IMG/VR virus record: IMGVR_UViG_3300005529_000023
Coordinates: 1-64,000 of that record
Direction: 5' to 3' (one strand)
Length of the DNA: 64,000 nucleotides
Source of the DNA: a virus
How positions within the stretch are numbered: position 1 is the first letter of the stretch; each line of letters begins with the position of its first letter. Shown here one piece after another: positions 1 to 64,000 of the stretch. Under the pieces are notes generated by a model. It worked only from the letters and a program-made list of their open reading frames with translations. It did not search any database and had not been told where the DNA came from. A program made the position numbers and the translations under genes.

Positions 1-499
1 AACATGAGAGTTAGCGTCATTATGCACCTAACCCGTTGTCATGACTCCATTGGATGATCATAGCTTGCTTAGCCATGTGAGACTTGCCATGGAATCCCAA
101 TAGGACTAGTAGACGCAACATATACGTTCCTCCGATACTTTAGATTGACTGCATATGACATGCCGCGCTAAACCCTTATTTTCCTTATTGCCCTATCACT
201 TTATTTCGTCGAACTTGTTTACACTGACTAAGCCTTAAACGTGTCCAATCTGACTAGCTTCGTCATATCCACAGCTTATAGCGTTTAGGCCATTACTTGC
301 ATAGGACGCCATTCCCTAATGCCTTATTTCCTTTGGCACCCTAAAATGCATTAACGCTCTATGGCCCTATTCGTGCTAACTGCATATCCCGTTCCCTGTC
401 CTATCTGACACATGTTGGGAGAATGACGGACACATGTTAGTGGCACGATCCCTGCAAGAATACGAATTCTCCAGTTAATTCACATAGATACCGTCTATC

Positions 500-530
500 G
501 GGGTTTGGTGTATTAGGCTGCCTAAACCCC
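500..530 (+). other. Hairpin in leader region
   Basis: GGGGTTTGG at 500-508 pairs with 522-530 (CTAAACCCC), 9 bp including one G-U pair, enclosing a 13-nt loop. No T-run follows, so it is not a typical intrinsic terminator. Confidence 0.5.
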
Positions 531-557
531 TGGTGTACTGGAACATGAACACTCCAT

Positions 558-611
558 AAAAAAATTTTTCTAGGAATAGTACCCCGATGTTGTCTTTAAA
601 AAAATTTTTTT
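558..611. other. Paired A/T-tract palindromes
   Basis: A7T5 at 558-569 and A7T7 at 598-611 start exactly 40 bp apart, close to four helical turns. Such phased A-tracts are known to bend DNA; a role in an origin or promoter is inference. Confidence 0.5.
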
Positions 612-707
612 ATTTCGCTGAGTTACAGCGTTTTTATACAATACTGCATAAATTATCAGCTGATGTATAAATCTGCTTGGTCCTTATCCGCCCTAAGGGA
701 TCATGGA

Positions 708-759
708 TTGTACACTATAATGTCCAAAATGGGGTCTTTCTGAGCATTATAGTGTACAA
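708..759. repeat. 15-bp perfect inverted repeat
   Basis: The 15-mer at 708-722 and its exact reverse complement at 745-759 flank a 22-nt spacer, 30 nt before the first gene. Each arm contains TATAAT read outward-in on its own strand. It may be a dimeric repressor site, an RNA hairpin, or overlapping opposing -10 boxes; no well-spaced -35 box was found. Confidence 0.7.
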
Positions 760-788
760 GACCCTGCTTTTGGCCCGAACCTTTTGGT

Positions 789-1148
789 ATGGGCAAAATC
801 TCTCCTTATCTCCGTCGCGCTACAAACGGTTATGTTCATTGGTGTCCAGCCTGCAAGGAAATGCACCGTCTTCCAGATGGGTGGACCTTCGTCAATGGGG
901 ATCTGAACAAGCCCACTTTTACTCCTTCTTTTATGCATACAGGACTCATGCGCAATAAGGACGAAAATGGGAAATGGATCGGAGAAGGTAAGAATGCCTG
1001 GCTATACGATGCCCAAGGAAATCCCATCAAGGAAGTTTGTCACTATATCCTGACCAATGGGATACTCCATTATTGCGCTGATTGCACTCATGATATGAGG
1101 GGTATGAGTGTTCCATTACCGGAACTACCGGAAGGGTATGATGACTGA
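789..1148 (+). CDS. DUF6527-like zinc-binding protein
   Basis: A 119-residue protein. It has WCPxC near residue 18, a 'GD..KPTFTPS' segment near 38-47, then C-H near 83-84 and a 'CADCTH' segment near 96-101. This pattern of a CPxC pair, a WTF/NGD/KPTF block and a C-terminal DCTH resembles the small uncharacterised DUF6527 family common in phages. The spaced Cys/His residues suggest a bound metal. Function unknown. The ATG at 789 has no clear ribosome binding site. The next gene overlaps its end. Confidence 0.75.
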   Translation: MGKISPYLRRATNGYVHWCPACKEMHRLPDGWTFVNGDLNKPTFTPSFMHTGLMRNKDENGKWIGEGKNAWLYDAQGNPIKEVCHYILTNGILHYCADCTHDMRGMSVPLPELPEGYDD

Positions 1149-1359
1149 AATCCAAAACGCAATTAAGGTTCTAACCAAGGCTCTAAAAGCAGATCCCGGC
1201 TATCGTATCGGCTGGCAAGCAAACATCGCCATGGCCTTCTATGATGAGTACCAAAGGCAGCTAGGTAAGAAGCTTCCCAGTGACATCCTCCTCGATGTCG
1301 CCAATAAGGCCGCCAACAACTTCCTAGATAACCTCTGTTACGAGCCTAGGAGTAGTTGA
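1141..1359 (+). CDS. Hypothetical small phage protein
   Basis: A 72-residue, helical-looking protein with a central 'NIAMAFYDEY' segment. I do not recognise a named family. ATG 1141 is preferred over the adjacent ATG 1138 because the purine-rich GAAGGG at 1131-1136 is better spaced for it. It overlaps the previous gene by 8 nt and its TGA overlaps the next ATG (TGATG), so it is translated within a tight operon. Confidence 0.7.
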   Translation: MTEIQNAIKVLTKALKADPGYRIGWQANIAMAFYDEYQRQLGKKLPSDILLDVANKAANNFLDNLCYEPRSS

Positions 1360-1625
1360 TGTGTTGCCGTTGTTCAAATCCTAGCGGCGCCTGTTACCAT
1401 GTAGGTCCGTGCAGTCTGTGTGCTTTCCACGCCGGATACACATATGTTGGAGATCCCCTTCAACCTATTAGTCCGACAGTCCCTGCGCCCTTGGTGCCGT
1501 ATCCGGCACCTGTCCAGCCAGGCCCGTCATTCCCTTCTGTCCAACTGATCACTCCCGAACTGGACCTTTTGCGTGAGATTCTTAAGACCTTAGTCGAAAT
1601 CAAGGCGCTGTTGGAGCAAACATGA
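1359..1625 (+). CDS. Cys-rich N-terminus, Pro-rich small protein
   Basis: An 88-residue protein beginning with a Cys cluster (C at about 2, 3, 5, 12, 18 and 21, with one His), a likely small zinc or disulfide knot. A proline-rich linker (roughly residues 30-60) and a short charged helix with leucine spacing (65-88) follow. It starts at ATG 1359, sharing its A with the upstream TGA, with GGAG in front. Function unknown. Confidence 0.65.
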   Translation: MCCRCSNPSGACYHVGPCSLCAFHAGYTYVGDPLQPISPTVPAPLVPYPAPVQPGPSFPSVQLITPELDLLREILKTLVEIKALLEQT

Positions 1626-1876
1626 GAGAAGTAATCGAAGTAAAAGTAGCTGATCTGAACGCCCTTCTAAAAGGGATCGTATCGATCCCACACAAGAGGA
1701 AAATTGTGGCCCAGATTGGTCTTCCTAAGGACAAGGCTCACTACGTCATGGTGCCCCTATTTGACGTGCTAGAAGTCTGGAAAGCTTTCAGAGAGAAGTA
1801 CGATGCGAAAGTCAAACAATCCCCAGGTCGTAGAACTGACAAAAAGTTACAAAGAAAGAAGACTAAATCTAAGTGA
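1622..1876 (+). CDS. Hypothetical basic-tailed protein
   Basis: An 84-residue protein with a lysine/arginine-rich C-terminus. It starts in an ATGA overlap with the preceding gene. Its last 74 nt overlap the start of the HNH endonuclease gene in another frame, an unusually long overlap here. The basic tail is partly dictated by this overlap, so the original 3' end may have been altered when the endonuclease gene arrived. Function unknown. Confidence 0.6.
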   Translation: MREVIEVKVADLNALLKGIVSIPHKRKIVAQIGLPKDKAHYVMVPLFDVLEVWKAFREKYDAKVKQSPGRRTDKKLQRKKTKSK

Positions 1877-2663
1877 CTTCAAGTCCATCGTAAAAGATGG
1901 TCGAAAACTTTGTATTTGGTGTCTATCTATTCTTCCGGGTAAAAGACAAAAATGGTGTTCGGATAAGTGTGTTTTGAGCGCATTATCTTGGTGTGCCCCT
2001 CAATCAGCGCACGGCCTATATGCTCTTTTGAAGCGTGATGGAAAGAGTTGTTCGGAATGTAAGCTGGACTATACTCCTTATTTGAAAGATGCTTTCAGGA
2101 AAGTAAGGGGATGGATCGTACGACTTCCGAGATCGTATTTTATTGAGCGTTACATCAGGGCTTTTCGTAGGCTAGTTCCCTATGAGTTGAGACCAGAAGT
2201 TGACCACATTAAAGCGGTGTGTTTTGGAGGTCAATCCATCGGTTTAGACAATGTTCGCATTCTTTGCAATAAGTGTCATAAAGCGAAGACTAAGCTGGAT
2301 AACAAGGCAAGGTTTGAAGCTTTAGGCAGTCCTCTAAAAGGCTTAAAAAGAACTGAAGAATGTAAAAGAAAAATGTCCAAATATCGCCAAGGTTTTGATT
2401 CGCTAGCTAGAAAGGCTCATCGTGAAAAGATTTATGCAACTGCGAGAATCCCTATTATAGCTATTAATTTGATTACCAAAGAAGAACGAGTGTTTCAGTC
2501 GATAAGAGAGGCTGGCAAAGAGTTGAATCTTCAAGAAAGCAACATAGGAAGGGTACTCTCGGGTAGGCAAAATAGAACTCAGCATAAAGGCTGGACATTC
2601 AAGTTAGCCTGTCCAGCTTGTACTGGAACAGGTATGATCCACAAAAACTGTATTTTACGATGA
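1803..2663 (+). CDS. HNH homing-type endonuclease with NUMOD1
   Basis: 286 residues. Seen: two N-terminal Cys pairs (CIWC and CSDKC, about residues 37-57), CSEC near 83, an HNH core with 'EVDHIKAVCFGG' (about 132-143), a conserved Asn and 'CNKCHKAKTKLDN' (155-167), and a C-terminal block near 215-268 with the NUMOD1 pattern (residue-rich Ile start, 'SIREAGKEL', 'GWTF'). HNH-NUMOD proteins are typical phage homing endonucleases that cut DNA at a cognate site. It is AT-rich with many lysines compared with its neighbours and overlaps genes on both sides, which fits a mobile insertion. The tail CPACTGTG resembles a DnaJ-type zinc repeat. DNA target unknown. Confidence 0.85.
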   Translation: MRKSNNPQVVELTKSYKERRLNLSDFKSIVKDGRKLCIWCLSILPGKRQKWCSDKCVLSALSWCAPQSAHGLYALLKRDGKSCSECKLDYTPYLKDAFRKVRGWIVRLPRSYFIERYIRAFRRLVPYELRPEVDHIKAVCFGGQSIGLDNVRILCNKCHKAKTKLDNKARFEALGSPLKGLKRTEECKRKMSKYRQGFDSLARKAHREKIYATARIPIIAINLITKEERVFQSIREAGKELNLQESNIGRVLSGRQNRTQHKGWTFKLACPACTGTGMIHKNCILR

Positions 2664-2854
2664 ACTTCCTTCACATGTATTTTTTCCATTTCGGTGCCTG
2701 GGTGTCGATGATGTTCGGCATTTCCCTCCATCGTGACGGTATTCCCGAGCTTTCCGCCATGCCCAAGATGTTCCGAAATGTCTTGATTCTTGCTGCGATT
2801 TTATCTCTCTTTTCTTCTCATTCCCATCACCACTATAACCTACTCTCTAAGTAG
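2660..2854 (+). CDS. Small membrane protein
   Basis: A 64-residue protein starting at ATG 2660 in an ATGA overlap with the endonuclease stop. It has hydrophobic stretches at about residues 3-22 and 36-50 and a His-rich tail. Probably an inner-membrane protein; function unknown. A holin-like role cannot be excluded, but no lysis gene is adjacent. Confidence 0.5.
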   Translation: MNFLHMYFFHFGAWVSMMFGISLHRDGIPELSAMPKMFRNVLILAAILSLFSSHSHHHYNLLSK

Positions 2855-2882
2855 TCTAATGAAAAAGTCCTGCTAGCGCTTA

Positions 2883-2899
2883 CGGCGGCTGCGCCGCCG
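2883..2899 (+). other. GC-rich hairpin
   Basis: CGGCGGC at 2883-2889 pairs perfectly with GCCGCCG at 2893-2899 around a 3-nt loop. It lies between a stop codon and the next promoter but lacks a T-run, so it may be a pause or processing site rather than a strong terminator. Confidence 0.5.
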
Positions 2900-2908
2900 A
2901 GAAGGTTC

Positions 2909-2937
2909 TTGACTAATTTTCTCTATTTCGTTATCTT
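2909..2937 (+). promoter_or_regulatory. Sigma70-like promoter
   Basis: TTGACT (2909-2914), 17-nt T-rich spacer, TATCTT (2932-2937). Expected transcription start near 2944, a few bases before ATG 2948. Confidence 0.6.
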
Positions 2938-2947
2938 CTTATTCAAG

Positions 2948-3247
2948 ATGGGACGGATGAAAAGTCAACTCATTGATGACATTGAAGCCGGGGAGCCAGA
3001 TCCCTATGACGACAATGATGACTACTTCGGTGAGCCGGAAGATCCGACACCGAAAGAACTTCTAGATGCCGAACAGAGAGTTCCGCACTCTGCTTTCGTC
3101 CAAAGCTGCCGCGCCTTCTTCGACAAACGTGGCTTCTTGTCTGACAAGCAGAAGAGGGCATTGACTTTCGCTGGAACTCCTAACAGACGCCAAAGGCAGT
3201 TCAGCCCTTGGTTTGGTTACGATTCGGACGGAGATGACTTCACATGA
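2948..3247 (+). CDS. Acidic hypothetical protein
   Basis: About 99 residues, strongly acidic at both ends (Asp/Glu-rich near 15-40 and a DSDGDDF tail) with a basic middle. No family recognised. An in-frame TTG at 2909 is rejected as a start because it lies inside the -35 box of the promoter. ATG 2948 or ATG 2957 is the likely start; neither has a classical ribosome site, which suggests a very short leader. Its TGA overlaps the next ATG. Confidence 0.6.
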   Translation: MGRMKSQLIDDIEAGEPDPYDDNDDYFGEPEDPTPKELLDAEQRVPHSAFVQSCRAFFDKRGFLSDKQKRALTFAGTPNRRQRQFSPWFGYDSDGDDFT

Positions 3248-3729
3248 AATACCCAATCGCTAGTATTTACACTGTCATTAAGCAGATTCCTGAAGGGTAC
3301 TCTTCAGAAACTACATGCCCGTTTTGTGGCAGTAAACATGTGAGTAATCGCGGCACTATGATGACGCTGGTTGGTGGTGGATCAGATGTTCCTGGAGATG
3401 AGGACAATCCGAATCACTACAGCGAATATAATTACTGTAGAGATTGTCAGAAGAGATTCTCAAAAGAATACAAGGGTAGGTATCAATGGTATAACGATTT
3501 CGAAAATAACCATCGGATCGTTCGTGGTGTTCACATGTGTTTTGAAACTGCGAATTACAATTGTGTCAAGTGTGATGGGGAAGTTTCTCGAACCTACACC
3601 GAATTAGATGGGTCTCCGCTCAAAGGTGGGCTCTGTTACTCATACAAAGAGGGTGAGAGACGGCATCAGTATAGAGAGTTTTGGATTTGCAAGGAATGTG
3701 ACCATGGTGCAGAGATGGAACTGTTATGA
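3244..3729 (+). CDS. Multi zinc-ribbon protein
   Basis: 161 residues carrying repeated Cys pairs: CPFC near 24, CRDC near 67, C..CVKC near 105-109 and CKEC near 151. These would form two zinc ribbons, a fold used for nucleic-acid or protein contacts. It is not closer to any named family that I recognise. It sits in an ATGA-linked chain of genes. Confidence 0.65.
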   Translation: MKYPIASIYTVIKQIPEGYSSETTCPFCGSKHVSNRGTMMTLVGGGSDVPGDEDNPNHYSEYNYCRDCQKRFSKEYKGRYQWYNDFENNHRIVRGVHMCFETANYNCVKCDGEVSRTYTELDGSPLKGGLCYSYKEGERRHQYREFWICKECDHGAEMELL

Positions 3730-4391
3730 ACCCAAACGTTCAAGTTCCTGAGTTCGGGATGTATCTCAAGAGCAACTTCTTGTACGATGAGCTGCCCGAT
3801 GCTCCGACCAAGGAGTACGTCTTCTGCGAAGTCTTTGGCGCCGTCTCTATCACGCGCCGCTGTCTCATGTTTCATGTCATGACCGAGTATGGGAGCCGCC
3901 ACGATCGGGTTCCAATTCACTATTTGGTGGGTGATACACAGCACTCGAACTATCCGCTTGATTGGCTTCAGCTTTGGGACTGCTACTCGCCCAACATGGG
4001 CTGTACTGTTTGGGAGCATCATAAGAACTCTAAGGTTCGCATCCAACTGAAGAATCACAAGTGGATTACCGGCAGGTACCTGTTTACTTTGGATTGGTGC
4101 AATTCTCCTGAATACAATCTCGGGTACGCAGAGATGGCTGGCGGCCATAAGTGCGGTCACGTAATTCTCGGCCTAGAAGACGAAGATGGCAACCCTGTGA
4201 ATCAGCTTTTCTGTCAGCCGAACAATCGGGTTCTTTGGATGGACGGCGGCGCCTTCATTACGAAGAAGTTCGACAAGAGACCTGATTGGAAGGTCTTTCA
4301 CCATGAGTTCACCTGTGAGGGAACTTCTCGCTGGGTGAGCGAAGACAATTTCGACTATTTCTACCAATTCAAAGAGGACAAGGATAAATAG
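3726..4391 (+). CDS. Hypothetical protein, 221 aa
   Basis: A 221-residue aromatic-rich protein (many Trp, His and Tyr) with no signal peptide and no recognised domain. It starts in an ATGA overlap with the zinc-ribbon gene. Codon use matches the neighbours. Function unknown. Confidence 0.6.
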   Translation: MNPNVQVPEFGMYLKSNFLYDELPDAPTKEYVFCEVFGAVSITRRCLMFHVMTEYGSRHDRVPIHYLVGDTQHSNYPLDWLQLWDCYSPNMGCTVWEHHKNSKVRIQLKNHKWITGRYLFTLDWCNSPEYNLGYAEMAGGHKCGHVILGLEDEDGNPVNQLFCQPNNRVLWMDGGAFITKKFDKRPDWKVFHHEFTCEGTSRWVSEDNFDYFYQFKEDKDK

Positions 4392-4392
4392 T

Positions 4393-4701
4393 ATGCCCCG
4401 ATTCATTGTGAGATTAGCCGAAGATAAATACGTTGAATGGTCCACTATTGTGGATGCTCCGGTGACATTTATAGTCTCTCGCGAGCAGATGCTTCAGTAC
4501 TTGGATAGTTGGCATGGTCATTCTTCTTATGCCGAGAATCGAGCCCGACTCGATCGCGCCGATAAGAATGGAACATCGGCCATGTCGCCCCTTTCCATGG
4601 AAGAGTTAATCAGAGAAAATAGGGCTGGAGAAAAAGAGAAATGTATTTCTCTAGAAGAGATCATCGAAAGATATCATCCAAGGAATGCGGGAAAAGTATG
4701 A
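4393..4701 (+). CDS. Hypothetical protein, 102 aa
   Basis: A 102-residue charged protein that begins with a short beta-like segment (PRFIVRLAEDKYVEW) followed by helical Glu/Arg-rich sequence. It starts 2 nt after the preceding stop, and its stop overlaps the next ATG. No family recognised. Confidence 0.6.
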   Translation: MPRFIVRLAEDKYVEWSTIVDAPVTFIVSREQMLQYLDSWHGHSSYAENRARLDRADKNGTSAMSPLSMEELIRENRAGEKEKCISLEEIIERYHPRNAGKV

Positions 4702-5072
4702 CCAAATTATTTAAGAGAGCTTTCTACGAAAGACTTCTGGGAATTGGCGTGGACGAGATGGACCCATGGGCTATTTCACGTCATGAACCAAAAGAGAGGA
4801 AAGATGCCCCTCTTTCTGAAGAGGCTAAGGCGTTCATAGAGAAAGTATTTCCGTGCGAGCCTCCATGTGATTCCTATGGTGTTTGTGATAACTGCTGCGA
4901 GAAGGTTGTTTTTCAGGCAGGTTACAACATTGGCTATAGAGCGGCATTACATTCTGATCATGGACGTGGCGATCAAGATGGGCCAGATGATCCTGATTGC
5001 ATTTGTCGCGGAACAGACAGGCAGTCTGAGTGCGCTCGTTTTGGATGCGGATTCTGTAGGGGCACCACATGA
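4698..5072 (+). CDS. Cys-rich hypothetical protein
   Basis: 124 residues. It has a central cluster (C at about 52, 56, 62, 65 and 66) and a C-terminal cluster (CICRG, CARFGCGFCRG), suggesting two metal-binding knots. ATG 4698 in an ATGA overlap is chosen over the upstream ATG 4641, which lies deep in the previous gene. Function unknown. Confidence 0.6.
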   Translation: MTKLFKRAFYERLLGIGVDEMDPWAISRHEPKERKDAPLSEEAKAFIEKVFPCEPPCDSYGVCDNCCEKVVFQAGYNIGYRAALHSDHGRGDQDGPDDPDCICRGTDRQSECARFGCGFCRGTT

Positions 5073-5287
5073 CAGAAGCGGAGAAAGCATTGAAACAAGC
5101 GTTAGACTGTCTTTATCTAGAGGTTCCATCTTCGGTGGCTTGGGACATTCAGCAGAAAGTAGAAGCCAGGATTGCTGAGTTGATCGAAGAACGTGATAGG
5201 TACAAAAATGTCTTAGATAGGCCGGCTCTGTATTGCCCTGGCTGTCAGGCGCAGTTGGCTGCGAAGAGGAAAGAAAATGAAAGTTAA
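5069..5287 (+). CDS. Small coiled-coil and CxxC protein
   Basis: 72 residues: an amphipathic helical region (about 5-50) followed by a single CPGC pair near residue 62. The lone pair may pair in a dimer or bind a shared zinc. It starts in an ATGA overlap and its 3' end overlaps the next gene by 11 nt. Function unknown. Confidence 0.55.
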   Translation: MTEAEKALKQALDCLYLEVPSSVAWDIQQKVEARIAELIEERDRYKNVLDRPALYCPGCQAQLAAKRKENES

Positions 5288-5606
5288 AGAACTGATCGCT
5301 GAATTAGAGCGGCTCAATCCTGAAGTGGAAGTCTATATTTCCGTTTATGACTGTGGCGGGATCAATGATCTACATGGCATTGACAACATCGATCAGTTCG
5401 ACCCAGATGAAGCTGTCAATCTCGCCATTAATGTTGGATGCGATACACATAGAAAATGGAGCACTCAACAGAATTGTCCTGTGGAAAAGCTTCAGAAGAC
5501 TATCGCTCAGTGTGAAGACTTGAAAAAGACTATCGATTACTACAAGGAGCAGCTCACGTTTTTGGAAAAAAGGTTCTCAGAGAGAAATAAAAAGGAAGGG
5601 AAGTAG
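5277..5606 (+). CDS. Hypothetical protein with C-terminal coiled coil
   Basis: 109 residues. The N-terminal 55 residues ('MKVKELIAELERLNPEVEV' start) resemble small phage proteins of unknown role that begin with a KELIxxLexxNPdaeV motif. The C-terminal half is a Lys/Glu-rich coiled coil. It has a good purine-rich ribosome site (GAGGAAAG) before ATG 5277. No function assigned. Confidence 0.65.
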   Translation: MKVKELIAELERLNPEVEVYISVYDCGGINDLHGIDNIDQFDPDEAVNLAINVGCDTHRKWSTQQNCPVEKLQKTIAQCEDLKKTIDYYKEQLTFLEKRFSERNKKEGK

Positions 5607-5607
5607 T

Positions 5608-5781
5608 ATGGAAAAAGACGTTTCGAAGCATCAGAGATTGGTTATTCTCACTCCCGAGGAAGAGGAGATCTATTTTAACTCTTCTTGGTACAGGGAGTTA
5701 ATGAAGAGGAAGAGGCAAGATCTGATCAAGAAAAGGATCATCGTTCGTCCGGCCTATCACAAGAACAACCCGCATAATTAG
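5608..5781 (+). CDS. Small basic hypothetical protein
   Basis: 57 residues, acidic in the middle and strongly basic toward the C-terminus (KRKRQDLIKKR). ATG 5608 is preceded by GGAAGGGAAG. It is the last gene before the intrinsic terminator at 5822. Function unknown. Confidence 0.6.
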   Translation: MEKDVSKHQRLVILTPEEEEIYFNSSWYRELMKRKRQDLIKKRIIVRPAYHKNNPHN

Positions 5782-5787
5782 TTTTCA

Positions 5788-5818
5788 AACTGTAAGTAAT
5801 CCGTAATTCATTACAGTT
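5788..5818. other. Imperfect palindrome before terminator
   Basis: The arms 5788-5800 and 5806-5818 are complementary at 11 of 13 positions around a 5-nt centre. It may be an operator or an RNA hairpin that helps termination. Confidence 0.45.
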
Positions 5819-5821
5819 ATA

Positions 5822-5850
5822 GGGCGCCCCTTCGGAAAGGGTGCCCTTTT
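5822..5850 (+). terminator. Rho-independent terminator
   Basis: GGGCGCCC (5822-5829) pairs with GGGTGCCC (5839-5846) around a loop containing TTCG, followed by TTTTTCTTTT. This is the clearest intrinsic terminator in the window and separates the first gene block from the second. Confidence 0.85.
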
Positions 5851-5871
5851 TCTTTTGTGATATATCCCGGT

Positions 5872-6099
5872 ATGTTTGAACTAGCTGAGCATAATGGCAA
5901 AACATACTTGAAGTATGTCGATAGAAAGAAGCTCCTTGAGGAACAGCCCCAACGAAAGTTCGATCGCGGACTTTGGGTGGAAATTGGGCATTACAGGGAT
6001 AAGGACATTCAGTTCTACATTGACGCCAATCGCGCTCTCGGACTGAGAGTAGAAGTTGACGAAAATGGTACTTATCGTGCTCTAGTTCTGAAGGACTAA
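5872..6099 (+). CDS. Hypothetical protein, 75 aa
   Basis: 75 residues, mixed charged and aromatic, no recognised domain. ATG 5872 is preferred over the in-frame GTG 5857 because it sits just after GATATATCCCGGT, which resembles the GATATATC and GGT-ATG context seen near 26609 and 48126. It is the first gene after the terminator. Function unknown. Confidence 0.55.
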   Translation: MFELAEHNGKTYLKYVDRKKLLEEQPQRKFDRGLWVEIGHYRDKDIQFYIDANRALGLRVEVDENGTYRALVLKD

Positions 6100-6100
6100 C

Positions 6101-7234
6101 ATGATCGAATTAAGACCTCTAGCAATCGTTGATCTCTCTATGACTTACGCTCGAAGCATGGGCGAGAATAAGTTGCGCCACTATCGGGTTCCAGCGACTC
6201 AGTTGGCTATTGCCAAGTTTACGGGAAGATCTGCTGAGGATCTAGTTCGAGATCACATTAAGGCCAAGGAAGGTGAGACAGAAGTCAGCTTCCTTCCCTA
6301 CAGAACTTGGGAATTTGATGGAACGCCTAAAGAAGGAGTCCTTCAAGCAAAAGACATTACAGATTTGATTCTAAAAGATAGCCCGGAAGTTAGGCAATCT
6401 TTGGAAAAGGTCAAGGTGGATTCATTGGTCCATCAATACAACATCTATGAGAACAAGTTCAAAGAAAAGTTTCTTGGTAGCATCAGTCGATTCATCAATA
6501 GATTCTTGATTAACCCAATCAATGAATACCTTCGTGAGTTTCAATTGAAGGATGTGCCTTTCGAAGATCGAATGTCATATCTCTTCGAACTTGATAATTT
6601 GAAGTTGCTTCCATACCTTCCAGAGTTTGGTCCTAGACGAGCGGCGTCTCCCTGCAGCTTTCTCTCGGTTGCCTTTCATGAAGACGACATCGAAAGAGCA
6701 ACTGCTTTACTCTTGAAGGATCTTTGTATTCTACAAGAGAAAGGGCTGATCCTCGGCCATCTTGCCATGCCTTCAATGTTGATTCTCGCCGACACTGTTG
6801 GGTCTGGCAAGGGAACGTTTGCCATGTTCTGTTTCTTGTTTTTGGATCAGGAAAAGTTACAGAAGTTGCTAGGGCTAAATGCAGAAGAAATGCCTAGACT
6901 ACCTTTGACTTTGCTTGGAGTTCAGACCGAAAGTGTTGAAGGCGGGATAACTTATCTGGATAATAAGAGTCCTAGTGATAAATACCAAATTGAAGTCGTA
7001 AATGTCGGCGATGCAACAACGGAGCGTGACAGAGCGGCTGTGATCGACATGTACAATGCTACGAAAGATGCGGTGAATGAAGCTGCAAAAAGAACAAAAG
7101 AACGTATTGATACATCGGAGATTCTAAACAAGCATTCCGTAACCATTGGCGATCGAGTTTACATAAATGCGGACATCAAGGATAAGAACGCTAAGATCGA
7201 AACGCTTAGCGATAAATATTCGAAGAATGAGTAG
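6101..7234 (+). CDS. Hypothetical protein, 377 aa
   Basis: A 377-residue soluble-looking protein with no family I recognise. Around residues 228-237 it has TVGSGKGT, reminiscent of the adenylate-kinase P-loop, but the leading Gly of a Walker A motif is missing, so nucleotide binding is doubtful. The C-terminal third is charged and helical. It starts 2 nt after the preceding gene and is followed closely by a 62-residue gene, so the three are probably cotranscribed. Confidence 0.6.
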   Translation: MIELRPLAIVDLSMTYARSMGENKLRHYRVPATQLAIAKFTGRSAEDLVRDHIKAKEGETEVSFLPYRTWEFDGTPKEGVLQAKDITDLILKDSPEVRQSLEKVKVDSLVHQYNIYENKFKEKFLGSISRFINRFLINPINEYLREFQLKDVPFEDRMSYLFELDNLKLLPYLPEFGPRRAASPCSFLSVAFHEDDIERATALLLKDLCILQEKGLILGHLAMPSMLILADTVGSGKGTFAMFCFLFLDQEKLQKLLGLNAEEMPRLPLTLLGVQTESVEGGITYLDNKSPSDKYQIEVVNVGDATTERDRAAVIDMYNATKDAVNEAAKRTKERIDTSEILNKHSVTIGDRVYINADIKDKNAKIETLSDKYSKNE

Positions 7235-7236
7235 CT

Positions 7237-7425
7237 ATGAGTAAAGAAAAACTTCAAAGCCTGACAAAGTATGCGGACAACGTGAAGAACAAGCTTTCTT
7301 CTTCTGTGCCCGAAAAGCACAAGAACAGATCTGCCGAATACAGGCAGTATCTTGAACGCGAACTCGCAGCATCTACAAAGAAAATCGAAGCACTCAGATT
7401 GCTCGAACCTTCTCCTAAAAAGTAG
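7237..7425 (+). CDS. Small charged helical protein
   Basis: 62 residues, rich in Lys, Glu, Ser and Arg, predicted helical throughout; no recognised motif. It ends one base before the TTGACC of the next promoter, so it closes this transcription unit. Confidence 0.55.
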   Translation: MSKEKLQSLTKYADNVKNKLSSSVPEKHKNRSAEYRQYLERELAASTKKIEALRLLEPSPKK

Positions 7426-7454
7426 TTGACCATCTAGATGCAGTGCGTTAACCT
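7426..7454 (+). promoter_or_regulatory. Sigma70-like promoter
   Basis: TTGACC (7426-7431), 17-nt spacer, TAACCT (7449-7454). A start near 7461 gives a short leader that still includes GGAGG before ATG 7471. ACCTCC/GGAGGT around TCTT forms a 6-bp palindrome over this stretch. Confidence 0.6.
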
Positions 7455-7470
7455 CCTCTTGGAGGTACGT

Positions 7471-7800
7471 ATGCGCCGTTTAGTCTTTGGTTTCATTCTT
7501 CTTTCCTCTTTGGCTCTTGCGAACGATAAAGCTGATTCATTCATGAAGTCGTGTCGTTATAGTTCGATGACGACTCTCACCAATATCGTCAAAGATGCAA
7601 AAGAGAAGTATAAACAACTAGATGCATTTTCTACAGAAAAATGCTCGAAGTTGAAAGACATCCTTGACGACATGGATCTTTGGGGGACTTTGAAAGACCC
7701 AAAGTTAGAGGGCTGCACGCGCGGAGTGGACGCAGCCGTCGGCATGTCGCCAGAGGACGATAATCTGCGCAAGAAGTTCAAGGCGGATCTCTGCCTATGA
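7471..7800 (+). CDS. Secreted small protein with signal peptide
   Basis: 109 residues. The start at ATG 7471 gives a classic signal peptide (Arg-Arg, hydrophobic core, cleavage likely after ALA near residue 16) and has GGAGG correctly placed; the upstream in-frame ATG 7438 would bury it. The mature part has four Cys (about residues 29, 51, 72 and near the C-terminus), which could form two disulfides in the periplasm. No family recognised. Confidence 0.65.
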   Translation: MRRLVFGFILLSSLALANDKADSFMKSCRYSSMTTLTNIVKDAKEKYKQLDAFSTEKCSKLKDILDDMDLWGTLKDPKLEGCTRGVDAAVGMSPEDDNLRKKFKADLCL

Positions 7801-8516
7801 ACATTTTGATTTGGGCAGGGATGGCGTTCGACTTGATCAACTGGATGAAGAATGACACACCAGATTCCAAAGAAGCCAAGCCTATGGAAGTGTCGCAGGT
7901 CTACTTTGCGCTTCCTGATGATGCAGTGGCGGCCCTTTGGAAGGTTATTGGGTCTTCTGAGTCAAATGAGCGAAAGATAGGTTCGATAAAGGGAGTCCTG
8001 TGCGACGGAAAAACTCCCAGGTATGTCGTAAAATACACAACGCTTTATTCTGATCCTATCACTACTGGAATGCCCAACGATCGTGCTAAGAAGTACCGGG
8101 AGAATTACCAGCTGGATTTTCGGGATTACATGAAGAATAAAATGCTTTATGAGTCTGCGGGCGGGAACTACGATTTCGTCTTTTATGAAAATGGTGGACT
8201 CGATCGCGCTCAAGAATTGCGTAAGATCGGACGCCCCTTCGTTGATATGAAGCTCCTGCTCTCTCTATTCACATACCATTTGGACAGGGTGTCATTGCGC
8301 GAGTCTGGAGTTGAGCAGATTCAGTATATGGGCTTCGACCCTCAAACAGGAGAGTTCTCTGAGGAGCAGGCCATTGGCAATGCCGACATGCTCTGGAAGT
8401 GGTCTCTTAACAAGGACACTGAAGTGTCGCAAGATGGTCAGAGATACACTTTGGTTTGGACCATGAAGAAATTTTGTGCTTACGCAGTTCCTTTGACCGA
8501 TCTAGTCTCCCGGTAA
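7797..8516 (+). CDS. Hypothetical protein, 239 aa
   Basis: 239 residues, no recognised family. The first 12 residues are hydrophobic but too short for a clear signal peptide; the rest is soluble. It starts in an ATGA overlap with the secreted protein gene, which suggests a shared function or at least co-expression. Confidence 0.55.
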   Translation: MNILIWAGMAFDLINWMKNDTPDSKEAKPMEVSQVYFALPDDAVAALWKVIGSSESNERKIGSIKGVLCDGKTPRYVVKYTTLYSDPITTGMPNDRAKKYRENYQLDFRDYMKNKMLYESAGGNYDFVFYENGGLDRAQELRKIGRPFVDMKLLLSLFTYHLDRVSLRESGVEQIQYMGFDPQTGEFSEEQAIGNADMLWKWSLNKDTEVSQDGQRYTLVWTMKKFCAYAVPLTDLVSR

Positions 8517-8523
8517 TTGCTTA

Positions 8524-8552
8524 TTGTCTTATTTTCGCCCCTGATGTACCAT
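8524..8552 (+). promoter_or_regulatory. Promoter abutting macro-domain start
   Basis: TTGTCT (8524-8529), 17-nt spacer, TACCAT (8547-8552), then exactly 7 nt to ATG 8560. Transcription would begin at or next to the start codon, giving a leaderless mRNA. Confidence 0.55.
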
Positions 8553-8559
8553 CTTTCCC

Positions 8560-9003
8560 ATGGTGAAGTACATCAAGGGCGATCTTTTTGAATCCAAAGA
8601 AGAGGTTATCGCACACGGCTGCAACTGTCGTGGCGGATACGGATCTGGCGTAGCCAGGACTATGGCTTACAGGTATCCGAAGGCGCGAAACTATTACCTT
8701 GAGAAGTACGATGAGGATGGCTGGAAGTTAGGCGAGGTCCAGTTCGTACCGCAATGGGACGGCAAGGTAATCGCCAACTGTGCTACCCAGGACGATTTTG
8801 TGCCCCGTGGCATTTGCCATGCAAATTATGATGCAATTCGCGTTTGCATGGAGCGTGTAAAAGACTATGCCAGATCAAAAGGGTTTGGAATTGCTATCCC
8901 CAAGATAGGAGCTGGACTCGCAGGCGGCGATTGGACGATCATCGAAGGAATCTTAAATGATGTCTTCTCTGATTACGATATCACCGTTTACTACCTGGAG
9001 TAG
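8560..9003 (+). CDS. Macro-domain ADP-ribose-binding protein
   Basis: 147 residues, the length of a single macro domain. Seen: GDLFES (7-12), HGCNCRGGYGSGVA (19-32), a Gly-rich loop, and PKIGAGLAGGDW (111-122). The 'HGCNC' and 'IGAGLAGGDW' forms match the Poa1p/ALC1-like branch, which binds or hydrolyses ADP-ribose and ADP-ribose-1''-phosphate. In a phage this could undo host ADP-ribosylation of phage DNA, RNA or proteins, or process the by-product of RNA 2'-phosphate removal; both are inference. No ribosome site precedes the ATG, consistent with the abutting promoter. Confidence 0.9.
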   Translation: MVKYIKGDLFESKEEVIAHGCNCRGGYGSGVARTMAYRYPKARNYYLEKYDEDGWKLGEVQFVPQWDGKVIANCATQDDFVPRGICHANYDAIRVCMERVKDYARSKGFGIAIPKIGAGLAGGDWTIIEGILNDVFSDYDITVYYLE

Positions 9004-9006
9004 TCT

Positions 9007-9207
9007 TTGAGCGAGCAATCTGGGGTCATTAGGCTCAGTCGCAGGCAAGTAGAGTTTCTGATCACTCTCACAGGTGAATCAGATCCTACCTTGGCCATGA
9101 AGCTGTTTGCTAAGGCGATGGTCGCTGAAGGCGTATCGCCAAAGGAAATGCCTGAGTATATTACCAGGCTAATGAACAAAAATAAACCGCAGGGCAGTAC
9201 GGACTAA
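9007..9207 (+). CDS. Small hypothetical protein, TTG start
   Basis: 66 residues, helical. There is no early ATG; TTG 9007 is chosen because GGAG at 8997-9000 is ideally spaced. Its TAA overlaps the next ATG at 9207. No family recognised. Confidence 0.55.
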   Translation: MSEQSGVIRLSRRQVEFLITLTGESDPTLAMKLFAKAMVAEGVSPKEMPEYITRLMNKNKPQGSTD

Positions 9208-9872
9208 TGTTGATCGTATCGAAGTTCCACGATTATTACGACGTGGGCATGAAAACTGGCGTCGATAAGACGTGCGTGTACGAGCGCGAGACTCAAACTA
9301 TCGAGAGAGGTTTTCTCGCCACTACCAAGTATGCGACGGGCTGGCACGGGAGTGTACTCGCCTTTTGTGGCGAGTTCTATCCTTTCTTGTTCTACGTAGA
9401 CCATTACGAGATCACCCGCTACATCTGGACTCTAGAAGAAGCGCTTGAGCTAAATTTCCCGAAAGAGAGATGGCGTTACGGGTATTGGAACGAGTACTCT
9501 CTTTCTACTCCGCAGGGCGTCAAGAAGTTCTTTGAACAGAAGTATGAACATCTCAAAGAACTCTTTCATCAATATCGCACTCCTATTTTTGGTTTCGAAC
9601 CTGTTCTTGGCCGAAGATATTCTTGGATGAAAGACGAGAAGTACAGATCCTTGGAACTCAATCCCTGTCTTAAGAATATCCAGTTCTACAAGGTCAAAAA
9701 TCCTATTGTCGCATTTCAAGAAATTGCCATGTTCATGTCTGGTGTTATCGGCGCTCCTCCGAAGCAACTCATCGAAGTTTCTGATGAAGTGAAAGCTGCC
9801 TCTCGTGGACATGATGGGCCATACTCCTTCAGAAAACCTCCCGGCAAACGAGGAAAAAATAAGTGGCGTTAA
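9207..9872 (+). CDS. Hypothetical protein, 221 aa
   Basis: 221 residues, aromatic-rich, ending in a very basic tail (KPPGKRGKNKWR). No catalytic motif or domain recognised. It is translationally coupled to the preceding gene by a TAATG junction. It ends just before the ribonucleotide reductase gene, so it may share its transcript. Confidence 0.6.
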   Translation: MLIVSKFHDYYDVGMKTGVDKTCVYERETQTIERGFLATTKYATGWHGSVLAFCGEFYPFLFYVDHYEITRYIWTLEEALELNFPKERWRYGYWNEYSLSTPQGVKKFFEQKYEHLKELFHQYRTPIFGFEPVLGRRYSWMKDEKYRSLELNPCLKNIQFYKVKNPIVAFQEIAMFMSGVIGAPPKQLIEVSDEVKAASRGHDGPYSFRKPPGKRGKNKWR

Positions 9873-9925
9873 CGCTGCGTTTCTCTGAAAGTCCTGTGAT
9901 AGAGTAAATAAGATCGGAGAAGTTG

Positions 9926-11914
9926 ATGTTCAGGAATCCCGCCTCAGAATTCATTTACGTTCGCACGTACTCTCGTTGGCTTGATCAGTTCACCCGTAGA
10001 GAAAATTGGTTTGAAACCGTTGATCGTTACATTGCCTTTATCACCAAGCATCATGGAGAAAAAATCCCTCCTAAGGTGATTAGAAAAATTAAAAGCTATC
10101 TCACCGAGTTTGCCGTGATGCCCTCGATGAGGTTTCTGTGGGCCGCTGGCGCTCCGGCAGAACAAGATAACGTTACGATCTACAATTGCTCCTTCGCAGC
10201 AGTTGATAATCCAGATGTGTTTGCCGAAGCTCTTTACATTCTTATGTGCGGGACTGGTTTTGGTTTCTCTGTTGAGAATAAATACGTCAGCAAACTACCT
10301 GCAGTTCCAGAAGAGATTCGTCCAAGCCACGGAATCTATGAAGTGGGAGATTCCAAAGAAGGTTGGGCAGATTCGATCAAGTATTTGGTCAACTCCTTGT
10401 ATGCTGGCCAAGATCCCGACATTCGATATAACAAAGTAAGACCACAGGGTGCGCGCCTGAAGACTATGGGAGGCCGCAGTTCTGGCCCCGGTCCTTTGGC
10501 TCAGCTTCACTACTTCATCAAACAAGTTTTTCATGCGGCTCGCGGGCGTAAGCTTACTACTTTAGAGTGCCATGACATTATGTGCGAAGCTGCCTCGATC
10601 GTCGTGGTTGGCGGAGTTCGCCGAAGCAGTGAGATTTCTAACTCTGACCTAGATGATCCAGCTATGAGATCTGCTAAGAGTGGTAATTTTCCTGTTCGCC
10701 GTTACATGGCAAATAACTCTGCTGTCTATTATGTGAAGCCAGGAATGGTTACGTTCATGGAAGAATGGACTTCGCTTGTGGCCTCTAAGTCCGGTGAACG
10801 CGGAATCTTCAATCTTGAAGCGGCGCGTAAGATGGCACCCAAGAGACGCCTTGCTGAGCAAATTGCGGGAACAAATCCTTGTGCTGAGATTCAGTTGAGG
10901 AATAAAGAATTTTGTAATCTCTCTGAAATTGTAGCGAGAGAGGAAGACGACATCGATACTATGTTGGATAAGGTGGAGACTGCAGTCTGGATGGGTATCA
11001 TCCAGGCTTGTTTTACCTATTTCCCTTATCTGAGCAAGCAATGGAAGAAGAATTGTGAAGAAGAAAGACTTCTCGGAGTCTCTATTACGGGTCAATTTGA
11101 TGCTCCACACGTTTGCACTGACGAGGCTCTTAGAGCATACAAGGCAAAAGCGATCAAAGTAGCTAAAAAAGCTTCCGAGATCATGGGAATTCCTATGCCT
11201 GCAGCCATCACTTGCGTAAAACCATCGGGAACAGTGTCTCAGTTGGTCGATTCTGCTTCTGGTTTGCATCCAAGATTCGCAAAGTACTACATTCGTAGGT
11301 ACAGAATCGCTGCAGTGGACCCTCTTTTCAGGATGATCAGGGATCAAAATGTTCCTATTTCGCCAGAAAACGGAGAAAGAAAGCAGGATTACGTCAAGGC
11401 AGTGAGAATTTACGATGCCGCGATCGAGAAAAAAGAGCCAGAAGTAGAGGCGATGAAGAAAGCCAAGGCAGTTTGCCCAATTTTCGACAATAATGGCTGG
11501 TCTCCAGACAAAGTGAACACCTGGGTAGTCTCTTTTCCGGTCGAAGCTCCAAAAAATTGCATTACGACCGAAGAAGTTACCGCTTTAGAGCAGTTAGAGT
11601 GGTACAAAAAGGTTCAAAAGAACTGGTGCGAGCATAACGCGTCGATCACGGTCTACGTTAGACCCGATGAATGGCTTTCCGTTGGTGATTGGGTCTACAA
11701 AAACTGGGATATCGTCAATGGGATCTCTTTTTTGCCCGCCGAAGAGCATGTTTACGAGCAGGCGCCATACGAAAAGATTACGAAAGACAAGTATGAAGAG
11801 ATGGTCAAGAGTTTTCCTAAGATCGACTACTCTCAACTTGGTAAATACGAGATCGACGACAATACGGAAGGCGCGAAAAGCCTTGCCTGCTCCTCTGGCA
11901 ACTGCGAAGTCTAA
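9926..11914 (+). CDS. nrdJ: Class II (B12-dependent) ribonucleotide reductase
   Basis: 662 residues, similar in size to monomeric adenosylcobalamin-dependent ribonucleoside triphosphate reductases. Seen: C88 in YNCSFA, the active-site segment NPCAEI with N317, C319 and E321, C330 exactly 11 residues after C319 (the spacing of C408 and C419 in the Lactobacillus leichmannii enzyme), and a C-terminal redox pair C655/C660. It would reduce ribonucleotides to deoxyribonucleotides with or without oxygen and needs no small subunit; none is encoded nearby. ATG 9926, after GGAGAAGTTG, is preferred over TTG 9923. With ThyX, dUTPase and a deaminase it forms a dNTP supply route. Confidence 0.93.
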   Translation: MFRNPASEFIYVRTYSRWLDQFTRRENWFETVDRYIAFITKHHGEKIPPKVIRKIKSYLTEFAVMPSMRFLWAAGAPAEQDNVTIYNCSFAAVDNPDVFAEALYILMCGTGFGFSVENKYVSKLPAVPEEIRPSHGIYEVGDSKEGWADSIKYLVNSLYAGQDPDIRYNKVRPQGARLKTMGGRSSGPGPLAQLHYFIKQVFHAARGRKLTTLECHDIMCEAASIVVVGGVRRSSEISNSDLDDPAMRSAKSGNFPVRRYMANNSAVYYVKPGMVTFMEEWTSLVASKSGERGIFNLEAARKMAPKRRLAEQIAGTNPCAEIQLRNKEFCNLSEIVAREEDDIDTMLDKVETAVWMGIIQACFTYFPYLSKQWKKNCEEERLLGVSITGQFDAPHVCTDEALRAYKAKAIKVAKKASEIMGIPMPAAITCVKPSGTVSQLVDSASGLHPRFAKYYIRRYRIAAVDPLFRMIRDQNVPISPENGERKQDYVKAVRIYDAAIEKKEPEVEAMKKAKAVCPIFDNNGWSPDKVNTWVVSFPVEAPKNCITTEEVTALEQLEWYKKVQKNWCEHNASITVYVRPDEWLSVGDWVYKNWDIVNGISFLPAEEHVYEQAPYEKITKDKYEEMVKSFPKIDYSQLGKYEIDDNTEGAKSLACSSGNCEV

Positions 11915-11923
11915 ATAAAGCAG

Positions 11924-11952
11924 TTGACTAAATAAGCAAAATAAGCAAATAT
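11924..11952 (+). promoter_or_regulatory. Promoter abutting HAD gene start
   Basis: TTGACT (11924-11929), 17-nt spacer made of AAATAAGC-like repeats, AAATAT (11947-11952), then exactly 7 nt to ATG 11960. It implies a leaderless transcript for the RNA-repair block. Confidence 0.55.
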
Positions 11953-11959
11953 GGACGGG

Positions 11960-12364
11960 ATGATTGTAATTCCCTGTAAACAGTCGGTCTTTTTCGACGT
12001 AGACGATACTTTGGTTCGTTGGAATCCTTCTCAGGCAGAAAAGGATAAGTACGGCATCGATTTTACTTGCCCTGGCGGACTTTGGATGAATCCAGACGGC
12101 GAACTTGTTCAGTCCGGTTCATGGACAGAGAGGTTAGTTCCTCACCATCAGCATATCGAACAGCTGAAGGCTCACAAAATGCGTGGTCATACGGTTGTCG
12201 TATGGTCGGCAGGTGGCTGGGATTGGGCAGAGGCAGTTGTTAGGACGTTGAAACTTGAACAGTATGTCGATCTAGTAATTTCTAAGCCAACTTGGTGCTA
12301 CGACGATCTGCAGCCTAACGAGTTCATTCCGAAACCGCAGTTCATTAAATGGAGCGAAGTATGA
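11960..12364 (+). CDS. HAD-superfamily phosphatase
   Basis: 134 residues. The FFDVDDTLVRW segment near residues 11-21 is HAD motif I (two catalytic Asp residues) and VVWSAGGWDWA near 80-90 provides the motif II Ser/Thr region; a later D-D is weak. HAD enzymes remove phosphate from small molecules or nucleic acid ends. ATG 11951 lies inside the -10 box, so ATG 11960 is preferred. It is directly coupled to a second HAD gene. Substrate unknown. Confidence 0.8.
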   Translation: MIVIPCKQSVFFDVDDTLVRWNPSQAEKDKYGIDFTCPGGLWMNPDGELVQSGSWTERLVPHHQHIEQLKAHKMRGHTVVVWSAGGWDWAEAVVRTLKLEQYVDLVISKPTWCYDDLQPNEFIPKPQFIKWSEV

Positions 12365-12888
12365 AGGTAATTTTTCTTGATTTCGATGGTGTGCTGAATT
12401 CTGCAGCTTCGTTTATCAGAGTTTCTTCTGAGAGGAAGAAGCTTACGAAAGAACAGAAGGAAGGACTTCCTCCAGTAAGCGAGCATCTGGACCCTACTTG
12501 TGCTTCTAATTTTCAGTATATCCTGAAGCATTGCAAGGATGACGTGAAAATCGTGATCTCTAGTACTTGGCGCGAACTCTTCAGTCTCGATTGGCTAAAG
12601 GAGCATCTAGCTAAGTACGGCATTGATTCGTCGAGGGTGATCGATAGGACGCCTTCGATCTTTCGATTTGGCGGTTCTTGCCGAGGAGCAGAGATCAATG
12701 AGTGGCTTAACGAGCATAAGGAAGTAACGGATTTCGTTATCATTGATGATAACTACATCGGCTCGGGTCACGAAGAGAACGAGAAAGTCGTAGCTACGCA
12801 TTGGTACATCGGACTCACCCTTCCAGATGCTGTCAAGGCATTGGATATCTTGAAGGAAGACAGCCGCGCTTTAGACATTCCGATTTAA
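12361..12888 (+). CDS. HAD_SAK-type phosphatase
   Basis: 175 residues. Motif I is FLDFDGVLN near 4-12, motif II ISSTWRE near 61-67, and motif III/IV VIIDDN near 126-131. This order with S-S-x-W-R is typical of the HAD domain found in 'Swiss Army Knife' RNA-repair proteins. It probably dephosphorylates RNA ends or nucleotides. ATG 12361 (ATGA overlap, GGAG upstream) is preferred over ATG 12349. A paralogue lies at 21390. Confidence 0.82.
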   Translation: MKVIFLDFDGVLNSAASFIRVSSERKKLTKEQKEGLPPVSEHLDPTCASNFQYILKHCKDDVKIVISSTWRELFSLDWLKEHLAKYGIDSSRVIDRTPSIFRFGGSCRGAEINEWLNEHKEVTDFVIIDDNYIGSGHEENEKVVATHWYIGLTLPDAVKALDILKEDSRALDIPI

Positions 12889-12899
12889 GGAGAAAGAAT

Positions 12900-13184
12900 A
12901 TGCTCAAAGTAGAAGAAGCAGCTAAAGAGTTAGAGGAAAAGAGTTACGATCAAATTCAAGTGGAGACCGCATGGAAGTGGGGCTCTCGTGCTGCAGCTTG
13001 CTTCAAGCGCTCGCTAGAGGAAAATAACACGCAGGAAGCATTCTATGCTCTTTTTCTTGGAATTGAGTACTTACACGAAGCTGTTGAGCACGCTGCTCTT
13101 GCCGAAGATACATCTTTGCTTCAAGCAGTCAAAGATGCGGTAGTGCCGTTGCACGAACAGGCTCTGGAAGCGTTAGGTTTGTAG
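12900..13184 (+). CDS. Helical hypothetical protein
   Basis: 94 residues, all-alpha in appearance, rich in Ala, Glu and Leu, with no recognised motif. ATG 12900 follows AAGGAGAAAG, an excellent ribosome site; longer in-frame readings into the previous gene are rejected. Function unknown. Confidence 0.6.
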   Translation: MLKVEEAAKELEEKSYDQIQVETAWKWGSRAAACFKRSLEENNTQEAFYALFLGIEYLHEAVEHAALAEDTSLLQAVKDAVVPLHEQALEALGL

Positions 13185-13185
13185 T

Positions 13186-13305
13186 ATGCAGCCTATTCTA
13201 CTTACTCCAGACCAGTACTTCGCTACCGCTTTTGTGTTCGTTTTAGTGGGCCTGTTTTATACGCTCGACCAGATGTTTTTGGCACCAGATGAGAGGGAAG
13301 AATGA
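13186..13305 (+). CDS. 39-residue single-span membrane peptide
   Basis: A short gene: ATG 13186 one base after a stop codon, TGA overlapping the next ATG (ATGA). The product has one hydrophobic segment (about residues 11-26) and an acidic C-terminus. The tight coupling to both neighbours supports it being real. Function unknown. Confidence 0.5.
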   Translation: MQPILLTPDQYFATAFVFVLVGLFYTLDQMFLAPDEREE

Positions 13306-13751
13306 AGAAGATCATTGATTCCATCGTGGAAATTCCCAGGGGTTCTACTTACAAGTACGAACTAGACGAGGAAACTGGTCAGCTTTATATTGATCGTCCT
13401 CTTCCTAGCCCATTGCCATACAATTATGGATTTGTGCCTGATACTTTATACGAGGACGGCGATCCGCTGGATGTCTGTATTATCGGAGATCCAATCGTTC
13501 CTAAAGCTTTAGTACGAGTGGAAGTCGTTGGTGCATTTCTTTGTGATGACAACGGCGATAAGGACGATAAAATCGTAGCAAAAGTCGTAGGAGAAGAGCT
13601 TCCCCTTCCGCTGTTTACTCATTTGGACGTAGTGTGCGACTATTTGGAAACCTACAAAGAAGGTTTTAAAGTCCTAAATTTCGTCGGTGCAGAAGACGCC
13701 ATGAAAATCGTTCAAGAAAGTCTCGTAAATGAACAAGATCCTAGAACTTAA
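13302..13751 (+). CDS. ppa: Inorganic pyrophosphatase
   Basis: 149 residues, family I soluble pyrophosphatase. Seen: EIPRGSTYKYE near 10-20, YNYGFVPDT near 40-48, and the signature DGDPLD (52-57) whose Asp residues bind metal, followed by DDNGDKDDKI near 84-93. It is slightly shorter than the roughly 175-residue bacterial enzyme. It hydrolyses PPi to phosphate, pulling polymerisation, nucleotidyl transfer and ligation forward. Its last 23 nt overlap the nucleotidyltransferase gene, which itself would make PPi. Confidence 0.93.
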   Translation: MKKIIDSIVEIPRGSTYKYELDEETGQLYIDRPLPSPLPYNYGFVPDTLYEDGDPLDVCIIGDPIVPKALVRVEVVGAFLCDDNGDKDDKIVAKVVGEELPLPLFTHLDVVCDYLETYKEGFKVLNFVGAEDAMKIVQESLVNEQDPRT

Positions 13752-14754
13752 GTTTGGTTCGCATTTGTACGGTACAGATACACCCTCGTCCGATTTGGAC
13801 TACAAGGCGATTTACCTGCCTACGGCTAGGGAGATTGTACTTCATAAGTTCAAGGGGACAATCTGTAAGTCTCGACCAAAAGCTACGTACGAGCGCAACA
13901 ACAAGGACGATATCGACACTGAGATTTTCAGTCTAGATCGATATCTGGAACTTCTCATGGAAGGTCAGACGGTGGCTCTTGATCTGTTGTTTGCGCCTCG
14001 GTACATGTTCACGTACATGAAAACTGGAGAACACGGAATCGATCTTTTGGATCATATCTACGCTAATCGAGGAAGACTGATCACCAGGAACGTGAACGCT
14101 TTCGTTGGCTATGCGCGCCAGCAAGCTGCAAAGTACGGAATCAAAGGTTCCAGAATGGATGCCTTGAAGAGGGTTATGGAATACCTCGACTCTTTATTGG
14201 CTCTTAAACAGAATCCGTACAATAAGCTGTTGATGTACTCTGACTCTATCGATGCGCTTGTAAAAGAATGTCAAGGTTTCATTTCTCTTGAAAAGACTCC
14301 ATTAGTAGAAGTGGTTCTTTTAAAGGGTCCGAAGGGTTTGATCGATCAACCGCACATTCGTGTGAACGGTAGAAACATCCCGTTTCATGCCACGATCAAG
14401 TATGCCCGTGAGATCGTGGGAAAGATGCTCGATGGATATGGCCAAAGAGCGCACAAAGCTCATTTGGCCGGTGGAGTTGATTGGAAGGCTCTTTCCCATG
14501 CAGTTCGAGTGAACAGCGAAGCCCTTGAACTCTTGGCTAAGAATCACATCACGTTTCCTCGTCCTGATCGCGAGCTTCTTTTGCAGATCAAGAAGGGTGA
14601 GCTACCCTACGAGCAGGTGGCCGAAATCATTGAGGAAGGTTTGGCAAAGCTTTACGAAGCCCATGAACTCTCTCCCTTGAGGGAAAAGCCGGATTATGAA
14701 TGGTCTGAAAACTTCGTTTATGATGTCTATTCGAAGATCGTAAAAGATAGTTGA
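13729..14754 (+). CDS. RlaP-type nucleotidyltransferase
   Basis: 341 residues. The N-terminus has GSHLYGTDTPSSDLD (10-24), the GS motif plus D-x-D of the DNA-polymerase-beta nucleotidyltransferase fold, with a further acidic DIDTEIFS stretch near 61-68 that may give the third Asp. The pattern GSxxYGT...SDxDxK is that of the RlaP family, named as RNA-ligase-associated polymerases. The neighbouring kinase/phosphatase and RNA ligase fit that role. Substrate and added nucleotide are unknown. Confidence 0.8.
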   Translation: MNKILELKFGSHLYGTDTPSSDLDYKAIYLPTAREIVLHKFKGTICKSRPKATYERNNKDDIDTEIFSLDRYLELLMEGQTVALDLLFAPRYMFTYMKTGEHGIDLLDHIYANRGRLITRNVNAFVGYARQQAAKYGIKGSRMDALKRVMEYLDSLLALKQNPYNKLLMYSDSIDALVKECQGFISLEKTPLVEVVLLKGPKGLIDQPHIRVNGRNIPFHATIKYAREIVGKMLDGYGQRAHKAHLAGGVDWKALSHAVRVNSEALELLAKNHITFPRPDRELLLQIKKGELPYEQVAEIIEEGLAKLYEAHELSPLREKPDYEWSENFVYDVYSKIVKDS

Positions 14755-14779
14755 CTATTTTCCTTATCTATCTTATTTT
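14751..14779 (+). promoter_or_regulatory. Sigma70-like promoter
   Basis: TTGACT (14751-14756) overlapping the previous stop codon, 17-nt T-rich spacer, TATTTT (14774-14779). GGAGAGG lies between it and ATG 14797, so this is a normal leadered promoter. Confidence 0.65.
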
Positions 14780-14796
14780 CTTATTTAGGAGAGGTT

Positions 14797-15729
14797 ATGC
14801 CGCAACTCACATTGCTGGTCGGTCCCGCTGGTTCGGGTAAGTCCACGTTAGCTAAGCAGCTTATTGCAAATACACCCGATATCGAGGGCGAGGCCGTCTA
14901 CATTAATCAGGATTCTCAGGGCAAAGAACATCTTGCCCTGTACGATGACGCCCTCTTAGCTGGAAAGAGCATTGTTGTCGATCGGATGAACTTCAACAAG
15001 TCTCAGAGAAATCGTTATCTGGATCTTGCAAAGGCCCGTGGCTATCGCACTAAGATCGTTGTCCTCCATGTGCCCTATTACGTGTGTTTTGAACGTTGTA
15101 TGTCTCGCAAGGACCATCAGACCATTAAGGATGAGGTTAATGCGCGAGCTGCGTTGGCTACCTTCTTCTCGAAGTATGAAAGGGTGTCTGACGATGAGGC
15201 AGATGTTGTAGAAAGACTCGGTTGGGAAGGTTATAAGCCACCCGCTGTCATTTGCGATCTGGATGGTACTCTCTGTGACATTAGACATCGTCTACATTAC
15301 GTTCGTAGACCGGAGGGTGAAAAGAAGGATTGGAAGGGCTTCTTCGATGAAATGAATGGAGATGCTGTAAACCAATGGTGTGCAGATATCCTCACGGCGG
15401 TGTCCGATGAAGTTGCCATCGTGTTTTGCTCTGGTCGCCCAGACAATCACAGGTCGGCAACTGTTGGTTGGCTTAAGAGAAATAGGATGTACGAGTTGAA
15501 TGAGGGAAACTACGGTGTTCCAGATTCTCCTTATGGCGATAAGTTTCATCTCTACATGAGACCTCGTGGAGATCAGAGAGACGACAGTATCATCAAGGAG
15601 ATCATTCTTGATTTTGAGATTCTTACTCGTTTCACGCCTCATTTCATGATTGATGATCGTAAGAGAGTGGTCGATATGTGGCGCTCGCGCGGCTATACGT
15701 GCCTTGCTTGTGCGGAAGGGAATTTCTAA
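14797..15729 (+). CDS. Polynucleotide kinase/phosphatase
   Basis: 310 residues, the size and domain order of T4 Pnkp. The kinase P-loop is GPAGSGKST (9-17), with DRMNFNKSQR near 62-71 as the lid/substrate region. The C-terminal HAD phosphatase starts at ICDLDGTLCD (152-161) with D154 and D156, FCSGRPD near 211-217 as motif II, and MIDDRK near 288-293. It would phosphorylate 5'-OH ends and remove 3'- or 2',3'-cyclic phosphates, preparing breaks for ligation. Its TAA overlaps the ATG of the RNA ligase, the expected partner. Confidence 0.93.
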   Translation: MPQLTLLVGPAGSGKSTLAKQLIANTPDIEGEAVYINQDSQGKEHLALYDDALLAGKSIVVDRMNFNKSQRNRYLDLAKARGYRTKIVVLHVPYYVCFERCMSRKDHQTIKDEVNARAALATFFSKYERVSDDEADVVERLGWEGYKPPAVICDLDGTLCDIRHRLHYVRRPEGEKKDWKGFFDEMNGDAVNQWCADILTAVSDEVAIVFCSGRPDNHRSATVGWLKRNRMYELNEGNYGVPDSPYGDKFHLYMRPRGDQRDDSIIKEIILDFEILTRFTPHFMIDDRKRVVDMWRSRGYTCLACAEGNF

Positions 15730-16961
15730 TGTTCAAATTTTTTGCAACCGACAATTGGTACAAGAAATGGGCAAAGAAAGAGGAAGAATACGAGAACAAG
15801 ACCGTATCTGAAGAACCTCCTGCCGAAGAGGATGATTCGGGAAGTACCTACAAGGTGCCTTATACGACTATCTTGAACGTAACTCCGCACAACAATGCCG
15901 ATCGTTTAGCAGTGTTTTGGGTCTATGGCTTTCAGGTCATTGCTCCGAAGGACAAGTTCCAGATTGGCGATAAGGTGATTTATATCCCGATCGATTCGAT
16001 CCTTCCTCAGTGGCTTGAGGATCGCCTTTTTCCCGCCGAAGCTAAGATCAAGTTGACCAAGCATCGAGTTCGTCAGATTCGAATTCGTAAGCTTGCATCT
16101 CAAGGTATGTTGATCAGCTTGGATGAGGTTCAAGACAAGGTTGGAACTCCAGAGTTGGAGGCAGATCTCAAGACCATTTTGGGAGTCAAGAAGTATCAAC
16201 CGCCTGCTCCGAAGATTCAAGGCCCAGCTGGTCCAAAGAATCGCAACAAGAAGCATGAACATCCGTTGTTCCACAAGTACAATGGCCTGGACAACATCAA
16301 GTGGTTCCCTGACCTGTTCAAGGAAGGTGAAACCGAAGTTGTGATCCAGGAGAAGTTGCATGGAACCAATGCCCGCGCATCCAAACTGCCCTTCATCGCT
16401 AACACCTGGCTCAAGAAGCTGAAGAAGCTGTTCGGTTTGGCTCCGAAGGTTGAGAAGTGCTATGGATCGAACAATGTGGATATTTCTGCCGCTTCAACCT
16501 ACAAAGGCTTCTATGGCGACGATGTCTACGGTAAGTGCTTTGATTCGATTGATGTCTTCAACAAGCTTCTGCTTGGGGAGATTGTTTACGGCGAGATCGT
16601 CGGACCTGGCATTCAAAAGAACTACGAGTATGGTCTGAAAGAACACCATTTCGTGGTTTTCGATGTCAAAGTCCTTCAACCGGACGGGAAGACATTTAAG
16701 TGGCTCACGCCCGATGAGGTTGCCAAGTTCTGTGAACAGAGAGGCTTTGAACATGTGCCTGTCCTCTACAAGGGCAAGTACTATCGAAACACTGCCTTTA
16801 GCTTCACTCAAGGCAAGTCCGCGTATGCCCCGGTCCAAAAGGTCAGGGAAGGTGTCGTCATCAAGGATGCCGTGGAATACGACTTTGGTGGTAACAAGAG
16901 GGCCTTGAAGTGGGTTTCTGAGGAGTATCTCGATGACAGTTCGAACACCGACTTCCACTAA
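15729..16961 (+). CDS. RNA ligase, DRB0094-like
   Basis: 410 residues. Residues about 40-135 form an OB-like N-terminal module. The nucleotidyltransferase domain follows, with motif I EKLHGTN (K209 is the predicted AMP-accepting lysine), an acidic motif III region near 285-295, motif IV EGVVIK and motif V RALKWVSEEYL near 395-405. An N-terminal OB domain before the ligase core is the architecture of the Deinococcus DRB0094 RNA ligase family. It would seal 3'-OH/5'-phosphate ends, probably nicks, made by the preceding kinase/phosphatase. ATG 15729 is chosen at a TAATG junction; the longer reading starts inside the previous gene. Confidence 0.9.
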   Translation: MFKFFATDNWYKKWAKKEEEYENKTVSEEPPAEEDDSGSTYKVPYTTILNVTPHNNADRLAVFWVYGFQVIAPKDKFQIGDKVIYIPIDSILPQWLEDRLFPAEAKIKLTKHRVRQIRIRKLASQGMLISLDEVQDKVGTPELEADLKTILGVKKYQPPAPKIQGPAGPKNRNKKHEHPLFHKYNGLDNIKWFPDLFKEGETEVVIQEKLHGTNARASKLPFIANTWLKKLKKLFGLAPKVEKCYGSNNVDISAASTYKGFYGDDVYGKCFDSIDVFNKLLLGEIVYGEIVGPGIQKNYEYGLKEHHFVVFDVKVLQPDGKTFKWLTPDEVAKFCEQRGFEHVPVLYKGKYYRNTAFSFTQGKSAYAPVQKVREGVVIKDAVEYDFGGNKRALKWVSEEYLDDSSNTDFH

Positions 16962-17283
16962 GTTATCTGGTGATGTGCCAGAAGAACATAAGAACCTCGC
17001 CCTGGCCTTGTCCGGTTATGAGAAGGAAGTGAACGATGATCCCTTCTTGCCCTTAGAAAGAAAGGCGCAGAGCTACGTTTGTCTGGCTCATGACTGGTAC
17101 CAATTGGGTATGGATGAAGAAGGAGGTCGCCTTCTTCTGCGTGCTGAACAGATATCTCCTGGATATTTCAAGGAAAAAATGCTTGAACACGCTAGCGAAA
17201 ATAAGGATTTTGCGTTGGTAGTGAAAAATATTACAATAGAGCTTATGTTTCTGGTTACGAGTCAGTTGAAGGAAGCGAAATGA
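16933..17283 (+). CDS. Hypothetical helical protein
   Basis: 116 residues, alpha-helical in look with a TPR-like rhythm (YVCLAHDWYQLGMDEEGGRL near 48-67) but only one such unit. AGGAG lies 7 nt before ATG 16933, supporting this start inside the ligase gene's 3' end (29-nt overlap). Function unknown; co-expression with RNA repair genes is likely. Confidence 0.6.
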   Translation: MTVRTPTSTKLSGDVPEEHKNLALALSGYEKEVNDDPFLPLERKAQSYVCLAHDWYQLGMDEEGGRLLLRAEQISPGYFKEKMLEHASENKDFALVVKNITIELMFLVTSQLKEAK

Positions 17284-17564
17284 AGCTAGAGATCCAGATA
17301 GAATGCACCTATTGCGGGAATAAGTGGAACGCCACGTCATGGAGCAAAACGGAAATTGATTCCATGATATGTCCTAAGTGTAAGGATTCTCGTCTCATAG
17401 TTCGAGATAGAACCTCAAAGGTAGACTACTATCAGGGTAGTCCACCGTTTCCGCCTAAAAAGCAAGACGACTTTCCTTGGGGAATGCATTACCTAGGAGA
17501 AATGAGTCACGGACAAGGCTATGTGTATAGTTTGCAAAGACTGGAAGATAGGAAAGTTAACTAA
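17280..17564 (+). CDS. Zinc-ribbon protein
   Basis: 94 residues. CTYC near 9-12 and CPKC near 32-35 form a four-Cys zinc ribbon in the first 40 residues; the rest is low-complexity, with Pro- and Gly-rich segments. It starts in an ATGA overlap. Probably a small adaptor or nucleic-acid-binding protein; function unknown. Confidence 0.65.
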   Translation: MKLEIQIECTYCGNKWNATSWSKTEIDSMICPKCKDSRLIVRDRTSKVDYYQGSPPFPPKKQDDFPWGMHYLGEMSHGQGYVYSLQRLEDRKVN

Positions 17565-17730
17565 TAAAGAGGCGATCCATGCCCTTGGTGAATTGATGAG
17601 TGCAGCGTCTAATAAAGAGATGTCTCATTATTCGAAAGTTCTCGATAAGATCATGGAGAAGGAAGTTCCAGTTACAGAGTCGGACGATGAGTTAGATAAG
17701 TTATGGCAAGAGGAATCTGAGGATTTTTAA
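17521..17730 (+). CDS. Small acidic CxxC protein
   Basis: 69 residues starting with MCIVCKDWK, a lone Cys pair, then a helical acidic region. It overlaps the zinc-ribbon gene by 44 nt and its TAA overlaps the following ATG. The continuous helical sequence after the overlap supports a real gene. Function unknown. Confidence 0.55.
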   Translation: MCIVCKDWKIGKLTNKEAIHALGELMSAASNKEMSHYSKVLDKIMEKEVPVTESDDELDKLWQEESEDF

Positions 17731-18080
17731 TGGCGGGTCTGTTTTCACAAGCCATCACTGCTTTTTGCATGAGTGCTGCTTCTAGCGCTACGTATAATAA
17801 CGCATGCAATCATGCCGTGGATGCTGGTACTCGCCAAGTGGGGATCAGACAGCAGGTGGATGGCGCCGAGGATAAGACTACCGCGCTTGTAGCCACTAAG
17901 GCCACTGATGTCGCAGGAAAACACGTTTCAATGGCCGTTGGCGCTGTGGGATTTGTTTATAAGACTTATCGAGATAAGAGTCTGGTTTTCAAACTACCCA
18001 CTATGGGTATTTGCGATTCGCTCAGCAATCAAATTACTCCAAACTCATACATTCTGAGCTTTCAATGGACGCTACGCTAA
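17730..18080 (+). CDS. Hypothetical Ala-rich protein
   Basis: 116 residues with a weakly hydrophobic, alanine-rich N-terminus (possible signal or amphipathic helix) and a beta-like C-terminus ending SYILSFQWTLR. No family recognised. It lies between TAATG junctions on both sides. Confidence 0.5.
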   Translation: MAGLFSQAITAFCMSAASSATYNNACNHAVDAGTRQVGIRQQVDGAEDKTTALVATKATDVAGKHVSMAVGAVGFVYKTYRDKSLVFKLPTMGICDSLSNQITPNSYILSFQWTLR

Positions 18081-18235
18081 TGTGGAAAAACAGAGAAAAT
18101 GCTAGCATGGCCTTCTTTTTCGTAGTCCTGATGATCTTGGCAATTCTGGCGATTTCAGAGTTGAAGAAAGCTAATCAGACCCTTGAGTACATTCAGATCA
18201 AACCCGTAGGTGACGTGCTGAATGGAAATCCTTAA
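18080..18235 (+). CDS. Single-span membrane protein
   Basis: 51 residues. ATG 18080 shares bases with the upstream TAA; residues about 10-25 form one transmembrane segment (MAFFFVVLMILAILAI), followed by a charged tail. Longer starts at 18011 or 18065 lie inside the previous gene. Function unknown. Confidence 0.5.
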   Translation: MWKNRENASMAFFFVVLMILAILAISELKKANQTLEYIQIKPVGDVLNGNP

Positions 18236-18713
18236 ATTCCCTCATCCATCGCTTTTTAAGTCCTGCACAGAAGTCACTGTGTTCGACCAAGAGTTGAAGA
18301 CTCTCTTAGATTCTATGTGGGAAACCATGAAAGCAAACAATGGAATGGGATTAGCTGCAAATCAAGTGGATTTGCCTTGGCACATGTTCGTGATGCAGGG
18401 TCCAGACGGAAAACGTATCAATTTAGTCAATCCATACATTCTTCATCGTTCTGTGGTTTCGGCTAACCTGAAAGAGGGTTGCCTTAGCGCTCCTGGCGAA
18501 ACCATTGTAGTACCTGAACGTGCCGAGTGGGTACAACTCGTTTACGATGACGAAAACGGCAAAGAGCATAAGACTACTTTCACTGGCATTCATTCAGTTT
18601 GCGTACAGCACGAGATGGAACATTTAGACGGCATGTCATTTATGGAAAATAGTTCCATACCGAAAGTAAAGAGGAAACAACTTGCGCGCAAGTGGGGTTT
18701 CAAACTAAAATAA
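18222..18713 (+). CDS. def: Peptide deformylase
   Basis: 163 residues, the usual length. All three metal/active-site motifs are present: GMGLAANQ (41-48), EGCLS with C87, and QHEMEHLDG with H130, E131 and H134. It removes the N-formyl group from nascent proteins. Phage deformylases are known from marine and other large phages, where they probably help process abundant viral proteins. It overlaps the small membrane gene by 14 nt. Confidence 0.95.
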   Translation: MEILKFPHPSLFKSCTEVTVFDQELKTLLDSMWETMKANNGMGLAANQVDLPWHMFVMQGPDGKRINLVNPYILHRSVVSANLKEGCLSAPGETIVVPERAEWVQLVYDDENGKEHKTTFTGIHSVCVQHEMEHLDGMSFMENSSIPKVKRKQLARKWGFKLK

Positions 18714-18716
18714 GGC

Positions 18717-18902
18717 ATGGCGATCAAAAGTGCGCTTTTTCGTTTGAAAAAGGTGCCTAAGAGTGTGTGGGTAGCTGCAGCCGTTCTTCCTGGCGGCCTG
18801 GTTGCAGTAAGCGCCTGGATCGCCATCAAAGAATGGTGGTCCCCGCCAGATTTCAAGAAAATTTTGAAAAAACTAGTGAGGGAAATGAATGATAAAAGCT
18901 GA
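18717..18902 (+). CDS. Small membrane protein
   Basis: 61 residues: a basic N-terminus, one hydrophobic segment (about 17-38) and a charged C-terminal helix, so a single-pass membrane protein is likely. It lies between deformylase and thyX and overlaps thyX by 14 nt. Function unknown. Confidence 0.5.
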   Translation: MAIKSALFRLKKVPKSVWVAAAVLPGGLVAVSAWIAIKEWWSPPDFKKILKKLVREMNDKS

Positions 18903-19731
18903 GATTGTCTGTGATTCGGTCGCCCCCTCTGGTGTTAGACTTACTACTTTCGTCCTTACTTACCCACGTTTCATTCATGCTGAATTCATGACTCATAGGA
19001 TGTTTTCCAGAAACGCTTCTAGCTCCAGGGCTATTCCCGTGAAGAAATCCATCCAGATGGTCAAAGACAACCCAGTTATCCCATTAGCTTTCACCAAAAA
19101 CCAAAAAGGTATGCAGGGCGGAGCAGCTTTGGATCAAGAGGATCATGATAAGGCCGTTAAAGCGTGGCTGGAAGGCCGTGACAGGGCCGTAGAGATCGCC
19201 GAACGTCTGGCAGACCTGGAAGTACATAAGCAGTACGCAAATCGCGTTCTAGAGCCTTGGGCTCACATTACGGTAGTTGTTACCGCGACCGACTGGGATA
19301 ACTTCTTTGCGCTTCGTTGCCATCCCGCTGCTCAGCCAGAAATCCATGCTCTGGCTGATTTGATGTATGAAGCATTTACGAATAGCGAACCAGACAGCTT
19401 ATCTCTTGGTCAGTGGCACTTGCCATTTGTGGGTAATATGGAAGCGCTGAGCGATGATGCTGCCGTGAAATGCTCTGTAGCCAGATGTGCGCGTGTTTCG
19501 TACTTGAATCACGAAGGGAAAGTTCCCTCTTTTTCAGAAGACATGCAACTTTACGAACGTTTACTTAGTTCCGCTCCACTTCATGCCTCGCCCGCAGAAC
19601 ATCAGGCTATGGCATCAATAGATCCAGAGACTCGATCGGGCAACTTTCGGGGCTGGGTTCAGTATCGCAAGACGCTTCCCAACGAAAACATAACTAAATA
19701 TGAAGCACAACCACTTCATCAATCTGGCTAA
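18889..19731 (+). CDS. thyX: FAD-dependent thymidylate synthase
   Basis: 280 residues. The ThyX motif is present as THRMFSRNASSSR (35-47), a variant of RHRX7S with Thr replacing the first Arg. The flanking sequence (HAEFM before it; QWHLPFVG and C-terminal RKTLPNEN) fits the family. It makes dTMP from dUMP using methylenetetrahydrofolate, FAD and NADPH. The 3' end overlaps the deaminase gene by 32 nt, linking dUMP supply to its use. Confidence 0.9.
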   Translation: MIKAEIVCDSVAPSGVRLTTFVLTYPRFIHAEFMTHRMFSRNASSSRAIPVKKSIQMVKDNPVIPLAFTKNQKGMQGGAALDQEDHDKAVKAWLEGRDRAVEIAERLADLEVHKQYANRVLEPWAHITVVVTATDWDNFFALRCHPAAQPEIHALADLMYEAFTNSEPDSLSLGQWHLPFVGNMEALSDDAAVKCSVARCARVSYLNHEGKVPSFSEDMQLYERLLSSAPLHASPAEHQAMASIDPETRSGNFRGWVQYRKTLPNENITKYEAQPLHQSG

Positions 19732-20065
19732 GAAAGCTAGTGAAAAATCTGATCATCACAAGTACAAGATGGGTTGTGTGATCGCTAAGGGCAACAAAGT
19801 CTTGGGTATTGGTTTCAATACTAACAAGACACATCCGCGTAGCCCGCACACTTACAAGTCTATTCATGCAGAATTCATGGCGTGGATGAATGCCGGATAT
19901 AGCGACATTGCTGGAGCTACCGCATACGTGTTTAGGCAACAGAAAGACGGGACGCTTGCCATGGCCAAGCCTTGCGAGTGCTGCTGGCAGTTTTTGGTTG
20001 AATCTGGTGTGAGTGAAGTAGTCTATAGTTTCGAAGGCACATACAAGAAAGAGAGTCTAGAGTAA
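19700..20065 (+). CDS. Cytidine/dCMP deaminase-family protein
   Basis: 121 residues. HAE (56-58) supplies the zinc His and catalytic Glu, and PCECC (91-95) the two zinc Cys residues, in the order and spacing of the cytidine deaminase superfamily. The short length and the context next to thyX suggest a dCMP or cytosine nucleotide deaminase feeding dUMP production. Substrate not proven. The extra Cys in PCECC is unusual but harmless to the motif. Confidence 0.85.
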   Translation: MKHNHFINLAKKASEKSDHHKYKMGCVIAKGNKVLGIGFNTNKTHPRSPHTYKSIHAEFMAWMNAGYSDIAGATAYVFRQQKDGTLAMAKPCECCWQFLVESGVSEVVYSFEGTYKKESLE

Positions 20066-21132
20066 TGCAGGAAATGTTTACATTTGACGATGTCCTAATT
20101 GTCCCTCAGTTTGTTGATCAGTACGGATTCAGCAGAAAGGACGTGGATCTATCGGCTAAGCTTCTAGAATTGACAATGAGACTTCCGATCATTAGTGCGA
20201 ATATGGATACTGTAACCGGGCCAGAAATGGCGCGAGCAATGCTCAATCAAGGAGCACAGGCGTGTCTGCATAGATTTTGTTCTATCGAAGAGAACGTTAA
20301 GGACTTTGTACAAGCTTCCATCGGTGACGATTCGCCGATGGTTTCCATCGGTCTTGGAAAAGAAGAACTTGAAAGAGCAAAGGCTCTCTTTGATCATGGC
20401 GCGCACACGTTCATTATTGATGTGGCTCACGGCGCACAGCTGTCGGTTGTAAAACAGGCGGTCTATCTGCGAGAATTGTTTGGATCTGGCGCTTGTATCG
20501 TGGCTGGTAACTTTGCGGGCATAGACAGCGTTAAGACGTTTCGAGAAAAAGCCGGCAAGGCCGTAGATGCCTACAAGGTGGGAATCGGTCCTGGTAGTGC
20601 CTGCACTACCCGTATGAAGACTGGCGTAGGGTATCCTCAGCTTTCTGCAATTCAGGAAATCAGCCAATGGCTTACTCCGAAGGGCATTCCTGTGATTGCT
20701 GACGGCGGAATGAAGACTCCTGGTGATATCGCCAAGGCCATCGGCGCAGGTGCTTCAATGGTCATGCTTGGCGGAATGTTGGCAGGAACTTATGAGACTC
20801 CGGGTGAGACTGTTCAGCAGGACGGAAAGCCTTGCCAGTCTGTCAGTTTCGAAACCATCTCGAAAGTCTACAAAAAGTACAAAGGATCGGCCTCAAAGGA
20901 ATCTTATGAAGAGCAGGGCAAGAGTGCTTCTTGGCGTACTGCAGAAGGTGAATCCTTTTTGGTTCCTTATAAGGGGCCTGTTGAAGATGTTCTCCAGGAT
21001 ATTGAAGGTGGGCTTAGGTCTGCGTTTGCTTACGTAGGCGCACAAAATCTTCAACAATTTCAATGGAGATGTCGCTTTGTAAGGATTACTCCTTCTACCG
21101 TCGTCGAGAATGGTGCCCACGGGAAGAAGTAA
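20065..21132 (+). CDS. guaC: GMP reductase / IMP dehydrogenase family enzyme
   Basis: 355 residues, a TIM barrel without CBS domains. Seen: FDDVLIVPQ near 6-14, SANMDTVTG near 45-53, the active-site loop GPGSACTTRMKTGVGYPQ near 175-192 with the catalytic Cys, DGGMKTPGDIAKAIGAGA near 213-230, and a C-terminal VPYKGP..GGLRSA block. The TTRxKTGVGYPQLSA string is typical of GMP reductase (GMP to IMP), whereas LAGTYETPGE looks more like IMP dehydrogenase. Family assignment is firm; the reaction is inferred. It is TAATG-coupled to the deaminase. Confidence 0.85.
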   Translation: MQEMFTFDDVLIVPQFVDQYGFSRKDVDLSAKLLELTMRLPIISANMDTVTGPEMARAMLNQGAQACLHRFCSIEENVKDFVQASIGDDSPMVSIGLGKEELERAKALFDHGAHTFIIDVAHGAQLSVVKQAVYLRELFGSGACIVAGNFAGIDSVKTFREKAGKAVDAYKVGIGPGSACTTRMKTGVGYPQLSAIQEISQWLTPKGIPVIADGGMKTPGDIAKAIGAGASMVMLGGMLAGTYETPGETVQQDGKPCQSVSFETISKVYKKYKGSASKESYEEQGKSASWRTAEGESFLVPYKGPVEDVLQDIEGGLRSAFAYVGAQNLQQFQWRCRFVRITPSTVVENGAHGKK

Positions 21133-21386
21133 TGAGAGAAGACCTGGCCAGATACGACAAAGACCTTAAAAAGACAGTTCAAAAGACTTTTTTGAGAAGA
21201 AACGAGAAGGACAGGAGAAGAATACTCGATATTGCTGATCCCTTCAAAGTTCCCTGCATTGTAATAGTCTACTGGTGCGGTGAAGTATCTGGTTGGCCAG
21301 ATTACCTGAAAAAATCTCTCGATGTGCTGGTAGAGTTTTACGGATATAAAGAAATAGCTAACAAACCCGAAGGATGTCCCTGGTGA
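21132..21386 (+). CDS. Hypothetical protein, 84 aa
   Basis: 84 residues with a basic helical N-terminus and a small hydrophobic beta region (VPCIVIVYWCG). ATG 21132 at a TAATG junction is preferred to the upstream in-frame ATG at 21063. No family recognised. Confidence 0.6.
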   Translation: MREDLARYDKDLKKTVQKTFLRRNEKDRRRILDIADPFKVPCIVIVYWCGEVSGWPDYLKKSLDVLVEFYGYKEIANKPEGCPW

Positions 21387-21389
21387 TTT

Positions 21390-21824
21390 ATGAAAGTTTT
21401 GTTTCTCGATTTTGACGGTGTTTTGAACCTATATCCGCAAATCAGTCGTGGCATTGATTTCTACAAGCCTGCTTGTGTAAATTTAGAACTCCTACTTAAG
21501 AAAGTTCCCGATCTCAAGATTGTGGTTTCTAGCGCTTGGCGAATGCATGGTTTGCAATATGTCAAGAACGTACTTCAGCACAACGGAATTGATCCAAGAC
21601 GTGTCATTGATATCACTGGCGAAGAAAAGATCGGCGGACAACCTCACAGAGGACACCAGATTCAGTGCTGGCTGGTCGCGCACCCTGGAGTTACGAAGTT
21701 CGCAATTTTAGACGATTTCTCTGATATGGAACCCTATATGAATAAGCTGGTCAAAACGAGTAGTTATATCGGATTGACACAGGCTAACGTCGAGAAAGTA
21801 CTAGAGATTTTGGACGAAAAATAA
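21390..21824 (+). CDS. HAD_SAK-type phosphatase, paralogue
   Basis: 144 residues with motif I FLDFDGVLN (4-12), motif II VVSSAWRMH near 47-55 and motif III/IV AILDDFSDM near 107-115. It aligns along its whole length with the HAD protein at 12361 (shared MKVxFLDFDGVLN, SS-WR, GIDxxRVID and SYIGLT-type segments), so the two arose by duplication or share an origin. Likely a nucleic-acid-end or nucleotide phosphatase. Confidence 0.82.
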   Translation: MKVLFLDFDGVLNLYPQISRGIDFYKPACVNLELLLKKVPDLKIVVSSAWRMHGLQYVKNVLQHNGIDPRRVIDITGEEKIGGQPHRGHQIQCWLVAHPGVTKFAILDDFSDMEPYMNKLVKTSSYIGLTQANVEKVLEILDEK

Positions 21825-21828
21825 GTGC

Positions 21829-21857
21829 TTGCGTTCCTGAGTGTTCTAGTTTACTCT
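21829..21857 (+). promoter_or_regulatory. Sigma70-like promoter
   Basis: TTGCGT (21829-21834), 17-nt spacer, TACTCT (21852-21857), located in a short intergenic gap before a gene with AGGAG. Confidence 0.6.
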
Positions 21858-21883
21858 GAAATAAGGAAATAGGAGAAATTAGA

Positions 21884-22054
21884 ATGGATCACAGTTTAGC
21901 ATTCACTGCTGGTTGGAACAGTAGCCTCTTAGCGTTTTTCTTTTTGATGGGTGTAGTTCGAAATTACATCGAAAAGAGACCGCTTTGGGCGGTCGTGAGC
22001 GCTGCAGCCGTTTACTTTACGGTCTGTGATGCAGTCAAATTTTTCAACCTGTAA
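21884..22054 (+). CDS. Small two-span membrane protein
   Basis: 56 residues with two hydrophobic segments (about 13-25 and 35-52) separated by NYIEKRP. ATG 21884 follows AGGAGAAATTAG. It is the first gene of a new transcript that also carries the Rrf2-like regulator. Could be a small holin-like or signalling membrane protein; unknown. Confidence 0.55.
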   Translation: MDHSLAFTAGWNSSLLAFFFLMGVVRNYIEKRPLWAVVSAAAVYFTVCDAVKFFNL

Positions 22055-22065
22055 ATGGAGAAACT

Positions 22066-22401
22066 ATGAAATTGACTAAAAAAGTGGAATTGGGTGTTAA
22101 GGCAGTTGATGCGCTCAAGAGCAAGGGTGGACCTGCTAGGGTACAGGATCTTGCTGTGGAGATCGGAACTACGGTGAATTTCTTGGAGCAGATCATGAGA
22201 CTGCTTCGTAAGAACAACATCGTCAGCGTGAAACGCGGTCCTGGCGGAGGTTACTTCCTTCTCTCGGGCAGCTCTGTCACGGCTCTACAAGTTGCAGAGG
22301 CTCTTGGCGGAAACTTCGGGACGTTCACTCTCGATGCAACCACTCCAACCAATCGCTTGAATAAGGCTATTGTAGAGGCTTTTCAGAACACCACTATCTA
22401 A
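22066..22401 (+). CDS. Rrf2-family winged-helix regulator
   Basis: 111 residues. The N-terminal 70 residues match the Rrf2 winged helix: LGVKAVDAL, VQDLAVEIGTTVNFLEQIMRLLRKNNIVSVKRGPGGGYFL. The RGPGGGY wing is the family hallmark. The three Cys residues that hold an Fe-S cluster in IscR or NsrR are absent, so it is probably a cluster-free transcription factor. It is downstream of a predicted promoter, so it may regulate its own operon or host genes. Confidence 0.85.
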   Translation: MKLTKKVELGVKAVDALKSKGGPARVQDLAVEIGTTVNFLEQIMRLLRKNNIVSVKRGPGGGYFLLSGSSVTALQVAEALGGNFGTFTLDATTPTNRLNKAIVEAFQNTTI

Positions 22402-22411
22402 TAGGTGCTTC

Positions 22412-22636
22412 ATGTCGGCTGAGAATTGCGGCGGCGTTTTGTCTCCCGAGATGATTGAGGAAGCCACAAAAGTGGCTGTTCAATCTCGTCCTCCGCTCCC
22501 AGTTTTGATTAGCGTAAAGGCTGATAAAATGCTTCAGAGGATCAAGCAAAAATTTCCTGATTGGGAACCTCAGTGTGAAGCTGAAGTCTGGATCAAAGCG
22601 TACAAGCTTGGCTTAATGGACGATGACGTGGGCTGA
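22412..22636 (+). CDS. Hypothetical protein, 74 aa
   Basis: 74 residues; an amphipathic helix and a Trp-rich end (PDWEPQCEAEVWIKAYKLG). No family recognised. It starts 11 nt after the Rrf2-like gene and overlaps the next by 14 nt. Confidence 0.55.
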   Translation: MSAENCGGVLSPEMIEEATKVAVQSRPPLPVLISVKADKMLQRIKQKFPDWEPQCEAEVWIKAYKLGLMDDDVG

Positions 22637-22904
22637 TGTCAAAATCATAGACATAGGAACTCGCTTCGGCATGTTGGTAGTAGAAAAGCTCTGCTATGAG
22701 CGAAACGAGATGAAGTGGTACTGCAAATGTGATTGCGGAAATTTTACTCGTGTTACTGGTTCCGCTCTTAGAGCTGGAAATACAAGATCCTGTGGATGCC
22801 TAGCTGGAAGGCCCTACCCAAAAGGTTTGAGAGAAAGTAAGCCTAAGAAGGAAAGCGTGTGGAATAAAGAACAGCACGTATTCATGGTCAGGAGAGGCAA
22901 GTGA
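22623..22904 (+). CDS. AP2/HNH-associated zinc-finger protein
   Basis: 93 residues. 'RFGMLVV', then YCKCDCGN and CGCL give four closely spaced Cys in the pattern seen in the N-terminal domain of phage AP2-type HNH homing endonucleases. Here the HNH and AP2 parts are absent, leaving a stand-alone finger with a basic tail. It may be a decayed endonuclease or a DNA-binding protein in its own right. Confidence 0.7.
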   Translation: MTWADVKIIDIGTRFGMLVVEKLCYERNEMKWYCKCDCGNFTRVTGSALRAGNTRSCGCLAGRPYPKGLRESKPKKESVWNKEQHVFMVRRGK

Positions 22905-23070
22905 GTCGGACCAAGAAGGGTAAGAAAGGCCCGGGATATGACTATTGGGGCAGACGACCCCTTGGCATGGCGATCATGGTACAAAAGGAAAGCGCGTAGG
23001 TATCAAGCGCGAGCGTGCCGTGAATAAGCGGGAATTAAGGAAGCTTCGGAAAGAAGCAGACGATGAATGA
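22901..23070 (+). pseudogene. Frameshifted small basic phage gene
   Basis: GTG 22901 (GTGA overlap with the preceding stop) opens MSRTKKGKKGPGYDYWGRR, then runs into a stop after 32 codons. A different frame continues with a coherent basic sequence (HGDHGTKGKRVGIKRERAVN and on to RKEADDE) and ends in an ATGA overlap with the next gene. The span is one base short of a whole number of codons; a missing C in the run CCCC near 22956-22959 would join the halves into about 56 residues. It is a small conserved-looking phage protein: either a true frameshift, a sequencing error, or recoding. Confidence 0.6.
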
Positions 23071-23507
23071 TTCGCAAACTAATTCACAAAATCAAGATGG
23101 TGCTTCATCCCCCAAAGTGTGGGGAAGTGTATAGTGGAGATTGCTTTGATTTTGTGGTCGGCAAGCCTGTAGAGAAGTTCCTTCATGGAATGACTGACAA
23201 ATATGGTAATTTTCTTTGGGAGTATGTTCCTGGTCGAGATAGCTATAGGTTCACTGTAATCAGCGTTCAGCCAGCTTACTATATTTGTGAAGCCGAACTT
23301 TTGGTATCATTCTGCCATGATATTAACAAGAAGAAGTGGTTGAAGAGAAGTCGAATGAGACGTATCCCAAAGATCATGTTTCATGACTTCATCTTGACCG
23401 AAAGGCTAGAAAAGAATGTCGCTCTCAATCGCCGAGGAGAGGTACCAGGAACTGGTAAGCAAGGAAAAGCGTCTACAGGAGATCCTAAGCGTTCATCCCG
23501 AACTTGA
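23067..23507 (+). CDS. Hypothetical protein, 146 aa
   Basis: 146 residues, basic and aromatic, no recognised fold. It starts in an ATGA overlap with the frameshifted gene. Its last 92 nt overlap the next gene in another frame, and that C-terminal stretch is low-complexity (NRRGEVPGTGKQGKASTG), as if the frame were read through after losing its original stop. Confidence 0.5.
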   Translation: MIRKLIHKIKMVLHPPKCGEVYSGDCFDFVVGKPVEKFLHGMTDKYGNFLWEYVPGRDSYRFTVISVQPAYYICEAELLVSFCHDINKKKWLKRSRMRRIPKIMFHDFILTERLEKNVALNRRGEVPGTGKQGKASTGDPKRSSRT

Positions 23508-23703
23508 ATCTGGTCAGAAACTCACTTCCACGGCAAGAAAATACAAGAAAGCGCTAGAAGAACTTCTCGATGAAGTTGTCAAAGTTACAACATGCGAGGA
23601 GTTTACGGCTATCTTCCAGGTCGCTTGGATGCATGGATTCAAGTATAACGGTCCCAATTTAGGTACAGTCTTAGAGAAGACAAAGAAATTATTGGGGAAG
23701 TAA
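23416..23703 (+). CDS. Helical hypothetical protein
   Basis: 95 residues, mostly helical and charged (coiled-coil look between 8 and 55), ending in a Lys-rich tail. No family recognised. It begins inside the preceding gene after a purine-rich stretch (GAAAAGA). It is the last gene before a 211-nt gap with RNA-like structure. Confidence 0.6.
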   Translation: MSLSIAEERYQELVSKEKRLQEILSVHPELESGQKLTSTARKYKKALEELLDEVVKVTTCEEFTAIFQVAWMHGFKYNGPNLGTVLEKTKKLLGK

Positions 23704-23712
23704 TCTTTTATT

Positions 23713-23842
23713 GGGGTCGAGTAGACAGCCCGATTTTCTGCTGGTTCACACGGGAGAGTGATTAAATGGAACAGTCCAACCCACAGCCGGCCGTTTAAAG
23801 AAGATTGGAAACCAGAGGGGCAGCGCCTCTGCGACTCCACCA
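23713..23842 (+). ncRNA. Possible structured RNA with tRNA-like ends
   Basis: A coding-free 130-nt stretch. Its first seven bases GGGGTCG pair with CGACTCC at 23832-23838 (one G-U), leaving ACCA at the 3' end as in a tRNA acceptor. Just inside, CAGAGG and CCTCTG form a 6-bp stem with a 7-nt loop in the place of a T-arm. The interior has other possible helices but no standard D-arm, anticodon arm or T-loop sequence, and the length is wrong for a normal tRNA. It may be a tRNA-like or processed RNA, or chance. Confidence 0.3.
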
Positions 23843-23865
23843 ATTTTACAAAGTGATAGCACAAG

Positions 23866-23903
23866 AGGTCGGGGAGAGGCAGTTTCCGTAGGCTCCCCGG
23901 CCT
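23866..23903 (+). other. Strong 11-bp hairpin
   Basis: AGGTCGGGGAG (23866-23876) pairs with CTCCCCGGCCT (23893-23903), 11 bp with one G-U, loop of 16 nt. No T-run follows; a ribosome site for the next gene starts right after it. It could be part of the preceding RNA, a processing site or a translational control element. Confidence 0.55.
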
Positions 23904-23914
23904 AGAAAGAATGT

Positions 23915-24109
23915 ATGACTTTTGAAATCAACGAAAAACAAAAGAAGGCCATTGATAAGTGGCTACGATCGTTGCACAGAAGCAAGAAGCCCTACTACGG
24001 TAGAGACGTGCATTATATTTTTCAGAACACGGGAATAGGCGTAAGTTTGGATGTGAAGGACTTGAAGACTGGCAAAGTCAAAGACTTCACTGACTACGAT
24101 ACTTGGTAA
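23915..24109 (+). CDS. Small hypothetical protein, 64 aa
   Basis: 64 residues, basic helical N-terminus and a beta-like C-terminus; no family recognised. AGAAAGA precedes ATG 23915. Its TAA shares bases with the next ATG. Confidence 0.55.
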   Translation: MTFEINEKQKKAIDKWLRSLHRSKKPYYGRDVHYIFQNTGIGVSLDVKDLKTGKVKDFTDYDTW

Positions 24110-24258
24110 TGGCCAAACACAAGCGCAAGAAGAGCAAGCGATCGGTAAGATGTACGATGTGTACGACTCATCGCTGGTTGGGCAACCATAAAGAGCGTTT
24201 AAAGGCCAAAGATCGTGCTAAGAAGAAACAGGCAGAGAAAGAGATCAAGGATCATTAA
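24109..24258 (+). CDS. Very basic Cys-pair protein
   Basis: 49 residues, extremely rich in Lys and Arg, with CTMC near 15-18 and His/Arg-rich flanks. It is coupled to the preceding gene by a TAATG junction and ends 4 nt inside the convergent lipoprotein gene. It probably binds nucleic acid; function unknown. Confidence 0.5.
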   Translation: MAKHKRKKSKRSVRCTMCTTHRWLGNHKERLKAKDRAKKKQAEKEIKDH

Positions 24259-24521
24259 CGATGAGGTTGATTGGTTTTATATACAATCGACATCGCATTA
24301 TCGTAGATGCCTACTTGGTGTAAATCGAAAGTCTTACTGCGATCCTTGCAGAGTTCAATAACTCCTGCCGTCTGCGCTTCATGGTCTTGTAGCGCACCTT
24401 TTATGTATTTCAACCTAGCTTCTGCGCAGCCAACCTCATAAGAAGTCCTCATAAGATCTTCCAATGTGGGTTGAGTTGCGCATCCAGGAAGAAGCAGTAA
24501 TAAGAGAACAGCCTTATTCAT
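24255..24521 (-). CDS. Small lipoprotein
   Basis: 88 residues. The N-terminus MNKAVLLLLLLPGC is a lipoprotein signal with the lipobox LPGC; acylation at C14 would anchor the mature 75 residues in a membrane. The mature part is helical with two more Cys. It overlaps dut by ATGA. Possible roles include exclusion of other phages or a spanin-like part, but no partner inner-membrane spanin is adjacent. Function unknown. Confidence 0.75.
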   Translation of the reverse strand: MNKAVLLLLLLPGCATQPTLEDLMRTSYEVGCAEARLKYIKGALQDHEAQTAGVIELCKDRSKTFDLHQVGIYDNAMSIVYKTNQPHR

Positions 24522-24973
24522 TTTCCAGTGCTTCCGAATCCGCCAGCGCCGCGAGCAGTGTCGCCAAGCTCATCGACAACTTCGATGTCCGCTTGAACAA
24601 CGGGGCAAACAACACCTTGGGCGATTCTCTCACCCTTCTTGATGTCAATGGCCTTTGGATAGTAGCCATCGCAGTAACCTGGGAGATCCGTGTTTTGCAT
24701 GATGACACAAACTTCTCCACGATAGTCTGAATCGACGGTGCCGGGAGAGTTAGCGACGCGAAGAAGGGTCTTGAGACTTAGTCCTGAGCGGGGACGAACT
24801 TGAAGTTCATATCCAGGGCCAACGTCAACTGACAAGCCCGTTTTGACCAATTTGGTTTCACCCGGAAGAATCGTGGTATCTTCCAGAGCATGGAGGTCAA
24901 AGCCGCTAGCGCCTGGTGTTGCGTACTTCGGAACAACTGCATCTTCATGTAACTTCTTGATCTGAATTTTCAT
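24518..24973 (-). CDS. dut: dUTP diphosphatase
   Basis: 151 residues, a standard trimeric dUTPase. Seen: ATPGASGFDL near 18-27 (motif I), RPRSGLSLK near 60-68 (II), the PGTVDSDYRGEV segment near 76-87 (III), a KGERIAQ segment near 112-118 (IV) and the C-terminal RGAGGFGSTGK (V). It hydrolyses dUTP to dUMP and PPi, feeding ThyX and keeping uracil out of DNA. It is in a leftward operon, opposite to the other nucleotide genes. Confidence 0.96.
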   Translation of the reverse strand: MKIQIKKLHEDAVVPKYATPGASGFDLHALEDTTILPGETKLVKTGLSVDVGPGYELQVRPRSGLSLKTLLRVANSPGTVDSDYRGEVCVIMQNTDLPGYCDGYYPKAIDIKKGERIAQGVVCPVVQADIEVVDELGDTARGAGGFGSTGK

Positions 24974-24984
24974 CTTATTTCCTC

Positions 24985-25257
24985 TCAGTGATTAAAGCGA
25001 TTATTTCGCAATTTTCGTCCGCCGTCAATTAACTTCATGTCGGGGAATTTTCGTGCTTTCTTGCAATTTTGACAGTAGTACAAAGCTATCTTTATCCTGC
25101 CGATCTTTTTGGTCAGTTGATGCCAACCTAACAGGCATCGCAATTTCTTCCAGTTTGCCTTTGGGATGTTGTCTTCATAGGCAATCAGCATCAATCCTAG
25201 AATAAGGCCAAAAAGTACTGTGACGCCCAAGAGCGTGCGGATCTGGTCCGGTTCCAT
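24985..25257 (-). CDS. Single-span membrane protein with Cys pair
   Basis: 90 residues: one N-terminal transmembrane segment (about 9-26), then a basic cytoplasmic-type region with CQNC near 62-65 and an additional Cys near 41. No family recognised. It is located between dut and a small unknown gene in the leftward operon. Confidence 0.55.
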   Translation of the reverse strand: MEPDQIRTLLGVTVLFGLILGLMLIAYEDNIPKANWKKLRCLLGWHQLTKKIGRIKIALYYCQNCKKARKFPDMKLIDGGRKLRNNRFNH

Positions 25258-25270
25258 AGATATTCATATA

Positions 25271-25609
25271 TCAGGGAGCAAACTTCCTACACCAATGCGA
25301 GTGGCCTGGATGTCCAAGTTTGTCGGAGCCGCATTCACATTTGATGGCAGCCTCAAGGTCTTCGATGATTATGGAGATTGGGACGAACTTTATAGGGGCG
25401 CTGAAGAAAGTGGTGGGAGGAGCGCAATTGGCAACAAGAATCCAATAAGTATTGGGATCATCCCACATCCATTGATCGTAAGAGCCATTTCCGTTAGACG
25501 TGGTCCAAATCATTCCGGGTGCCGGTCTGCCAGTTATTTTGTTTCCGTCTGGATCGACGTATGAAAATGCGCCCGTCTTGTTGTCTGCAACGTGTCCTAA
25601 TCTCACCAT
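25271..25609 (-). CDS. Hypothetical protein with Cys/His tail
   Basis: 112 residues from ATG 25609, which overlaps the end of the upstream gene by 7 nt; a longer version from TTG 25672 would overlap by 70 nt and is less likely. The C-terminal CECG ... HPGHSHWCRK segment could bind zinc. The middle is aromatic and Gly/Asn-rich. No family recognised. Confidence 0.5.
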   Translation of the reverse strand: MVRLGHVADNKTGAFSYVDPDGNKITGRPAPGMIWTTSNGNGSYDQWMWDDPNTYWILVANCAPPTTFFSAPIKFVPISIIIEDLEAAIKCECGSDKLGHPGHSHWCRKFAP

Positions 25610-26094
25610 TTGTGACTCAATTGTAGTACGCCAAAATCTCGTCCAAGGTTTGGAGAACAGAAAGTCAGACAACTTACATGCTCATATTGAACACCGGCCC
25701 CATTCCCATTTTTGTCTCTAACTCCCCAGTATGCTTCACCATTGAACTGTGGAAATCTACCTCCCAAGTAAGAATCTGGAGTGCTGATCGTAGCTAAACT
25801 CCAGCCACTCCTAAACTCAAAGGGACGTAAGTCAATTTCCATTCCTGGTCCGGTAGATATGTAGACACTTCCATGCCTGTCTGGCTCCGACGATCCGTCT
25901 CCCCAGGCGCCCGCTTTGAACTGCCAATAGATACCGTTGGCGATAAAGGTTCTATAGCCGATGTTGGCCATCTTCACTTGACCAGTGAAGTGGTCCGCAC
26001 TTCCAAAAATGCCGACTCCATAAGAAAGAAATACTTCCCCGGCTTGACAAGTTGAAGAAAACAGCAGCGCTAGCGCTACTAGTTTTTTAAGCAA
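25603..26094 (-). CDS. Secreted beta-barrel-like protein, PagL-like
   Basis: 163 residues. TTG 26094 is the start, with AAAGGAAAACC before it; the first 18 residues are a clear signal peptide ending in CQA. The mature part alternates polar and hydrophobic residues like a small outer-membrane barrel. Near the C-terminus, YEHVSCLTFCSPNLG resembles the H-x-S...PN-G active-site region of PagL lipid A 3-O-deacylase; an Asp lies 12 residues after the Ser where PagL has Glu. This fits a surface LPS-modifying enzyme but is a motif-level guess. Confidence 0.5.
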   Translation of the reverse strand: MLKKLVALALLFSSTCQAGEVFLSYGVGIFGSADHFTGQVKMANIGYRTFIANGIYWQFKAGAWGDGSSEPDRHGSVYISTGPGMEIDLRPFEFRSGWSLATISTPDSYLGGRFPQFNGEAYWGVRDKNGNGAGVQYEHVSCLTFCSPNLGRDFGVLQLSHKW

Positions 26095-26278
26095 TTGGTT
26101 TTCCTTTCTTTAGTGCCACCGATAGAGGTCCGCCAAAAGAGGCGATGACGCACAGGTATGCTATGTAGGGAGCTAAGATCCTGGGAACATCCACGAATAT
26201 CAGAGCTGTATAATACGCCACGGATACCATGGTAAAAATGGTCTTAAAGGCAGAGAGGTAAGCTTTAGCGTACTCCAT
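26087..26278 (-). CDS. Small two-span membrane protein
   Basis: 63 residues with two hydrophobic segments (about 11-28 and 33-54) and a basic tail. GAGAAAG precedes ATG 26278. Size and topology would suit a class II holin, but no endolysin gene is adjacent, so the role is open. Confidence 0.5.
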   Translation of the reverse strand: MEYAKAYLSAFKTIFTMVSVAYYTALIFVDVPRILAPYIAYLCVIASFGGPLSVALKKGKPIA

Positions 26279-26465
26279 TGTTCTTTCTCAGGTCTGCGAG
26301 CTTCTTTTTGAGTCTATCTGCCTGTTGTCTAAAGTAGTCGTCGATGGAGGTTCCGTGACTGCTGATTGCTCGCTCACTTGCCGTAATCAGCCGTTCGAGG
26401 TATTCTTCCTCGGTAATTCTCTGCCTGATAATCGGTTTCTTCTTCTTGGACTTCTTTTTGGCCAT
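26265..26465 (-). CDS. Small Lys-rich helical protein
   Basis: 66 residues starting MAKKKSKKKKP, then a charged helix. ATG 26465 (AAGGAAAGAAGG upstream) is preferred over TTG 26513, which lies in the -35 box. First gene of the leftward operon. Function unknown; likely nucleic-acid contact. Confidence 0.55.
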   Translation of the reverse strand: MAKKKSKKKKPIIRQRITEEEYLERLITASERAISSHGTSIDDYFRQQADRLKKKLADLRKNNGVR

Positions 26466-26484
26466 ACCGATCCCTTCTTTCCTT

Positions 26485-26513
26485 ATCTTCCTATGTTTCT
26501 TATTTTCGGTCAA
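26485..26513 (-). promoter_or_regulatory. Promoter of leftward dut operon
   Basis: On the minus strand TTGACC (26513-26508), 17-nt spacer rich in AAATAAG, GAAGAT (26490-26485). The -10 is a weak match, but the position suits the operon starting at 26465. Confidence 0.45.
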
Positions 26514-26585
26514 TTACTATTTAGTAGTAAATATAACTAATTGTAATCATTGATTTTTGGTCAGATTCAGAGCCACTGAGTCAAG

Positions 26586-26614
26586 TTTCAAAAGCTCGGA
26601 AACTATTTGATATA
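26586..26614 (+). promoter_or_regulatory. Candidate promoter of tail operon
   Basis: TTTCAA (26586-26591), 17-nt spacer, GATATA (26609-26614), about 60 nt before the tape-measure gene. Moderate match only. Confidence 0.4.
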
Positions 26615-26645
26615 TCTAGGGTATGAACGGTTAGTCTCATCACTA

Positions 26646-26653
26646 CAATCTTA
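26646..26653 (+). promoter_or_regulatory. CAATCTTA element
   Basis: Copy 1 of an element found upstream of five structural genes. Here it stands 22 nt before the tape-measure start. Confidence 0.45.
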
Positions 26654-26674
26654 AGAGAGGGCTAACGGTAAGAT

Positions 26675-29071
26675 ATGGCGATCAAAAAAGAACTTCTAAT
26701 TTCAACAAAGTTTGATACCTCGGACTTCGATAAGGCCGTGGAAAGAATGCAGAATAAGCTGAAGGACTTGTACGCTCCTTCGGACATGGTTCGCGCTCAG
26801 ACTATGACTGCCAATCGCCTGAATCAGTATGGTATCGGTGGTGGACAGCCTAAATCGCACGCTGAATATCAAAGAACTGCCATGCAATCGCGCAGGGAAC
26901 TTGACAGCTACATCAGAGAGCAAGCTCAGGGACAGCAAAAGCTGGCTCAGTTTATCGATAAGCGCGCCCAGAAGATGGTTGAATTGAGAGACAGGCAGAA
27001 AGAGCTGACCAAGGGTACTCAAGAAGAACTTGAGATCAGAGAAAAATTAGTCAGGATGGAGAACAACCTCTATCGTCAAAGAGAGTACTATCTAGAAAGA
27101 AACAAAACGCTCAATCAGGGTCTCGATGCTCGCAACAAAGTTGCGCCAAGAGATATCCCAGGACTTCTTGAAGCTTTCAGAGGCGGCGGCCTGAAATATG
27201 GAATGTCGCAAATTCCTGGCGCTCTCAGACAGAACCCTCTTGGAATGGGCGGAAGCCTCCTCGGCCTAGCTAGTTCAGGTTTGATTGCAGGTTCGGAGTT
27301 CTATCGCGATTGGAAAGGGATGCCAATGCGTTCCGAGGCTGCTACTGGAAGCGCGGTGCAGGGCACTTTTGGTCGTGACATTAACAACATTTATGGTCGT
27401 CGATCTGTCTTTGAACAGAACTTCCAAGATGAACGTCAACGTGCTGCTCAAATGTCCATTGAACGAAACTTGGCCGAACGCAGATCAGACAAGGCTAGCT
27501 TAGCTGGCAACCTAGGTCTTGTAGGGGCAGGAACTGCTACCGCCGTAGGAACTGGCTGGACTGGTATTGGCGCCCTGGCAGGTGTTGGTGCGGCAGGAAC
27601 GGGACTATGGAGAATGTTGAGTGATGAACGTCAACGTTCTTTGATGCTAAGCCCCTTCTCGAAAACTGCCAATAATCGCTATGAGTCCATGTTGAACGAA
27701 AACTTGGGCAAGAATTACGGCGATACCTATGAGGCGTTGAAGAATCAGAATCCATTTAAGACTCAAGCTGTCGGAGAATATGAGCAGAACTACATGAGAA
27801 ACCTTCAGGCTCAACGCCAAATGGGTCTTGGCGATGAAGGTCTATATGGAGAAGGTGGCTTCTTCCGTAAGAATCTCGGCGCCGGTTTCTTGCCAGAAAT
27901 GGGTCTTGAAATGGCCGGAAATATTCAAGGTGCTGGTGGTTCGACCAGAATGCAGAGAGAGTCTGTATTTGGAAATCAGCTTTCTCGTGGATTGAACTTA
28001 ACTAATGCTGGTAGCATTCTCGGTACTCTTAGCGGTCAGATGGGAGGCGCTGAAGTTACGAAACAGGCTACTATCAAAATCCTAGCCGAAGGAATGAAGC
28101 AAGGGTTAGACGATAGTAAGTTCGTAGAAGAAAACCGTAGATTCACTCAGGCAGCTGCAGAGATCATTGCTCGAACGGGCGCTAGAGGCGGCGATGTTGA
28201 CCGCGTAGCTTCGGAATTTGGCAAAGGTCTTTCCGAGAACACCATGAGAGGTATTGAAGGCGCCAGGACTGCCTACGAAGAGTATCAGAACATTTCCAGC
28301 ACGACAACTGGTCCTCGTGGCGTAATGCGAGCGGCGGCTTTCTTGAAAGATGACAAGTTGTCAAAGCTTTCTACCGTAGAAAAGCAAGCGATCATGCAGA
28401 TTCCAGAAGGTGAGCTGAATGAGGACAACCTTCTAGTTGCTGGTGCTGCAGAGAAGCTTGGGATTAGTCCTAAGGATTTAGTCGATCGTATCAAAGGCGC
28501 AAACGAAGGTTCTGTCAGTCGATTCAAAGAAGCTGACCAACTAAGAGATAAGCTCAAGAGCAGAATGAAGGAACTTGGAATCACTAAAATCTCCAGAGAT
28601 AACCTAAAGTCTTTGCCAGCAGACGTAAGAATGGCCGCGTACAATTTGGGTGCATTCCAGACTACTGAGCTAGGCAATAAGGGTGAAATTGAGTCGTATT
28701 CCCGTTTAAATAGAAGTTTAGGCGCAGGAGCCGAAACTCCTTTTGATATCCAATCGGATAGAGAGTCTATCCTTAGAGCGAAAGCAGAAGGTAGAGACAC
28801 TGGAAGAATGGGCGACACCACAGTTGGCGCGATGGCTCAAGACGCTTCTATTGTGAACAGGGAGTTCAATAAGATGCGTGGTGAGATGGATGAAACCGCT
28901 AAGTCTGTACTCAAATTCGGCGAAGCAGTCAGAGATCTGAACGTGCAGCTACAAAAGGCTTTAGAAGATGCAAGAAATGGCAAGGGCAATACAAACGTTA
29001 TCAATGATCTCTTACAGAAGCTAATGACTGCTTCTGGCAATCAGGTTCAGGGCGGGAAGGTCTCTAAGTAA
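26675..29071 (+). CDS. Probable tail tape-measure protein
   Basis: 798 residues. The N-terminal 160 residues are charged coiled coil; a Gly/Ala-rich hydrophobic patch follows near 165-215 and again near 275-312, then a long helical region and a charged C-terminus. Helical length plus internal hydrophobic segments, and a position just before hub, spike and baseplate genes, suit a tape-measure protein, which sets tail length and helps DNA entry. No peptidase or muramidase motif seen. Sequence families here diverge quickly, so the call leans on context. Its TAA overlaps the next ATG. Confidence 0.65.
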   Translation: MAIKKELLISTKFDTSDFDKAVERMQNKLKDLYAPSDMVRAQTMTANRLNQYGIGGGQPKSHAEYQRTAMQSRRELDSYIREQAQGQQKLAQFIDKRAQKMVELRDRQKELTKGTQEELEIREKLVRMENNLYRQREYYLERNKTLNQGLDARNKVAPRDIPGLLEAFRGGGLKYGMSQIPGALRQNPLGMGGSLLGLASSGLIAGSEFYRDWKGMPMRSEAATGSAVQGTFGRDINNIYGRRSVFEQNFQDERQRAAQMSIERNLAERRSDKASLAGNLGLVGAGTATAVGTGWTGIGALAGVGAAGTGLWRMLSDERQRSLMLSPFSKTANNRYESMLNENLGKNYGDTYEALKNQNPFKTQAVGEYEQNYMRNLQAQRQMGLGDEGLYGEGGFFRKNLGAGFLPEMGLEMAGNIQGAGGSTRMQRESVFGNQLSRGLNLTNAGSILGTLSGQMGGAEVTKQATIKILAEGMKQGLDDSKFVEENRRFTQAAAEIIARTGARGGDVDRVASEFGKGLSENTMRGIEGARTAYEEYQNISSTTTGPRGVMRAAAFLKDDKLSKLSTVEKQAIMQIPEGELNEDNLLVAGAAEKLGISPKDLVDRIKGANEGSVSRFKEADQLRDKLKSRMKELGITKISRDNLKSLPADVRMAAYNLGAFQTTELGNKGEIESYSRLNRSLGAGAETPFDIQSDRESILRAKAEGRDTGRMGDTTVGAMAQDASIVNREFNKMRGEMDETAKSVLKFGEAVRDLNVQLQKALEDARNGKGNTNVINDLLQKLMTASGNQVQGGKVSK

Positions 29072-30972
29072 TGGCGGATTCTAGAGCATTCGTAAAGAAG
29101 ATCGATCCCGTTGGGTCTGGAACGAACGAGCACAACTCGATTCACCAAACCAGTCCAGGATGGGTACTTACGTTCGTTCGCTGGAACGTTCGAGATACCT
29201 TCAGAACGAAGACAAACAATACTACTACGTCACCTCTCTCAGTGCGAGATCCCTTGGTTGTAGAAAACGATTGCGTTTCAGTCGCAGTAACTAATGCTAA
29301 GGGAACGCTGACTCCACAGATGAATGCTACTTTGATCATGACGGACGTGAACTATGAAACAGAGGTTGCTCCCGGCGACTTCGTGTTCGTCAACATGCTC
29401 AATTGGACTACCGGGAACAAAGTATTTAGAGGTTCTAGGCAAGTTGCCGATGCCGCAAGAGCAAGGCAGGCAATCAATGGAGTCAACGACGGCTTCAAGG
29501 GTTTGTTCAAAGTTCAATCTGTACAAAGAGTCCTAATGACCGACGCGAATACTGGTACTAGAATGGTCGCCTTTAAGATCAACGGGTACGGTTTCACTGA
29601 ATTCAATAATACGATATACTTCAATCCATATCTTCTTGATCCTCAACAAGATCCGAAGAACCAATTACTCTTCGCCAGCTTCTTCGGAGAGTTTTGGACT
29701 TCGATGGTCAATGACAAAGGTATTACGGATGTTCAGAACATCCTTGCTGTGCTTATTCAGAGTTTGATTGGAACCGGCATCGCAGAAGGACAACAAAAGC
29801 TGTATAAGAAAAACGCTGTGGCAACGCACAACACCCACTTTTTGGTACCAGAACTGGTTGGAAAACTACTTGGTTTGAACGGCGCAAAAGCAGCTAAGGA
29901 CTTATACAACTACATTTTCGGTATTCAAAATTATGCAGGCGGCAGTAGCGCTACAGATTTGGCCGTAGGAATGAATCCTGAAGGACTTCAGGAAAAGTAC
30001 AACCGCTTTTTCTACACTCAGATTCCATGTCAGGGTTCGTCTTTGCTAAAACCAGAGTACTGGAATCAGGTAAAGACGTGGTCTATCTTGAACCAGTACA
30101 CAAACGCTCCACTCAACGAGTTGTTCACATGTTTCAGGGTATCTCCCAATGGTAGCGTGATGCCTACAGTAGTGTTCAGGCAGATCCCATTTACCACTGA
30201 GGGTTTCGCAGATCAGTTCTACGGTCCAGTTCCTCCTCCAGTAACGAAGTTCCTGAACTTACCTAGGTGGAAGATCAATCCAGCTCTAATCCTAGAAATG
30301 AATATCGGCAGAGAAGAAGCCGCAAGGGTGAACTTTGTTCAGTACTTTGGCCGCTCAACTCTTGGTCAAGATGGAACTGACATCGCCGCTGAAATCGCTG
30401 CTGGAAACTACGTCTATGACGTAGATGACGTGTCTAGAAGTGGCTTGAGACCTTATATCGTCACTACTCAGTTTGACGATCCTACGTCGCAGAATAAGGA
30501 CTACAGAAGTCCTTTTTGGGCAAAGATTCTTGGAGATGCTCTTATCGGCGGACATCTGAAGCTCAATGGTAGTTTCCAGTGTGCTGGAATTCAAGATCCA
30601 GTTGCAGTTGGTGATAACTGGGAGTTTGACGGAGTCGTCTATCACATCGAACAAGTTAACCATGTAGCTAGTATTTCTCCGCAAGATGGAAAGAAGATTT
30701 TCAGAAGCACAATCGTCGTAAGCAGTGGTGTGAGCACTTCTAGCTCTGTCAATGGTGTTCGTTATCCTGAAATGGAAGACACGGTTGCTTACAGGAAGCG
30801 CGACAGAGACTTCAAGAACAATCAAATTCTTCCTGGTGTCTCAGAAGAGCAGGATGTCGTTTATAGGAAGAACGTTTGGCCAACAGATAAAGACAGTAAG
30901 AAGCAGAATGCGCCTTATGCACAACCAAACACTAAGACTGGTTCACAGACTGACAACGGAGACGATACCTAA
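29071..30972 (+). CDS. Baseplate hub-type structural protein
   Basis: 633 residues, mostly beta-like, with an N-terminal stretch (about 60-100) reminiscent of tail-hub proteins in which a phage-specific 'LTPQMNATL...D' segment precedes a beta domain. No catalytic motif. It lies between the tape-measure and the spike, the usual place of the gp27/gpD-type hub that carries the spike and joins the tube. Joined to both neighbours by TAATG junctions. Role inferred from position. Confidence 0.6.
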   Translation: MADSRAFVKKIDPVGSGTNEHNSIHQTSPGWVLTFVRWNVRDTFRTKTNNTTTSPLSVRDPLVVENDCVSVAVTNAKGTLTPQMNATLIMTDVNYETEVAPGDFVFVNMLNWTTGNKVFRGSRQVADAARARQAINGVNDGFKGLFKVQSVQRVLMTDANTGTRMVAFKINGYGFTEFNNTIYFNPYLLDPQQDPKNQLLFASFFGEFWTSMVNDKGITDVQNILAVLIQSLIGTGIAEGQQKLYKKNAVATHNTHFLVPELVGKLLGLNGAKAAKDLYNYIFGIQNYAGGSSATDLAVGMNPEGLQEKYNRFFYTQIPCQGSSLLKPEYWNQVKTWSILNQYTNAPLNELFTCFRVSPNGSVMPTVVFRQIPFTTEGFADQFYGPVPPPVTKFLNLPRWKINPALILEMNIGREEAARVNFVQYFGRSTLGQDGTDIAAEIAAGNYVYDVDDVSRSGLRPYIVTTQFDDPTSQNKDYRSPFWAKILGDALIGGHLKLNGSFQCAGIQDPVAVGDNWEFDGVVYHIEQVNHVASISPQDGKKIFRSTIVVSSGVSTSSSVNGVRYPEMEDTVAYRKRDRDFKNNQILPGVSEEQDVVYRKNVWPTDKDSKKQNAPYAQPNTKTGSQTDNGDDT

Positions 30973-31955
30973 TGGGCGTACTAGAGAACGGCTCAGTTTT
31001 ACCTCATGGTCTCTTGGGTGAGAACGATGCCGCCATGATGAGTGGTTTCAACAAGAGCTACAGAAATTTCCCTCTTCGTATCGGCGTTGTCATGGCCTCT
31101 TACCCTGTTGGCAACGATAGAAATAAGACTAGGTTGACTACTGAGTACGATGTACTGGTGTTTGAGCAAAATGAAGATAAGGGAGCAACAAGCATTCTTT
31201 ATAGGAATTGCATGTCTTCGGAAGGCATGGGTTCTATAGCTGATTATTTTGAAAAAGCTCTTCGTCCGCAGAAGAAAAAGAAAAAGAAGGGTGCTACAAA
31301 CCTGAACGGTCAGGATGGAGCTATCGTGCTACTTCTTTGTCTGGATGCTATGTCCGACAAAGCCATTATCATCAGTTCTCTCACCCATCCAGACAGAAAA
31401 ACTAACTTGAAGGATGAAGGTCCATTTCTGCAGGGCGAGTACAATGGCGTCCAGATCATAGTGAATAAGGACGGCAGTACTTCTTTGGTTTTTAAGGGTG
31501 CTACGGACAGTGAAGGTAAGCCAACCAACTCTAAGCAGGGCAACACCACTGTGAAGATTGAAAAGGACGGCAGTTTCCAGGTTGATCACGATACTATCCT
31601 TTTTAGACTGGATCGCACACAAAAGACCGCCACTTTGAATGCAAAGAAGGACATCAATGTTGTTGCGGGCGGAAACATCAACATGACCGCCACGGGAGAT
31701 GTCAATGTTAAATGTACGAATGCCAACGTCGCTGCCTCAGCTAAAGCTGTGGTTAAAAGTGGCAGCAATACTGAAGTTACAGCTGGCGGTGACTGTAAAA
31801 TTACTTCTTCTGGAAAGACCACTGTCAAAGCAAGCCAAATTGAACTCAATGGGTCGGCATCCGGCATCACCACAGAGAACTCACATCAAGGCGTAATTGA
31901 CTTCATCACTGGTGTTCCAGTTCAGGCAAGCCAAGACGTGAAATCGGACGTGTAA
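30972..31955 (+). CDS. Tail spike, gpV/gp5-like with beta-helix
   Basis: 327 residues. The N-terminal ~120 residues suit an OB-like module with a Lys-rich KKKKKKG linker near 99-105. From about residue 195 onward the sequence shows short repeats (KKDINVVAGGNINMTATGDV, then KSGSNTEVTAGGDCKITSSG), the pattern of the triple-stranded beta-helix needle in gpV, gp5 and VgrG. It would form the membrane-piercing tip. No lysozyme domain is inserted, unlike T4 gp5. Confidence 0.8.
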   Translation: MGVLENGSVLPHGLLGENDAAMMSGFNKSYRNFPLRIGVVMASYPVGNDRNKTRLTTEYDVLVFEQNEDKGATSILYRNCMSSEGMGSIADYFEKALRPQKKKKKKGATNLNGQDGAIVLLLCLDAMSDKAIIISSLTHPDRKTNLKDEGPFLQGEYNGVQIIVNKDGSTSLVFKGATDSEGKPTNSKQGNTTVKIEKDGSFQVDHDTILFRLDRTQKTATLNAKKDINVVAGGNINMTATGDVNVKCTNANVAASAKAVVKSGSNTEVTAGGDCKITSSGKTTVKASQIELNGSASGITTENSHQGVIDFITGVPVQASQDVKSDV

Positions 31956-31956
31956 G

Positions 31957-32664
31957 ATGCCAGTAAGTGGACCAGCCTTAGCAGCGCTAATTCAGAGTAA
32001 CGTAGACAGTAGAATGGCAGCCGTTAAGGGTTTTCATCCACTTGCTCAGAAGAGACCAAATTTTTTCATTGAAATGTGTACCGCACTGGGAACAGGGATC
32101 ATCTCTGGTGGCCCAACTATCTCGTTCACCACAAATGATAGCGGACAAGAGGGTGCCCCGCTTGTCCCTGGAACTGGTGCGGGAGTTGGCATCGTGACCG
32201 ATCCCTCTTTCTTCATTCAAGATGCGTATTCCAGAATTAGAGGGTTTATCCTGGCGGACTTTGGAAAAACAAGTCACCAAGCATACCCGCCAGATCACGA
32301 CAACTCTGGAGCTTTCCTTCTTGCCCTGGTCACCGGGATCAACGATGCCTTCTTGGCTTACTACCCAACTGCGTGGACCTTGGTTTCCAATCATCCTCAA
32401 ATTTACACGGGAACGGGAATGATCACCGATGGACAGTTCAGCGGACTGTCTTCTTCGGCTATTAAGTCGGCGATCATCTCTGGAGCACCAGATCTAAGAG
32501 GTAGATTTTGGCCAAGGCTCGCACAAGGTGTCGCAGAGAGTTATGTTGCTCTCATTCAACAGCATTCTACTGGACAAGTAACTATCACGGGTACTTGCGT
32601 TCCAGGCCCTTCGCAGGTTTGCGGTATCGGCGGATCTGGCAACGGCTCTGGAACAGCTACATAG
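31957..32664 (+). CDS. Baseplate/tail-associated hypothetical protein
   Basis: 235 residues, Gly/Ser/Thr-rich with a disordered Gly-Ser C-terminal tail containing two Cys (CVPGPSQVCG). It follows the spike directly (1 nt gap) and is probably a structural tail-tip component. No family recognised. Confidence 0.55.
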   Translation: MPVSGPALAALIQSNVDSRMAAVKGFHPLAQKRPNFFIEMCTALGTGIISGGPTISFTTNDSGQEGAPLVPGTGAGVGIVTDPSFFIQDAYSRIRGFILADFGKTSHQAYPPDHDNSGAFLLALVTGINDAFLAYYPTAWTLVSNHPQIYTGTGMITDGQFSGLSSSAIKSAIISGAPDLRGRFWPRLAQGVAESYVALIQQHSTGQVTITGTCVPGPSQVCGIGGSGNGSGTAT

Positions 32665-32671
32665 GAGTTTT

Positions 32672-33205
32672 ATGTCACTAAAAGAAATGGCACTTGCAAT
32701 GTATCCATATTGGTTGCTTGGGATCTTCATGATCTGGGCTACTGCTAAGTCCAAGTACAAAGAGTACATCAGGGTTGACAAAGAAGGTCTCACTCGTTGG
32801 GCGCGCTTTCTCTTTATCATCTCTATTTATCGTATGATCCTATTTAAGCTATTTCCAACTGTGTTCTCTGGGGCAGCTCATAACATAGCCCTTATTCCTT
32901 GGCCGCTCACCTTGACGGTTTTTTGGGAAGATGCTTGTCACGGCCTTCCTTTGTTATTGCTTAAAAAGGCAATCGGCCTCAAGAAGTGGGCTAAGCCCGT
33001 ACTTCGTATGATCACTCTCATGATGATGGTAGAGTTCGGGATGGGACATGTATATCAGGGTATAATTCCAGCTGTTATGCTTAGCTTCTATGTGCCTTAT
33101 TCAGTTAAACTAGGAGAGAAGTGGGGTTTTGGAACAGTGATGCTAGGTCATATGCTTTTCGATCTCACCACCATTCTTTCGGTGAAATTTCTTCTAGGTG
33201 GATAA
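32672..33205 (+). CDS. CPBP/CAAX-protease-like membrane protein
   Basis: 177 residues with about five or six transmembrane segments. In order it has WEDACHG near 88-94, EFGMGHVYQG near 119-128 and GHMLFDLTT near 161-169. These match the three motifs of CPBP intramembrane metalloproteases (E-E-x3-R, F-x3-H, H-x3-N/D), with Glu-Asp and no Arg in the first. Such proteins cleave near membranes and include bacteriocin immunity proteins. The altered motif I leaves activity uncertain. AGGAG precedes the start. Unusual inside a baseplate block. Confidence 0.55.
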   Translation: MSLKEMALAMYPYWLLGIFMIWATAKSKYKEYIRVDKEGLTRWARFLFIISIYRMILFKLFPTVFSGAAHNIALIPWPLTLTVFWEDACHGLPLLLLKKAIGLKKWAKPVLRMITLMMMVEFGMGHVYQGIIPAVMLSFYVPYSVKLGEKWGFGTVMLGHMLFDLTTILSVKFLLGG

Positions 33206-33465
33206 TGTCCAAGAAAAGCCCGTTTGTGGGATACTCTGAAGATGAAGTACTCTCTATCGAGGCCGTGACTTACGTCATAGTGGTTGGTTCAAATTTCTAT
33301 ATCAAGGATGGAAATTTCGTTTTTACCAAAAAGAGCGCTGCTTATCACTACAACAAGATCCTGAGAGAACTTGTGGGGCAGTTAGTTAATGGTGACGACG
33401 ATGAGAAAAAGAACGCGAGAAGAGTCCTAAACAACTTTAGGATCGAGCCTCTTAGGCTTCACTAG
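33205..33465 (+). CDS. Hypothetical protein, 86 aa
   Basis: 86 residues, soluble, basic C-terminus; no recognised motif. ATG 33205 is at a TAATG junction with the membrane-protease-like gene; a longer reading from 33121 starts inside that gene. Its 3' end converges with the minus-strand gene (14-nt overlap). Confidence 0.55.
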   Translation: MSKKSPFVGYSEDEVLSIEAVTYVIVVGSNFYIKDGNFVFTKKSAAYHYNKILRELVGQLVNGDDDEKKNARRVLNNFRIEPLRLH

Positions 33466-33814
33466 GATCTACGACGATCATTTTGGCGTGGGTCATAGCT
33501 AGGTAGTATTGAAGGATATACCTGTTCTTGTCGTGAAGCTGTCCCGTCTCTTTGTATAGACCTAGGATAATTCCTACGGCTTCATGAAGATCTGGAATGA
33601 AACACTGCTCTCTTGGATGCTGTTTATTTTCGCATCGTACCCTACCTTTATTGTGTTCTGAATAGACTACGTCAGCTTCTCTGTGAAGCTGGTCATTGTC
33701 GAGGTATTCAAGATACAGAATGTAATTGTCTAGGGCATCCCAGCCTCTTTCTTCGTTTTTTAGAAGATGGGATCTAACGTATGTAACCAGTTCTTTTTCT
33801 TCGTGATCCATCAT
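33452..33814 (-). CDS. Hypothetical protein of peptidase island
   Basis: 120 residues from ATG 33814 (or ATG 33811), overlapping the C39-like gene's stop. Helical, with two Cys-containing loops in the middle and an acidic C-terminus. No family recognised; the coupling suggests it works with the preceding peptidase-like protein. Confidence 0.55.
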   Translation of the reverse strand: MMDHEEKELVTYVRSHLLKNEERGWDALDNYILYLEYLDNDQLHREADVVYSEHNKGRVRCENKQHPREQCFIPDLHEAVGIILGLYKETGQLHDKNRYILQYYLAMTHAKMIVVDPSEA

Positions 33815-34263
33815 GGCTTGATTAGTTCCCTGCAGGGTAGTTCGTACACAAAGAAGTTTTTCATCCCATGTGCATAGACTTCCGCTGCCAGTTCGTTCCA
33901 AGTTTGAAGGGTGTTTTCAGGGTTCACAAGTTTGATTCTTCCTTCATGATCTGTAAAAGCCGTGACGACATGCCCAACATTTTGTCCGGTCTGTGTGTAC
34001 AAGAGGATTAGAAACTTTCCCAGCAGGAGCTTTGATTCAATATCCCCAAGACTCCTTGGCTTAACGTGTTTGGCAGGTATTTTCAATTTCTTGAGTAAAA
34101 AGGAAAATTGAAATACGTACAAACCGTGATTCCCGTATCCGCACTCTCGTGCCGCTTTTTCTACTTCTTTATAGGTCTTCTTGAGGTTGCACCAAGAAGC
34201 GGCGTTGTAGGCTGCGACGACTGCACAGTCTGTCTGAGTCTTGTTTTTCTTAAGGATTTTCAC
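33811..34263 (-). CDS. C39-like cysteine peptidase
   Basis: 150 residues from GTG 34263. Near the N-terminus QTDCAVVAAYNA (about 9-20) matches the Q...DC-xxxA active-site helix of peptidase C39-like proteins. GHVVTAFTDHEGRIKLVNPEN (His near 98, Asn near 117) fits the second half of the site. C39 peptidases cut double-glycine leader peptides or polyubiquitin-like targets. No signal peptide is seen, so it would act in the cytoplasm or on the virion. The GTG lies 6 nt after a TATTCT -10 box, implying a leaderless transcript. Confidence 0.65.
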   Translation of the reverse strand: MKILKKNKTQTDCAVVAAYNAASWCNLKKTYKEVEKAARECGYGNHGLYVFQFSFLLKKLKIPAKHVKPRSLGDIESKLLLGKFLILLYTQTGQNVGHVVTAFTDHEGRIKLVNPENTLQTWNELAAEVYAHGMKNFFVYELPCRELIKP

Positions 34264-34269
34264 TATTCT

Positions 34270-34298
34270 AGAATAGCGAAATAAGGAAAATAAGTCAA
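34270..34298 (-). promoter_or_regulatory. Sigma70-like promoter, minus strand
   Basis: On the minus strand TTGACT (34298-34293), 17-nt spacer, TATTCT (34275-34270), 6 nt before GTG 34263. One of the best consensus matches in the window. Confidence 0.65.
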
Positions 34299-34850
34299 TT
34301 ACCAAGGATCGCAGCGATTGAACATTTCAGAAACGTATTCGCTGTAATGGGTTGCGACACAATCGTCATCGACCAGAACTGGATACATGAGACTCACCGG
34401 ACATCCGTCGTCCCAATATCCCGGCCTTGGACCGCCGTTGAGAGTCCATTGAACGGCCTGCGTGATCCTATCGGCCTCTTTCTCGGGATACATAGCTCCC
34501 TCGCCGTAATCATGGGCGCGCCCGCAATAGCAGTGGGTAAGTTCGTGAAAGACAAGGGTGTATTTGCTTCTCTCGGTGGCGTGACTCCAGAAGTCTTGGT
34601 CTATATCGACTTCTCTGAAGAAACCTCCATTAATACAAAGACCTATAGTGTCACCTTGATCGATTTTCTTGAATCCTAAAGTTACTTTCTTGTCAAAATG
34701 TATGTGATTATAATTACTTAGCCACAGATATTCTTCTACGTACTTAGAGGCGCGAGGATCTACGTCCTTATACTCTGGGTGGAGTCCTGGCTGACCACAA
34801 GATAAGGAAACTAGTAAAATAGCGATAATACCGAGAAAAGACCTTCTCAT
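34299..34850 (-). CDS. Lipoprotein metzincin-like metallopeptidase
   Basis: 183 residues from ATG 34850. The signal MRRSFLGIIAILLVSLSC ends in a lipobox, with acylation at C18. HELTHCYCGRAH near 98-109 is an HExxH zinc motif with a third His seven residues on, and SLMYP near 153-157 fits the Met-turn of metzincins. Together these indicate a membrane-anchored zinc peptidase facing the periplasm or outside. ATG 34910 would bury the signal peptide and is rejected. Target unknown; superinfection exclusion or envelope remodelling are possible. Confidence 0.7.
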   Translation of the reverse strand: MRRSFLGIIAILLVSLSCGQPGLHPEYKDVDPRASKYVEEYLWLSNYNHIHFDKKVTLGFKKIDQGDTIGLCINGGFFREVDIDQDFWSHATERSKYTLVFHELTHCYCGRAHDYGEGAMYPEKEADRITQAVQWTLNGGPRPGYWDDGCPVSLMYPVLVDDDCVATHYSEYVSEMFNRCDPW

Positions 34851-34880
34851 TTTCACTGATATATCATAGCAAGTTAACCG

Positions 34881-34888
34881 CAATCTTA
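34881..34888 (+). promoter_or_regulatory. CAATCTTA element
   Basis: Copy 2, beginning 13 nt before ATG 34894. The leftward metallopeptidase gene starts just upstream, so this gap also holds divergent control signals. Confidence 0.45.
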
Positions 34889-34893
34889 CTAGT

Positions 34894-37512
34894 ATGGGCT
34901 TATTTGACAATCCATCCTCAATCGCTAGCGATGCCGCTAATCAGATCAAGAGCACAACCGATGGTTTGGTTGATAGCGCTCTAGGAGCCATTGGGCTGAA
35001 GCAAAAGAACTCCATCAAGGGTCAAGGCGGTGCTGCCCCTTGGTCGAACCTCAGTAGCCCATTCTTCAAGTACATCACGATTAAGCCTGATAAATGGGAT
35101 CAGCTATTCCCATATCGTTTACTTGTCGTAGATACTATCAAGAACGTGGTTGTGAACGGCACAACTACGACTAGCATCACCGTCACAGGTGGGAGCGACA
35201 ATGCGATCGTGAACTTCGAGCCTCTTGGCAGGCAGTGGATCTTCACTCTTCCCATTAGTCCTCAGCAATTGAGCATCACAGATCAGTATGCAATCAACAC
35301 CACAGCTACCCTTCGTGGCGTGCTGGAAGAGCACGGTGGCGTGAAGTTCAAGATGATTGCTGCAACCGGCACAATGGGTGTCTGGCCCTATCGTACTAGT
35401 GTAACCTCTCCTCCAAAGAGTCCTACGATCCTGCAATCGTTGTTTGGCGGCACTATCGAAGCCTTTGGAAATTTGGTTAACCAGGCACAGAAGGTCATCA
35501 ATACCGCCACTGGAAACCATCCTGCAAATAAACCTATTACAAAGCGTCCAGAGGTCTCCGATGCAGGCGCGAACAGTACTGGTTATTACCATGCCATGGC
35601 TCTACATCAGTTCTTGGAGCAGTACGCTGAGGCAAAGAAAGATCCTGCGAATGCCGGATGGCGCCTAGTCTTCGACATTCCAAAGCAGAACACTTCCTAT
35701 GTGGTCACTCCAGTTCAGTATATCTGGAACCAGAATGCGAATAAGCCAATGGAGATCATGTACTCCTTCCAGCTCAAGGCTTGGAGGCGTATTGATCTTC
35801 AGGAGAAGGTTTCTCCAACCGTTCCTTCTATTCAGCCCATCAGCCCAGGAATCCTACAAAGGATTATGAATACGATCAGTGCGGCTAGACAGACTACCAG
35901 CGCTGCGACTAGTTTGATTGGAGCAGTTCGTTCGGATGTCGAGACTCCTCTTGATGTTTTACGCCAAACTTCGCTTTTAGTGAAGGATTTGGCGGGTGTC
36001 GCTGTTACGGCGGCAGACTTGCCATTCCAGCTGCAGCGTGACTACGCAAGCTCTATCGCTGCTTCCATGGCTATTTTGGCTAGTTCGATTTCTAGCAGCA
36101 ACTCTGATCCTACAGACAGAGCAAATTTGAATGCGATTGTAGCAGCCCAAAATAAAAATGAAGGTCTTTCGCTGAGCAATGTGGCTGGCGGCCAGCTTGG
36201 AGTGTCTGCAGCGCAGGCTCAATCCGTAGATCCATCGAATAACATCTTCTCAAATCCAGCCAATAACTTCACTTTGATGGACTCCGTTCCCGTTACTAGC
36301 TTAACTCTCAATGCTGCCCAGCAAAATGCGGTAGATCAAGCGATTCAGGCCGCACGTTCTCTTACGGTGGACGATCTAAAGCAGTATAGGGCTACGATCC
36401 AAACTCTAGCACTTCAACTTTCCAATAGTTTCGGAACCGGAGCTGCTTTTTACAGCAAGGTTTACAATACACCAGCTCCAACTACCAGAATTCAGCCTAT
36501 CACTCTTGATGAGTACGATATTTTGAAGTCTTTGTATGACGTAATGCAATCCTATGACATTCTAACCGCTACTACTCAGGTCGATGATGCTAATAAGCAG
36601 ACCAATATGGAATATGTAGCTGGTCTAGCGGACGCTTCTGGTATTCAGTTCAGCATTCCAAACAGTAAAGTTCTAGCCCCAGTTCCTTTTGGACTTTCAA
36701 TTGAGGGTATAGCACTTCGCTATTTAGGTGACGCTCAGCGTTGGCTTGAGATTGCCACCTTGAACAACCTCAGAGATCCGTACATTGATGAGGATGGGTT
36801 CCAGCTAACCTTGCTATCCAATGCATCTGGTCGCCAAATTACGATTTCAGACATCACAAATCTGTACATTGGTCAGCGTGTTCTTCTCGAAAGTAGCACT
36901 CAGGTTCCATCTGCTAGAGTAATTCTTGGTATCGACCGTCTTTCGGATACCAGCTTCCTCATTACTTTGGATGGCGCTCCAAATCTAGATAATTTTGTCA
37001 CCGCCGATGGCGCTTATCTTCAGGCTTATCTTCCGGGAACGGTGAACAGCCAACAGAAAATCTTCATTCCAAGTGATCAGGCAGTTCCAAATGATCCGAA
37101 CATTGTAGTTCCTTCTTCAACTTCCAACGATCCTCTTACCGGGCTCAGCAAAGTTGACTGGCTTTTGACCGATTCTGGCGATTTGGCCGTAAATAGCTTC
37201 GGAGACTTCCGTTACTCCAGTGGAATTACCAATATTATTCAAGCTTTAAAGCTAAAAGTAGGTACTCAGAAGGGTACAATACTGACCCACCCTGAATTTG
37301 GTCTCGGAATTCGTTCAGGGATCATGAATTCTGATTTTTCAGTCCAGGATTTGTACAATTCCATCACTAAATTGCTCGAAGAAGATCCAAGATTTCAAGG
37401 ACTTGACACTTTGCAGGTCAGTTTGAATGGTCCTACTTTGAATATCAACATGGGCGTCATTCTTGCGGGCCAACAGGGCGTATTTCCTGTAAATTTCAAT
37501 CTCACGACCTGA
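34894..37512 (+). CDS. Baseplate protein: LysM plus gp25-like fusion
   Basis: 872 residues. The N-terminal ~300 residues look like a tail-hub/baseplate domain with beta content (QWIFTLPISPQQLSI near 109-123). A helical middle follows. Around 595-640 the segment 'GLSIEGIALRYLGDAQRWLEI' plus 'LNNLRDPYI' is LysM-like (gp53/gpX type). The last ~115 residues (GDL...SG..NIIQALKLKVGTQKG...HPEFGLGI) match gp25-like baseplate wedge proteins. In many myoviruses these are separate genes. It begins after a CAATCTTA element. Confidence 0.8.
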   Translation: MGLFDNPSSIASDAANQIKSTTDGLVDSALGAIGLKQKNSIKGQGGAAPWSNLSSPFFKYITIKPDKWDQLFPYRLLVVDTIKNVVVNGTTTTSITVTGGSDNAIVNFEPLGRQWIFTLPISPQQLSITDQYAINTTATLRGVLEEHGGVKFKMIAATGTMGVWPYRTSVTSPPKSPTILQSLFGGTIEAFGNLVNQAQKVINTATGNHPANKPITKRPEVSDAGANSTGYYHAMALHQFLEQYAEAKKDPANAGWRLVFDIPKQNTSYVVTPVQYIWNQNANKPMEIMYSFQLKAWRRIDLQEKVSPTVPSIQPISPGILQRIMNTISAARQTTSAATSLIGAVRSDVETPLDVLRQTSLLVKDLAGVAVTAADLPFQLQRDYASSIAASMAILASSISSSNSDPTDRANLNAIVAAQNKNEGLSLSNVAGGQLGVSAAQAQSVDPSNNIFSNPANNFTLMDSVPVTSLTLNAAQQNAVDQAIQAARSLTVDDLKQYRATIQTLALQLSNSFGTGAAFYSKVYNTPAPTTRIQPITLDEYDILKSLYDVMQSYDILTATTQVDDANKQTNMEYVAGLADASGIQFSIPNSKVLAPVPFGLSIEGIALRYLGDAQRWLEIATLNNLRDPYIDEDGFQLTLLSNASGRQITISDITNLYIGQRVLLESSTQVPSARVILGIDRLSDTSFLITLDGAPNLDNFVTADGAYLQAYLPGTVNSQQKIFIPSDQAVPNDPNIVVPSSTSNDPLTGLSKVDWLLTDSGDLAVNSFGDFRYSSGITNIIQALKLKVGTQKGTILTHPEFGLGIRSGIMNSDFSVQDLYNSITKLLEEDPRFQGLDTLQVSLNGPTLNINMGVILAGQQGVFPVNFNLTT

Positions 37513-37537
37513 TATAGCTAGTCAGATGCCGAGAACC

Positions 37538-37546
37538 CAATCTTTA
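37538..37546 (+). promoter_or_regulatory. CAATCTTTA element
   Basis: Copy 3, 19 nt before the baseplate J-like gene, with CGAGAAC upstream, identical to the CGAGAAC before the 49544 copy. Confidence 0.5.
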
Positions 37547-37564
37547 ATGGGTAACGGAGTTTAG

Positions 37565-40500
37565 ATGGCTAACAACAATATCGTCACAAGCGGGCTACCT
37601 ACCCCTGAAAGTTACGAACAGCTTTTGTCGGATATGCTTTCTGCATATGCTGCAAAGCAGGGTATTAACGATTTCAACGTAGGATCTGCAGTTACGAGCT
37701 TCTTTGAAGTCGTAGCGCTAGTTACCGCTCGTACATCTGGAGATTTGTTCCAGATCCTTAGAGATTTTTCTGTCGATCGCGCTACCGGCGATGCTTTGAA
37801 GCGTCTAGCTGCTGAAAACAACGTAACTCCAATCTCCGCTCGCCCAACCACGGGACTTGTAAGCGTAATTGATGACTCTTTTACCAAGATTTTCACCAAG
37901 ATCTATGCTGGAGCCAATCCTCCAAACGTAGGATCTACTCAGATCAAGGTCAGTGATGCCTCGGCGTTTACTCCTACAGGCAACGTCTACCTTGGCCGTG
38001 GCACTCCAAACGTAGAAGGTCCAATTCCTTATACTTCTGTCGCTCAGAGCGGCGCCTTTTGGGTGATCAATCTTTCGAGCCCAACGACAAAGTTTCACAA
38101 TCTCGGTGAAACGGTTATTCTTGCTCAGGGCGGAAACCGTTCAATCGGTACAAACAACATTGTCATCTCTCCCGGTGTAGGTTCCAGCGCTGACATTCAG
38201 TATAGCGTCACTTCTACTGCGGTAATCCTAGACGGTGAAACCGAAGTCGATAACGTAGAAGTTACCGCAGTCCTACCGGGCTCAGCTGGCAACGTTCCAT
38301 CTGGCGCAATCAAGCAGTTCGCCTCTGCTCCATTTTCGGGAGCTACGGTTACCAACCCTCTTCCATTTGATACTGGCGCAGACAGCGAGACTGACGACCA
38401 GCTTCGTGTTCGCATCAAGCGCGCTCTAGCATCTATCGGTCTTGGAACCGCAACTGCCGTCAAAGCCGCACTTATTGGTGCTACGCCTTCGGATGAAAAT
38501 GCTACCATCGTTAGCGATTCTATCGTCCAAAATACTGATGGCTCTGCTACAGTCTACATTGATACCGGCAATGGCTATGAAGCTAAGTCTTCTGGCGTTG
38601 GTCTGGAATCTATCGTAGACAGCGCTCTAGGTGGAGAAGACTTCTTCCAGCTTCAGACAGGCGGACGCCAAGCTCCAGTTGCTAAAGCATTCCTACAGTC
38701 CACATTGGCCGCCCCGTTCGATCTTATCGGTGGAGATACTCTAGCTGTAGTCGTAGGTGGAGTCACTTATCAGCACGTCTTTGCAACCTCGGATTTCCTA
38801 AGTCCAGGCGGAGCAACGGCGTTCGAAGTAACTGCTTCGATCAATGCCGACACTACTCTTGGATTTGAAGCGACAACCGCTGGCGGAGGCATCTACGTTG
38901 TTCTCCGTGCAAAGGCTGAAACCAACGATAATATCCATACAGCTGTTCCAACTACCAATGGTCGAGACGCATCGGTTCAGATGGGCATGCCATCCAACAC
39001 TATCGAAACACTTCGTTTGTACAAAAACGGTGTTCCTCTAAGTAAGGATGGGGCGACAGCTACGATCTTCAGCCAAGAACAATCGTTTTGGTCTTCTACT
39101 ATTGCGAACGGCGACGACATCATCCTATCGGTTGATGGAACAGCGCCAATTACCTATACAATTCTAGACACGGATTTCATTGCCACTGGACTATACACCA
39201 GCGTTGCTCCAACCAACTCTTTGGCTTCGTGGGTACAAGTACTTAATGCCAAACTTACCGGCGTTACGGTATCTATTGTAGGAACACAGCTTGAGATCAC
39301 AAGCAACTTGGGCGCAAGCAATCGCGCCGCTGTAAGTATTGATCCATCGTCTACTTTGGTTAGCAAGGGAATGTTTAGCTCTACCCTTGGTTTATCTTCT
39401 CAGGGTAAAGCTTCCGACTTCACGCTGGATAGAAACACTGCACAGTTCGAACTCGACACTCCTTTGGCGGCAGGCGATAAGCTTCAGGCTGGTAGCTTGA
39501 ATACGCAGGCTACAGTGGAAAGCACTCAGATTTCCGGTGGAAGTATTACTTTCGCTGCAGACGCCCATGTTTGGCTACTGATCGACAATCCAGGAACGGT
39601 TATCGCAACTGGCGTTGCTGGAAATACTACCCTGAGCGTTTCTAAGCCATCCTCAAACGTTATCCGTTATACTTCGAACATTTCGAACGCTTTTGCGAAT
39701 GTTGTTCCAGGTGATTACGTTATCATCTGGTCAGCAGAGCTAGATCCAACGGATCGAATCGAAGGACGTGTCAATGCCGTTGCACCAACTACGCTAGACG
39801 TTCTAGTTACACCAACAGAATGGGCAGCAGCTGCAACGACTATCTCACCAGTTACATTCTTTGATGGTTTCGTAATTCTAAGAAGTAAACTATCTCCACA
39901 AAAATTCAGAGTTCAGGCCGGAACTAAGAGCCTAGATCAAATCGCTCAAGAACTTCAAAATCAAACAGAAAGTTTGGCCTTCACTGTACTCCAGGGACAG
40001 TTCCTCGTCGTAAGTTCCACTACGATGGATTCCTCTGGAAATATATTGGTTGTTACCGCAGATGCTCAAGGAAAGCTGATGGGGTTGCCAATCAATACTT
40101 CGGATGCAAGCAAGGACTCGTTGATTGCATTCTACGATAGCGGGGACTTTGAAGCGGATTTCCCTCTATTCTTCCATTCCCCATTCGCTTCGGGTGTATC
40201 TGCTAACCCAATCGATAGTTTCATCACTTCGGTTCAATCGGCAAACTCATTCTCTAGCGATCCAAATGCTTTGATTTCGATCTTGCATCCTTATGGATCG
40301 GTTGGAGATGCACAGCCATACGGCGAAGATACGCAGATGACTTCTCTTTCTGGAACCACAATGGGTATTGTGGCCCAACCAGATATTCGTCGCTTGCGCT
40401 CTGTTGACCGTTTCTATTTAGCTAATCCTCTAGACTTCGGCCATCAGGATACAGCTGTCGTAGTTTTGGATGGTGATTCAAGCGGTAAGAGTTTTGAAAT

Positions 40501-43500
40501 TCCCTTCTATCGTAGAGGTATTGCAAACACTTCTTTTGCTTCGAACCCATACAATTTCAACGCTTATGACGTTGACTCTGGCGCTACTGCAAATTTCGTA
40601 TCTGCATTTGGTGCCGGTTTTAACTTCGCAAACTACAAAGTTTTGATGCAAGCCAAGAAGGTATTGAAGCCAACTCCTGCCCAGACAGCAATTCTCTATA
40701 GAGCTACAATGTGGGGCAGAAGCGGCGAAAAGATCAACGTCGGTTACGTGTATCCTTCCGTGCCAAACGCGCCTATCGGAAGCACTGTAGTTGTGGGATC
40801 TTCTGTTCCAATCAGAATCAACTTGCAGTCTGGTGCTCTAGCATCGACTTCTATCGATGCTTCTACGCAATGGAACGTGACTATTACAGCAAACACTCCT
40901 CTAGCTGGTATCGATCAAGTCACTTATACTTGGACTGGAACTGGGACTAACCCAGCGTTGAGCCTATCTGGTGGCGAGTACGTCAACATTTTACCTTCTT
41001 CTGGATTTAGCCTAGCAAACACGGGCATCTTTAGAGTTTCTACGCAGGGTGGCTTTACCCCAACCGCTACTTCGTTCAGCGTCCAGAGAAAGACTGGTTT
41101 TGCAGTTGCTGAATCCAACAAACTAACTGGCGTAAATAACGCCATTACCTTCTATCAGCCTTTGGCGACAACGGCTGCCGCAGTCGCCGCTTATGTTGCT
41201 GCAAACCTTACTCAGTATGTTTCTGCGACCCTTGTAAACGATAGTGGCAGTTCCGGCAGTGGCGTTATCGGCTTGAGCACTTTCGAAGATAGTGGCTTCA
41301 CTTTCGATAGCGTTCAACTTCTGGACGGCATCAATTGGATCGCTTCGAGCAATCTCAGTGGCTCACCTCAGTTCGTATTCAAGTCTCCCCTATCGCTCCC
41401 AACGGATGTAGGGTATGCTTTCAATAACGGCGAAGAAGTACGCTTGATCCCAACCACGATGGAACAGGTTCAAGCACTAATCTCTGTTTTAGCAGTAAGT
41501 GGATTCACTACGGTTGGCAATGCCTTCGTGGTTGATCGTGCTAAGAGGCTCGAACTGGCCACCAGTGTTCTAGGTTCCAGCGGCGCAATTCAGATCATTG
41601 GTGGTCTCGCCAACGAATATCAAGTTCCTATCCTCGACTCTGCATCCCGTTTCGATAACACCTATATGTCGGTGTCAGTTGATTCCGTGTCGTCTCAGGG
41701 CGTACACAGCGATCAGTGGTTCCGTCTACAGGCTACACAGATCCAGAACAAAATTGCAGGCTTGTCTTCGAATTCCAGCGTAACCGCCGTTGGTAGTTCG
41801 CCAATCGGCGGAGAGTCTACTATTACTCTTCTCGGACGCACCTTGACTCAGCGCTACTTCGGTAAGCCAAGGCACAGTGTGAGAGTTCGTGGCGACACCT
41901 TCCGTGTTGAAAAGCAAGGAAGTTTAGTTTGCATTAGCTGGAATGGACAAGGTACCAACCCTACCTTCGTAAAGAATCCATTGAATTTCAACGACGGCGG
42001 CGGAGGCACGCTCAACGTTGCCTTGGTTCCTAGTACGAGCGAAGCCCAATATGTTATCTTGACTGGGAACACTAACTTCACCGAACTTTCCATCGGTGAC
42101 TTAGTAACGGTAGCTGGCTTACCTGTCTCTGGCAATAATGGTACCTTCCTAGTTACTGGTGTATCGGATGATGGTAAAACCATTCAGGTTCTAAATCCAA
42201 ATGCTCAGAATGAATTCTCAAGCGGTACTTATACTCTTGTCACAAACTCTTCACCAGGCGATACCTTCACTGTCGGAGGTCATGCTTTGGTTGCGGGTAC
42301 AGATTTCACTATCGGTGGATCTGCAAACATTACAGCTTCCAACTTAGCAGCTACTATTGCAACGATCTCGCAGGTTGCTGCATCGGCAAACAACAATGTT
42401 GTTACGGTCAAGGGTACTTTCGTAGGACAGTCCCTTTCTCTCGCCTATAGCGGTACTGGAACGGTCACTTTAAGCGGTTCTTCGATCGTAGGAGATTCCT
42501 TTGTGGCCGGCAACTTCTCGGCTTCTAGCGGTGTTTCTGAAGGCGATACGGTCATAATGACTGCTCCTTTCTCTATCTTGAATCAAGGACGTTTCAGGGT
42601 CATTCGTCAGAATAGTAACAGTATTTGGATCGAGAATCCAAACGCTGTCGAAGAAGAAGTGGCCCTAGTTTCTAACTTGATTAGCCTAGGCTTTGATTCA
42701 ACGACTTCTTTCCAGGTCAACGCTACAAACCATAGCTTCTATCTAAGATGGACAGGCGTTGGAACAGAGCCCCACCTTGAAAACGCCAACATGGGCGATG
42801 TGCTTCGTGTAGGCACTGATTTCAATGCTTCCAACCGTGGCGACTTCATGGTTCTACGTTCTGGCGTAAAGTTACAGCAGATTTCGCAACTCACAGTTCC
42901 AACGGGCGCACAGTTCGTTCTAAGCGGAGCTGGTAAGTACTTTACCGTCTATAACGCTGGTAATATCAACGGTTACTATGTTTGGTACAACGTAAACGGA
43001 TCGAACTCGGACCCTGCTCCTGGCGGTGGATTGACTGGCGTACAAGTCGCAATCCTAAGCGGTGATAGCGCAGTAAGCGTTGCAGCTAAGACGGCCACAG
43101 CCATCACTGGCGGGACAGTCGGATTGACGGCTTCGGCAGCTAACGGCATTGTTACAGTTACGACTACCGGCTTTGTTGAAACAAACGATCCAGCCAATGT
43201 CAACGTTCCTGCTCCATTTGCAGTTCTGGTAACTCAAGAAGGTCGTCGTACATTCCTAGAATGTATCAGCCCAAGTGCAGTGAACGAATCGTCTGTTTTG
43301 GTTACTGGCGGTGTCCTAGAGTGTAATCGTCCTCAAATGCTCTTCTCTGAATATGAAGCAGCTGTTCCAGGCGATCTATTCTTGGTCGCAGGATCTGTCC
43401 TTGGCCCAACAAACGCCGGATCTTATGCAATCAAGCAGGTTCTAAGTCGCGACAGCGCTATTGTTACTGGAACTCTATCCAGCATAACAAATGTCAGTTT

Positions 43501-44140
43501 GAACGGTAATGAGACAGCAGTCCTAATTCAGGAAGGCGTCGCCTACTCTGGTTACAAGCAGGTTTGGTTGTCCTCGGCAGAGCCAGGGGCAGCTTCTCGC
43601 AATACACTATTGTTCAATACCAATGCGCAGTATCAAAAGGTAGATGAGTCTGCTGGAGTACAGATGGTATCTGTTGGAAAACTCAACTTCAATACTACGG
43701 TAAGAAGTGGTCTCGACAGTTACAGGTTCAACACGGGTGCTATCGCTGAAGCAAATCGTATCATCTATGGCGACCCAAGAGACGCAACTACCTATCCAGG
43801 CGTTGGGGCAGCAGGAGCCGACATCTTTGTTCGCGAGCCTTTAACTCGTCGTATTCAGCTTTCGCTCGACATTCGTCTGTTGACGGGTGCTCCATTCAAC
43901 ACTGTTTCTCAGCAAGTTCGCAGTAGCGTTGCATCTCTGATCAATTCTAATCCTGTTGGTCAGTCTATCGACATCAGCTCGATCCTGAGCGCTGTGAGAT
44001 CAATCCCAGGTGTTCAATCTGTGGCAATTGATAGTCCAGCCTTTAGTGCAACTAGCGACTTGATCCAAATTGCTCCAAGTGAAAAGGCAAGAATTCTAGA
44101 TCCAACCCTAGACATTTCGGTCAACCAGATTGGTAGTTAA
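37565..44140 (+). CDS. Giant baseplate J-like wedge protein
   Basis: 2191 residues, several times the usual J-like length. The N-terminal 90 residues (LLSDMLSAYAAKQGIN..., FFEVVALVTAR, DALKRLAAENN) and the C-terminal ~150 (REPLTRRIQLSLDIRLL, SIDISSILSAVRSIPGV) are typical of baseplate J/gp6-like proteins. Between them lie many beta-rich modules with repeated phrases such as GTGTNPALSL, GTGTNPTF and GVGTEPHL, suggesting repeated insertion domains that could decorate the baseplate. It is flanked by other wedge proteins. It is one intact reading frame. Confidence 0.88.
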   Translation: MANNNIVTSGLPTPESYEQLLSDMLSAYAAKQGINDFNVGSAVTSFFEVVALVTARTSGDLFQILRDFSVDRATGDALKRLAAENNVTPISARPTTGLVSVIDDSFTKIFTKIYAGANPPNVGSTQIKVSDASAFTPTGNVYLGRGTPNVEGPIPYTSVAQSGAFWVINLSSPTTKFHNLGETVILAQGGNRSIGTNNIVISPGVGSSADIQYSVTSTAVILDGETEVDNVEVTAVLPGSAGNVPSGAIKQFASAPFSGATVTNPLPFDTGADSETDDQLRVRIKRALASIGLGTATAVKAALIGATPSDENATIVSDSIVQNTDGSATVYIDTGNGYEAKSSGVGLESIVDSALGGEDFFQLQTGGRQAPVAKAFLQSTLAAPFDLIGGDTLAVVVGGVTYQHVFATSDFLSPGGATAFEVTASINADTTLGFEATTAGGGIYVVLRAKAETNDNIHTAVPTTNGRDASVQMGMPSNTIETLRLYKNGVPLSKDGATATIFSQEQSFWSSTIANGDDIILSVDGTAPITYTILDTDFIATGLYTSVAPTNSLASWVQVLNAKLTGVTVSIVGTQLEITSNLGASNRAAVSIDPSSTLVSKGMFSSTLGLSSQGKASDFTLDRNTAQFELDTPLAAGDKLQAGSLNTQATVESTQISGGSITFAADAHVWLLIDNPGTVIATGVAGNTTLSVSKPSSNVIRYTSNISNAFANVVPGDYVIIWSAELDPTDRIEGRVNAVAPTTLDVLVTPTEWAAAATTISPVTFFDGFVILRSKLSPQKFRVQAGTKSLDQIAQELQNQTESLAFTVLQGQFLVVSSTTMDSSGNILVVTADAQGKLMGLPINTSDASKDSLIAFYDSGDFEADFPLFFHSPFASGVSANPIDSFITSVQSANSFSSDPNALISILHPYGSVGDAQPYGEDTQMTSLSGTTMGIVAQPDIRRLRSVDRFYLANPLDFGHQDTAVVVLDGDSSGKSFEIPFYRRGIANTSFASNPYNFNAYDVDSGATANFVSAFGAGFNFANYKVLMQAKKVLKPTPAQTAILYRATMWGRSGEKINVGYVYPSVPNAPIGSTVVVGSSVPIRINLQSGALASTSIDASTQWNVTITANTPLAGIDQVTYTWTGTGTNPALSLSGGEYVNILPSSGFSLANTGIFRVSTQGGFTPTATSFSVQRKTGFAVAESNKLTGVNNAITFYQPLATTAAAVAAYVAANLTQYVSATLVNDSGSSGSGVIGLSTFEDSGFTFDSVQLLDGINWIASSNLSGSPQFVFKSPLSLPTDVGYAFNNGEEVRLIPTTMEQVQALISVLAVSGFTTVGNAFVVDRAKRLELATSVLGSSGAIQIIGGLANEYQVPILDSASRFDNTYMSVSVDSVSSQGVHSDQWFRLQATQIQNKIAGLSSNSSVTAVGSSPIGGESTITLLGRTLTQRYFGKPRHSVRVRGDTFRVEKQGSLVCISWNGQGTNPTFVKNPLNFNDGGGGTLNVALVPSTSEAQYVILTGNTNFTELSIGDLVTVAGLPVSGNNGTFLVTGVSDDGKTIQVLNPNAQNEFSSGTYTLVTNSSPGDTFTVGGHALVAGTDFTIGGSANITASNLAATIATISQVAASANNNVVTVKGTFVGQSLSLAYSGTGTVTLSGSSIVGDSFVAGNFSASSGVSEGDTVIMTAPFSILNQGRFRVIRQNSNSIWIENPNAVEEEVALVSNLISLGFDSTTSFQVNATNHSFYLRWTGVGTEPHLENANMGDVLRVGTDFNASNRGDFMVLRSGVKLQQISQLTVPTGAQFVLSGAGKYFTVYNAGNINGYYVWYNVNGSNSDPAPGGGLTGVQVAILSGDSAVSVAAKTATAITGGTVGLTASAANGIVTVTTTGFVETNDPANVNVPAPFAVLVTQEGRRTFLECISPSAVNESSVLVTGGVLECNRPQMLFSEYEAAVPGDLFLVAGSVLGPTNAGSYAIKQVLSRDSAIVTGTLSSITNVSLNGNETAVLIQEGVAYSGYKQVWLSSAEPGAASRNTLLFNTNAQYQKVDESAGVQMVSVGKLNFNTTVRSGLDSYRFNTGAIAEANRIIYGDPRDATTYPGVGAAGADIFVREPLTRRIQLSLDIRLLTGAPFNTVSQQVRSSVASLINSNPVGQSIDISSILSAVRSIPGVQSVAIDSPAFSATSDLIQIAPSEKARILDPTLDISVNQIGS

Positions 44141-44142
44141 AC

Positions 44143-46032
44143 ATGGCCATTACGACCGCTGACGAACAATACAAGAGACTGCGATCCTATCTGAACTCTT
44201 ACATCAAAGGTAAGAATACAGATGCGGTGCTCACTGCTTTGGCCACGGGAAATGCGGCATACCTGATCAACAACGTTGCTGCAGTCAATGACCAACTTTA
44301 CATTACAACGGCCTCGGGCGAATACCTAGATCAACGTCTAGCTGATTTCGGTATCGTAAGGCCACCTTCAGTGGGTCTATCGGACGATGTTTTCCGTCAG
44401 ATCGGCATTGAAGTCAAAAACAGAAAACAGGTCAGAGACCTGATAAATAACCTGCTCGACGCTATTTTTGGCGATGCATTCGTGCGTGCTAACAATCCAG
44501 CTAGAGCTATTGAACCATACAACCTAGCAGATGGCGATACGCTCATCATTAACTTTGATGCGAACAATACCGTGACTCTTAGTTTCAAGGCAGCAGACTT
44601 TCAAAGCATTTCTGCAGCTAAGGCGCAAGAAGTAGCGGACGCTATCACAAAAACCTTAAGAAATTTGGGCTTCAACGGTACTGCGATTTCCCAGAATGAT
44701 GGGAACGGCAATTACGTGAATATTCTTTCCGATACCATTGGCCCCGCTTCCTCAGTCACAGTACTTGGAGGGAGCGCACAAAATCAATTGAGGTTTGATG
44801 CTCCGGTAGCAGCTGGCGGGAATATCTCTACGCAGTGGACTTTGTCCCTACAGCCAGGTGGAGTTATCAGGTTTACTTGGACAGGCGGAGCTAATCCACA
44901 AATTGGCAAAGTAGAAGCGGGTAACTACGTCAACATTTTCGGGGGCGGTTTTGCTTCTTCTACCAATGAGGGAAGTTATACTATCACCAGATCCGTAGGT
45001 GGACTAGTTGGTTCTTCTTTCTTTGAAGTCGTCAATCCCCTTGGTTCGCCAGGTATCGTGACTCAGGGCTCTGCAAATGCAGTTCTATTCTACAACCCTG
45101 TCAGAAAGACTCTTTCAAGTAATCTATCGTTCGCTGCAGCTTACCAAACGCAGGGTAGGGTGCTCCAAATCTTCTTGCCTGCTGCGACTAAGGTTATTCG
45201 CCGTAGTAGAGAGGGATCTGCGCACTTACATGACCCTCCTAATGTACAGTTCACTTTTAATGCAAACCCACATAGCGGCGATCAGTTCTCCTTTACTACG
45301 GGAACTACTTTAACTGCCGGACCAGACTTCGCCATTGGCGGAAACGTGCAGGCTACCATCTTGAATATGGTAACGGCACTTAGTTCTGTTCCTGGGCTCG
45401 ATTCTTTTGCTGGCACCAATACTTTGACGGTGTACCAGGATAGTCTTTCTTTGACTTTGACCGGAACTTACACAGGGGCGCAGGCAATCACAGCAAGTGG
45501 CCCACAGGGAGATCCTACTTCTCTAGAGCCCAACCAACAGGGTCCGTATATGTATGATACTAGCCAGCCTTTCACGGTTAGCAACATCGGAACTGTTTTG
45601 ACCCAGAACCTCGATGGAACAATGGCTAGGGTCTTCTCTGTTAAGGATTCTAGCGAGTTTCCAGATACCCAAGGCTATTTGATTTTTGGTTATGGAAGCC
45701 AGGAACAAGAGGGGCCAGTTCCATACATCTCTCGTCCTTCGAACAACACGCTTTTGATCAGCCCTTCCTACACGGTCAAAACTCCTCATCCATCAGGGAC
45801 CGACGTTGCTCTTGTGGCTCAGAAAGCTCCTGTAACGGTATCCAGGGATGGTTTGAACTTTCCTTTTTATGTTACCGACGTTGTCTCTGGTCGCGTGTAC
45901 GCGCAGGATTTGATCAACAGTATTGCCGCTACCGGAATCAGTATCGTTTTCACGATCCTGTACCCAAGCGATATCGGACTGGGTAAGTGGGGGACTTCTT
46001 TCACTGAAAACCCAACGGTTTGGGGTGAATAA
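44143..46032 (+). CDS. Baseplate wedge-associated protein
   Basis: 629 residues. The N-terminal ~110 (SYLNSYIKGKNTDAVLTALA..., SGEYLDQRLADFGI, VKNRKQVRDLINNLLDAIFG) resemble the entry segment of J-like wedge proteins. The middle carries beta modules with W-T-G-G-A-NP phrases like those in the giant protein upstream, so the two may share module ancestry. It starts 3 nt after that gene. Probably packs against it in the wedge; exact role unknown. Confidence 0.65.
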   Translation: MAITTADEQYKRLRSYLNSYIKGKNTDAVLTALATGNAAYLINNVAAVNDQLYITTASGEYLDQRLADFGIVRPPSVGLSDDVFRQIGIEVKNRKQVRDLINNLLDAIFGDAFVRANNPARAIEPYNLADGDTLIINFDANNTVTLSFKAADFQSISAAKAQEVADAITKTLRNLGFNGTAISQNDGNGNYVNILSDTIGPASSVTVLGGSAQNQLRFDAPVAAGGNISTQWTLSLQPGGVIRFTWTGGANPQIGKVEAGNYVNIFGGGFASSTNEGSYTITRSVGGLVGSSFFEVVNPLGSPGIVTQGSANAVLFYNPVRKTLSSNLSFAAAYQTQGRVLQIFLPAATKVIRRSREGSAHLHDPPNVQFTFNANPHSGDQFSFTTGTTLTAGPDFAIGGNVQATILNMVTALSSVPGLDSFAGTNTLTVYQDSLSLTLTGTYTGAQAITASGPQGDPTSLEPNQQGPYMYDTSQPFTVSNIGTVLTQNLDGTMARVFSVKDSSEFPDTQGYLIFGYGSQEQEGPVPYISRPSNNTLLISPSYTVKTPHPSGTDVALVAQKAPVTVSRDGLNFPFYVTDVVSGRVYAQDLINSIAATGISIVFTILYPSDIGLGKWGTSFTENPTVWGE

Positions 46033-46457
46033 TGGGTCAGTCACTAATTCTTTCGGGCGCAAATATCAAGCTCTACATCAACAACAAGGTCTACAAGGAA
46101 GTGCAATCTATTGCACTAGACGTGGACTATGGTGAAACAGAGATCTATGGGATCGATGCTGGTTATGCTCAGGAGATCGCTTCTACTCGTGTAACTGTAC
46201 GTGGAAGCGTGCGTGGGTTGCGCGTGAAGTATAGCGGCGGCCTACAGGCTTCAAACCTACGTCCACTCTTTTTGGATCTCGCGGCTGCCCCATACGTTTC
46301 GATTCGTATTCAGGATCGCGCCACAAGCGAAGACATCATCTTCATCCAGAATGCTAAGGTCACGAGAGAGAATCACGCCATTTCTGCAAAGGCTACTTAC
46401 AAGCTCAACTTTGACTTTGTAGGTCAAATTCCTTTGTGGGCTTTGGATCGCGCCTAA
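46032..46457 (+). CDS. Putative tail tube-like structural protein
   Basis: 141 residues, all-beta, with a GANIKLYINNKVYKE start and a GIDAGYAQEIASTRVTVRGSV segment near 40-60 that resembles small tail tube/Hcp-type proteins. TAATG-coupled to the wedge gene. Could be a tube initiator or tail completion protein. Context and fold impression only. Confidence 0.55.
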   Translation: MGQSLILSGANIKLYINNKVYKEVQSIALDVDYGETEIYGIDAGYAQEIASTRVTVRGSVRGLRVKYSGGLQASNLRPLFLDLAAAPYVSIRIQDRATSEDIIFIQNAKVTRENHAISAKATYKLNFDFVGQIPLWALDRA

Positions 46458-46603
46458 TCGGCGGATTGCATCTGCATTTGATAAAGAAGATCGTCGCACC
46501 ACTGCCTATTGGCAGAGCATGCTTCATTGAATTTAACCATCAAGAAGAACATGGCAGCAATTCCGAGACCGACAACAAATCCTTTTAGGGCATGCTCCAT
46601 CAT
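46454..46603 (-). CDS. Small single-span membrane protein
   Basis: 49 residues from ATG 46603 (or 46600). Hydrophobic residues 7-25 form one transmembrane span, followed by a Cys/Trp-containing polar tail. Its stop overlaps the convergent structural gene by 4 nt and its start overlaps the next small gene. Possible lysis accessory; unknown. Confidence 0.5.
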   Translation of the reverse strand: MMEHALKGFVVGLGIAAMFFLMVKFNEACSANRQWCDDLLYQMQMQSAD

Positions 46604-46698
46604 TTGATGAGCCCTACTTTTTTCCAGAACCATCTAGAAAACTTCTCCACCCAAGGAGTGAAGACGAACACAAACATGTAAAACCAAAAGAGACTCAT
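46600..46698 (-). CDS. 32-residue membrane peptide
   Basis: Starts at ATG 46698 in an ATGA overlap with the upstream gene; stop overlaps the next start. The aromatic N-terminal half (LFWFYMFVFVFTPW) is a membrane segment and the C-terminal half is basic. Double coupling supports reality despite the small size. Confidence 0.4.
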   Translation of the reverse strand: MSLFWFYMFVFVFTPWVEKFSRWFWKKVGLIK

Positions 46699-46922
46699 CG
46701 ATTCTGTTTCTCTTTCTGGCGTAGTTTGCGTCCTTCTTTTCCGCGAGGATGATGTTCTCGTGTATCTAAGATGGCTTTGATATTGTCCATTTCTATCTTC
46801 AGTTCTGGATAGTTGCCATCATGGTCAAGGTTGTACATTTTCCTGACCTTTTTGAAACGTTCTAGCAAACGATGAGTAGCGAGCTTTTTAAGAGTTTCTA
46901 CTTTCAGAATAGGACCGTACAT
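46695..46922 (-). CDS. Basic helical hypothetical protein
   Basis: 75 residues, Lys/Arg-rich, predicted helical, no motif recognised. It follows the exonuclease gene with a 2-nt gap and is coupled to the membrane peptides. Function unknown. Confidence 0.55.
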   Translation of the reverse strand: MYGPILKVETLKKLATHRLLERFKKVRKMYNLDHDGNYPELKIEMDNIKAILDTREHHPRGKEGRKLRQKEKQNR

Positions 46923-46924
46923 AT

Positions 46925-47473
46925 CTACTCCCTGAACTTCTTCAGCATGGCACAGTACATCCTGAAGGTATTGATGGCGTCATCCTGTGCATTGTGCTTT
47001 TGGCCTTGGAATGTAAGGCTAAGCTTGATCATGCTCCGGGCGAGTCCACCTTGGATTGGTTGTTTTCGGGCAAGTCTCCAACAGACGAAGAGGGTCTTCA
47101 CATCGATCCATCTCCTGCCAAAACACCAACCTTGAAAGCTAGAATTTTCTTTCTGGAGCTGTTCCAGAAGTTCTTGTGAGTCTCCGCCGCCCCAGGTGAT
47201 TGGGTTGACGAAGGCTTTATAGTACTCGTGCATGCTTTGGAGTTGCCTATAGGCTGTCTCAAGAGATACGCCGTTGTCTACGTCTTCTTGTGTAATCTTT
47301 GTTAGATCCGTAATCGCAGGATTCAGTTGTTCATAGGGATTGACAAAAACAGACAGCTTTTCTAGAACTTGACCTGTGGAAATGTTTCCAATACAAGCTC
47401 CGATCTGAATGATCTTTCTCGAAGGCTGATTCATTTCCAGATCTACAGATGTGAAAACGTCAATTGTGCTCAT
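46925..47473 (-). CDS. DEDDh 3'-5' exonuclease
   Basis: 182 residues. Exo I VDLEMN supplies D11 and E13, the middle region has the expected Asp near 57, and Exo III HNAQDDAIN near 159-167 supplies the catalytic His and last Asp. This is the RNase T/DnaQ-like fold. It may proofread or trim DNA or RNA ends. AGGTACAGG precedes ATG 47473. It lies in a leftward operon with the lysin gene, which is odd company. Confidence 0.85.
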   Translation of the reverse strand: MSTIDVFTSVDLEMNQPSRKIIQIGACIGNISTGQVLEKLSVFVNPYEQLNPAITDLTKITQEDVDNGVSLETAYRQLQSMHEYYKAFVNPITWGGGDSQELLEQLQKENSSFQGWCFGRRWIDVKTLFVCWRLARKQPIQGGLARSMIKLSLTFQGQKHNAQDDAINTFRMYCAMLKKFRE

Positions 47474-47615
47474 CTATACCTGTACCTAAGAAGAAATACA
47501 TGATGGCTATCGAAAGATAGATCACGCCAATACTGGCTTCGCCCGCATAGAACTCAAGCGTAGCGCTGAATACCCATATACCTGAGGCTATGTTCCAAAG
47601 CGTTCTTTGCTTCAT
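47460..47615 (-). CDS. Small two-span membrane protein
   Basis: 51 residues from ATG 47615, in an ATGA overlap with the transglycosylase stop; it overlaps the exonuclease start by 14 nt. Two hydrophobic segments (about 8-19 and 28-44) make it a holin candidate, since it follows the lysin gene directly. No experimental or family support. Confidence 0.5.
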   Translation of the reverse strand: MKQRTLWNIASGIWVFSATLEFYAGEASIGVIYLSIAIMYFFLGTGIDEHN

Positions 47616-48052
47616 TTTTCAGCCAATTCATTTCTACAAGATAGTTTGTCCTGTAAGTTCTCTGCTAGATACTTCTGTACTCTTCGAACGTATTTGAGGT
47701 TGCGTGGATAGCCTGGGAATCTCTTGCTCTCGTTGAAAGAGCCGGCATTGTACGCAGCGGTCAACTTGCACCAGTCTTCTTCGCCATATCTCGATACTTG
47801 ATATGCGAGATATCTTGCGGCCCATTTAGCATTCGTGACTGGATTCATCAGTTCCAGGGTCTTGCCCTTGAATCCTAACATCCTGGCTGTGCCCTCTTTG
47901 ACATGGCAAATTCCATAGCTTGGGGAGCCGCCGTCCACTTTATTGATCTGGACAGTAAAACCATTACTTTCGTAGGAACAAATTGCAAAAAGTAGCGTAC
48001 CAGACACCTTCGCGATTTTGGCAGCTTTCATAATGACGGAAAGATAATACAT
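47612..48052 (-). CDS. SLT-type lytic transglycosylase
   Basis: 146 residues. CSYESNGF near 25-32 carries the catalytic Glu (E28). SYGICHVK near 45-52, the NPVTNAKWAARYLAYQ segment near 70-85 and TAAYNAG near 98-104 complete the SLT/lysozyme-like fold. It would cleave peptidoglycan, either as endolysin or as a virion-associated enzyme. The N-terminus is mildly hydrophobic but not a clean signal peptide. GGAGG before ATG 48052 sets the start. A small membrane gene follows, as in lysis cassettes. Confidence 0.85.
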   Translation of the reverse strand: MYYLSVIMKAAKIAKVSGTLLFAICSYESNGFTVQINKVDGGSPSYGICHVKEGTARMLGFKGKTLELMNPVTNAKWAARYLAYQVSRYGEEDWCKLTAAYNAGSFNESKRFPGYPRNLKYVRRVQKYLAENLQDKLSCRNELAEK

Positions 48053-48074
48053 CCGTACCTCCGATACTCTTTCC

Positions 48075-48102
48075 AGTATATCGCTATTTTCTTATTTTGC
48101 AA
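48075..48102 (-). promoter_or_regulatory. Divergent promoter, lysin side
   Basis: On the minus strand TTGCAA (48102-48097), 16-nt spacer, TATACT (48080-48075). The same palindromic TTGCAA serves as the -35 of the rightward promoter. Confidence 0.55.
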
Positions 48103-48125
48103 ATTGTTTTAAATTGTCGTAATCT
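48097..48125 (+). promoter_or_regulatory. Divergent promoter, rightward side
   Basis: TTGCAA (48097-48102), 17-nt spacer, TAATCT (48120-48125), then exactly 7 nt to ATG 48133; no ribosome site in between, so a leaderless transcript is likely. Confidence 0.6.
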
Positions 48126-48132
48126 ATAGGGT

Positions 48133-48873
48133 ATGTCATTGAGAGACGAAATTACTCCTTATATAGACGGAAATGGCCTTGTAGCTCCAGGACTTGTAGC
48201 GGTAGGTGCCAAACAGGGATCGGACAACGGTCCAATGTATACTTCAGAACTCTATGTAATGTATGAGAAACTTGGGATGCTCACCGCCCAAGATAAACTG
48301 GATTACGCACAAAAGATCGGGCAATGCATCAATTCAGAGGGTATGCTTTGCCGAGTTCCGATCGGCCAAGATGATGGACAGGAGCAGGTGGACGACTATT
48401 ACGGTGTCTTGAATGGTTGCTACACGCTTGGCAACACGGACATTCCTCGAAAGTTTCTGAAGTCAGTCATTAAGAACTGGGGTTTCATGGACAACGAGAA
48501 TCCTGGGAGTCATTCGAACTGGTCTAGTTTCATGCCTCGCCAACTCCAGCTGATGGCTTCTTTAGTATCTGCATCTTTCCCGGGCTGGAACCCAATCAAC
48601 ATTCTGATCAGAAAGGGCTACGGTATCCTTTACTGGTACGCTGCAATCGTGATCTTCATCAGCTGCATCGGCGCTCCATCAAGCGACACTGACTCGCGCA
48701 GGCTGGCCTGGCACTTGATACAGAGCGTAGAAAACCACTCTCTATTATGCAAATTTGCTGCTACGGTCTGGTATCACAGACTTTACGCTACTTACGGTAG
48801 CGGAATGAAAGGCGTGGCGAAGCTTTACTATCAAGCCGGCCATCCCTTTGCAAAGTACTGGGTTACCGAGTAG
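48133..48873 (+). CDS. Hypothetical protein, 246 aa
   Basis: 246 residues, aromatic and helical, with a hydrophobic stretch near 166-182 (GILYWYAAIVIFISC). No family recognised. It is a lone rightward gene between leftward ones, with its own promoter. It ends in an 11-nt convergent overlap. Function unknown; glycosidase-like (alpha/alpha) folds were considered but no motif supports them. Confidence 0.6.
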   Translation: MSLRDEITPYIDGNGLVAPGLVAVGAKQGSDNGPMYTSELYVMYEKLGMLTAQDKLDYAQKIGQCINSEGMLCRVPIGQDDGQEQVDDYYGVLNGCYTLGNTDIPRKFLKSVIKNWGFMDNENPGSHSNWSSFMPRQLQLMASLVSASFPGWNPINILIRKGYGILYWYAAIVIFISCIGAPSSDTDSRRLAWHLIQSVENHSLLCKFAATVWYHRLYATYGSGMKGVAKLYYQAGHPFAKYWVTE

Positions 48874-49063
48874 CGAATCTGTCCGTTTCAAGAGGGCAAA
48901 GATCGAGTTCTTCTCGGCTAGTGGGCCTGTGCATCTGGCTTTCGAATCCGTACCACAGATTTCCATTGGCTAACAAAACTATATATTGCTTGTATAAGCC
49001 GATGACGGTTCCGGCCTGTCCGGTGCCGACGATTACTACTTCGCCTTCTTCGTATTTGATCAT
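48863..49063 (-). CDS. Small beta-rich hypothetical protein
   Basis: 66 residues. VVIVGTGQAGTVIGLYKQYIVLL suggests an SH3-like or KOW-like beta barrel, followed by an acidic tail. ATG 49063 overlaps the preceding stop. Function unknown. Confidence 0.55.
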   Translation of the reverse strand: MIKYEEGEVVIVGTGQAGTVIGLYKQYIVLLANGNLWYGFESQMHRPTSREELDLCPLETDRFATR

Positions 49064-49434
49064 TTTCTTAGGATGCCCTTAACACTGCCAGGATCGTATT
49101 TCTGAGCTTTCGTTCTGTGAGGACAAGCATTGCACTTCCTCAGATACCAGGGTTCGCCCATCTTTGAGAAAACCATGATTTCCAGATATCCGTTGCACCC
49201 GGATTCTCTACAAGCCCATGTCTTCTTTAGATTATCCAAGATTTCTTGGCCTTCTTTTGCCTTATCATCTTGGTAGGTTTCTTGGATCATTTCTTTGATA
49301 TTTTCGTAGCGATCCAGGTCCAATCTGGCGAGTTCTTTTCTTAACTGTGCTAACTCTCTTTTCAACCTCTTGTTTTCATTGACTAACTTCTGCTCTCTCG
49401 TAAATTCTTTGTTTCCACGTCGAGTCTTGCCCAC
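49060..49434 (-). CDS. Coiled-coil zinc-finger protein, GTG start
   Basis: 124 residues. Residues 12-75 form a Lys/Glu-rich coiled coil; residues 76-107 carry four Cys (two pairs, the last CNAC) forming a zinc finger. GTG 49434 has AGAGGAAC upstream. The layout, dimerising coil plus zinc finger, suits a nucleic-acid-binding protein. Unknown function. Confidence 0.6.
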   Translation of the reverse strand: MGKTRRGNKEFTREQKLVNENKRLKRELAQLRKELARLDLDRYENIKEMIQETYQDDKAKEGQEILDNLKKTWACRESGCNGYLEIMVFSKMGEPWYLRKCNACPHRTKAQKYDPGSVKGILRK

Positions 49435-49468
49435 AGCTGTTCCTCTTTGAAGGGTTATATCTCAAAGA

Positions 49469-49497
49469 TTGGCCTATCTGCCTTATTTCACTATATA
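49469..49497 (+). promoter_or_regulatory. Promoter of fibre operon
   Basis: TTGGCC (49469-49474), 17-nt spacer, TATATA (49492-49497). It starts a roughly 85-nt leader before the first fibre gene. Confidence 0.55.
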
Positions 49498-49543
49498 TGA
49501 TAAATACAGGGAAAGCAACGAGATTAGGAGATAAGCGAGAACG

Positions 49544-49552
49544 CAATCTTTA
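49544..49552 (+). promoter_or_regulatory. CAATCTTTA element
   Basis: Copy 4, in the leader of the fibre operon. Upstream at 49464-49472 the opposite-strand version AAAGATTGG also occurs, making an inverted pair. Confidence 0.5.
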
Positions 49553-49586
49553 GAAGGTATACACCTAATCGATCGAAGGTACTTAA

Positions 49587-52274
49587 ATGGCAGTTCAAAG
49601 ACGAGTAAACTGGATCAGTCAGCAGCGCGTAGACGTACCCGACATGAGGTCGCTAGAGTCCGCTGCGTCGAATGACTTTGATCAATTATTTCAAGGATTC
49701 GTTACTGGTACAAGTCAGGGTTACGTAGTCCGTGGCTTCAATATCCTCATGGCCGGCGCAATCGGTGGCGCAGCTTCCGGCCTGCAGATGAACGTCGATC
49801 CCGGCGCTCTCATTCATATTACGTCTTCACAGTCCGGCACTATTCTCATGGTGCCTCCTGGAACTCCTCCTCAACAGTTGAACAGCGCTACAAATACCAT
49901 CGTCGATGGCGCCTTCGCCCCAAATGCGATCAACTATGTCAGCATCGAGTATGAACGTTTCATTGATAGTACGACTTCAGCTCAGATTTACATTTGGAAC
50001 CCAACTACCAATAATGAAACGACTAAGAATGCTCCTCGCGCTCAAATCCTTCGCTATCGAATCAAGATCGGAACCGCAACTCCTCTAACTAACTACCTGC
50101 CAATCGCAGTAGTCATCACAGATTCCGGTAACAACGTTGTTTCGATCACTGACGCGCGCTGGATGCTCGGTCGTCTTGGTCAAGGTGGAATCACTCCAAA
50201 CCCATTTTTCACCTATCCTTGGTCGCAAGGACGTGTAGAGAATCCGCCTACCTCTACTTCCAACACTGTAGATCCATTCTCTGGCGGTGACAAAGCGATT
50301 AGTAGTCTAAAGGACTGGATGAACGCTGTAATGTCGTCCATTCAGGAAATCAAAGGAACGACCTATTGGTACTCTGCGTCGTCTTCTGGTTCCATTGAAA
50401 CACTCCGAGAAGACCTTGGGAATACCGTCATCACTGGTAAGGGTTCGATCGCTCACGGTGTGCTGCCCTCTGATAAGGTAACTCCAACGGCCGCAGGCCA
50501 GATCAATTGGGACCAAGATATCAACATCCGTGTCGTTGGGTCCGCACTTACCTACGCGCTTACTGCTAATCCTACTTCTACAGACATTACACTCGCTGAC
50601 GATCGCGTTGCTTACGTCACTTTGGTGCGCGGAATCGTTGTAAGCCCAAACCTCATTTTCACCAACGGTCTACGGCAGGTCACCTCAGTCGGAGCAATCT
50701 CTTGGACTGGTCCACTTCAGGCTGGCGACTATCTCAAGCTCGGTTCTGATACCGATGCCGGATACTACGAGATCTTCTCAGTCGATTCGCTTACACAGGT
50801 CACATTGGTCAATGCCTTCGCAGGAACCAGCACTGGTCCTGCTGGTGCAAAGGGTAAGTATGCCTTCGGAACTTATCAGGCATCGGCTTCTCCAAGTACA
50901 TCACGCGACATTTTTATTGCTACTCGCGAAAATGTTCCAGCAGGCCCAGATGTTTTCTGGTTGTTCATGCGTACGGACAATGGCGGAGCACAGCCACGCG
51001 TTTACATTCGATTCCTTGGTAGCGAGCTTGATGAAGGTGAAGACAGAGATATCTCTGATACAACTTCTGCCGAACTTCTAAAGTACATTGGTTCAGCTAG
51101 CGAGGCTACTTACAGACCACTATTCGTATCTGCCCTCAACCCCGGAAGTATCGCACAGATCACGCAGATCACCTGCGGTGACGCATCTACGATGGCTTCG
51201 AACCAGTATTTCTACCTTTACTCTCCTGGGAACTACCGCGTCTATGCAGTTTGGGTGAACAAAGATGGCACTGGTACTCAGCCATTCGTTCCATTTGCGA
51301 ACAACTATATTGAATGGGATGTCACCACAGGGTTCACGTCTACCCAGACCGCTTCTGCTCTTGCTACCGCCCTAAATGGGACTCTGGCAGGAGACTTTCA
51401 CGCTGTACCAGCACTAGCAGTAGTCACGGTAACGAGCACATCAGCTGGTTCATCGAATAGCGCTACAAACTTTAACGTAGGCGCTCCATTCGCAATTTTG
51501 GTTACCCAGAGCGGAACTGGAACTGGTAACTTCACTGTTCATGATGGTGACAATCTCACCTTAGCAATCAAAGAACTGGACCTTGCAGTTGCAGAGCTTG
51601 CTGAAGTTGAACCTAGCTATGACGAGACTGTCGATATCGTTGCTTCAGGCGCTACACCTCCAACTTCTCTCAATGGACCAGTGATTGCTGGAACAAACAT
51701 TACACTGCCTTTGAACAGTCGCATGGGCAGTATCCAGCAGAGATACGTCGTTGGAAATGGCTCACTAGAAGTGTTCCTGAACGGCCAATACTTAGTTTTG
51801 GGTATTGATTGGCTTGAAGTAGGCGCCTCAGGCGTAGCAAGCGATCAAATTACCATCGAGCAGGATCTCGATGTTGGCGACGTTCTAGAGTTTAGAGTTG
51901 ATTCGAGCGGTGGCGGAGCAGGCGGCGGAGATATCGGCCCAGCCGGTCCTCCAGGCCCAGCCGGTCCTCCAGGCGCTAACGCCGTTGGCGGTCCAGTTTC
52001 TATCTCGACCAAGAGTTTGAGTTACACCGTTCTTTTGACAGATAACGTCCTGCTTGCCAATGCCCTTGGAGGCGCAATTACCTTCACGCTCCCAAGCGCT
52101 GCCTCGGCGACTGGACGCGTATTCTGGTTCAAGAAAGTTGATAGTAGCGCAAACGCCATGACTATTTTGGCTGCTGGTGTAGATCTTATTGACGGTGCAA
52201 GTAGTCAGACTACAACGGTACAATACGAATCCTTTACCATCATTTCCGATGGAGCAACTTGGTGGATCATCTAA
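49587..52274 (+). CDS. Tail fibre/spike with collagen-like segment
   Basis: 895 residues. The N-terminus (MAVQRRVNWISQQRVDVPDMR) looks like a baseplate-anchoring fibre domain. The middle is beta-rich with repeated DTTSAE/ELxK type modules. Near 788-800 GPAGPPGPAGPPG is a short collagen-like repeat, common as a trimeric linker in phage fibres; a final ~90-residue beta domain follows (TFTLPSAASATGR). It heads the fibre operon. Confidence 0.8.
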   Translation: MAVQRRVNWISQQRVDVPDMRSLESAASNDFDQLFQGFVTGTSQGYVVRGFNILMAGAIGGAASGLQMNVDPGALIHITSSQSGTILMVPPGTPPQQLNSATNTIVDGAFAPNAINYVSIEYERFIDSTTSAQIYIWNPTTNNETTKNAPRAQILRYRIKIGTATPLTNYLPIAVVITDSGNNVVSITDARWMLGRLGQGGITPNPFFTYPWSQGRVENPPTSTSNTVDPFSGGDKAISSLKDWMNAVMSSIQEIKGTTYWYSASSSGSIETLREDLGNTVITGKGSIAHGVLPSDKVTPTAAGQINWDQDINIRVVGSALTYALTANPTSTDITLADDRVAYVTLVRGIVVSPNLIFTNGLRQVTSVGAISWTGPLQAGDYLKLGSDTDAGYYEIFSVDSLTQVTLVNAFAGTSTGPAGAKGKYAFGTYQASASPSTSRDIFIATRENVPAGPDVFWLFMRTDNGGAQPRVYIRFLGSELDEGEDRDISDTTSAELLKYIGSASEATYRPLFVSALNPGSIAQITQITCGDASTMASNQYFYLYSPGNYRVYAVWVNKDGTGTQPFVPFANNYIEWDVTTGFTSTQTASALATALNGTLAGDFHAVPALAVVTVTSTSAGSSNSATNFNVGAPFAILVTQSGTGTGNFTVHDGDNLTLAIKELDLAVAELAEVEPSYDETVDIVASGATPPTSLNGPVIAGTNITLPLNSRMGSIQQRYVVGNGSLEVFLNGQYLVLGIDWLEVGASGVASDQITIEQDLDVGDVLEFRVDSSGGGAGGGDIGPAGPPGPAGPPGANAVGGPVSISTKSLSYTVLLTDNVLLANALGGAITFTLPSAASATGRVFWFKKVDSSANAMTILAAGVDLIDGASSQTTTVQYESFTIISDGATWWII

Positions 52275-52288
52275 GGGAGGGTTGATAT

Positions 52289-52735
52289 ATGACATATAGC
52301 CCAAACTTTAGAGGTGCATCGGCCAAAGCTTCTAGTAGACAGACTCAAACTGGATACCAGAATGGAACCGTATCTACTCTGACTAAGGGAACTCCTGTTA
52401 CGATCAATGGTAGCAGCCAGATGATCCTAGTGGATGTTACCAGTGAGTCTTCTGTTGATGCTATCGTAGGTCTAACCAGTGTAGATACTCCGAGTGCTGC
52501 AAATGGTACTGTCGTTGATTGTGGTCGTTTAGAAAACATTACAACGTCTTTCAATGTTCGAGATATTCTATATATCGACAAAAGCGGTGCCTTGACTAAT
52601 ATCCAGCCAACGGTTGGAGTGAACAGTTTTGTTCACGGGGATTACGTAGTCCTAGTTGGTGTAGTGGTTGAAAATGAATTCGACAATACCAAGAAAGACA
52701 TCAAGCTCATGCTATCTGTGGTTGGTCAGCTATAA
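52289..52735 (+). CDS. Small fibre-associated protein
   Basis: 148 residues, beta-rich with Gly/Ser/Thr-rich N-terminus. It resembles small capsid/fibre decoration proteins that contain an 'VTSESSVDAIVGLTS' type segment. AGGGAGGG precedes ATG 52289, a very strong ribosome site. TAATG-coupled to the next fibre gene. Function inferred from context. Confidence 0.55.
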   Translation: MTYSPNFRGASAKASSRQTQTGYQNGTVSTLTKGTPVTINGSSQMILVDVTSESSVDAIVGLTSVDTPSAANGTVVDCGRLENITTSFNVRDILYIDKSGALTNIQPTVGVNSFVHGDYVVLVGVVVENEFDNTKKDIKLMLSVVGQL

Positions 52736-55692
52736 TGTCAGACATTTTTCTATTAGCACAGATTGAAGATGCAAAAGCTCGAAACGTAGATCTTACGTCG
52801 AGTACTCCAGTACTATTGTCTGTAAAGGTCGGCGGCGGAGTCAACACAGAACTCACGAAGGCTATTTTGGATAGGTTGGTCCCTCTCCAGAATGGTACGG
52901 ATGTAGACGCTACATACCATACTCACAATACGCTTTATTACCTAAAGACTCAGCTAAGCAACACAGGCGTTGGAACAGCTGGCTCTACTTTAATTGGTGA
53001 CAATAACAGCTATTCTAATTTCACTCCTACCGCTGCAACTCTCAAGGGCGCCCTAGCCGGCCTAGACGTTGCTTTGGCAGGTACGACAGCCTCATCTGCG
53101 ATCGATACGGTTTTTAGAATCAAGAACAATTCCGATAACACAAAGCAGATTGCATTCAATGCCTCTTCGATCAGCCCCTCGTCTATTCGCACAATTTCAA
53201 TGCCAGATTCAGATATCAATCTGATTCAGGTACTAACTTCTGTTCAGACCGATGGTAGCCGCGCTTATACTGCGAACCAGCCAATGAATAGCTTCAAACT
53301 TACTGGTTTGGGCGCAGGAACTACCGCAGGTGACTCAGTTAGATATGAACAGGCTATTCTAGTTAATGGAGCCAATCCGTTCACTGCTAATCAGCCAATG
53401 GGCAGCAACAAATTAACCGGCTTGACTCCTGGTTCTGCGACGGGCGACTCTGTTAGCTACGAACAAGCCGCTTTAGTGAATGGTGCAAATCCATTTACCG
53501 CTAATCAGTCGATGGGTGGCAACAAGATTACCAATCTTGCCAATGGCAGTGCTTCTGGCGATGCCGTCAATTATGGTCAGTTAACTAGCCTATCTACAGG
53601 TCTTATTTGGCAGAATCCTATCAACGATCCAGATCTCGTTAATGATAGTTTGAGTGCTCCTCCAGGTTCTCCTGTCTATAGCTTGCTTTACATCATCGCC
53701 GGAAGTCCTACAGGTGCTTGGGCCGGTCTCGCTGGTCATGCCGTGTGGTGGGATGGAGTTGAGTGGGTCGATCTTTCTACTGGTAACACGGCTGCATCTG
53801 GACAAGGTACACCTGTTCAGGTTGGCGATAGATTCTTAGTTGCATCTGATACGCCGCAGCTTTATACCTTCACTGTAACTGCTGCCAACGCTACTAAGGG
53901 CGCAGTATACCAGACTAATGGTTACAACTTCATTGTAGCTGCAACAATCACTGGCGCAACAACGCTTACTGCTACTAGCGCTGGCATCCCAGCTGCCACA
54001 AGCGGAACACTGACAAAGATTTCTGGAACTGGAGATGCGACTATCGCATTCTCCAATTACACAAGTCAACTCGGTGGCGGCTTAGCTGGACAGCACAACA
54101 ATCTAGCTGTGGTTACTGGAAATACTCCAGGATCGTTTACTTATTCCTTTACTGCTCCATCGAATAACTGGGCTCTTACGGACCTTGCCGCTGGATCTCA
54201 GCATTATAATGACTCCTTCACGTACAGTTCTACGCTTGTGTCGTGGGTCAACTTCTCTGGTCCAAGCAAGAATGCTGCTGGAACCGCTTTAGCCTTTACA
54301 GGCAATACATTGAATGTTCAGGTCGATAATTCTACGATCGACACCAATGGTTCAAATCAGCTAGAAGTCAAAAATAGCGGTATCACGAATGCTAAGTTGG
54401 CTAATATGGCGGCAAATACTGTTAAGGCCAACATCACAGTTGGATCTGCTGCTCCGACAGATGTTGCATTCGTATCTACGAGTACACCTAGCTCTGGTGT
54501 TTTCAGAGATGCTTCCAGTAACTTCTCTGCAAATTTAGTTACTGTGTCCGCTCTTCTTTCTGCATCTTCAAATCCAGCCTCTACTGGTGCCGTACGTTTG
54601 GCTAATGCTGATGCTATAAATTGGAGAAATAATGCCAATTCAGGGGATATTGGATTTTTCCCGGCATTTCTTGGTGGCTTAGACTTTATTGTCACTGGTG
54701 TTACACTAGGTTCTTCTGCGGGAATGGCTGTATCTAATGCTAACATTCCAAACAACTTTGGGCACATTGAAGTAGCAAGAAATGGTCAATCGTCAATCGC
54801 CGCTACGACATATAGCAGTAGCAATGCAGGTACTTCTGGTAAAGTCTTTTTCCAGAGAGCGCGTAGTACATTTGCTTCGCCTACCATCGTAAATAACGGT
54901 GATACTATCGGAGCCTTAGTTTTCTCCGGTTATGATGGAGCAAGCTGGAATTCTACGTCTGCTTTAATCAAAGCTGAAGTAGATGGAACACCAGGAGTCA
55001 ATACTGTTCCTGGAAGAATTGTATTCGCGACAGCTGCAACTGGAAACCTAGCTACTACCGAAGCTCTACGCCTTAGCCAAGATCAGTCTGCACTATTCGC
55101 AGGCAATGTAAAGGCGCCAAACGTAGTTCCTAAATTGGCAAGTACTGCTACGGCAGGTGGAACTACTACGCTAACCGTGAACAGTCTGGGTGTACAGCAA
55201 TTTACAGGAAGCGCTAATCAAATTGTTGTTCTACCGGACGCCACGACTCTCATTGTTGGCTGGCCATTTGTCATTTTGAATAGGTCTACCGGAACTATCA
55301 CTGTCAATCAAAATGGCGGAACTAACTTAGCTACCATTACTGCCGGAAATTGGGGCGTCTTCAGGGTTACCGATATCAGCACCTCGGCGGGAGTGTGGGA
55401 TAACGGTAATAACCTACAATATTCGTCGGTTTATGACCAACGCGTTACAGTTGTGGCGTCCGGTGCTACCGGGAATCAGATCAATGGGCCAGTTACCCCA
55501 GGAACTAACGTCACGCTTCCAAGTTCTCAGACGTATAACTCTTCGGAATTACAGATTTATTTGAATGGACAGCGTCTCGAAGTAACAAGCGACTGGAGCA
55601 CTGTGGGATCGGTCCCAAGAACCCAAGTTACCTTTGTGGATACTCTGCAGGTCGGCGATACCATTGACTTTGTGATCCAGAGGAACTTCTAA
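52735..55692 (+). CDS. Long tail fibre with internal repeats
   Basis: 985 residues. Between about 180 and 285 there are three tandem copies of a ~33-residue unit (ANQPMNSFKLTGLGAG, ANQPMGSNKLTGLTPG, ANQSMGGNKITNLANG), a repeat seen in phage fibre shafts. An H-x-H region near 62-64 and the Gly/Ser/Thr-rich C-terminal half fit a trimeric fibre. The C-terminus (QLYLNGQRLEV-type segment near 940-960) resembles that of the previous fibre. Likely receptor contact or long fibre. Confidence 0.75.
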   Translation: MSDIFLLAQIEDAKARNVDLTSSTPVLLSVKVGGGVNTELTKAILDRLVPLQNGTDVDATYHTHNTLYYLKTQLSNTGVGTAGSTLIGDNNSYSNFTPTAATLKGALAGLDVALAGTTASSAIDTVFRIKNNSDNTKQIAFNASSISPSSIRTISMPDSDINLIQVLTSVQTDGSRAYTANQPMNSFKLTGLGAGTTAGDSVRYEQAILVNGANPFTANQPMGSNKLTGLTPGSATGDSVSYEQAALVNGANPFTANQSMGGNKITNLANGSASGDAVNYGQLTSLSTGLIWQNPINDPDLVNDSLSAPPGSPVYSLLYIIAGSPTGAWAGLAGHAVWWDGVEWVDLSTGNTAASGQGTPVQVGDRFLVASDTPQLYTFTVTAANATKGAVYQTNGYNFIVAATITGATTLTATSAGIPAATSGTLTKISGTGDATIAFSNYTSQLGGGLAGQHNNLAVVTGNTPGSFTYSFTAPSNNWALTDLAAGSQHYNDSFTYSSTLVSWVNFSGPSKNAAGTALAFTGNTLNVQVDNSTIDTNGSNQLEVKNSGITNAKLANMAANTVKANITVGSAAPTDVAFVSTSTPSSGVFRDASSNFSANLVTVSALLSASSNPASTGAVRLANADAINWRNNANSGDIGFFPAFLGGLDFIVTGVTLGSSAGMAVSNANIPNNFGHIEVARNGQSSIAATTYSSSNAGTSGKVFFQRARSTFASPTIVNNGDTIGALVFSGYDGASWNSTSALIKAEVDGTPGVNTVPGRIVFATAATGNLATTEALRLSQDQSALFAGNVKAPNVVPKLASTATAGGTTTLTVNSLGVQQFTGSANQIVVLPDATTLIVGWPFVILNRSTGTITVNQNGGTNLATITAGNWGVFRVTDISTSAGVWDNGNNLQYSSVYDQRVTVVASGATGNQINGPVTPGTNVTLPSSQTYNSSELQIYLNGQRLEVTSDWSTVGSVPRTQVTFVDTLQVGDTIDFVIQRNF

Positions 55693-55701
55693 GTAAGATC
55701 A

Positions 55702-55710
55702 CAATCTTTA
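55702..55710 (+). promoter_or_regulatory. CAATCTTTA element
   Basis: Copy 5, 18 nt before ATG 55728, in the only notable gap of the fibre block. Confidence 0.5.
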
Positions 55711-55727
55711 CGATATAGGAATGTAGA

Positions 55728-58391
55728 ATGTCTAAAACGCTATTTGATATCAGACAATCACAGACAAGGGTACTCCAGGATCAGCTGAATGCATCTGCAA
55801 CAGTTGGCATGGATTCAACTCTTGCGTCAATCAACAATGAGTTGACATCTCCTGGACGCCTTATTGCGGCTGCAACACCAAGTCTCGTCGTGACAGTTGG
55901 CTCGGGCACGGTTGTCAACCCAAACACGTCTAAGAACAGAGTTCTACCTTTCATCAGCAATGCTCCAGTTTCATTTACTGGCGGAACAATTACCTTCCCA
56001 GGCGGTTCTGGCGGTGGAACAATCACTGTTAGCCCAGGCACAAATGCAACCATTACAATCGGAGCAAGCCAATTCGTAGCCGTCCTAGTTCAGCTCAATG
56101 CTTCTGGACAGCTTAGCCTCGTTGTCGGCTCTGCCGCTGGAAGCCTTGGTGCCGTTACGATTCCAAGTGGATCTACCAGCCTTCTATCTCTTGGTTACAT
56201 CATCGTTCAATCGAACGTGTCGAGCGTTATCCAGAATATTACGAATTCGATGCTCTATCAGTTCGTTGGAGGTGGTGGATCGGGCGGAAGTGGCAGCGGA
56301 ACTGGTGATGACTTGGATGCTCTCCAGTACAACGCAAGCTTTACCGAACCTCTAACTTCGCTACCTGGATCTACAACTTCTTCGATCGATACTACGAATA
56401 CGAAGGGTACGTACTCGGCGGCCAATAACACCTACACGCTATCTTACGATGCAAGCAAGACGGTAACAGCTAACACTGGAACTACAATGCATCTAAGCGC
56501 TACGCCTGCTTACACGGTCGCTGTCGGCGATATGCTTGTTGTAGGTACACAGGCTCGCAAAATCACTGTTCTTGGCTCGATCAACTCTGACGGCGGCAGT
56601 GGCACTCCATTCACTATCGAAGCTGCATTTACTACAAACCCATCAGCTTCTGCGGCCACAGTTTCTCAAGCTGTCTATTCGCAGGACATCAATAACTTTG
56701 CCGGCGATGGTGTTTCGATCGCAAGCATCTACACCGACAGCATCTTCGATGCACTGGTTACGTATAATGATACGAACTCCGGCATACTTTACAATAGCAC
56801 TGATCCAGCAGTCGTAGCGTATACGGTTTCTGCCGATGGAACAAACTATTCTTCCGTCGCTACTCGCGAAGCAAACCTAAGTGTGCAGACGAGCTACACT
56901 AGCACACCAACTTCGGGAACAAACCTATATCTACGTTTCTTTGCCAATAAGACTTCTGGATCTGGAACTGTCAACTTGGTCGGTGGCTACAAAGCATTCT
57001 TCCATAGAACTTCTCAGACTGAAAGTGGCGGTATCCTCAATCAGGCATATTGCTTCACGAACAGCGTGGGTACTCCAGTCAACTGCTCTAATCCAACGGT
57101 GGTTGGTGGTAAGACTCAGATCGTCCTAAATTTCTCTTATCCAGTCGGAGTCAATTCTGGAACGGCAAATGGTGGAATTCTTGTTTACCTAAATGGTCAA
57201 AAGATTCCGCGTTTCGTCAACTCTACTCTAACTCCAGATGCAAGTTACACCGAAACATCGGCTAACACTATTACATTGGATGTAGACTACAGTTCTTTGA
57301 ACTACGCAGTTGAAGTGTATCAGAACGTTGCAGTTGTTGATTCCAACACTCAGAACACAACAAACATCACTGCTATTCAGACATCTCAGTTACGCAATAG
57401 CTTGATCAATGGAAACTTCGACTTTTGGCAGCGTGGTACATCGGTGACTGTGGCCAATGGAGTTAGCACGTACCAAGCAGACCGCTGGTATGTCAAAAAC
57501 TCTCTTGGAACAAACGGAGTCATTACGTACTCCCAGAATGCTCCTGGTCTAACCAATTCCAAGTTTGGCGCTAAAGTTCAAATTACTACTGCTCCAACTG
57601 CCGCTCAAGCAAACGGATGCGAGCTATATCAAACTCTGGAGAACGAAGACAGCCTAATCTATCTCAACAGCACAGCTTCATTCTCAATCAACATCAAAGC
57701 TCTAGGCAACGTCACTTCTGTTGGCCTTCAGTTCTTCTATGCTACATCTGAAACCAAAGTTACTACGGCTCTTGGTTCTGAAAAGTCGGTTACTGTCAAT
57801 ACAACCTCGTTCGCCCTAGGACAATTGGTTGCTCAGAGCATTAGCACATTACCAACTACCTCTGGCGTTCTAGGTGTTCGTGTTCGTATTTTAGGTGTTT
57901 CGTCTGGCAACACATACGACCTGAACAATGGATTCATCGTAGAACAAGCTATGATGAATCTTGGGCCAACATGTTTACCATACTTTCAGAGAGCTGCTAC
58001 GACTATAGCTGGAGAGCTTATGCTTTGTCAGCGCTACTACGAGAAGAGCTACGCCACTACCACTAACCCCGGAACAGCCGGCGACACCAATTCCCCGCTA
58101 CAGTTACTTGTAGGCATCAACGGCTCCGCCTCCAACTCTCAGATTGCCGGAACTCAGTACTTCAAGGTCCAAAAGAGGGTAGCGCCTACGATGACTGCTT
58201 ATGAGACGATCAGTGGCACGATCAACCTAGCCAACCCACTTGTGAACAGCGGGTCCAGATCGGGAACTACGACCTTTACGGCAGCCAATAACAATCTATT
58301 CTCGACGACGTCGAACTTCGCATACCAGTTCAACAATGGCACAAGCTTCGCAGGTATCTTTTTCGGCTGGACGGCGGAAGCGGAGATTTAA
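55728..58391 (+). CDS. Tail fibre with NGNFDFWQ receptor module
   Basis: 887 residues. The N-terminal ~190 are a beta-rich, Gly-rich anchor; the middle has repeated beta modules. From about residue 560 the sequence NGNFDFWQRGTS begins a ~320-residue module (QADRWYVKNSLGTNGV, LENEDSL, GFIVEQAMMNLGP, CQRYYEKSY) seen in phage carbohydrate-binding tail tips. The same module recurs at the end of the gene at 59501 and more distantly at 58394. Confidence 0.75.
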   Translation: MSKTLFDIRQSQTRVLQDQLNASATVGMDSTLASINNELTSPGRLIAAATPSLVVTVGSGTVVNPNTSKNRVLPFISNAPVSFTGGTITFPGGSGGGTITVSPGTNATITIGASQFVAVLVQLNASGQLSLVVGSAAGSLGAVTIPSGSTSLLSLGYIIVQSNVSSVIQNITNSMLYQFVGGGGSGGSGSGTGDDLDALQYNASFTEPLTSLPGSTTSSIDTTNTKGTYSAANNTYTLSYDASKTVTANTGTTMHLSATPAYTVAVGDMLVVGTQARKITVLGSINSDGGSGTPFTIEAAFTTNPSASAATVSQAVYSQDINNFAGDGVSIASIYTDSIFDALVTYNDTNSGILYNSTDPAVVAYTVSADGTNYSSVATREANLSVQTSYTSTPTSGTNLYLRFFANKTSGSGTVNLVGGYKAFFHRTSQTESGGILNQAYCFTNSVGTPVNCSNPTVVGGKTQIVLNFSYPVGVNSGTANGGILVYLNGQKIPRFVNSTLTPDASYTETSANTITLDVDYSSLNYAVEVYQNVAVVDSNTQNTTNITAIQTSQLRNSLINGNFDFWQRGTSVTVANGVSTYQADRWYVKNSLGTNGVITYSQNAPGLTNSKFGAKVQITTAPTAAQANGCELYQTLENEDSLIYLNSTASFSINIKALGNVTSVGLQFFYATSETKVTTALGSEKSVTVNTTSFALGQLVAQSISTLPTTSGVLGVRVRILGVSSGNTYDLNNGFIVEQAMMNLGPTCLPYFQRAATTIAGELMLCQRYYEKSYATTTNPGTAGDTNSPLQLLVGINGSASNSQIAGTQYFKVQKRVAPTMTAYETISGTINLANPLVNSGSRSGTTTFTAANNNLFSTTSNFAYQFNNGTSFAGIFFGWTAEAEI

Positions 58392-58393
58392 TC

Positions 58394-59494
58394 ATGGCTA
58401 AAATTTTTGGCGTACACGTACCATCAGAATTAAATAACTTAGCCATCAATGGTGGCTTTGACTTCTGGCAAGAAAAGGCTGGAACGACAACTACAATCAA
58501 TACGGCTACAAGTAGCTTCACTTATGCCGCTGACATGTGGGCTGTTTCATCTTCTGGAGCCACGGTCAAGAACTATAACTATCTAAGATCATCTTCTACT
58601 GTTCCTACACTAGCTCAGTCTGGCTTCAATAGCCGTTACAGTATGCAGTTTCAAGTCCTAACTGCAATTGGTTCATTGGCAGCTAGCGATGAGATCCTTC
58701 CTTATAACTATTTTATGGAAGGTCAGGACTACGCAAGAATTCACAGCAAAAAAGTTACTTTCGGTTTCTGGTTCAACGCATCTGTCGCAGGCACTTACAG
58801 TTTCGCAATGCAGAACAACGCGGGTAACAGAAGCTATGTTACTACCTTCACACAGAACTCAGGCGGTGTTTGGGAGTACAAGACCATTACAGTAACCCTG
58901 GACAATACAGGCACATGGCTTTTCGATACAAACTTCGGATTGGCCGTTTACATTGCTGCAGTATCTGGTTCGACGGGATCTACGTCTACGCTTGGTTCCT
59001 GGCAGAACGGAGCTTTTGTGGCAGCTACGGGTGCTACAAACTATTTTGCTACTATTAACGCCACACTGAATCTTGCTCAATTCAGTATTGTTGAAGGACC
59101 AATTGGTCTTGGGCCAACGGGTTTCGTTAGATCTGGAAAAACCATTGAAGCTGAGTTCGCTTCTTGCCAGCGCTACTATGAGAAGACTTATCAGTTAGAT
59201 GATATTCCAGGTACAGTAACAGCCAACGGACAGGCCCAAACTGGTCAGCCAAACAACGCTAACTGGCAGTGGACACATTATTTTAACACGACCAAACGTA
59301 CTCGTGGATACACCACACTAATTTATGATCCAGTTGCAGGAACTAGCAGCCACGTTCACAACACTACCGCAGGTAGTTTGACTGCTGCATCTAACGGTGG
59401 TGAAACTAACCTAGCAACCTTTACATGTAGCCAGGCTCCTGGGGCTTCAAATACGCTTATCCAGTATCACGCTACTTTTGATGATAGGTTCTAA
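58394..59494 (+). CDS. Receptor-binding module protein
   Basis: 366 residues, almost entirely one NGGFDFWQ-type module (start INGGFDFWQEKAG near 15-27, end FASCQRYYEKTYQ near 252-264). It is a stand-alone, diverged version of the C-terminal modules of the neighbouring fibres, 2 nt after the preceding gene. Likely an exchangeable tip protein. Confidence 0.7.
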   Translation: MAKIFGVHVPSELNNLAINGGFDFWQEKAGTTTTINTATSSFTYAADMWAVSSSGATVKNYNYLRSSSTVPTLAQSGFNSRYSMQFQVLTAIGSLAASDEILPYNYFMEGQDYARIHSKKVTFGFWFNASVAGTYSFAMQNNAGNRSYVTTFTQNSGGVWEYKTITVTLDNTGTWLFDTNFGLAVYIAAVSGSTGSTSTLGSWQNGAFVAATGATNYFATINATLNLAQFSIVEGPIGLGPTGFVRSGKTIEAEFASCQRYYEKTYQLDDIPGTVTANGQAQTGQPNNANWQWTHYFNTTKRTRGYTTLIYDPVAGTSSHVHNTTAGSLTAASNGGETNLATFTCSQAPGASNTLIQYHATFDDRF

Positions 59495-59500
59495 TAGATT

Positions 59501-60871
59501 ATGCCAATTACAAAACAAATCAGCTCTAGAGCAAATTTAAAGCAGTCTACGACTGGTGATTTTCCGCTAATCCCAGCGCAGGTTGTTTCTAATATGTATG
59601 GCCCCGTTACATCGACGGCAGGTCAGACTATCATCAATTTGACCTTCGCTGTCTCTCAGACTAATACGGCAAACTTTATCCTCGCAATAGACGGTAAGAT
59701 CCTTAGTCTCGGCGCTTCTAACGATTATCAATTTACCAATGTTCAATCTAATGGAACTTCTTCCCAAATCACATTGAATGCATCGATCGTTGCTGGATTG
59801 AACATTCAGGCTTGGTACATAGGCGTTGCTCAGCCTCCAGTTTCTGCTACTTCGCTATCTACCTTGCAGGCACAGGCAAACCTTAGCACGGCTAGCATTC
59901 CAAAGAACTATCTTTTAAATGGAGCCTTTGATTTCTGGCAGCGTGGTACGTCAGTCACGATTGCTAACGGCGTCTCTACCTATCAGGCAGATCGTTGGTA
60001 CGTGAAGAACTCTCTGGGAACAAACGGTGTAATCACATTCTCCCAAGTCGCTGGATCACTCAATGGATCTAAGTTTGGAGCACAAGTTCAAATTACAACC
60101 GCTCCTACCGCTGCTCAAACTAACGGAACAGAACTCTATCAGACACTTGAGAACTTAAGCTTCCTTGAGCTTTACAGCCAAAATGCATGTTTCTCTGCAA
60201 ACATCAAGGCCCTTGGAAACGTAAATCAAGTTGGTCTGCAGTTCATGTCTAACACTTCAGAAGCTAAAGTCACTACGACTATCGGATCTGAAGTTACAGT
60301 TGCAGTAAACACTTCCGGGTTTACCCTTGGTCAGATTGTAAATCAGGCCCTCGGAAGTGCGATGACTACTTCTGGAGTTGTTGGAGTTCGCATTCGTATC
60401 ACTGGCGTCTCCTCTGGAAACTTATACGACCTGAATAATGGATTCATTGTAGAACAGGCGATGTTAAATCTAGGTTCTACTGCCGCAAATTTCTCTAGGG
60501 CTGGAAGACATCCAAGCTCTGAACTTGCTATGTGCCAGCGTTATTATACTAAGACATATGATTTGACAGTTGCACCCGCATCTATCACTGCCGTAGGGGC
60601 ATTAAATTCCAGTATTTCTCCAGCTTCAGGAGCCAACCAATGTGTAGCGCAGTGGTCTTTTTCTTCAAGAATGAGAGTTTCTCCTACAACAGTTACATTT
60701 TATCATCCTACAACAGGTGCCACTGGCTCTTGGGGTGATAATGTAAATAATCCTATTAACGTTGCTGTACAAACACAGGGTCAATCGAATTTGACAGTAA
60801 TCAATAGCGGTAGCGTCTCGGCTAGCGGAAAATTTGTCTATGGACATGTTACGGCGGACGCGGAGATTTAA
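59501..60871 (+). CDS. Tail fibre with duplicated receptor module
   Basis: 456 residues. Residues about 1-140 form an anchor (AGQTIINLTFAVSQ type beta segment). From about 143 (NGAFDFWQRGTSVTIANGVS) the sequence closely matches the C-terminal module of the 55728 product, with mostly synonymous DNA changes, so it is an old duplication under selection. The end (CQRYYTKTYD onward) differs, where receptor specificity may lie. Confidence 0.75.
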   Translation: MPITKQISSRANLKQSTTGDFPLIPAQVVSNMYGPVTSTAGQTIINLTFAVSQTNTANFILAIDGKILSLGASNDYQFTNVQSNGTSSQITLNASIVAGLNIQAWYIGVAQPPVSATSLSTLQAQANLSTASIPKNYLLNGAFDFWQRGTSVTIANGVSTYQADRWYVKNSLGTNGVITFSQVAGSLNGSKFGAQVQITTAPTAAQTNGTELYQTLENLSFLELYSQNACFSANIKALGNVNQVGLQFMSNTSEAKVTTTIGSEVTVAVNTSGFTLGQIVNQALGSAMTTSGVVGVRIRITGVSSGNLYDLNNGFIVEQAMLNLGSTAANFSRAGRHPSSELAMCQRYYTKTYDLTVAPASITAVGALNSSISPASGANQCVAQWSFSSRMRVSPTTVTFYHPTTGATGSWGDNVNNPINVAVQTQGQSNLTVINSGSVSASGKFVYGHVTADAEI

Positions 60872-60874
60872 ATT

Positions 60875-61507
60875 ATGCCATTAAGTAGCGTACTAAAAAA
60901 TCCTACAGTTCAAACTTTCACTTCTGGATCTGGAACGTACACCACTCCTTCTGGAGTAAAGTACATTACTGTATTGATGGTGGGTGGAGGAGGAGGCGGC
61001 GCTGGTGAAGCAGCCGGTGCGGGACCTGGCGGTAATGGTGGAGACACTTTATTTGGATCTCTTCTAACCGCAAAAGGTGGATCAGGTGGTAATAACAATT
61101 CGATTGGTGGAATTGGTGGTGTAGCTGGGACTGTAAATGCACCAGCGGTTCAAGTTTTAAACATGCCTGGTGGGGACGGTGCATCTGCCGGAGCTAATGT
61201 CAGTGGTGGCTCAGGTGGCATGGGCGGTGCCTCGTTTCTTGGTGGAGCAGGCCAGGGAGCCCTTGGTGCAGGGACTGGCACCGCACAGCCTGGTCATACA
61301 AATACTGGTGGTGGAGGCGGTGGTGCTACTTTAAATGGTGGTTCAGGTGGTGGAGGTGGTGGAGGCGGCGGTGTAGTTATTGCGAATATCCCTTCACCTA
61401 GTGCTTCATATTCTTATACAGTTGGTGCAGCGGGTAGTGCTGGCGCTGGGGCAAATCCTGGTGCTGCTGGTGGATCTGGCTACATTGTAGTAACTGAATA
61501 CTATTAA
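60875..61507 (+). CDS. Glycine-rich adhesin
   Basis: 210 residues. After a TFTSGSGTYTTPSGVKYITV beta strand start (a common phage tail motif), residues 35-175 are dominated by long Gly runs with Ala/Asn/Ser, consistent with stacked polyglycine helices as in gp38-type adhesins. The last ~30 residues are a beta tail. It caps the fibre operon, the usual place of receptor-binding adhesins. Low-complexity DNA may recombine easily. Confidence 0.7.
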   Translation: MPLSSVLKNPTVQTFTSGSGTYTTPSGVKYITVLMVGGGGGGAGEAAGAGPGGNGGDTLFGSLLTAKGGSGGNNNSIGGIGGVAGTVNAPAVQVLNMPGGDGASAGANVSGGSGGMGGASFLGGAGQGALGAGTGTAQPGHTNTGGGGGGATLNGGSGGGGGGGGGVVIANIPSPSASYSYTVGAAGSAGAGANPGAAGGSGYIVVTEYY

Positions 61508-61557
61508 AATAGCGATCCCAATTTCCATAATTCGATACGGATGTTTGGATTTAATTT

Positions 61558-62550
61558 TTAACGGCGATCGTTCTTCAAAATTTCCTTAACAGCTTCTTTG
61601 ACTAGTTTGCGATCCTGTCCAAGATTGAATCTTCCATGAGAATCACTGGCCCAAAGCTTTGATCCCGGTGTCCAAGTGATGCCGGATTTAGTGAGTAGTC
61701 TATGGCAGGCACCATCCACAGGGGCGTAGTAGAACATCCCATCCTGGCATATTGGTTGGTTTCCGAAAAACTTTTCTAGTTTGCTCCATTCCCCTCTATT
61801 ATCATTCAGGGCATTCTTGGCCCTGTATTCAAAGTTCTCCCAAAAGGTCTTGCTTCTATAGTCCTTCAAAACTTGTAACAGGATCACGTTACTGGCACTG
61901 CTCAACCCGCAGTACTCCGCTTCTACAAGCGCCGCCAATCGTAGGGCTAAGGCATCGTCATTGGTGGCTATCCAGCCAGTACGGAGCCCGTTTAGGCCCA
62001 AAAGTTTTGAGTAAGATCCGACTATGAGATCATGAGTAGGCGGATGGTAAAATCCAGAGATGTATACCTTGCTGTAATACACAGCATCCCAAATTACTGG
62101 CGTTGGAGTCCAAATGTTTTCGTTGATCGCCCCGGTAGGGTTTGCGGGAGAATCGAGTAGGGTCACTGGATTCTGTTGACTGAGCACCTTTTGAGTAGTT
62201 GGCATGTCATAGAAGTGTTGCATGCCAGCGGCCTGAATCATGGCCGGATAGACGGGGAAGAAAGGAGGTTTGCGCGTGTAAACTGTTTTGTGCCCTTTTT
62301 GCTCATATGCGCGCAGCGCAATGGTAACTCCGCCCGTTGCTCCATTGGTTAGAAAGATGTGCTTATAAGTCCGTCCTATTTGTCTTTCGAGTACTTTGCG
62401 CGTGATCTCGATGAGGGTTGGATCTCCATTGTGGGGTGTATAGCGTAGGTTCTCATCGCTCATCTTGAAGAAGATGGTCTTAGGAATTCCTTCTAAAAAG
62501 GCATGACGAATGGCTACAGCATTTCCCCAAGCTAGATCGAACTGTTTCAT
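61558..62550 (-). CDS. PLP-dependent class I/II aminotransferase
   Basis: 330 residues, slightly short for the fold-type I family. Seen: a Gly-rich LTNGATGG near 67-74 (PLP phosphate), SPANPTG (134-140, with N137), WDAVYYS near 154-160 (Asp for the pyridine N, Tyr), SYSKLLGLNGLRTGW (179-193) with K182 as Schiff-base lysine, and a C-terminal GRFNLGQDR whose Arg may bind a carboxylate. It may transaminate or decarboxylate an amino acid. Such enzymes are rare in phages; DNA base or tRNA modification and host metabolism changes are both possible. First of a leftward group. Confidence 0.88.
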   Translation of the reverse strand: MKQFDLAWGNAVAIRHAFLEGIPKTIFFKMSDENLRYTPHNGDPTLIEITRKVLERQIGRTYKHIFLTNGATGGVTIALRAYEQKGHKTVYTRKPPFFPVYPAMIQAAGMQHFYDMPTTQKVLSQQNPVTLLDSPANPTGAINENIWTPTPVIWDAVYYSKVYISGFYHPPTHDLIVGSYSKLLGLNGLRTGWIATNDDALALRLAALVEAEYCGLSSASNVILLQVLKDYRSKTFWENFEYRAKNALNDNRGEWSKLEKFFGNQPICQDGMFYYAPVDGACHRLLTKSGITWTPGSKLWASDSHGRFNLGQDRKLVKEAVKEILKNDRR

Positions 62551-62882
62551 TTTTTCCTATTTACACCTACGCCAGCTGCCGCAATGACGTTTAATGGCAT
62601 ATCCTCATGTCTACTGATAAGAGCTAGCATGATCGTTTTGTGAGGCTCTGGAAGGGTCTCGGCGAAGTTGTAGAAGTCCTTGAGCACATGGGTGTACGTA
62701 TTACAGAGCATGTCTCCAACTGGGGTAAGCGAGCCGCCCGAACCCCTAGCTAAATTCTTTACCCTAGCATTGATTTCGTAGATACCATGCTTCTCAGGGG
62801 GCTTCTCTTTCGGAACTTCTTGACCAAAGTGTTCGGCTAGTTCGGATGCACTCATTGGCGTTCCTTCGCTTTCGTTACTCAT
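62547..62882 (-). CDS. Hypothetical protein, 111 aa
   Basis: 111 residues, helical, with no recognised family. ATGA-linked to the aminotransferase and to the upstream gene. The C-terminal half (YNFAETLPEPHKTIMLALIS) is compatible with a small helical domain. Function unknown. Confidence 0.55.
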   Translation of the reverse strand: MSNESEGTPMSASELAEHFGQEVPKEKPPEKHGIYEINARVKNLARGSGGSLTPVGDMLCNTYTHVLKDFYNFAETLPEPHKTIMLALISRHEDMPLNVIAAAGVGVNRKK

Positions 62883-63073
62883 TCTTCCTCATCTCTGTAA
62901 GGATTACCTGCATCAGAGTACAAGGTCTCAGCTTCCTGCAGAGTATCGCAATCGTGATCCTCGAATAGGCCCATGAGTTCCAGGGCTACTTTCTTACGTT
63001 TCTTCTTTGGAACGAAATCCTTGAAGAGATCCCAAACATTTCCTGCTAATTCGCTACCGCTAGCCCAGCCCAT
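62879..63073 (-). CDS. Small acidic hypothetical protein
   Basis: 64 residues, mixed charge, no motif. TAGGAGTCAAC precedes ATG 63073. ATGA-linked to the next gene. Function unknown. Confidence 0.55.
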   Translation of the reverse strand: MGWASGSELAGNVWDLFKDFVPKKKRKKVALELMGLFEDHDCDTLQEAETLYSDAGNPYRDEEE

Positions 63074-63081
63074 GTTGACTC

Positions 63082-63519
63082 CTATGCTGCGTGACAGGGG
63101 CAGGCATCGTGATGAGCCTTCCTGTAGTCTTCATCCATACAAGCGCGAAGGATTTCTCTTCCGAGGTCTTCTGCGCCATTGTCACCGTAGGTGCAAACAC
63201 CGCTCACCTTTGGAATGTCCGTTTTCAAGACTTGCGAACAAACCTGCTGAACAGACTCTTGAAAAGACTTACCAAGAAAGGTCTCAACACCGGCTGGTGT
63301 CCGAAAGTGGGCGACGAACATTCTCGTCACATCCTCCCTATCAATACCAAAGGAGTAGTCGGGATTGTCGCAGAGATGGCTATGAGCCTCAACCATGGTC
63401 TCGATAGTTGCCTTTCTTTCCTCATCCGACATCTTGTTTAGTTCCTCGGGAAGAACGTCGCACCAAGCGTAACAAGTTCCATTGCAGGGTTCGTACTTGA
63501 ATCTAAAGAGCTTCCTCAT
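63082..63519 (-). CDS. Cys-rich hypothetical protein
   Basis: 145 residues from ATG 63519, which has AAGGA at the right spacing; ATG 63546 gives a longer form overlapping the preceding gene more. Two early Cys (CNGTCYAWC) and a C-terminal HHDACPCH cluster suggest a bound metal. No family recognised. Confidence 0.55.
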   Translation of the reverse strand: MRKLFRFKYEPCNGTCYAWCDVLPEELNKMSDEERKATIETMVEAHSHLCDNPDYSFGIDREDVTRMFVAHFRTPAGVETFLGKSFQESVQQVCSQVLKTDIPKVSGVCTYGDNGAEDLGREILRACMDEDYRKAHHDACPCHAA

Positions 63520-63871
63520 TTTCATTCCTTTCGTGTATGTGGACATAAACAGGTTTATTCAATGATTTCATTTGGTTAATCATATGTCTAGTACCAGGAC
63601 TTTTCCCATCCCAAACAGCAACTAGAGCATCGGCGTACTTTGCCATCTCGGTATTTCTATAGGGACCAGCAGCTCGGCCGAATTTCTTCCAATCGGCAGG
63701 AAAGACTTTGACCGGCATATGATGGAGTCTCGCCAGTGCTTCCCCGACGTGATCTACGCCTCTAGCACCGCCAGACACAACTTCCGTGAACTCGAAGCCA
63801 GACTTCCTGATGGCATCAGCTACTACTGCCCAATCTTCAATATCACGGCTGCCAGCGATGATGACTTTCAT
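63503..63871 (-). CDS. SLOG-domain (YpsA/DprA-like) nucleotide-binding protein
   Basis: 122 residues. MKVIIAGSRDIED at the start, SGGARGVDHVGEALA near 33-47, and YRNTEMAKYADALVAVWDG near 71-89 give the Rossmann-like pattern of small SLOG proteins (GSR...SGGARGVD...RN..M). These bind nucleotides or ADP-ribose-like ligands in phage and defence contexts. With a macro-domain gene also present, NAD or ADP-ribose handling is a possible theme. Confidence 0.8.
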   Translation of the reverse strand: MKVIIAGSRDIEDWAVVADAIRKSGFEFTEVVSGGARGVDHVGEALARLHHMPVKVFPADWKKFGRAAGPYRNTEMAKYADALVAVWDGKSPGTRHMINQMKSLNKPVYVHIHERNENEEAL

Positions 63872-64000
63872 GTTTTGTTTCCCTTAGCTTTTTTATTAGC
63901 CGAGTTAAGGGGATTACAATCGTTGCAAATATGGCCCTTCGAGTAAACCTTGTTATCGAATAGTTCTAGCCAATCATCCGGTGTAAGCCAATGTTCTCCA
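63868..64000 (-). CDS. Partial CDS at window edge, Cys-pair protein
   Basis: The window cuts this gene; only its last 44 residues are visible (frame set by the codon ending at 63999). They include WLTPDDWLELFDN and HICNDCNP, a Cys pair with nearby His, and end in a Lys-rich tail. The TGA overlaps the next gene's ATG. Similar 'HxCNDC' tails occur in HNH-type or Zn-binding phage proteins, but identity is unknown. Confidence 0.55.
   Translation of the reverse strand, partial: GEHWLTPDDWLELFDNKVYSKGHICNDCNPLNSANKKAKGNKT

Follow-up and report, generated by a model that had tools for sequence, protein, structure and literature searches.

In a family of large myophages that are uncultured, we found, between two tail genes, an old accessory locus that has occupied one place through most of the family's history, keeps its genes in fixed orientations, and loses them singly. 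In the window analyzed here, a stretch of 64,000 nucleotides that comprises bases 1 to 64000 of a 176,870-bp virus record, this locus holds five genes (here A to E), three of which encode peptidase-like proteins of unrelated fold. We tentatively favor the reading that two of these proteins, A and E, perhaps together with the third, D, act independently of one another to remodel the host envelope during infection, with hindered re-infection as the most likely benefit. Each of these enzyme types is known singly; such a set between two tail genes seems to be undescribed.

Layout and genomic setting of the locus

The left border of the slot is a gene for a spike/baseplate assembly protein (positions 30972 to 31955, plus strand; phrog_9992, 7.9e-8), which is followed directly before A by a gene for a spike-adjacent protein found in some relatives (31957 to 32664, plus strand). 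The right border is a baseplate protein gene (34894 to 37512, plus strand; phrog_975, 1.4e-19). Within the slot, A (32672 to 33205, plus strand) encodes a predicted multi-helix membrane protein of 177 amino acids (aa) that resembles CPBP/Rce1-like, glutamic-type intramembrane proteases, and its stop codon overlaps the start of B (33205 to 33465, plus strand), which encodes a small soluble protein of 86 aa. Three minus-strand genes overlap likewise: E (34299 to 34850, 183 aa), which encodes a lipoprotein, as judged by its lipobox, with a zinc-peptidase motif; D (33811 to 34305, 164 aa, TTG start), which encodes a predicted papain-fold cysteine peptidase of C39-like type; and C (33452 to 33814, 120 aa), which encodes a small protein with two conserved cysteines. 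B and C converge, with overlapping 3' ends, and E diverges from the baseplate gene across 43 bp. These gene couplings recur in relatives.

A sequence-only reading had placed three peptidase-like genes and two small unknowns between baseplate gene groups, and all five open reading frames are indeed found there. The same reading gave the block its own promoters, which we could not distinguish from chance: the locus has 4 promoter-like sites against 5.1 expected in shuffles, and promoter- and terminator-like sites lie at or below the chance level.

The slot appears insertion-prone: around these baseplate genes, relatives have insertions of endonuclease-like genes, judged by eye to be of homing or HNH type (L011:6582-7397; L020:6978-7805 and 9312-10148; L003:12689-13696). 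One subset of relatives also has a gene of 390 to 465 aa, perhaps structural, between B and C/E (L008:7910-9244, L009:8800-10197, L012:5993-7174).

When we searched a phage collection with the baseplate and hub proteins of the window, the one near full-length match was Myxococcus phage Mx1, at 31% identity. Direct searches of this collection with A, D, and E gave no matches, which leaves Mx1 as the sole distant relative among isolated phages, by way of its tail genes. Mx1 does not carry A. It has a cluster with NAD-synthesis genes (nicotinamide phosphoribosyltransferase and adenylyltransferase; 16355 to 22462 in L002) between two baseplate genes, which suggests that cargo is more generally placed at such sites. 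Uncultured relatives of the baseplate and hub proteins are numerous in IMG/VR. The contigs of two such relatives were binned into a Deltaproteobacteria genome and a Saprospiraceae genome, and both of these lineages are diderm.

Three peptidase-like proteins of unrelated fold

The Pfam search with A from the window returned no peptidase match, and its assignment comes through its family. Among the relatives of A, 16 of 27 match PF02517 (Rce1-like), with a best value of 1.8e-6, and one of them (L037) scores 23.7 bits against a cut-off of 22.4. For two relatives, NCBIfam gave a weak match to the sortase-like protease MrtJ (0.029). Alignment of the A family to five CPBP proteins with hhalign placed their FxxxH and HxxxN motifs in register (E value, 0.004). 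The model of A is confident and all-helical (pLDDT 87.6), but a Foldseek search returned no fold match in PDB or BFVD, so that the class of A rests on sequence motifs.

The predicted catalytic residues of A are E86 and D87, H126 (of FxxxH), and H160 and D164 (of HxxxD); these, together with F122, are invariant in all 47 nonredundant family members. Like the CPBP/Rce1-like proteases (PF02517; Rce1, the myxosortase MrtX, MroQ), A presents a glutamate, FxxxH, and HxxxN/D in that order in transmembrane helices, and the order and the FxxxH/HxxxD spacing are those of myxosortase and MmRce1 (PMC11980579). A differs from these proteases in the first motif, EExxxR, where the second acid is an aspartate and no arginine stands at +5, and in the last, HxxxN, where Asp164 replaces the asparagine in 47/47 members. 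It also differs in its near-invariant FxxGHxYQG, in its family length of 160 to 195 aa, and in its setting in a phage tail operon. CPBP proteins are known to act on bacterial envelope proteins, as myxosortase does when it trims MYXO-CTERM proteins (PMC11980579). Our search for CTERM-type tails or substrates in the phage found none, a further difference from the known enzymes, and we therefore rejected A as a sortase for CTERM proteins of the phage itself. A literature search, partial in coverage, brought up no account of a CPBP protease in a phage; within that coverage, the use of intramembrane glutamic proteases by phages appears to be undescribed.

E carries the zinc-peptidase motif HELTHCYCGRAH and a Met-turn-like CPVSLMYP. 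It matches the Pfam family PF18894 (PhageMetallopep) at 24.3 bits, above the gathering cut-off of 23.7; 9 of 10 relatives match the family at E values up to 1. HExxH is kept in all 58 relatives of E, and the SxM pattern around the Met-turn-like Met155 is seen, at the level of sequence, in 54 of them. After an N-terminal hydrophobic stretch, E has the lipobox LVSLSC at about residue 18; by pattern, a lipobox without aspartate at +2 is present in at least 38 of the 58 relatives. E thus resembles PhageMetallopep and matrixin/metzincin-like lipoproteins in its HExxHC, its SxM, and its export signal. It departs from these in six mostly conserved cysteines and in its third histidine (aspartate in some relatives), which lies at +7 rather than +6, one residue beyond its position in HExxHxxGxxH, in an HExxHx6H arrangement that has no glycine. 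For this reason we would not file E as a metzincin, although SxM is present.

D has Cys27, His112, and Asn128, which are conserved in all three phages that carry it. Foldseek comparison of its AlphaFold model (pLDDT 77) with the PDB returned the peptidase of PCAT1 (7.3e-4), ComA (1e-3), and YopQ (5.5e-6). D from the window has no match in Pfam or NCBIfam, including the C39 family HMM, and one relative weakly matches ACTMAP-like_C (0.0054). We saw no signal peptide in D. In its predicted fold and its Cys-His-Asn order, D is like the C39 peptidase domains of PCAT1 and ComA and like papain-like toxins (YopQ, CDI toxin). Unlike C39 domains, it stands alone, without an ABC transporter, and has an asparagine at the oxyanion position, where the C39 motif has glutamine. 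We therefore describe D as C39-like and do not file it as C39: its modeled fold and its Cys-His-Asp/Asn order fit that family, and the family HMM does not.

Peptidase assignments thus find support for all three proteins. The sequence-only reading had called A a CPBP-like membrane protease, which holds through the family of A, and D a C39-like cysteine peptidase, which its predicted fold supports; for E, lipobox and peptidase stand, and the metzincin-like label is inexact because of the shifted third histidine. B and C matched no family in Pfam, PHROG, or NCBIfam, and B ends in a conserved C-terminal P-L/F/M-R-x-H/Q/N. Searches of PDB sequences gave nothing credible. These assignments bring annotation to families of hitherto nameless genes.

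Inheritance and loss across related phages

Our earliest relatives were collected by way of A or E, which biased the sample towards carriers of these genes. We therefore sampled through structural genes: the baseplate and hub proteins as queries gave 110 intact loci, which form 56 clusters at 90% baseplate identity. Across these 56 clusters, A is present in 35, B in 39, C in 23, D in 3, and E in 43; 6 clusters have none of the five. Gene order and orientation are fixed throughout, with the exception of one C. In 4 of 5 rows of the outgroup, the spike and baseplate genes abut (4 to 24 bp apart), which represents the empty site. The block had been proposed as an accessory island, with variability between related phages as the check, and the comparison of loci found it variable.

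The fewest changes needed on the baseplate tree are 10 for A, 4 for B, 7 for C, 3 for D, and 7 for E. A correlates in distance with the baseplate protein (0.786) as closely as the hub protein does (0.792), which argues that A has long been inherited vertically; we therefore rejected a recent mobile insertion of A. C follows the hub only loosely (0.06), and D has a scattered distribution; both genes may move more. Taken together, these comparisons of sequence indicate that the family has had A, B, and E since early in its history, inherited them vertically, and lost them repeatedly.

Some members of the family retain B, C, and E but have no A anywhere in the genome, and A is likewise lacking where hub, spike, and baseplate genes are normal. 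In L077, for example, nothing takes its place and the flanking genes lie 8 bp apart. These losses from otherwise complete loci and genomes indicate that A is not needed for the virion, and they led us to reject the possibility that it is a structural component conserved in all relatives. E is missing from 13 of the 56 clusters and, where whole genomes were searched, from 2 of 16 records. Loss of this kind, gene by gene at one place, allows carriers of A or E to be compared cleanly with phages that lack them in studies of how phages modify host envelopes by proteolysis.

Possible roles during infection

In the reading that we favor, A would act in the inner membrane and cut membrane-anchored host proteins, E would be anchored in the envelope, probably in the outer membrane on its periplasmic side, and cut exported or periplasmic proteins, and D would act in the cytoplasm. 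The placement of E in the outer membrane follows rules drawn from Enterobacteria, which weakens the case. Hindrance of re-infection by other phages or the same phage would be the likeliest benefit, followed by help with exit from the cell. A and E are dispensable, yet every predicted catalytic residue is kept, which suggests that there are conditions in which they benefit the phage. Bacterial precedents for CPBP proteins directed at the envelope, myxosortase (PMC11980579) and LnsB (PMC7387801), count in favor of this reading, as does the invariance of these residues over highly diverged relatives, whose median identity is 27% in the A family and 30% in the E family. The same conservation (47/47 for the residues of A, 58/58 for HExxH of E, at about 30% identity) refutes for A and E the notion that the genes are relics, neutral passengers kept by chance beside essential genes. 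Their frequent loss would fit such a notion, and C and D fall outside the argument from residues; for the block, we regard it as barely credible.

Phage exclusion proteins located in the envelope are known, among them Spackle and Imm of T4 and Llp of T5, a lipoprotein and the nearest parallel to E. None of these is a protease. An exclusion mechanism based on proteolysis, if true, is not described in the literature that we searched. Exclusion genes are often expressed early, and the orientation of A, in the same direction as late tail genes, argues against such a role. A more specific proposal, which we find doubtful, makes A the founding member of a branch of glutamic intramembrane proteases peculiar to phages; A and the lipoprotein peptidase E would together reshape the host envelope and exclude other phages by proteolysis.

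The proteins may instead help with lysis and exit, although we consider this unlikely. An outer-membrane-anchored E would weaken the links between outer membrane and wall late in infection, spanin-like in effect, while A would remove or activate membrane proteins at that time. The lipobox of E without aspartate at +2, the place of A in a late tail operon, and a transglycosylase gene 13 kb away on the strand of E (47612 to 48052 in the window) are consistent with this model. It is set back by the presence elsewhere in the genome of other lytic enzymes, which also include an endolysin-like peptidase (genome positions 117787 to 118236) and which make the exit model less likely without removing it. 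Genes for small membrane proteins and lipoproteins clustered at genome positions 150915 to 152743 (minus strand), holin/spanin-like by eye and with no PHROG function match, resemble a lysis cassette and weigh in the same direction, as do the divergence of E from the late genes and its absences from clusters and whole genomes. The fixed place of A beside the spike is also compatible with a tail-related role: in all 35 A-bearing clusters, A lies within the spike-baseplate interval on the strand of the spike, usually straight after the spike gene or its small downstream gene. A at the inner membrane would then trim the spike or a tip protein, or anchor hub assembly, and the T4 spike gp5 is indeed cut during maturation (PMC3004832). 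Against a strict role in spike assembly stand the genomes in which A is absent, nothing obvious replaces it, and the hub, spike, and baseplate genes are normal, together with about ten independent changes of A; we judge maturation of the spike or hub to be quite improbable.

A single dedicated system of all three peptidases, directed against phages or of bacteriocin type, is, in our estimation, very unlikely. In its favor are the adjacency of the genes, the overlaps of E, D, and C, the occurrence of CPBP and C39 proteins in bacteriocin loci, and a precedent in Staphylococcus aureus, where LnsB and the papain-like LnsA jointly act on lipoproteins (PMC7387801). This CPBP-like and papain-like pair recalls A and D with the lipoprotein E. 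LnsB, however, lacks the CPBP catalytic residues, which are retained in A; LnsA has a signal peptide and is a permuted NlpC/P60 enzyme, neither of which applies to D, and D is missing from 53 of the 56 clusters. All three peptidases occur together in 3/56 clusters and all five genes in 2/56, among many other combinations. The idea of bacteriocin processing and immunity as a joint system is rejected on the rarity of D (3/56), the lack of a transporter-linked C39 domain, and a PADLOC search in which no model matched A to E or their relatives. What stands of the proposed proteolysis or exclusion island is an accessory block with three peptidase-like proteins; a joint system is not supported.

Both A without E and E without A occur (30 clusters with both, 5 with A only, 13 with E only, and 8 with neither; P = 0.05, with relatedness ignored), and phylogenetically independent pairs, which have little power, show no link between them. 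The independent gain and loss of A, E, and B argues for separate functions, and from these sequence patterns we infer that the peptidases are separate, envelope-directed proteases and not one obligate system. We grouped the genes of 14 near-complete genomes into 361 families, and no family other than A has its presence pattern; the nearest others are present in 7 of 9 A-bearing genomes and 0 of 5 A-less ones. With about four independent losses among the latter, such a sample has little power to reveal partial associations. The phages thus show no encoded partner or substrate that matches A exactly, which points to a host protein or a core phage protein as the target. A 193-aa family (143608 to 144189 in G001, minus strand, and relatives) shows the reverse distribution, in 5/5 A-less genomes and 1/9 with A, which may reflect relatedness only.

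Several other genes of the phage came to our attention. A secreted subtilisin-like protease, a further exported protease, is encoded at genome positions 75708 to 76478 on the minus strand (L046:11708-12478; phrog_3677, protease, 9e-20). A ClpP/head-maturation-protease-like protein (91384 to 92262, minus strand; L047:7384-8262) has an N-terminal hydrophobic signal-like stretch, which would be unusual for a capsid protease. A second papain-like-looking protein, unlike D, lies at 105976 to 106410 on the plus strand (L048:1976-2410; phrog_3754, unknown function, 1.4e-15), and a GroEL-like chaperonin of 590 aa, recognized by eye, is encoded at 97519 to 99291 on the plus strand.
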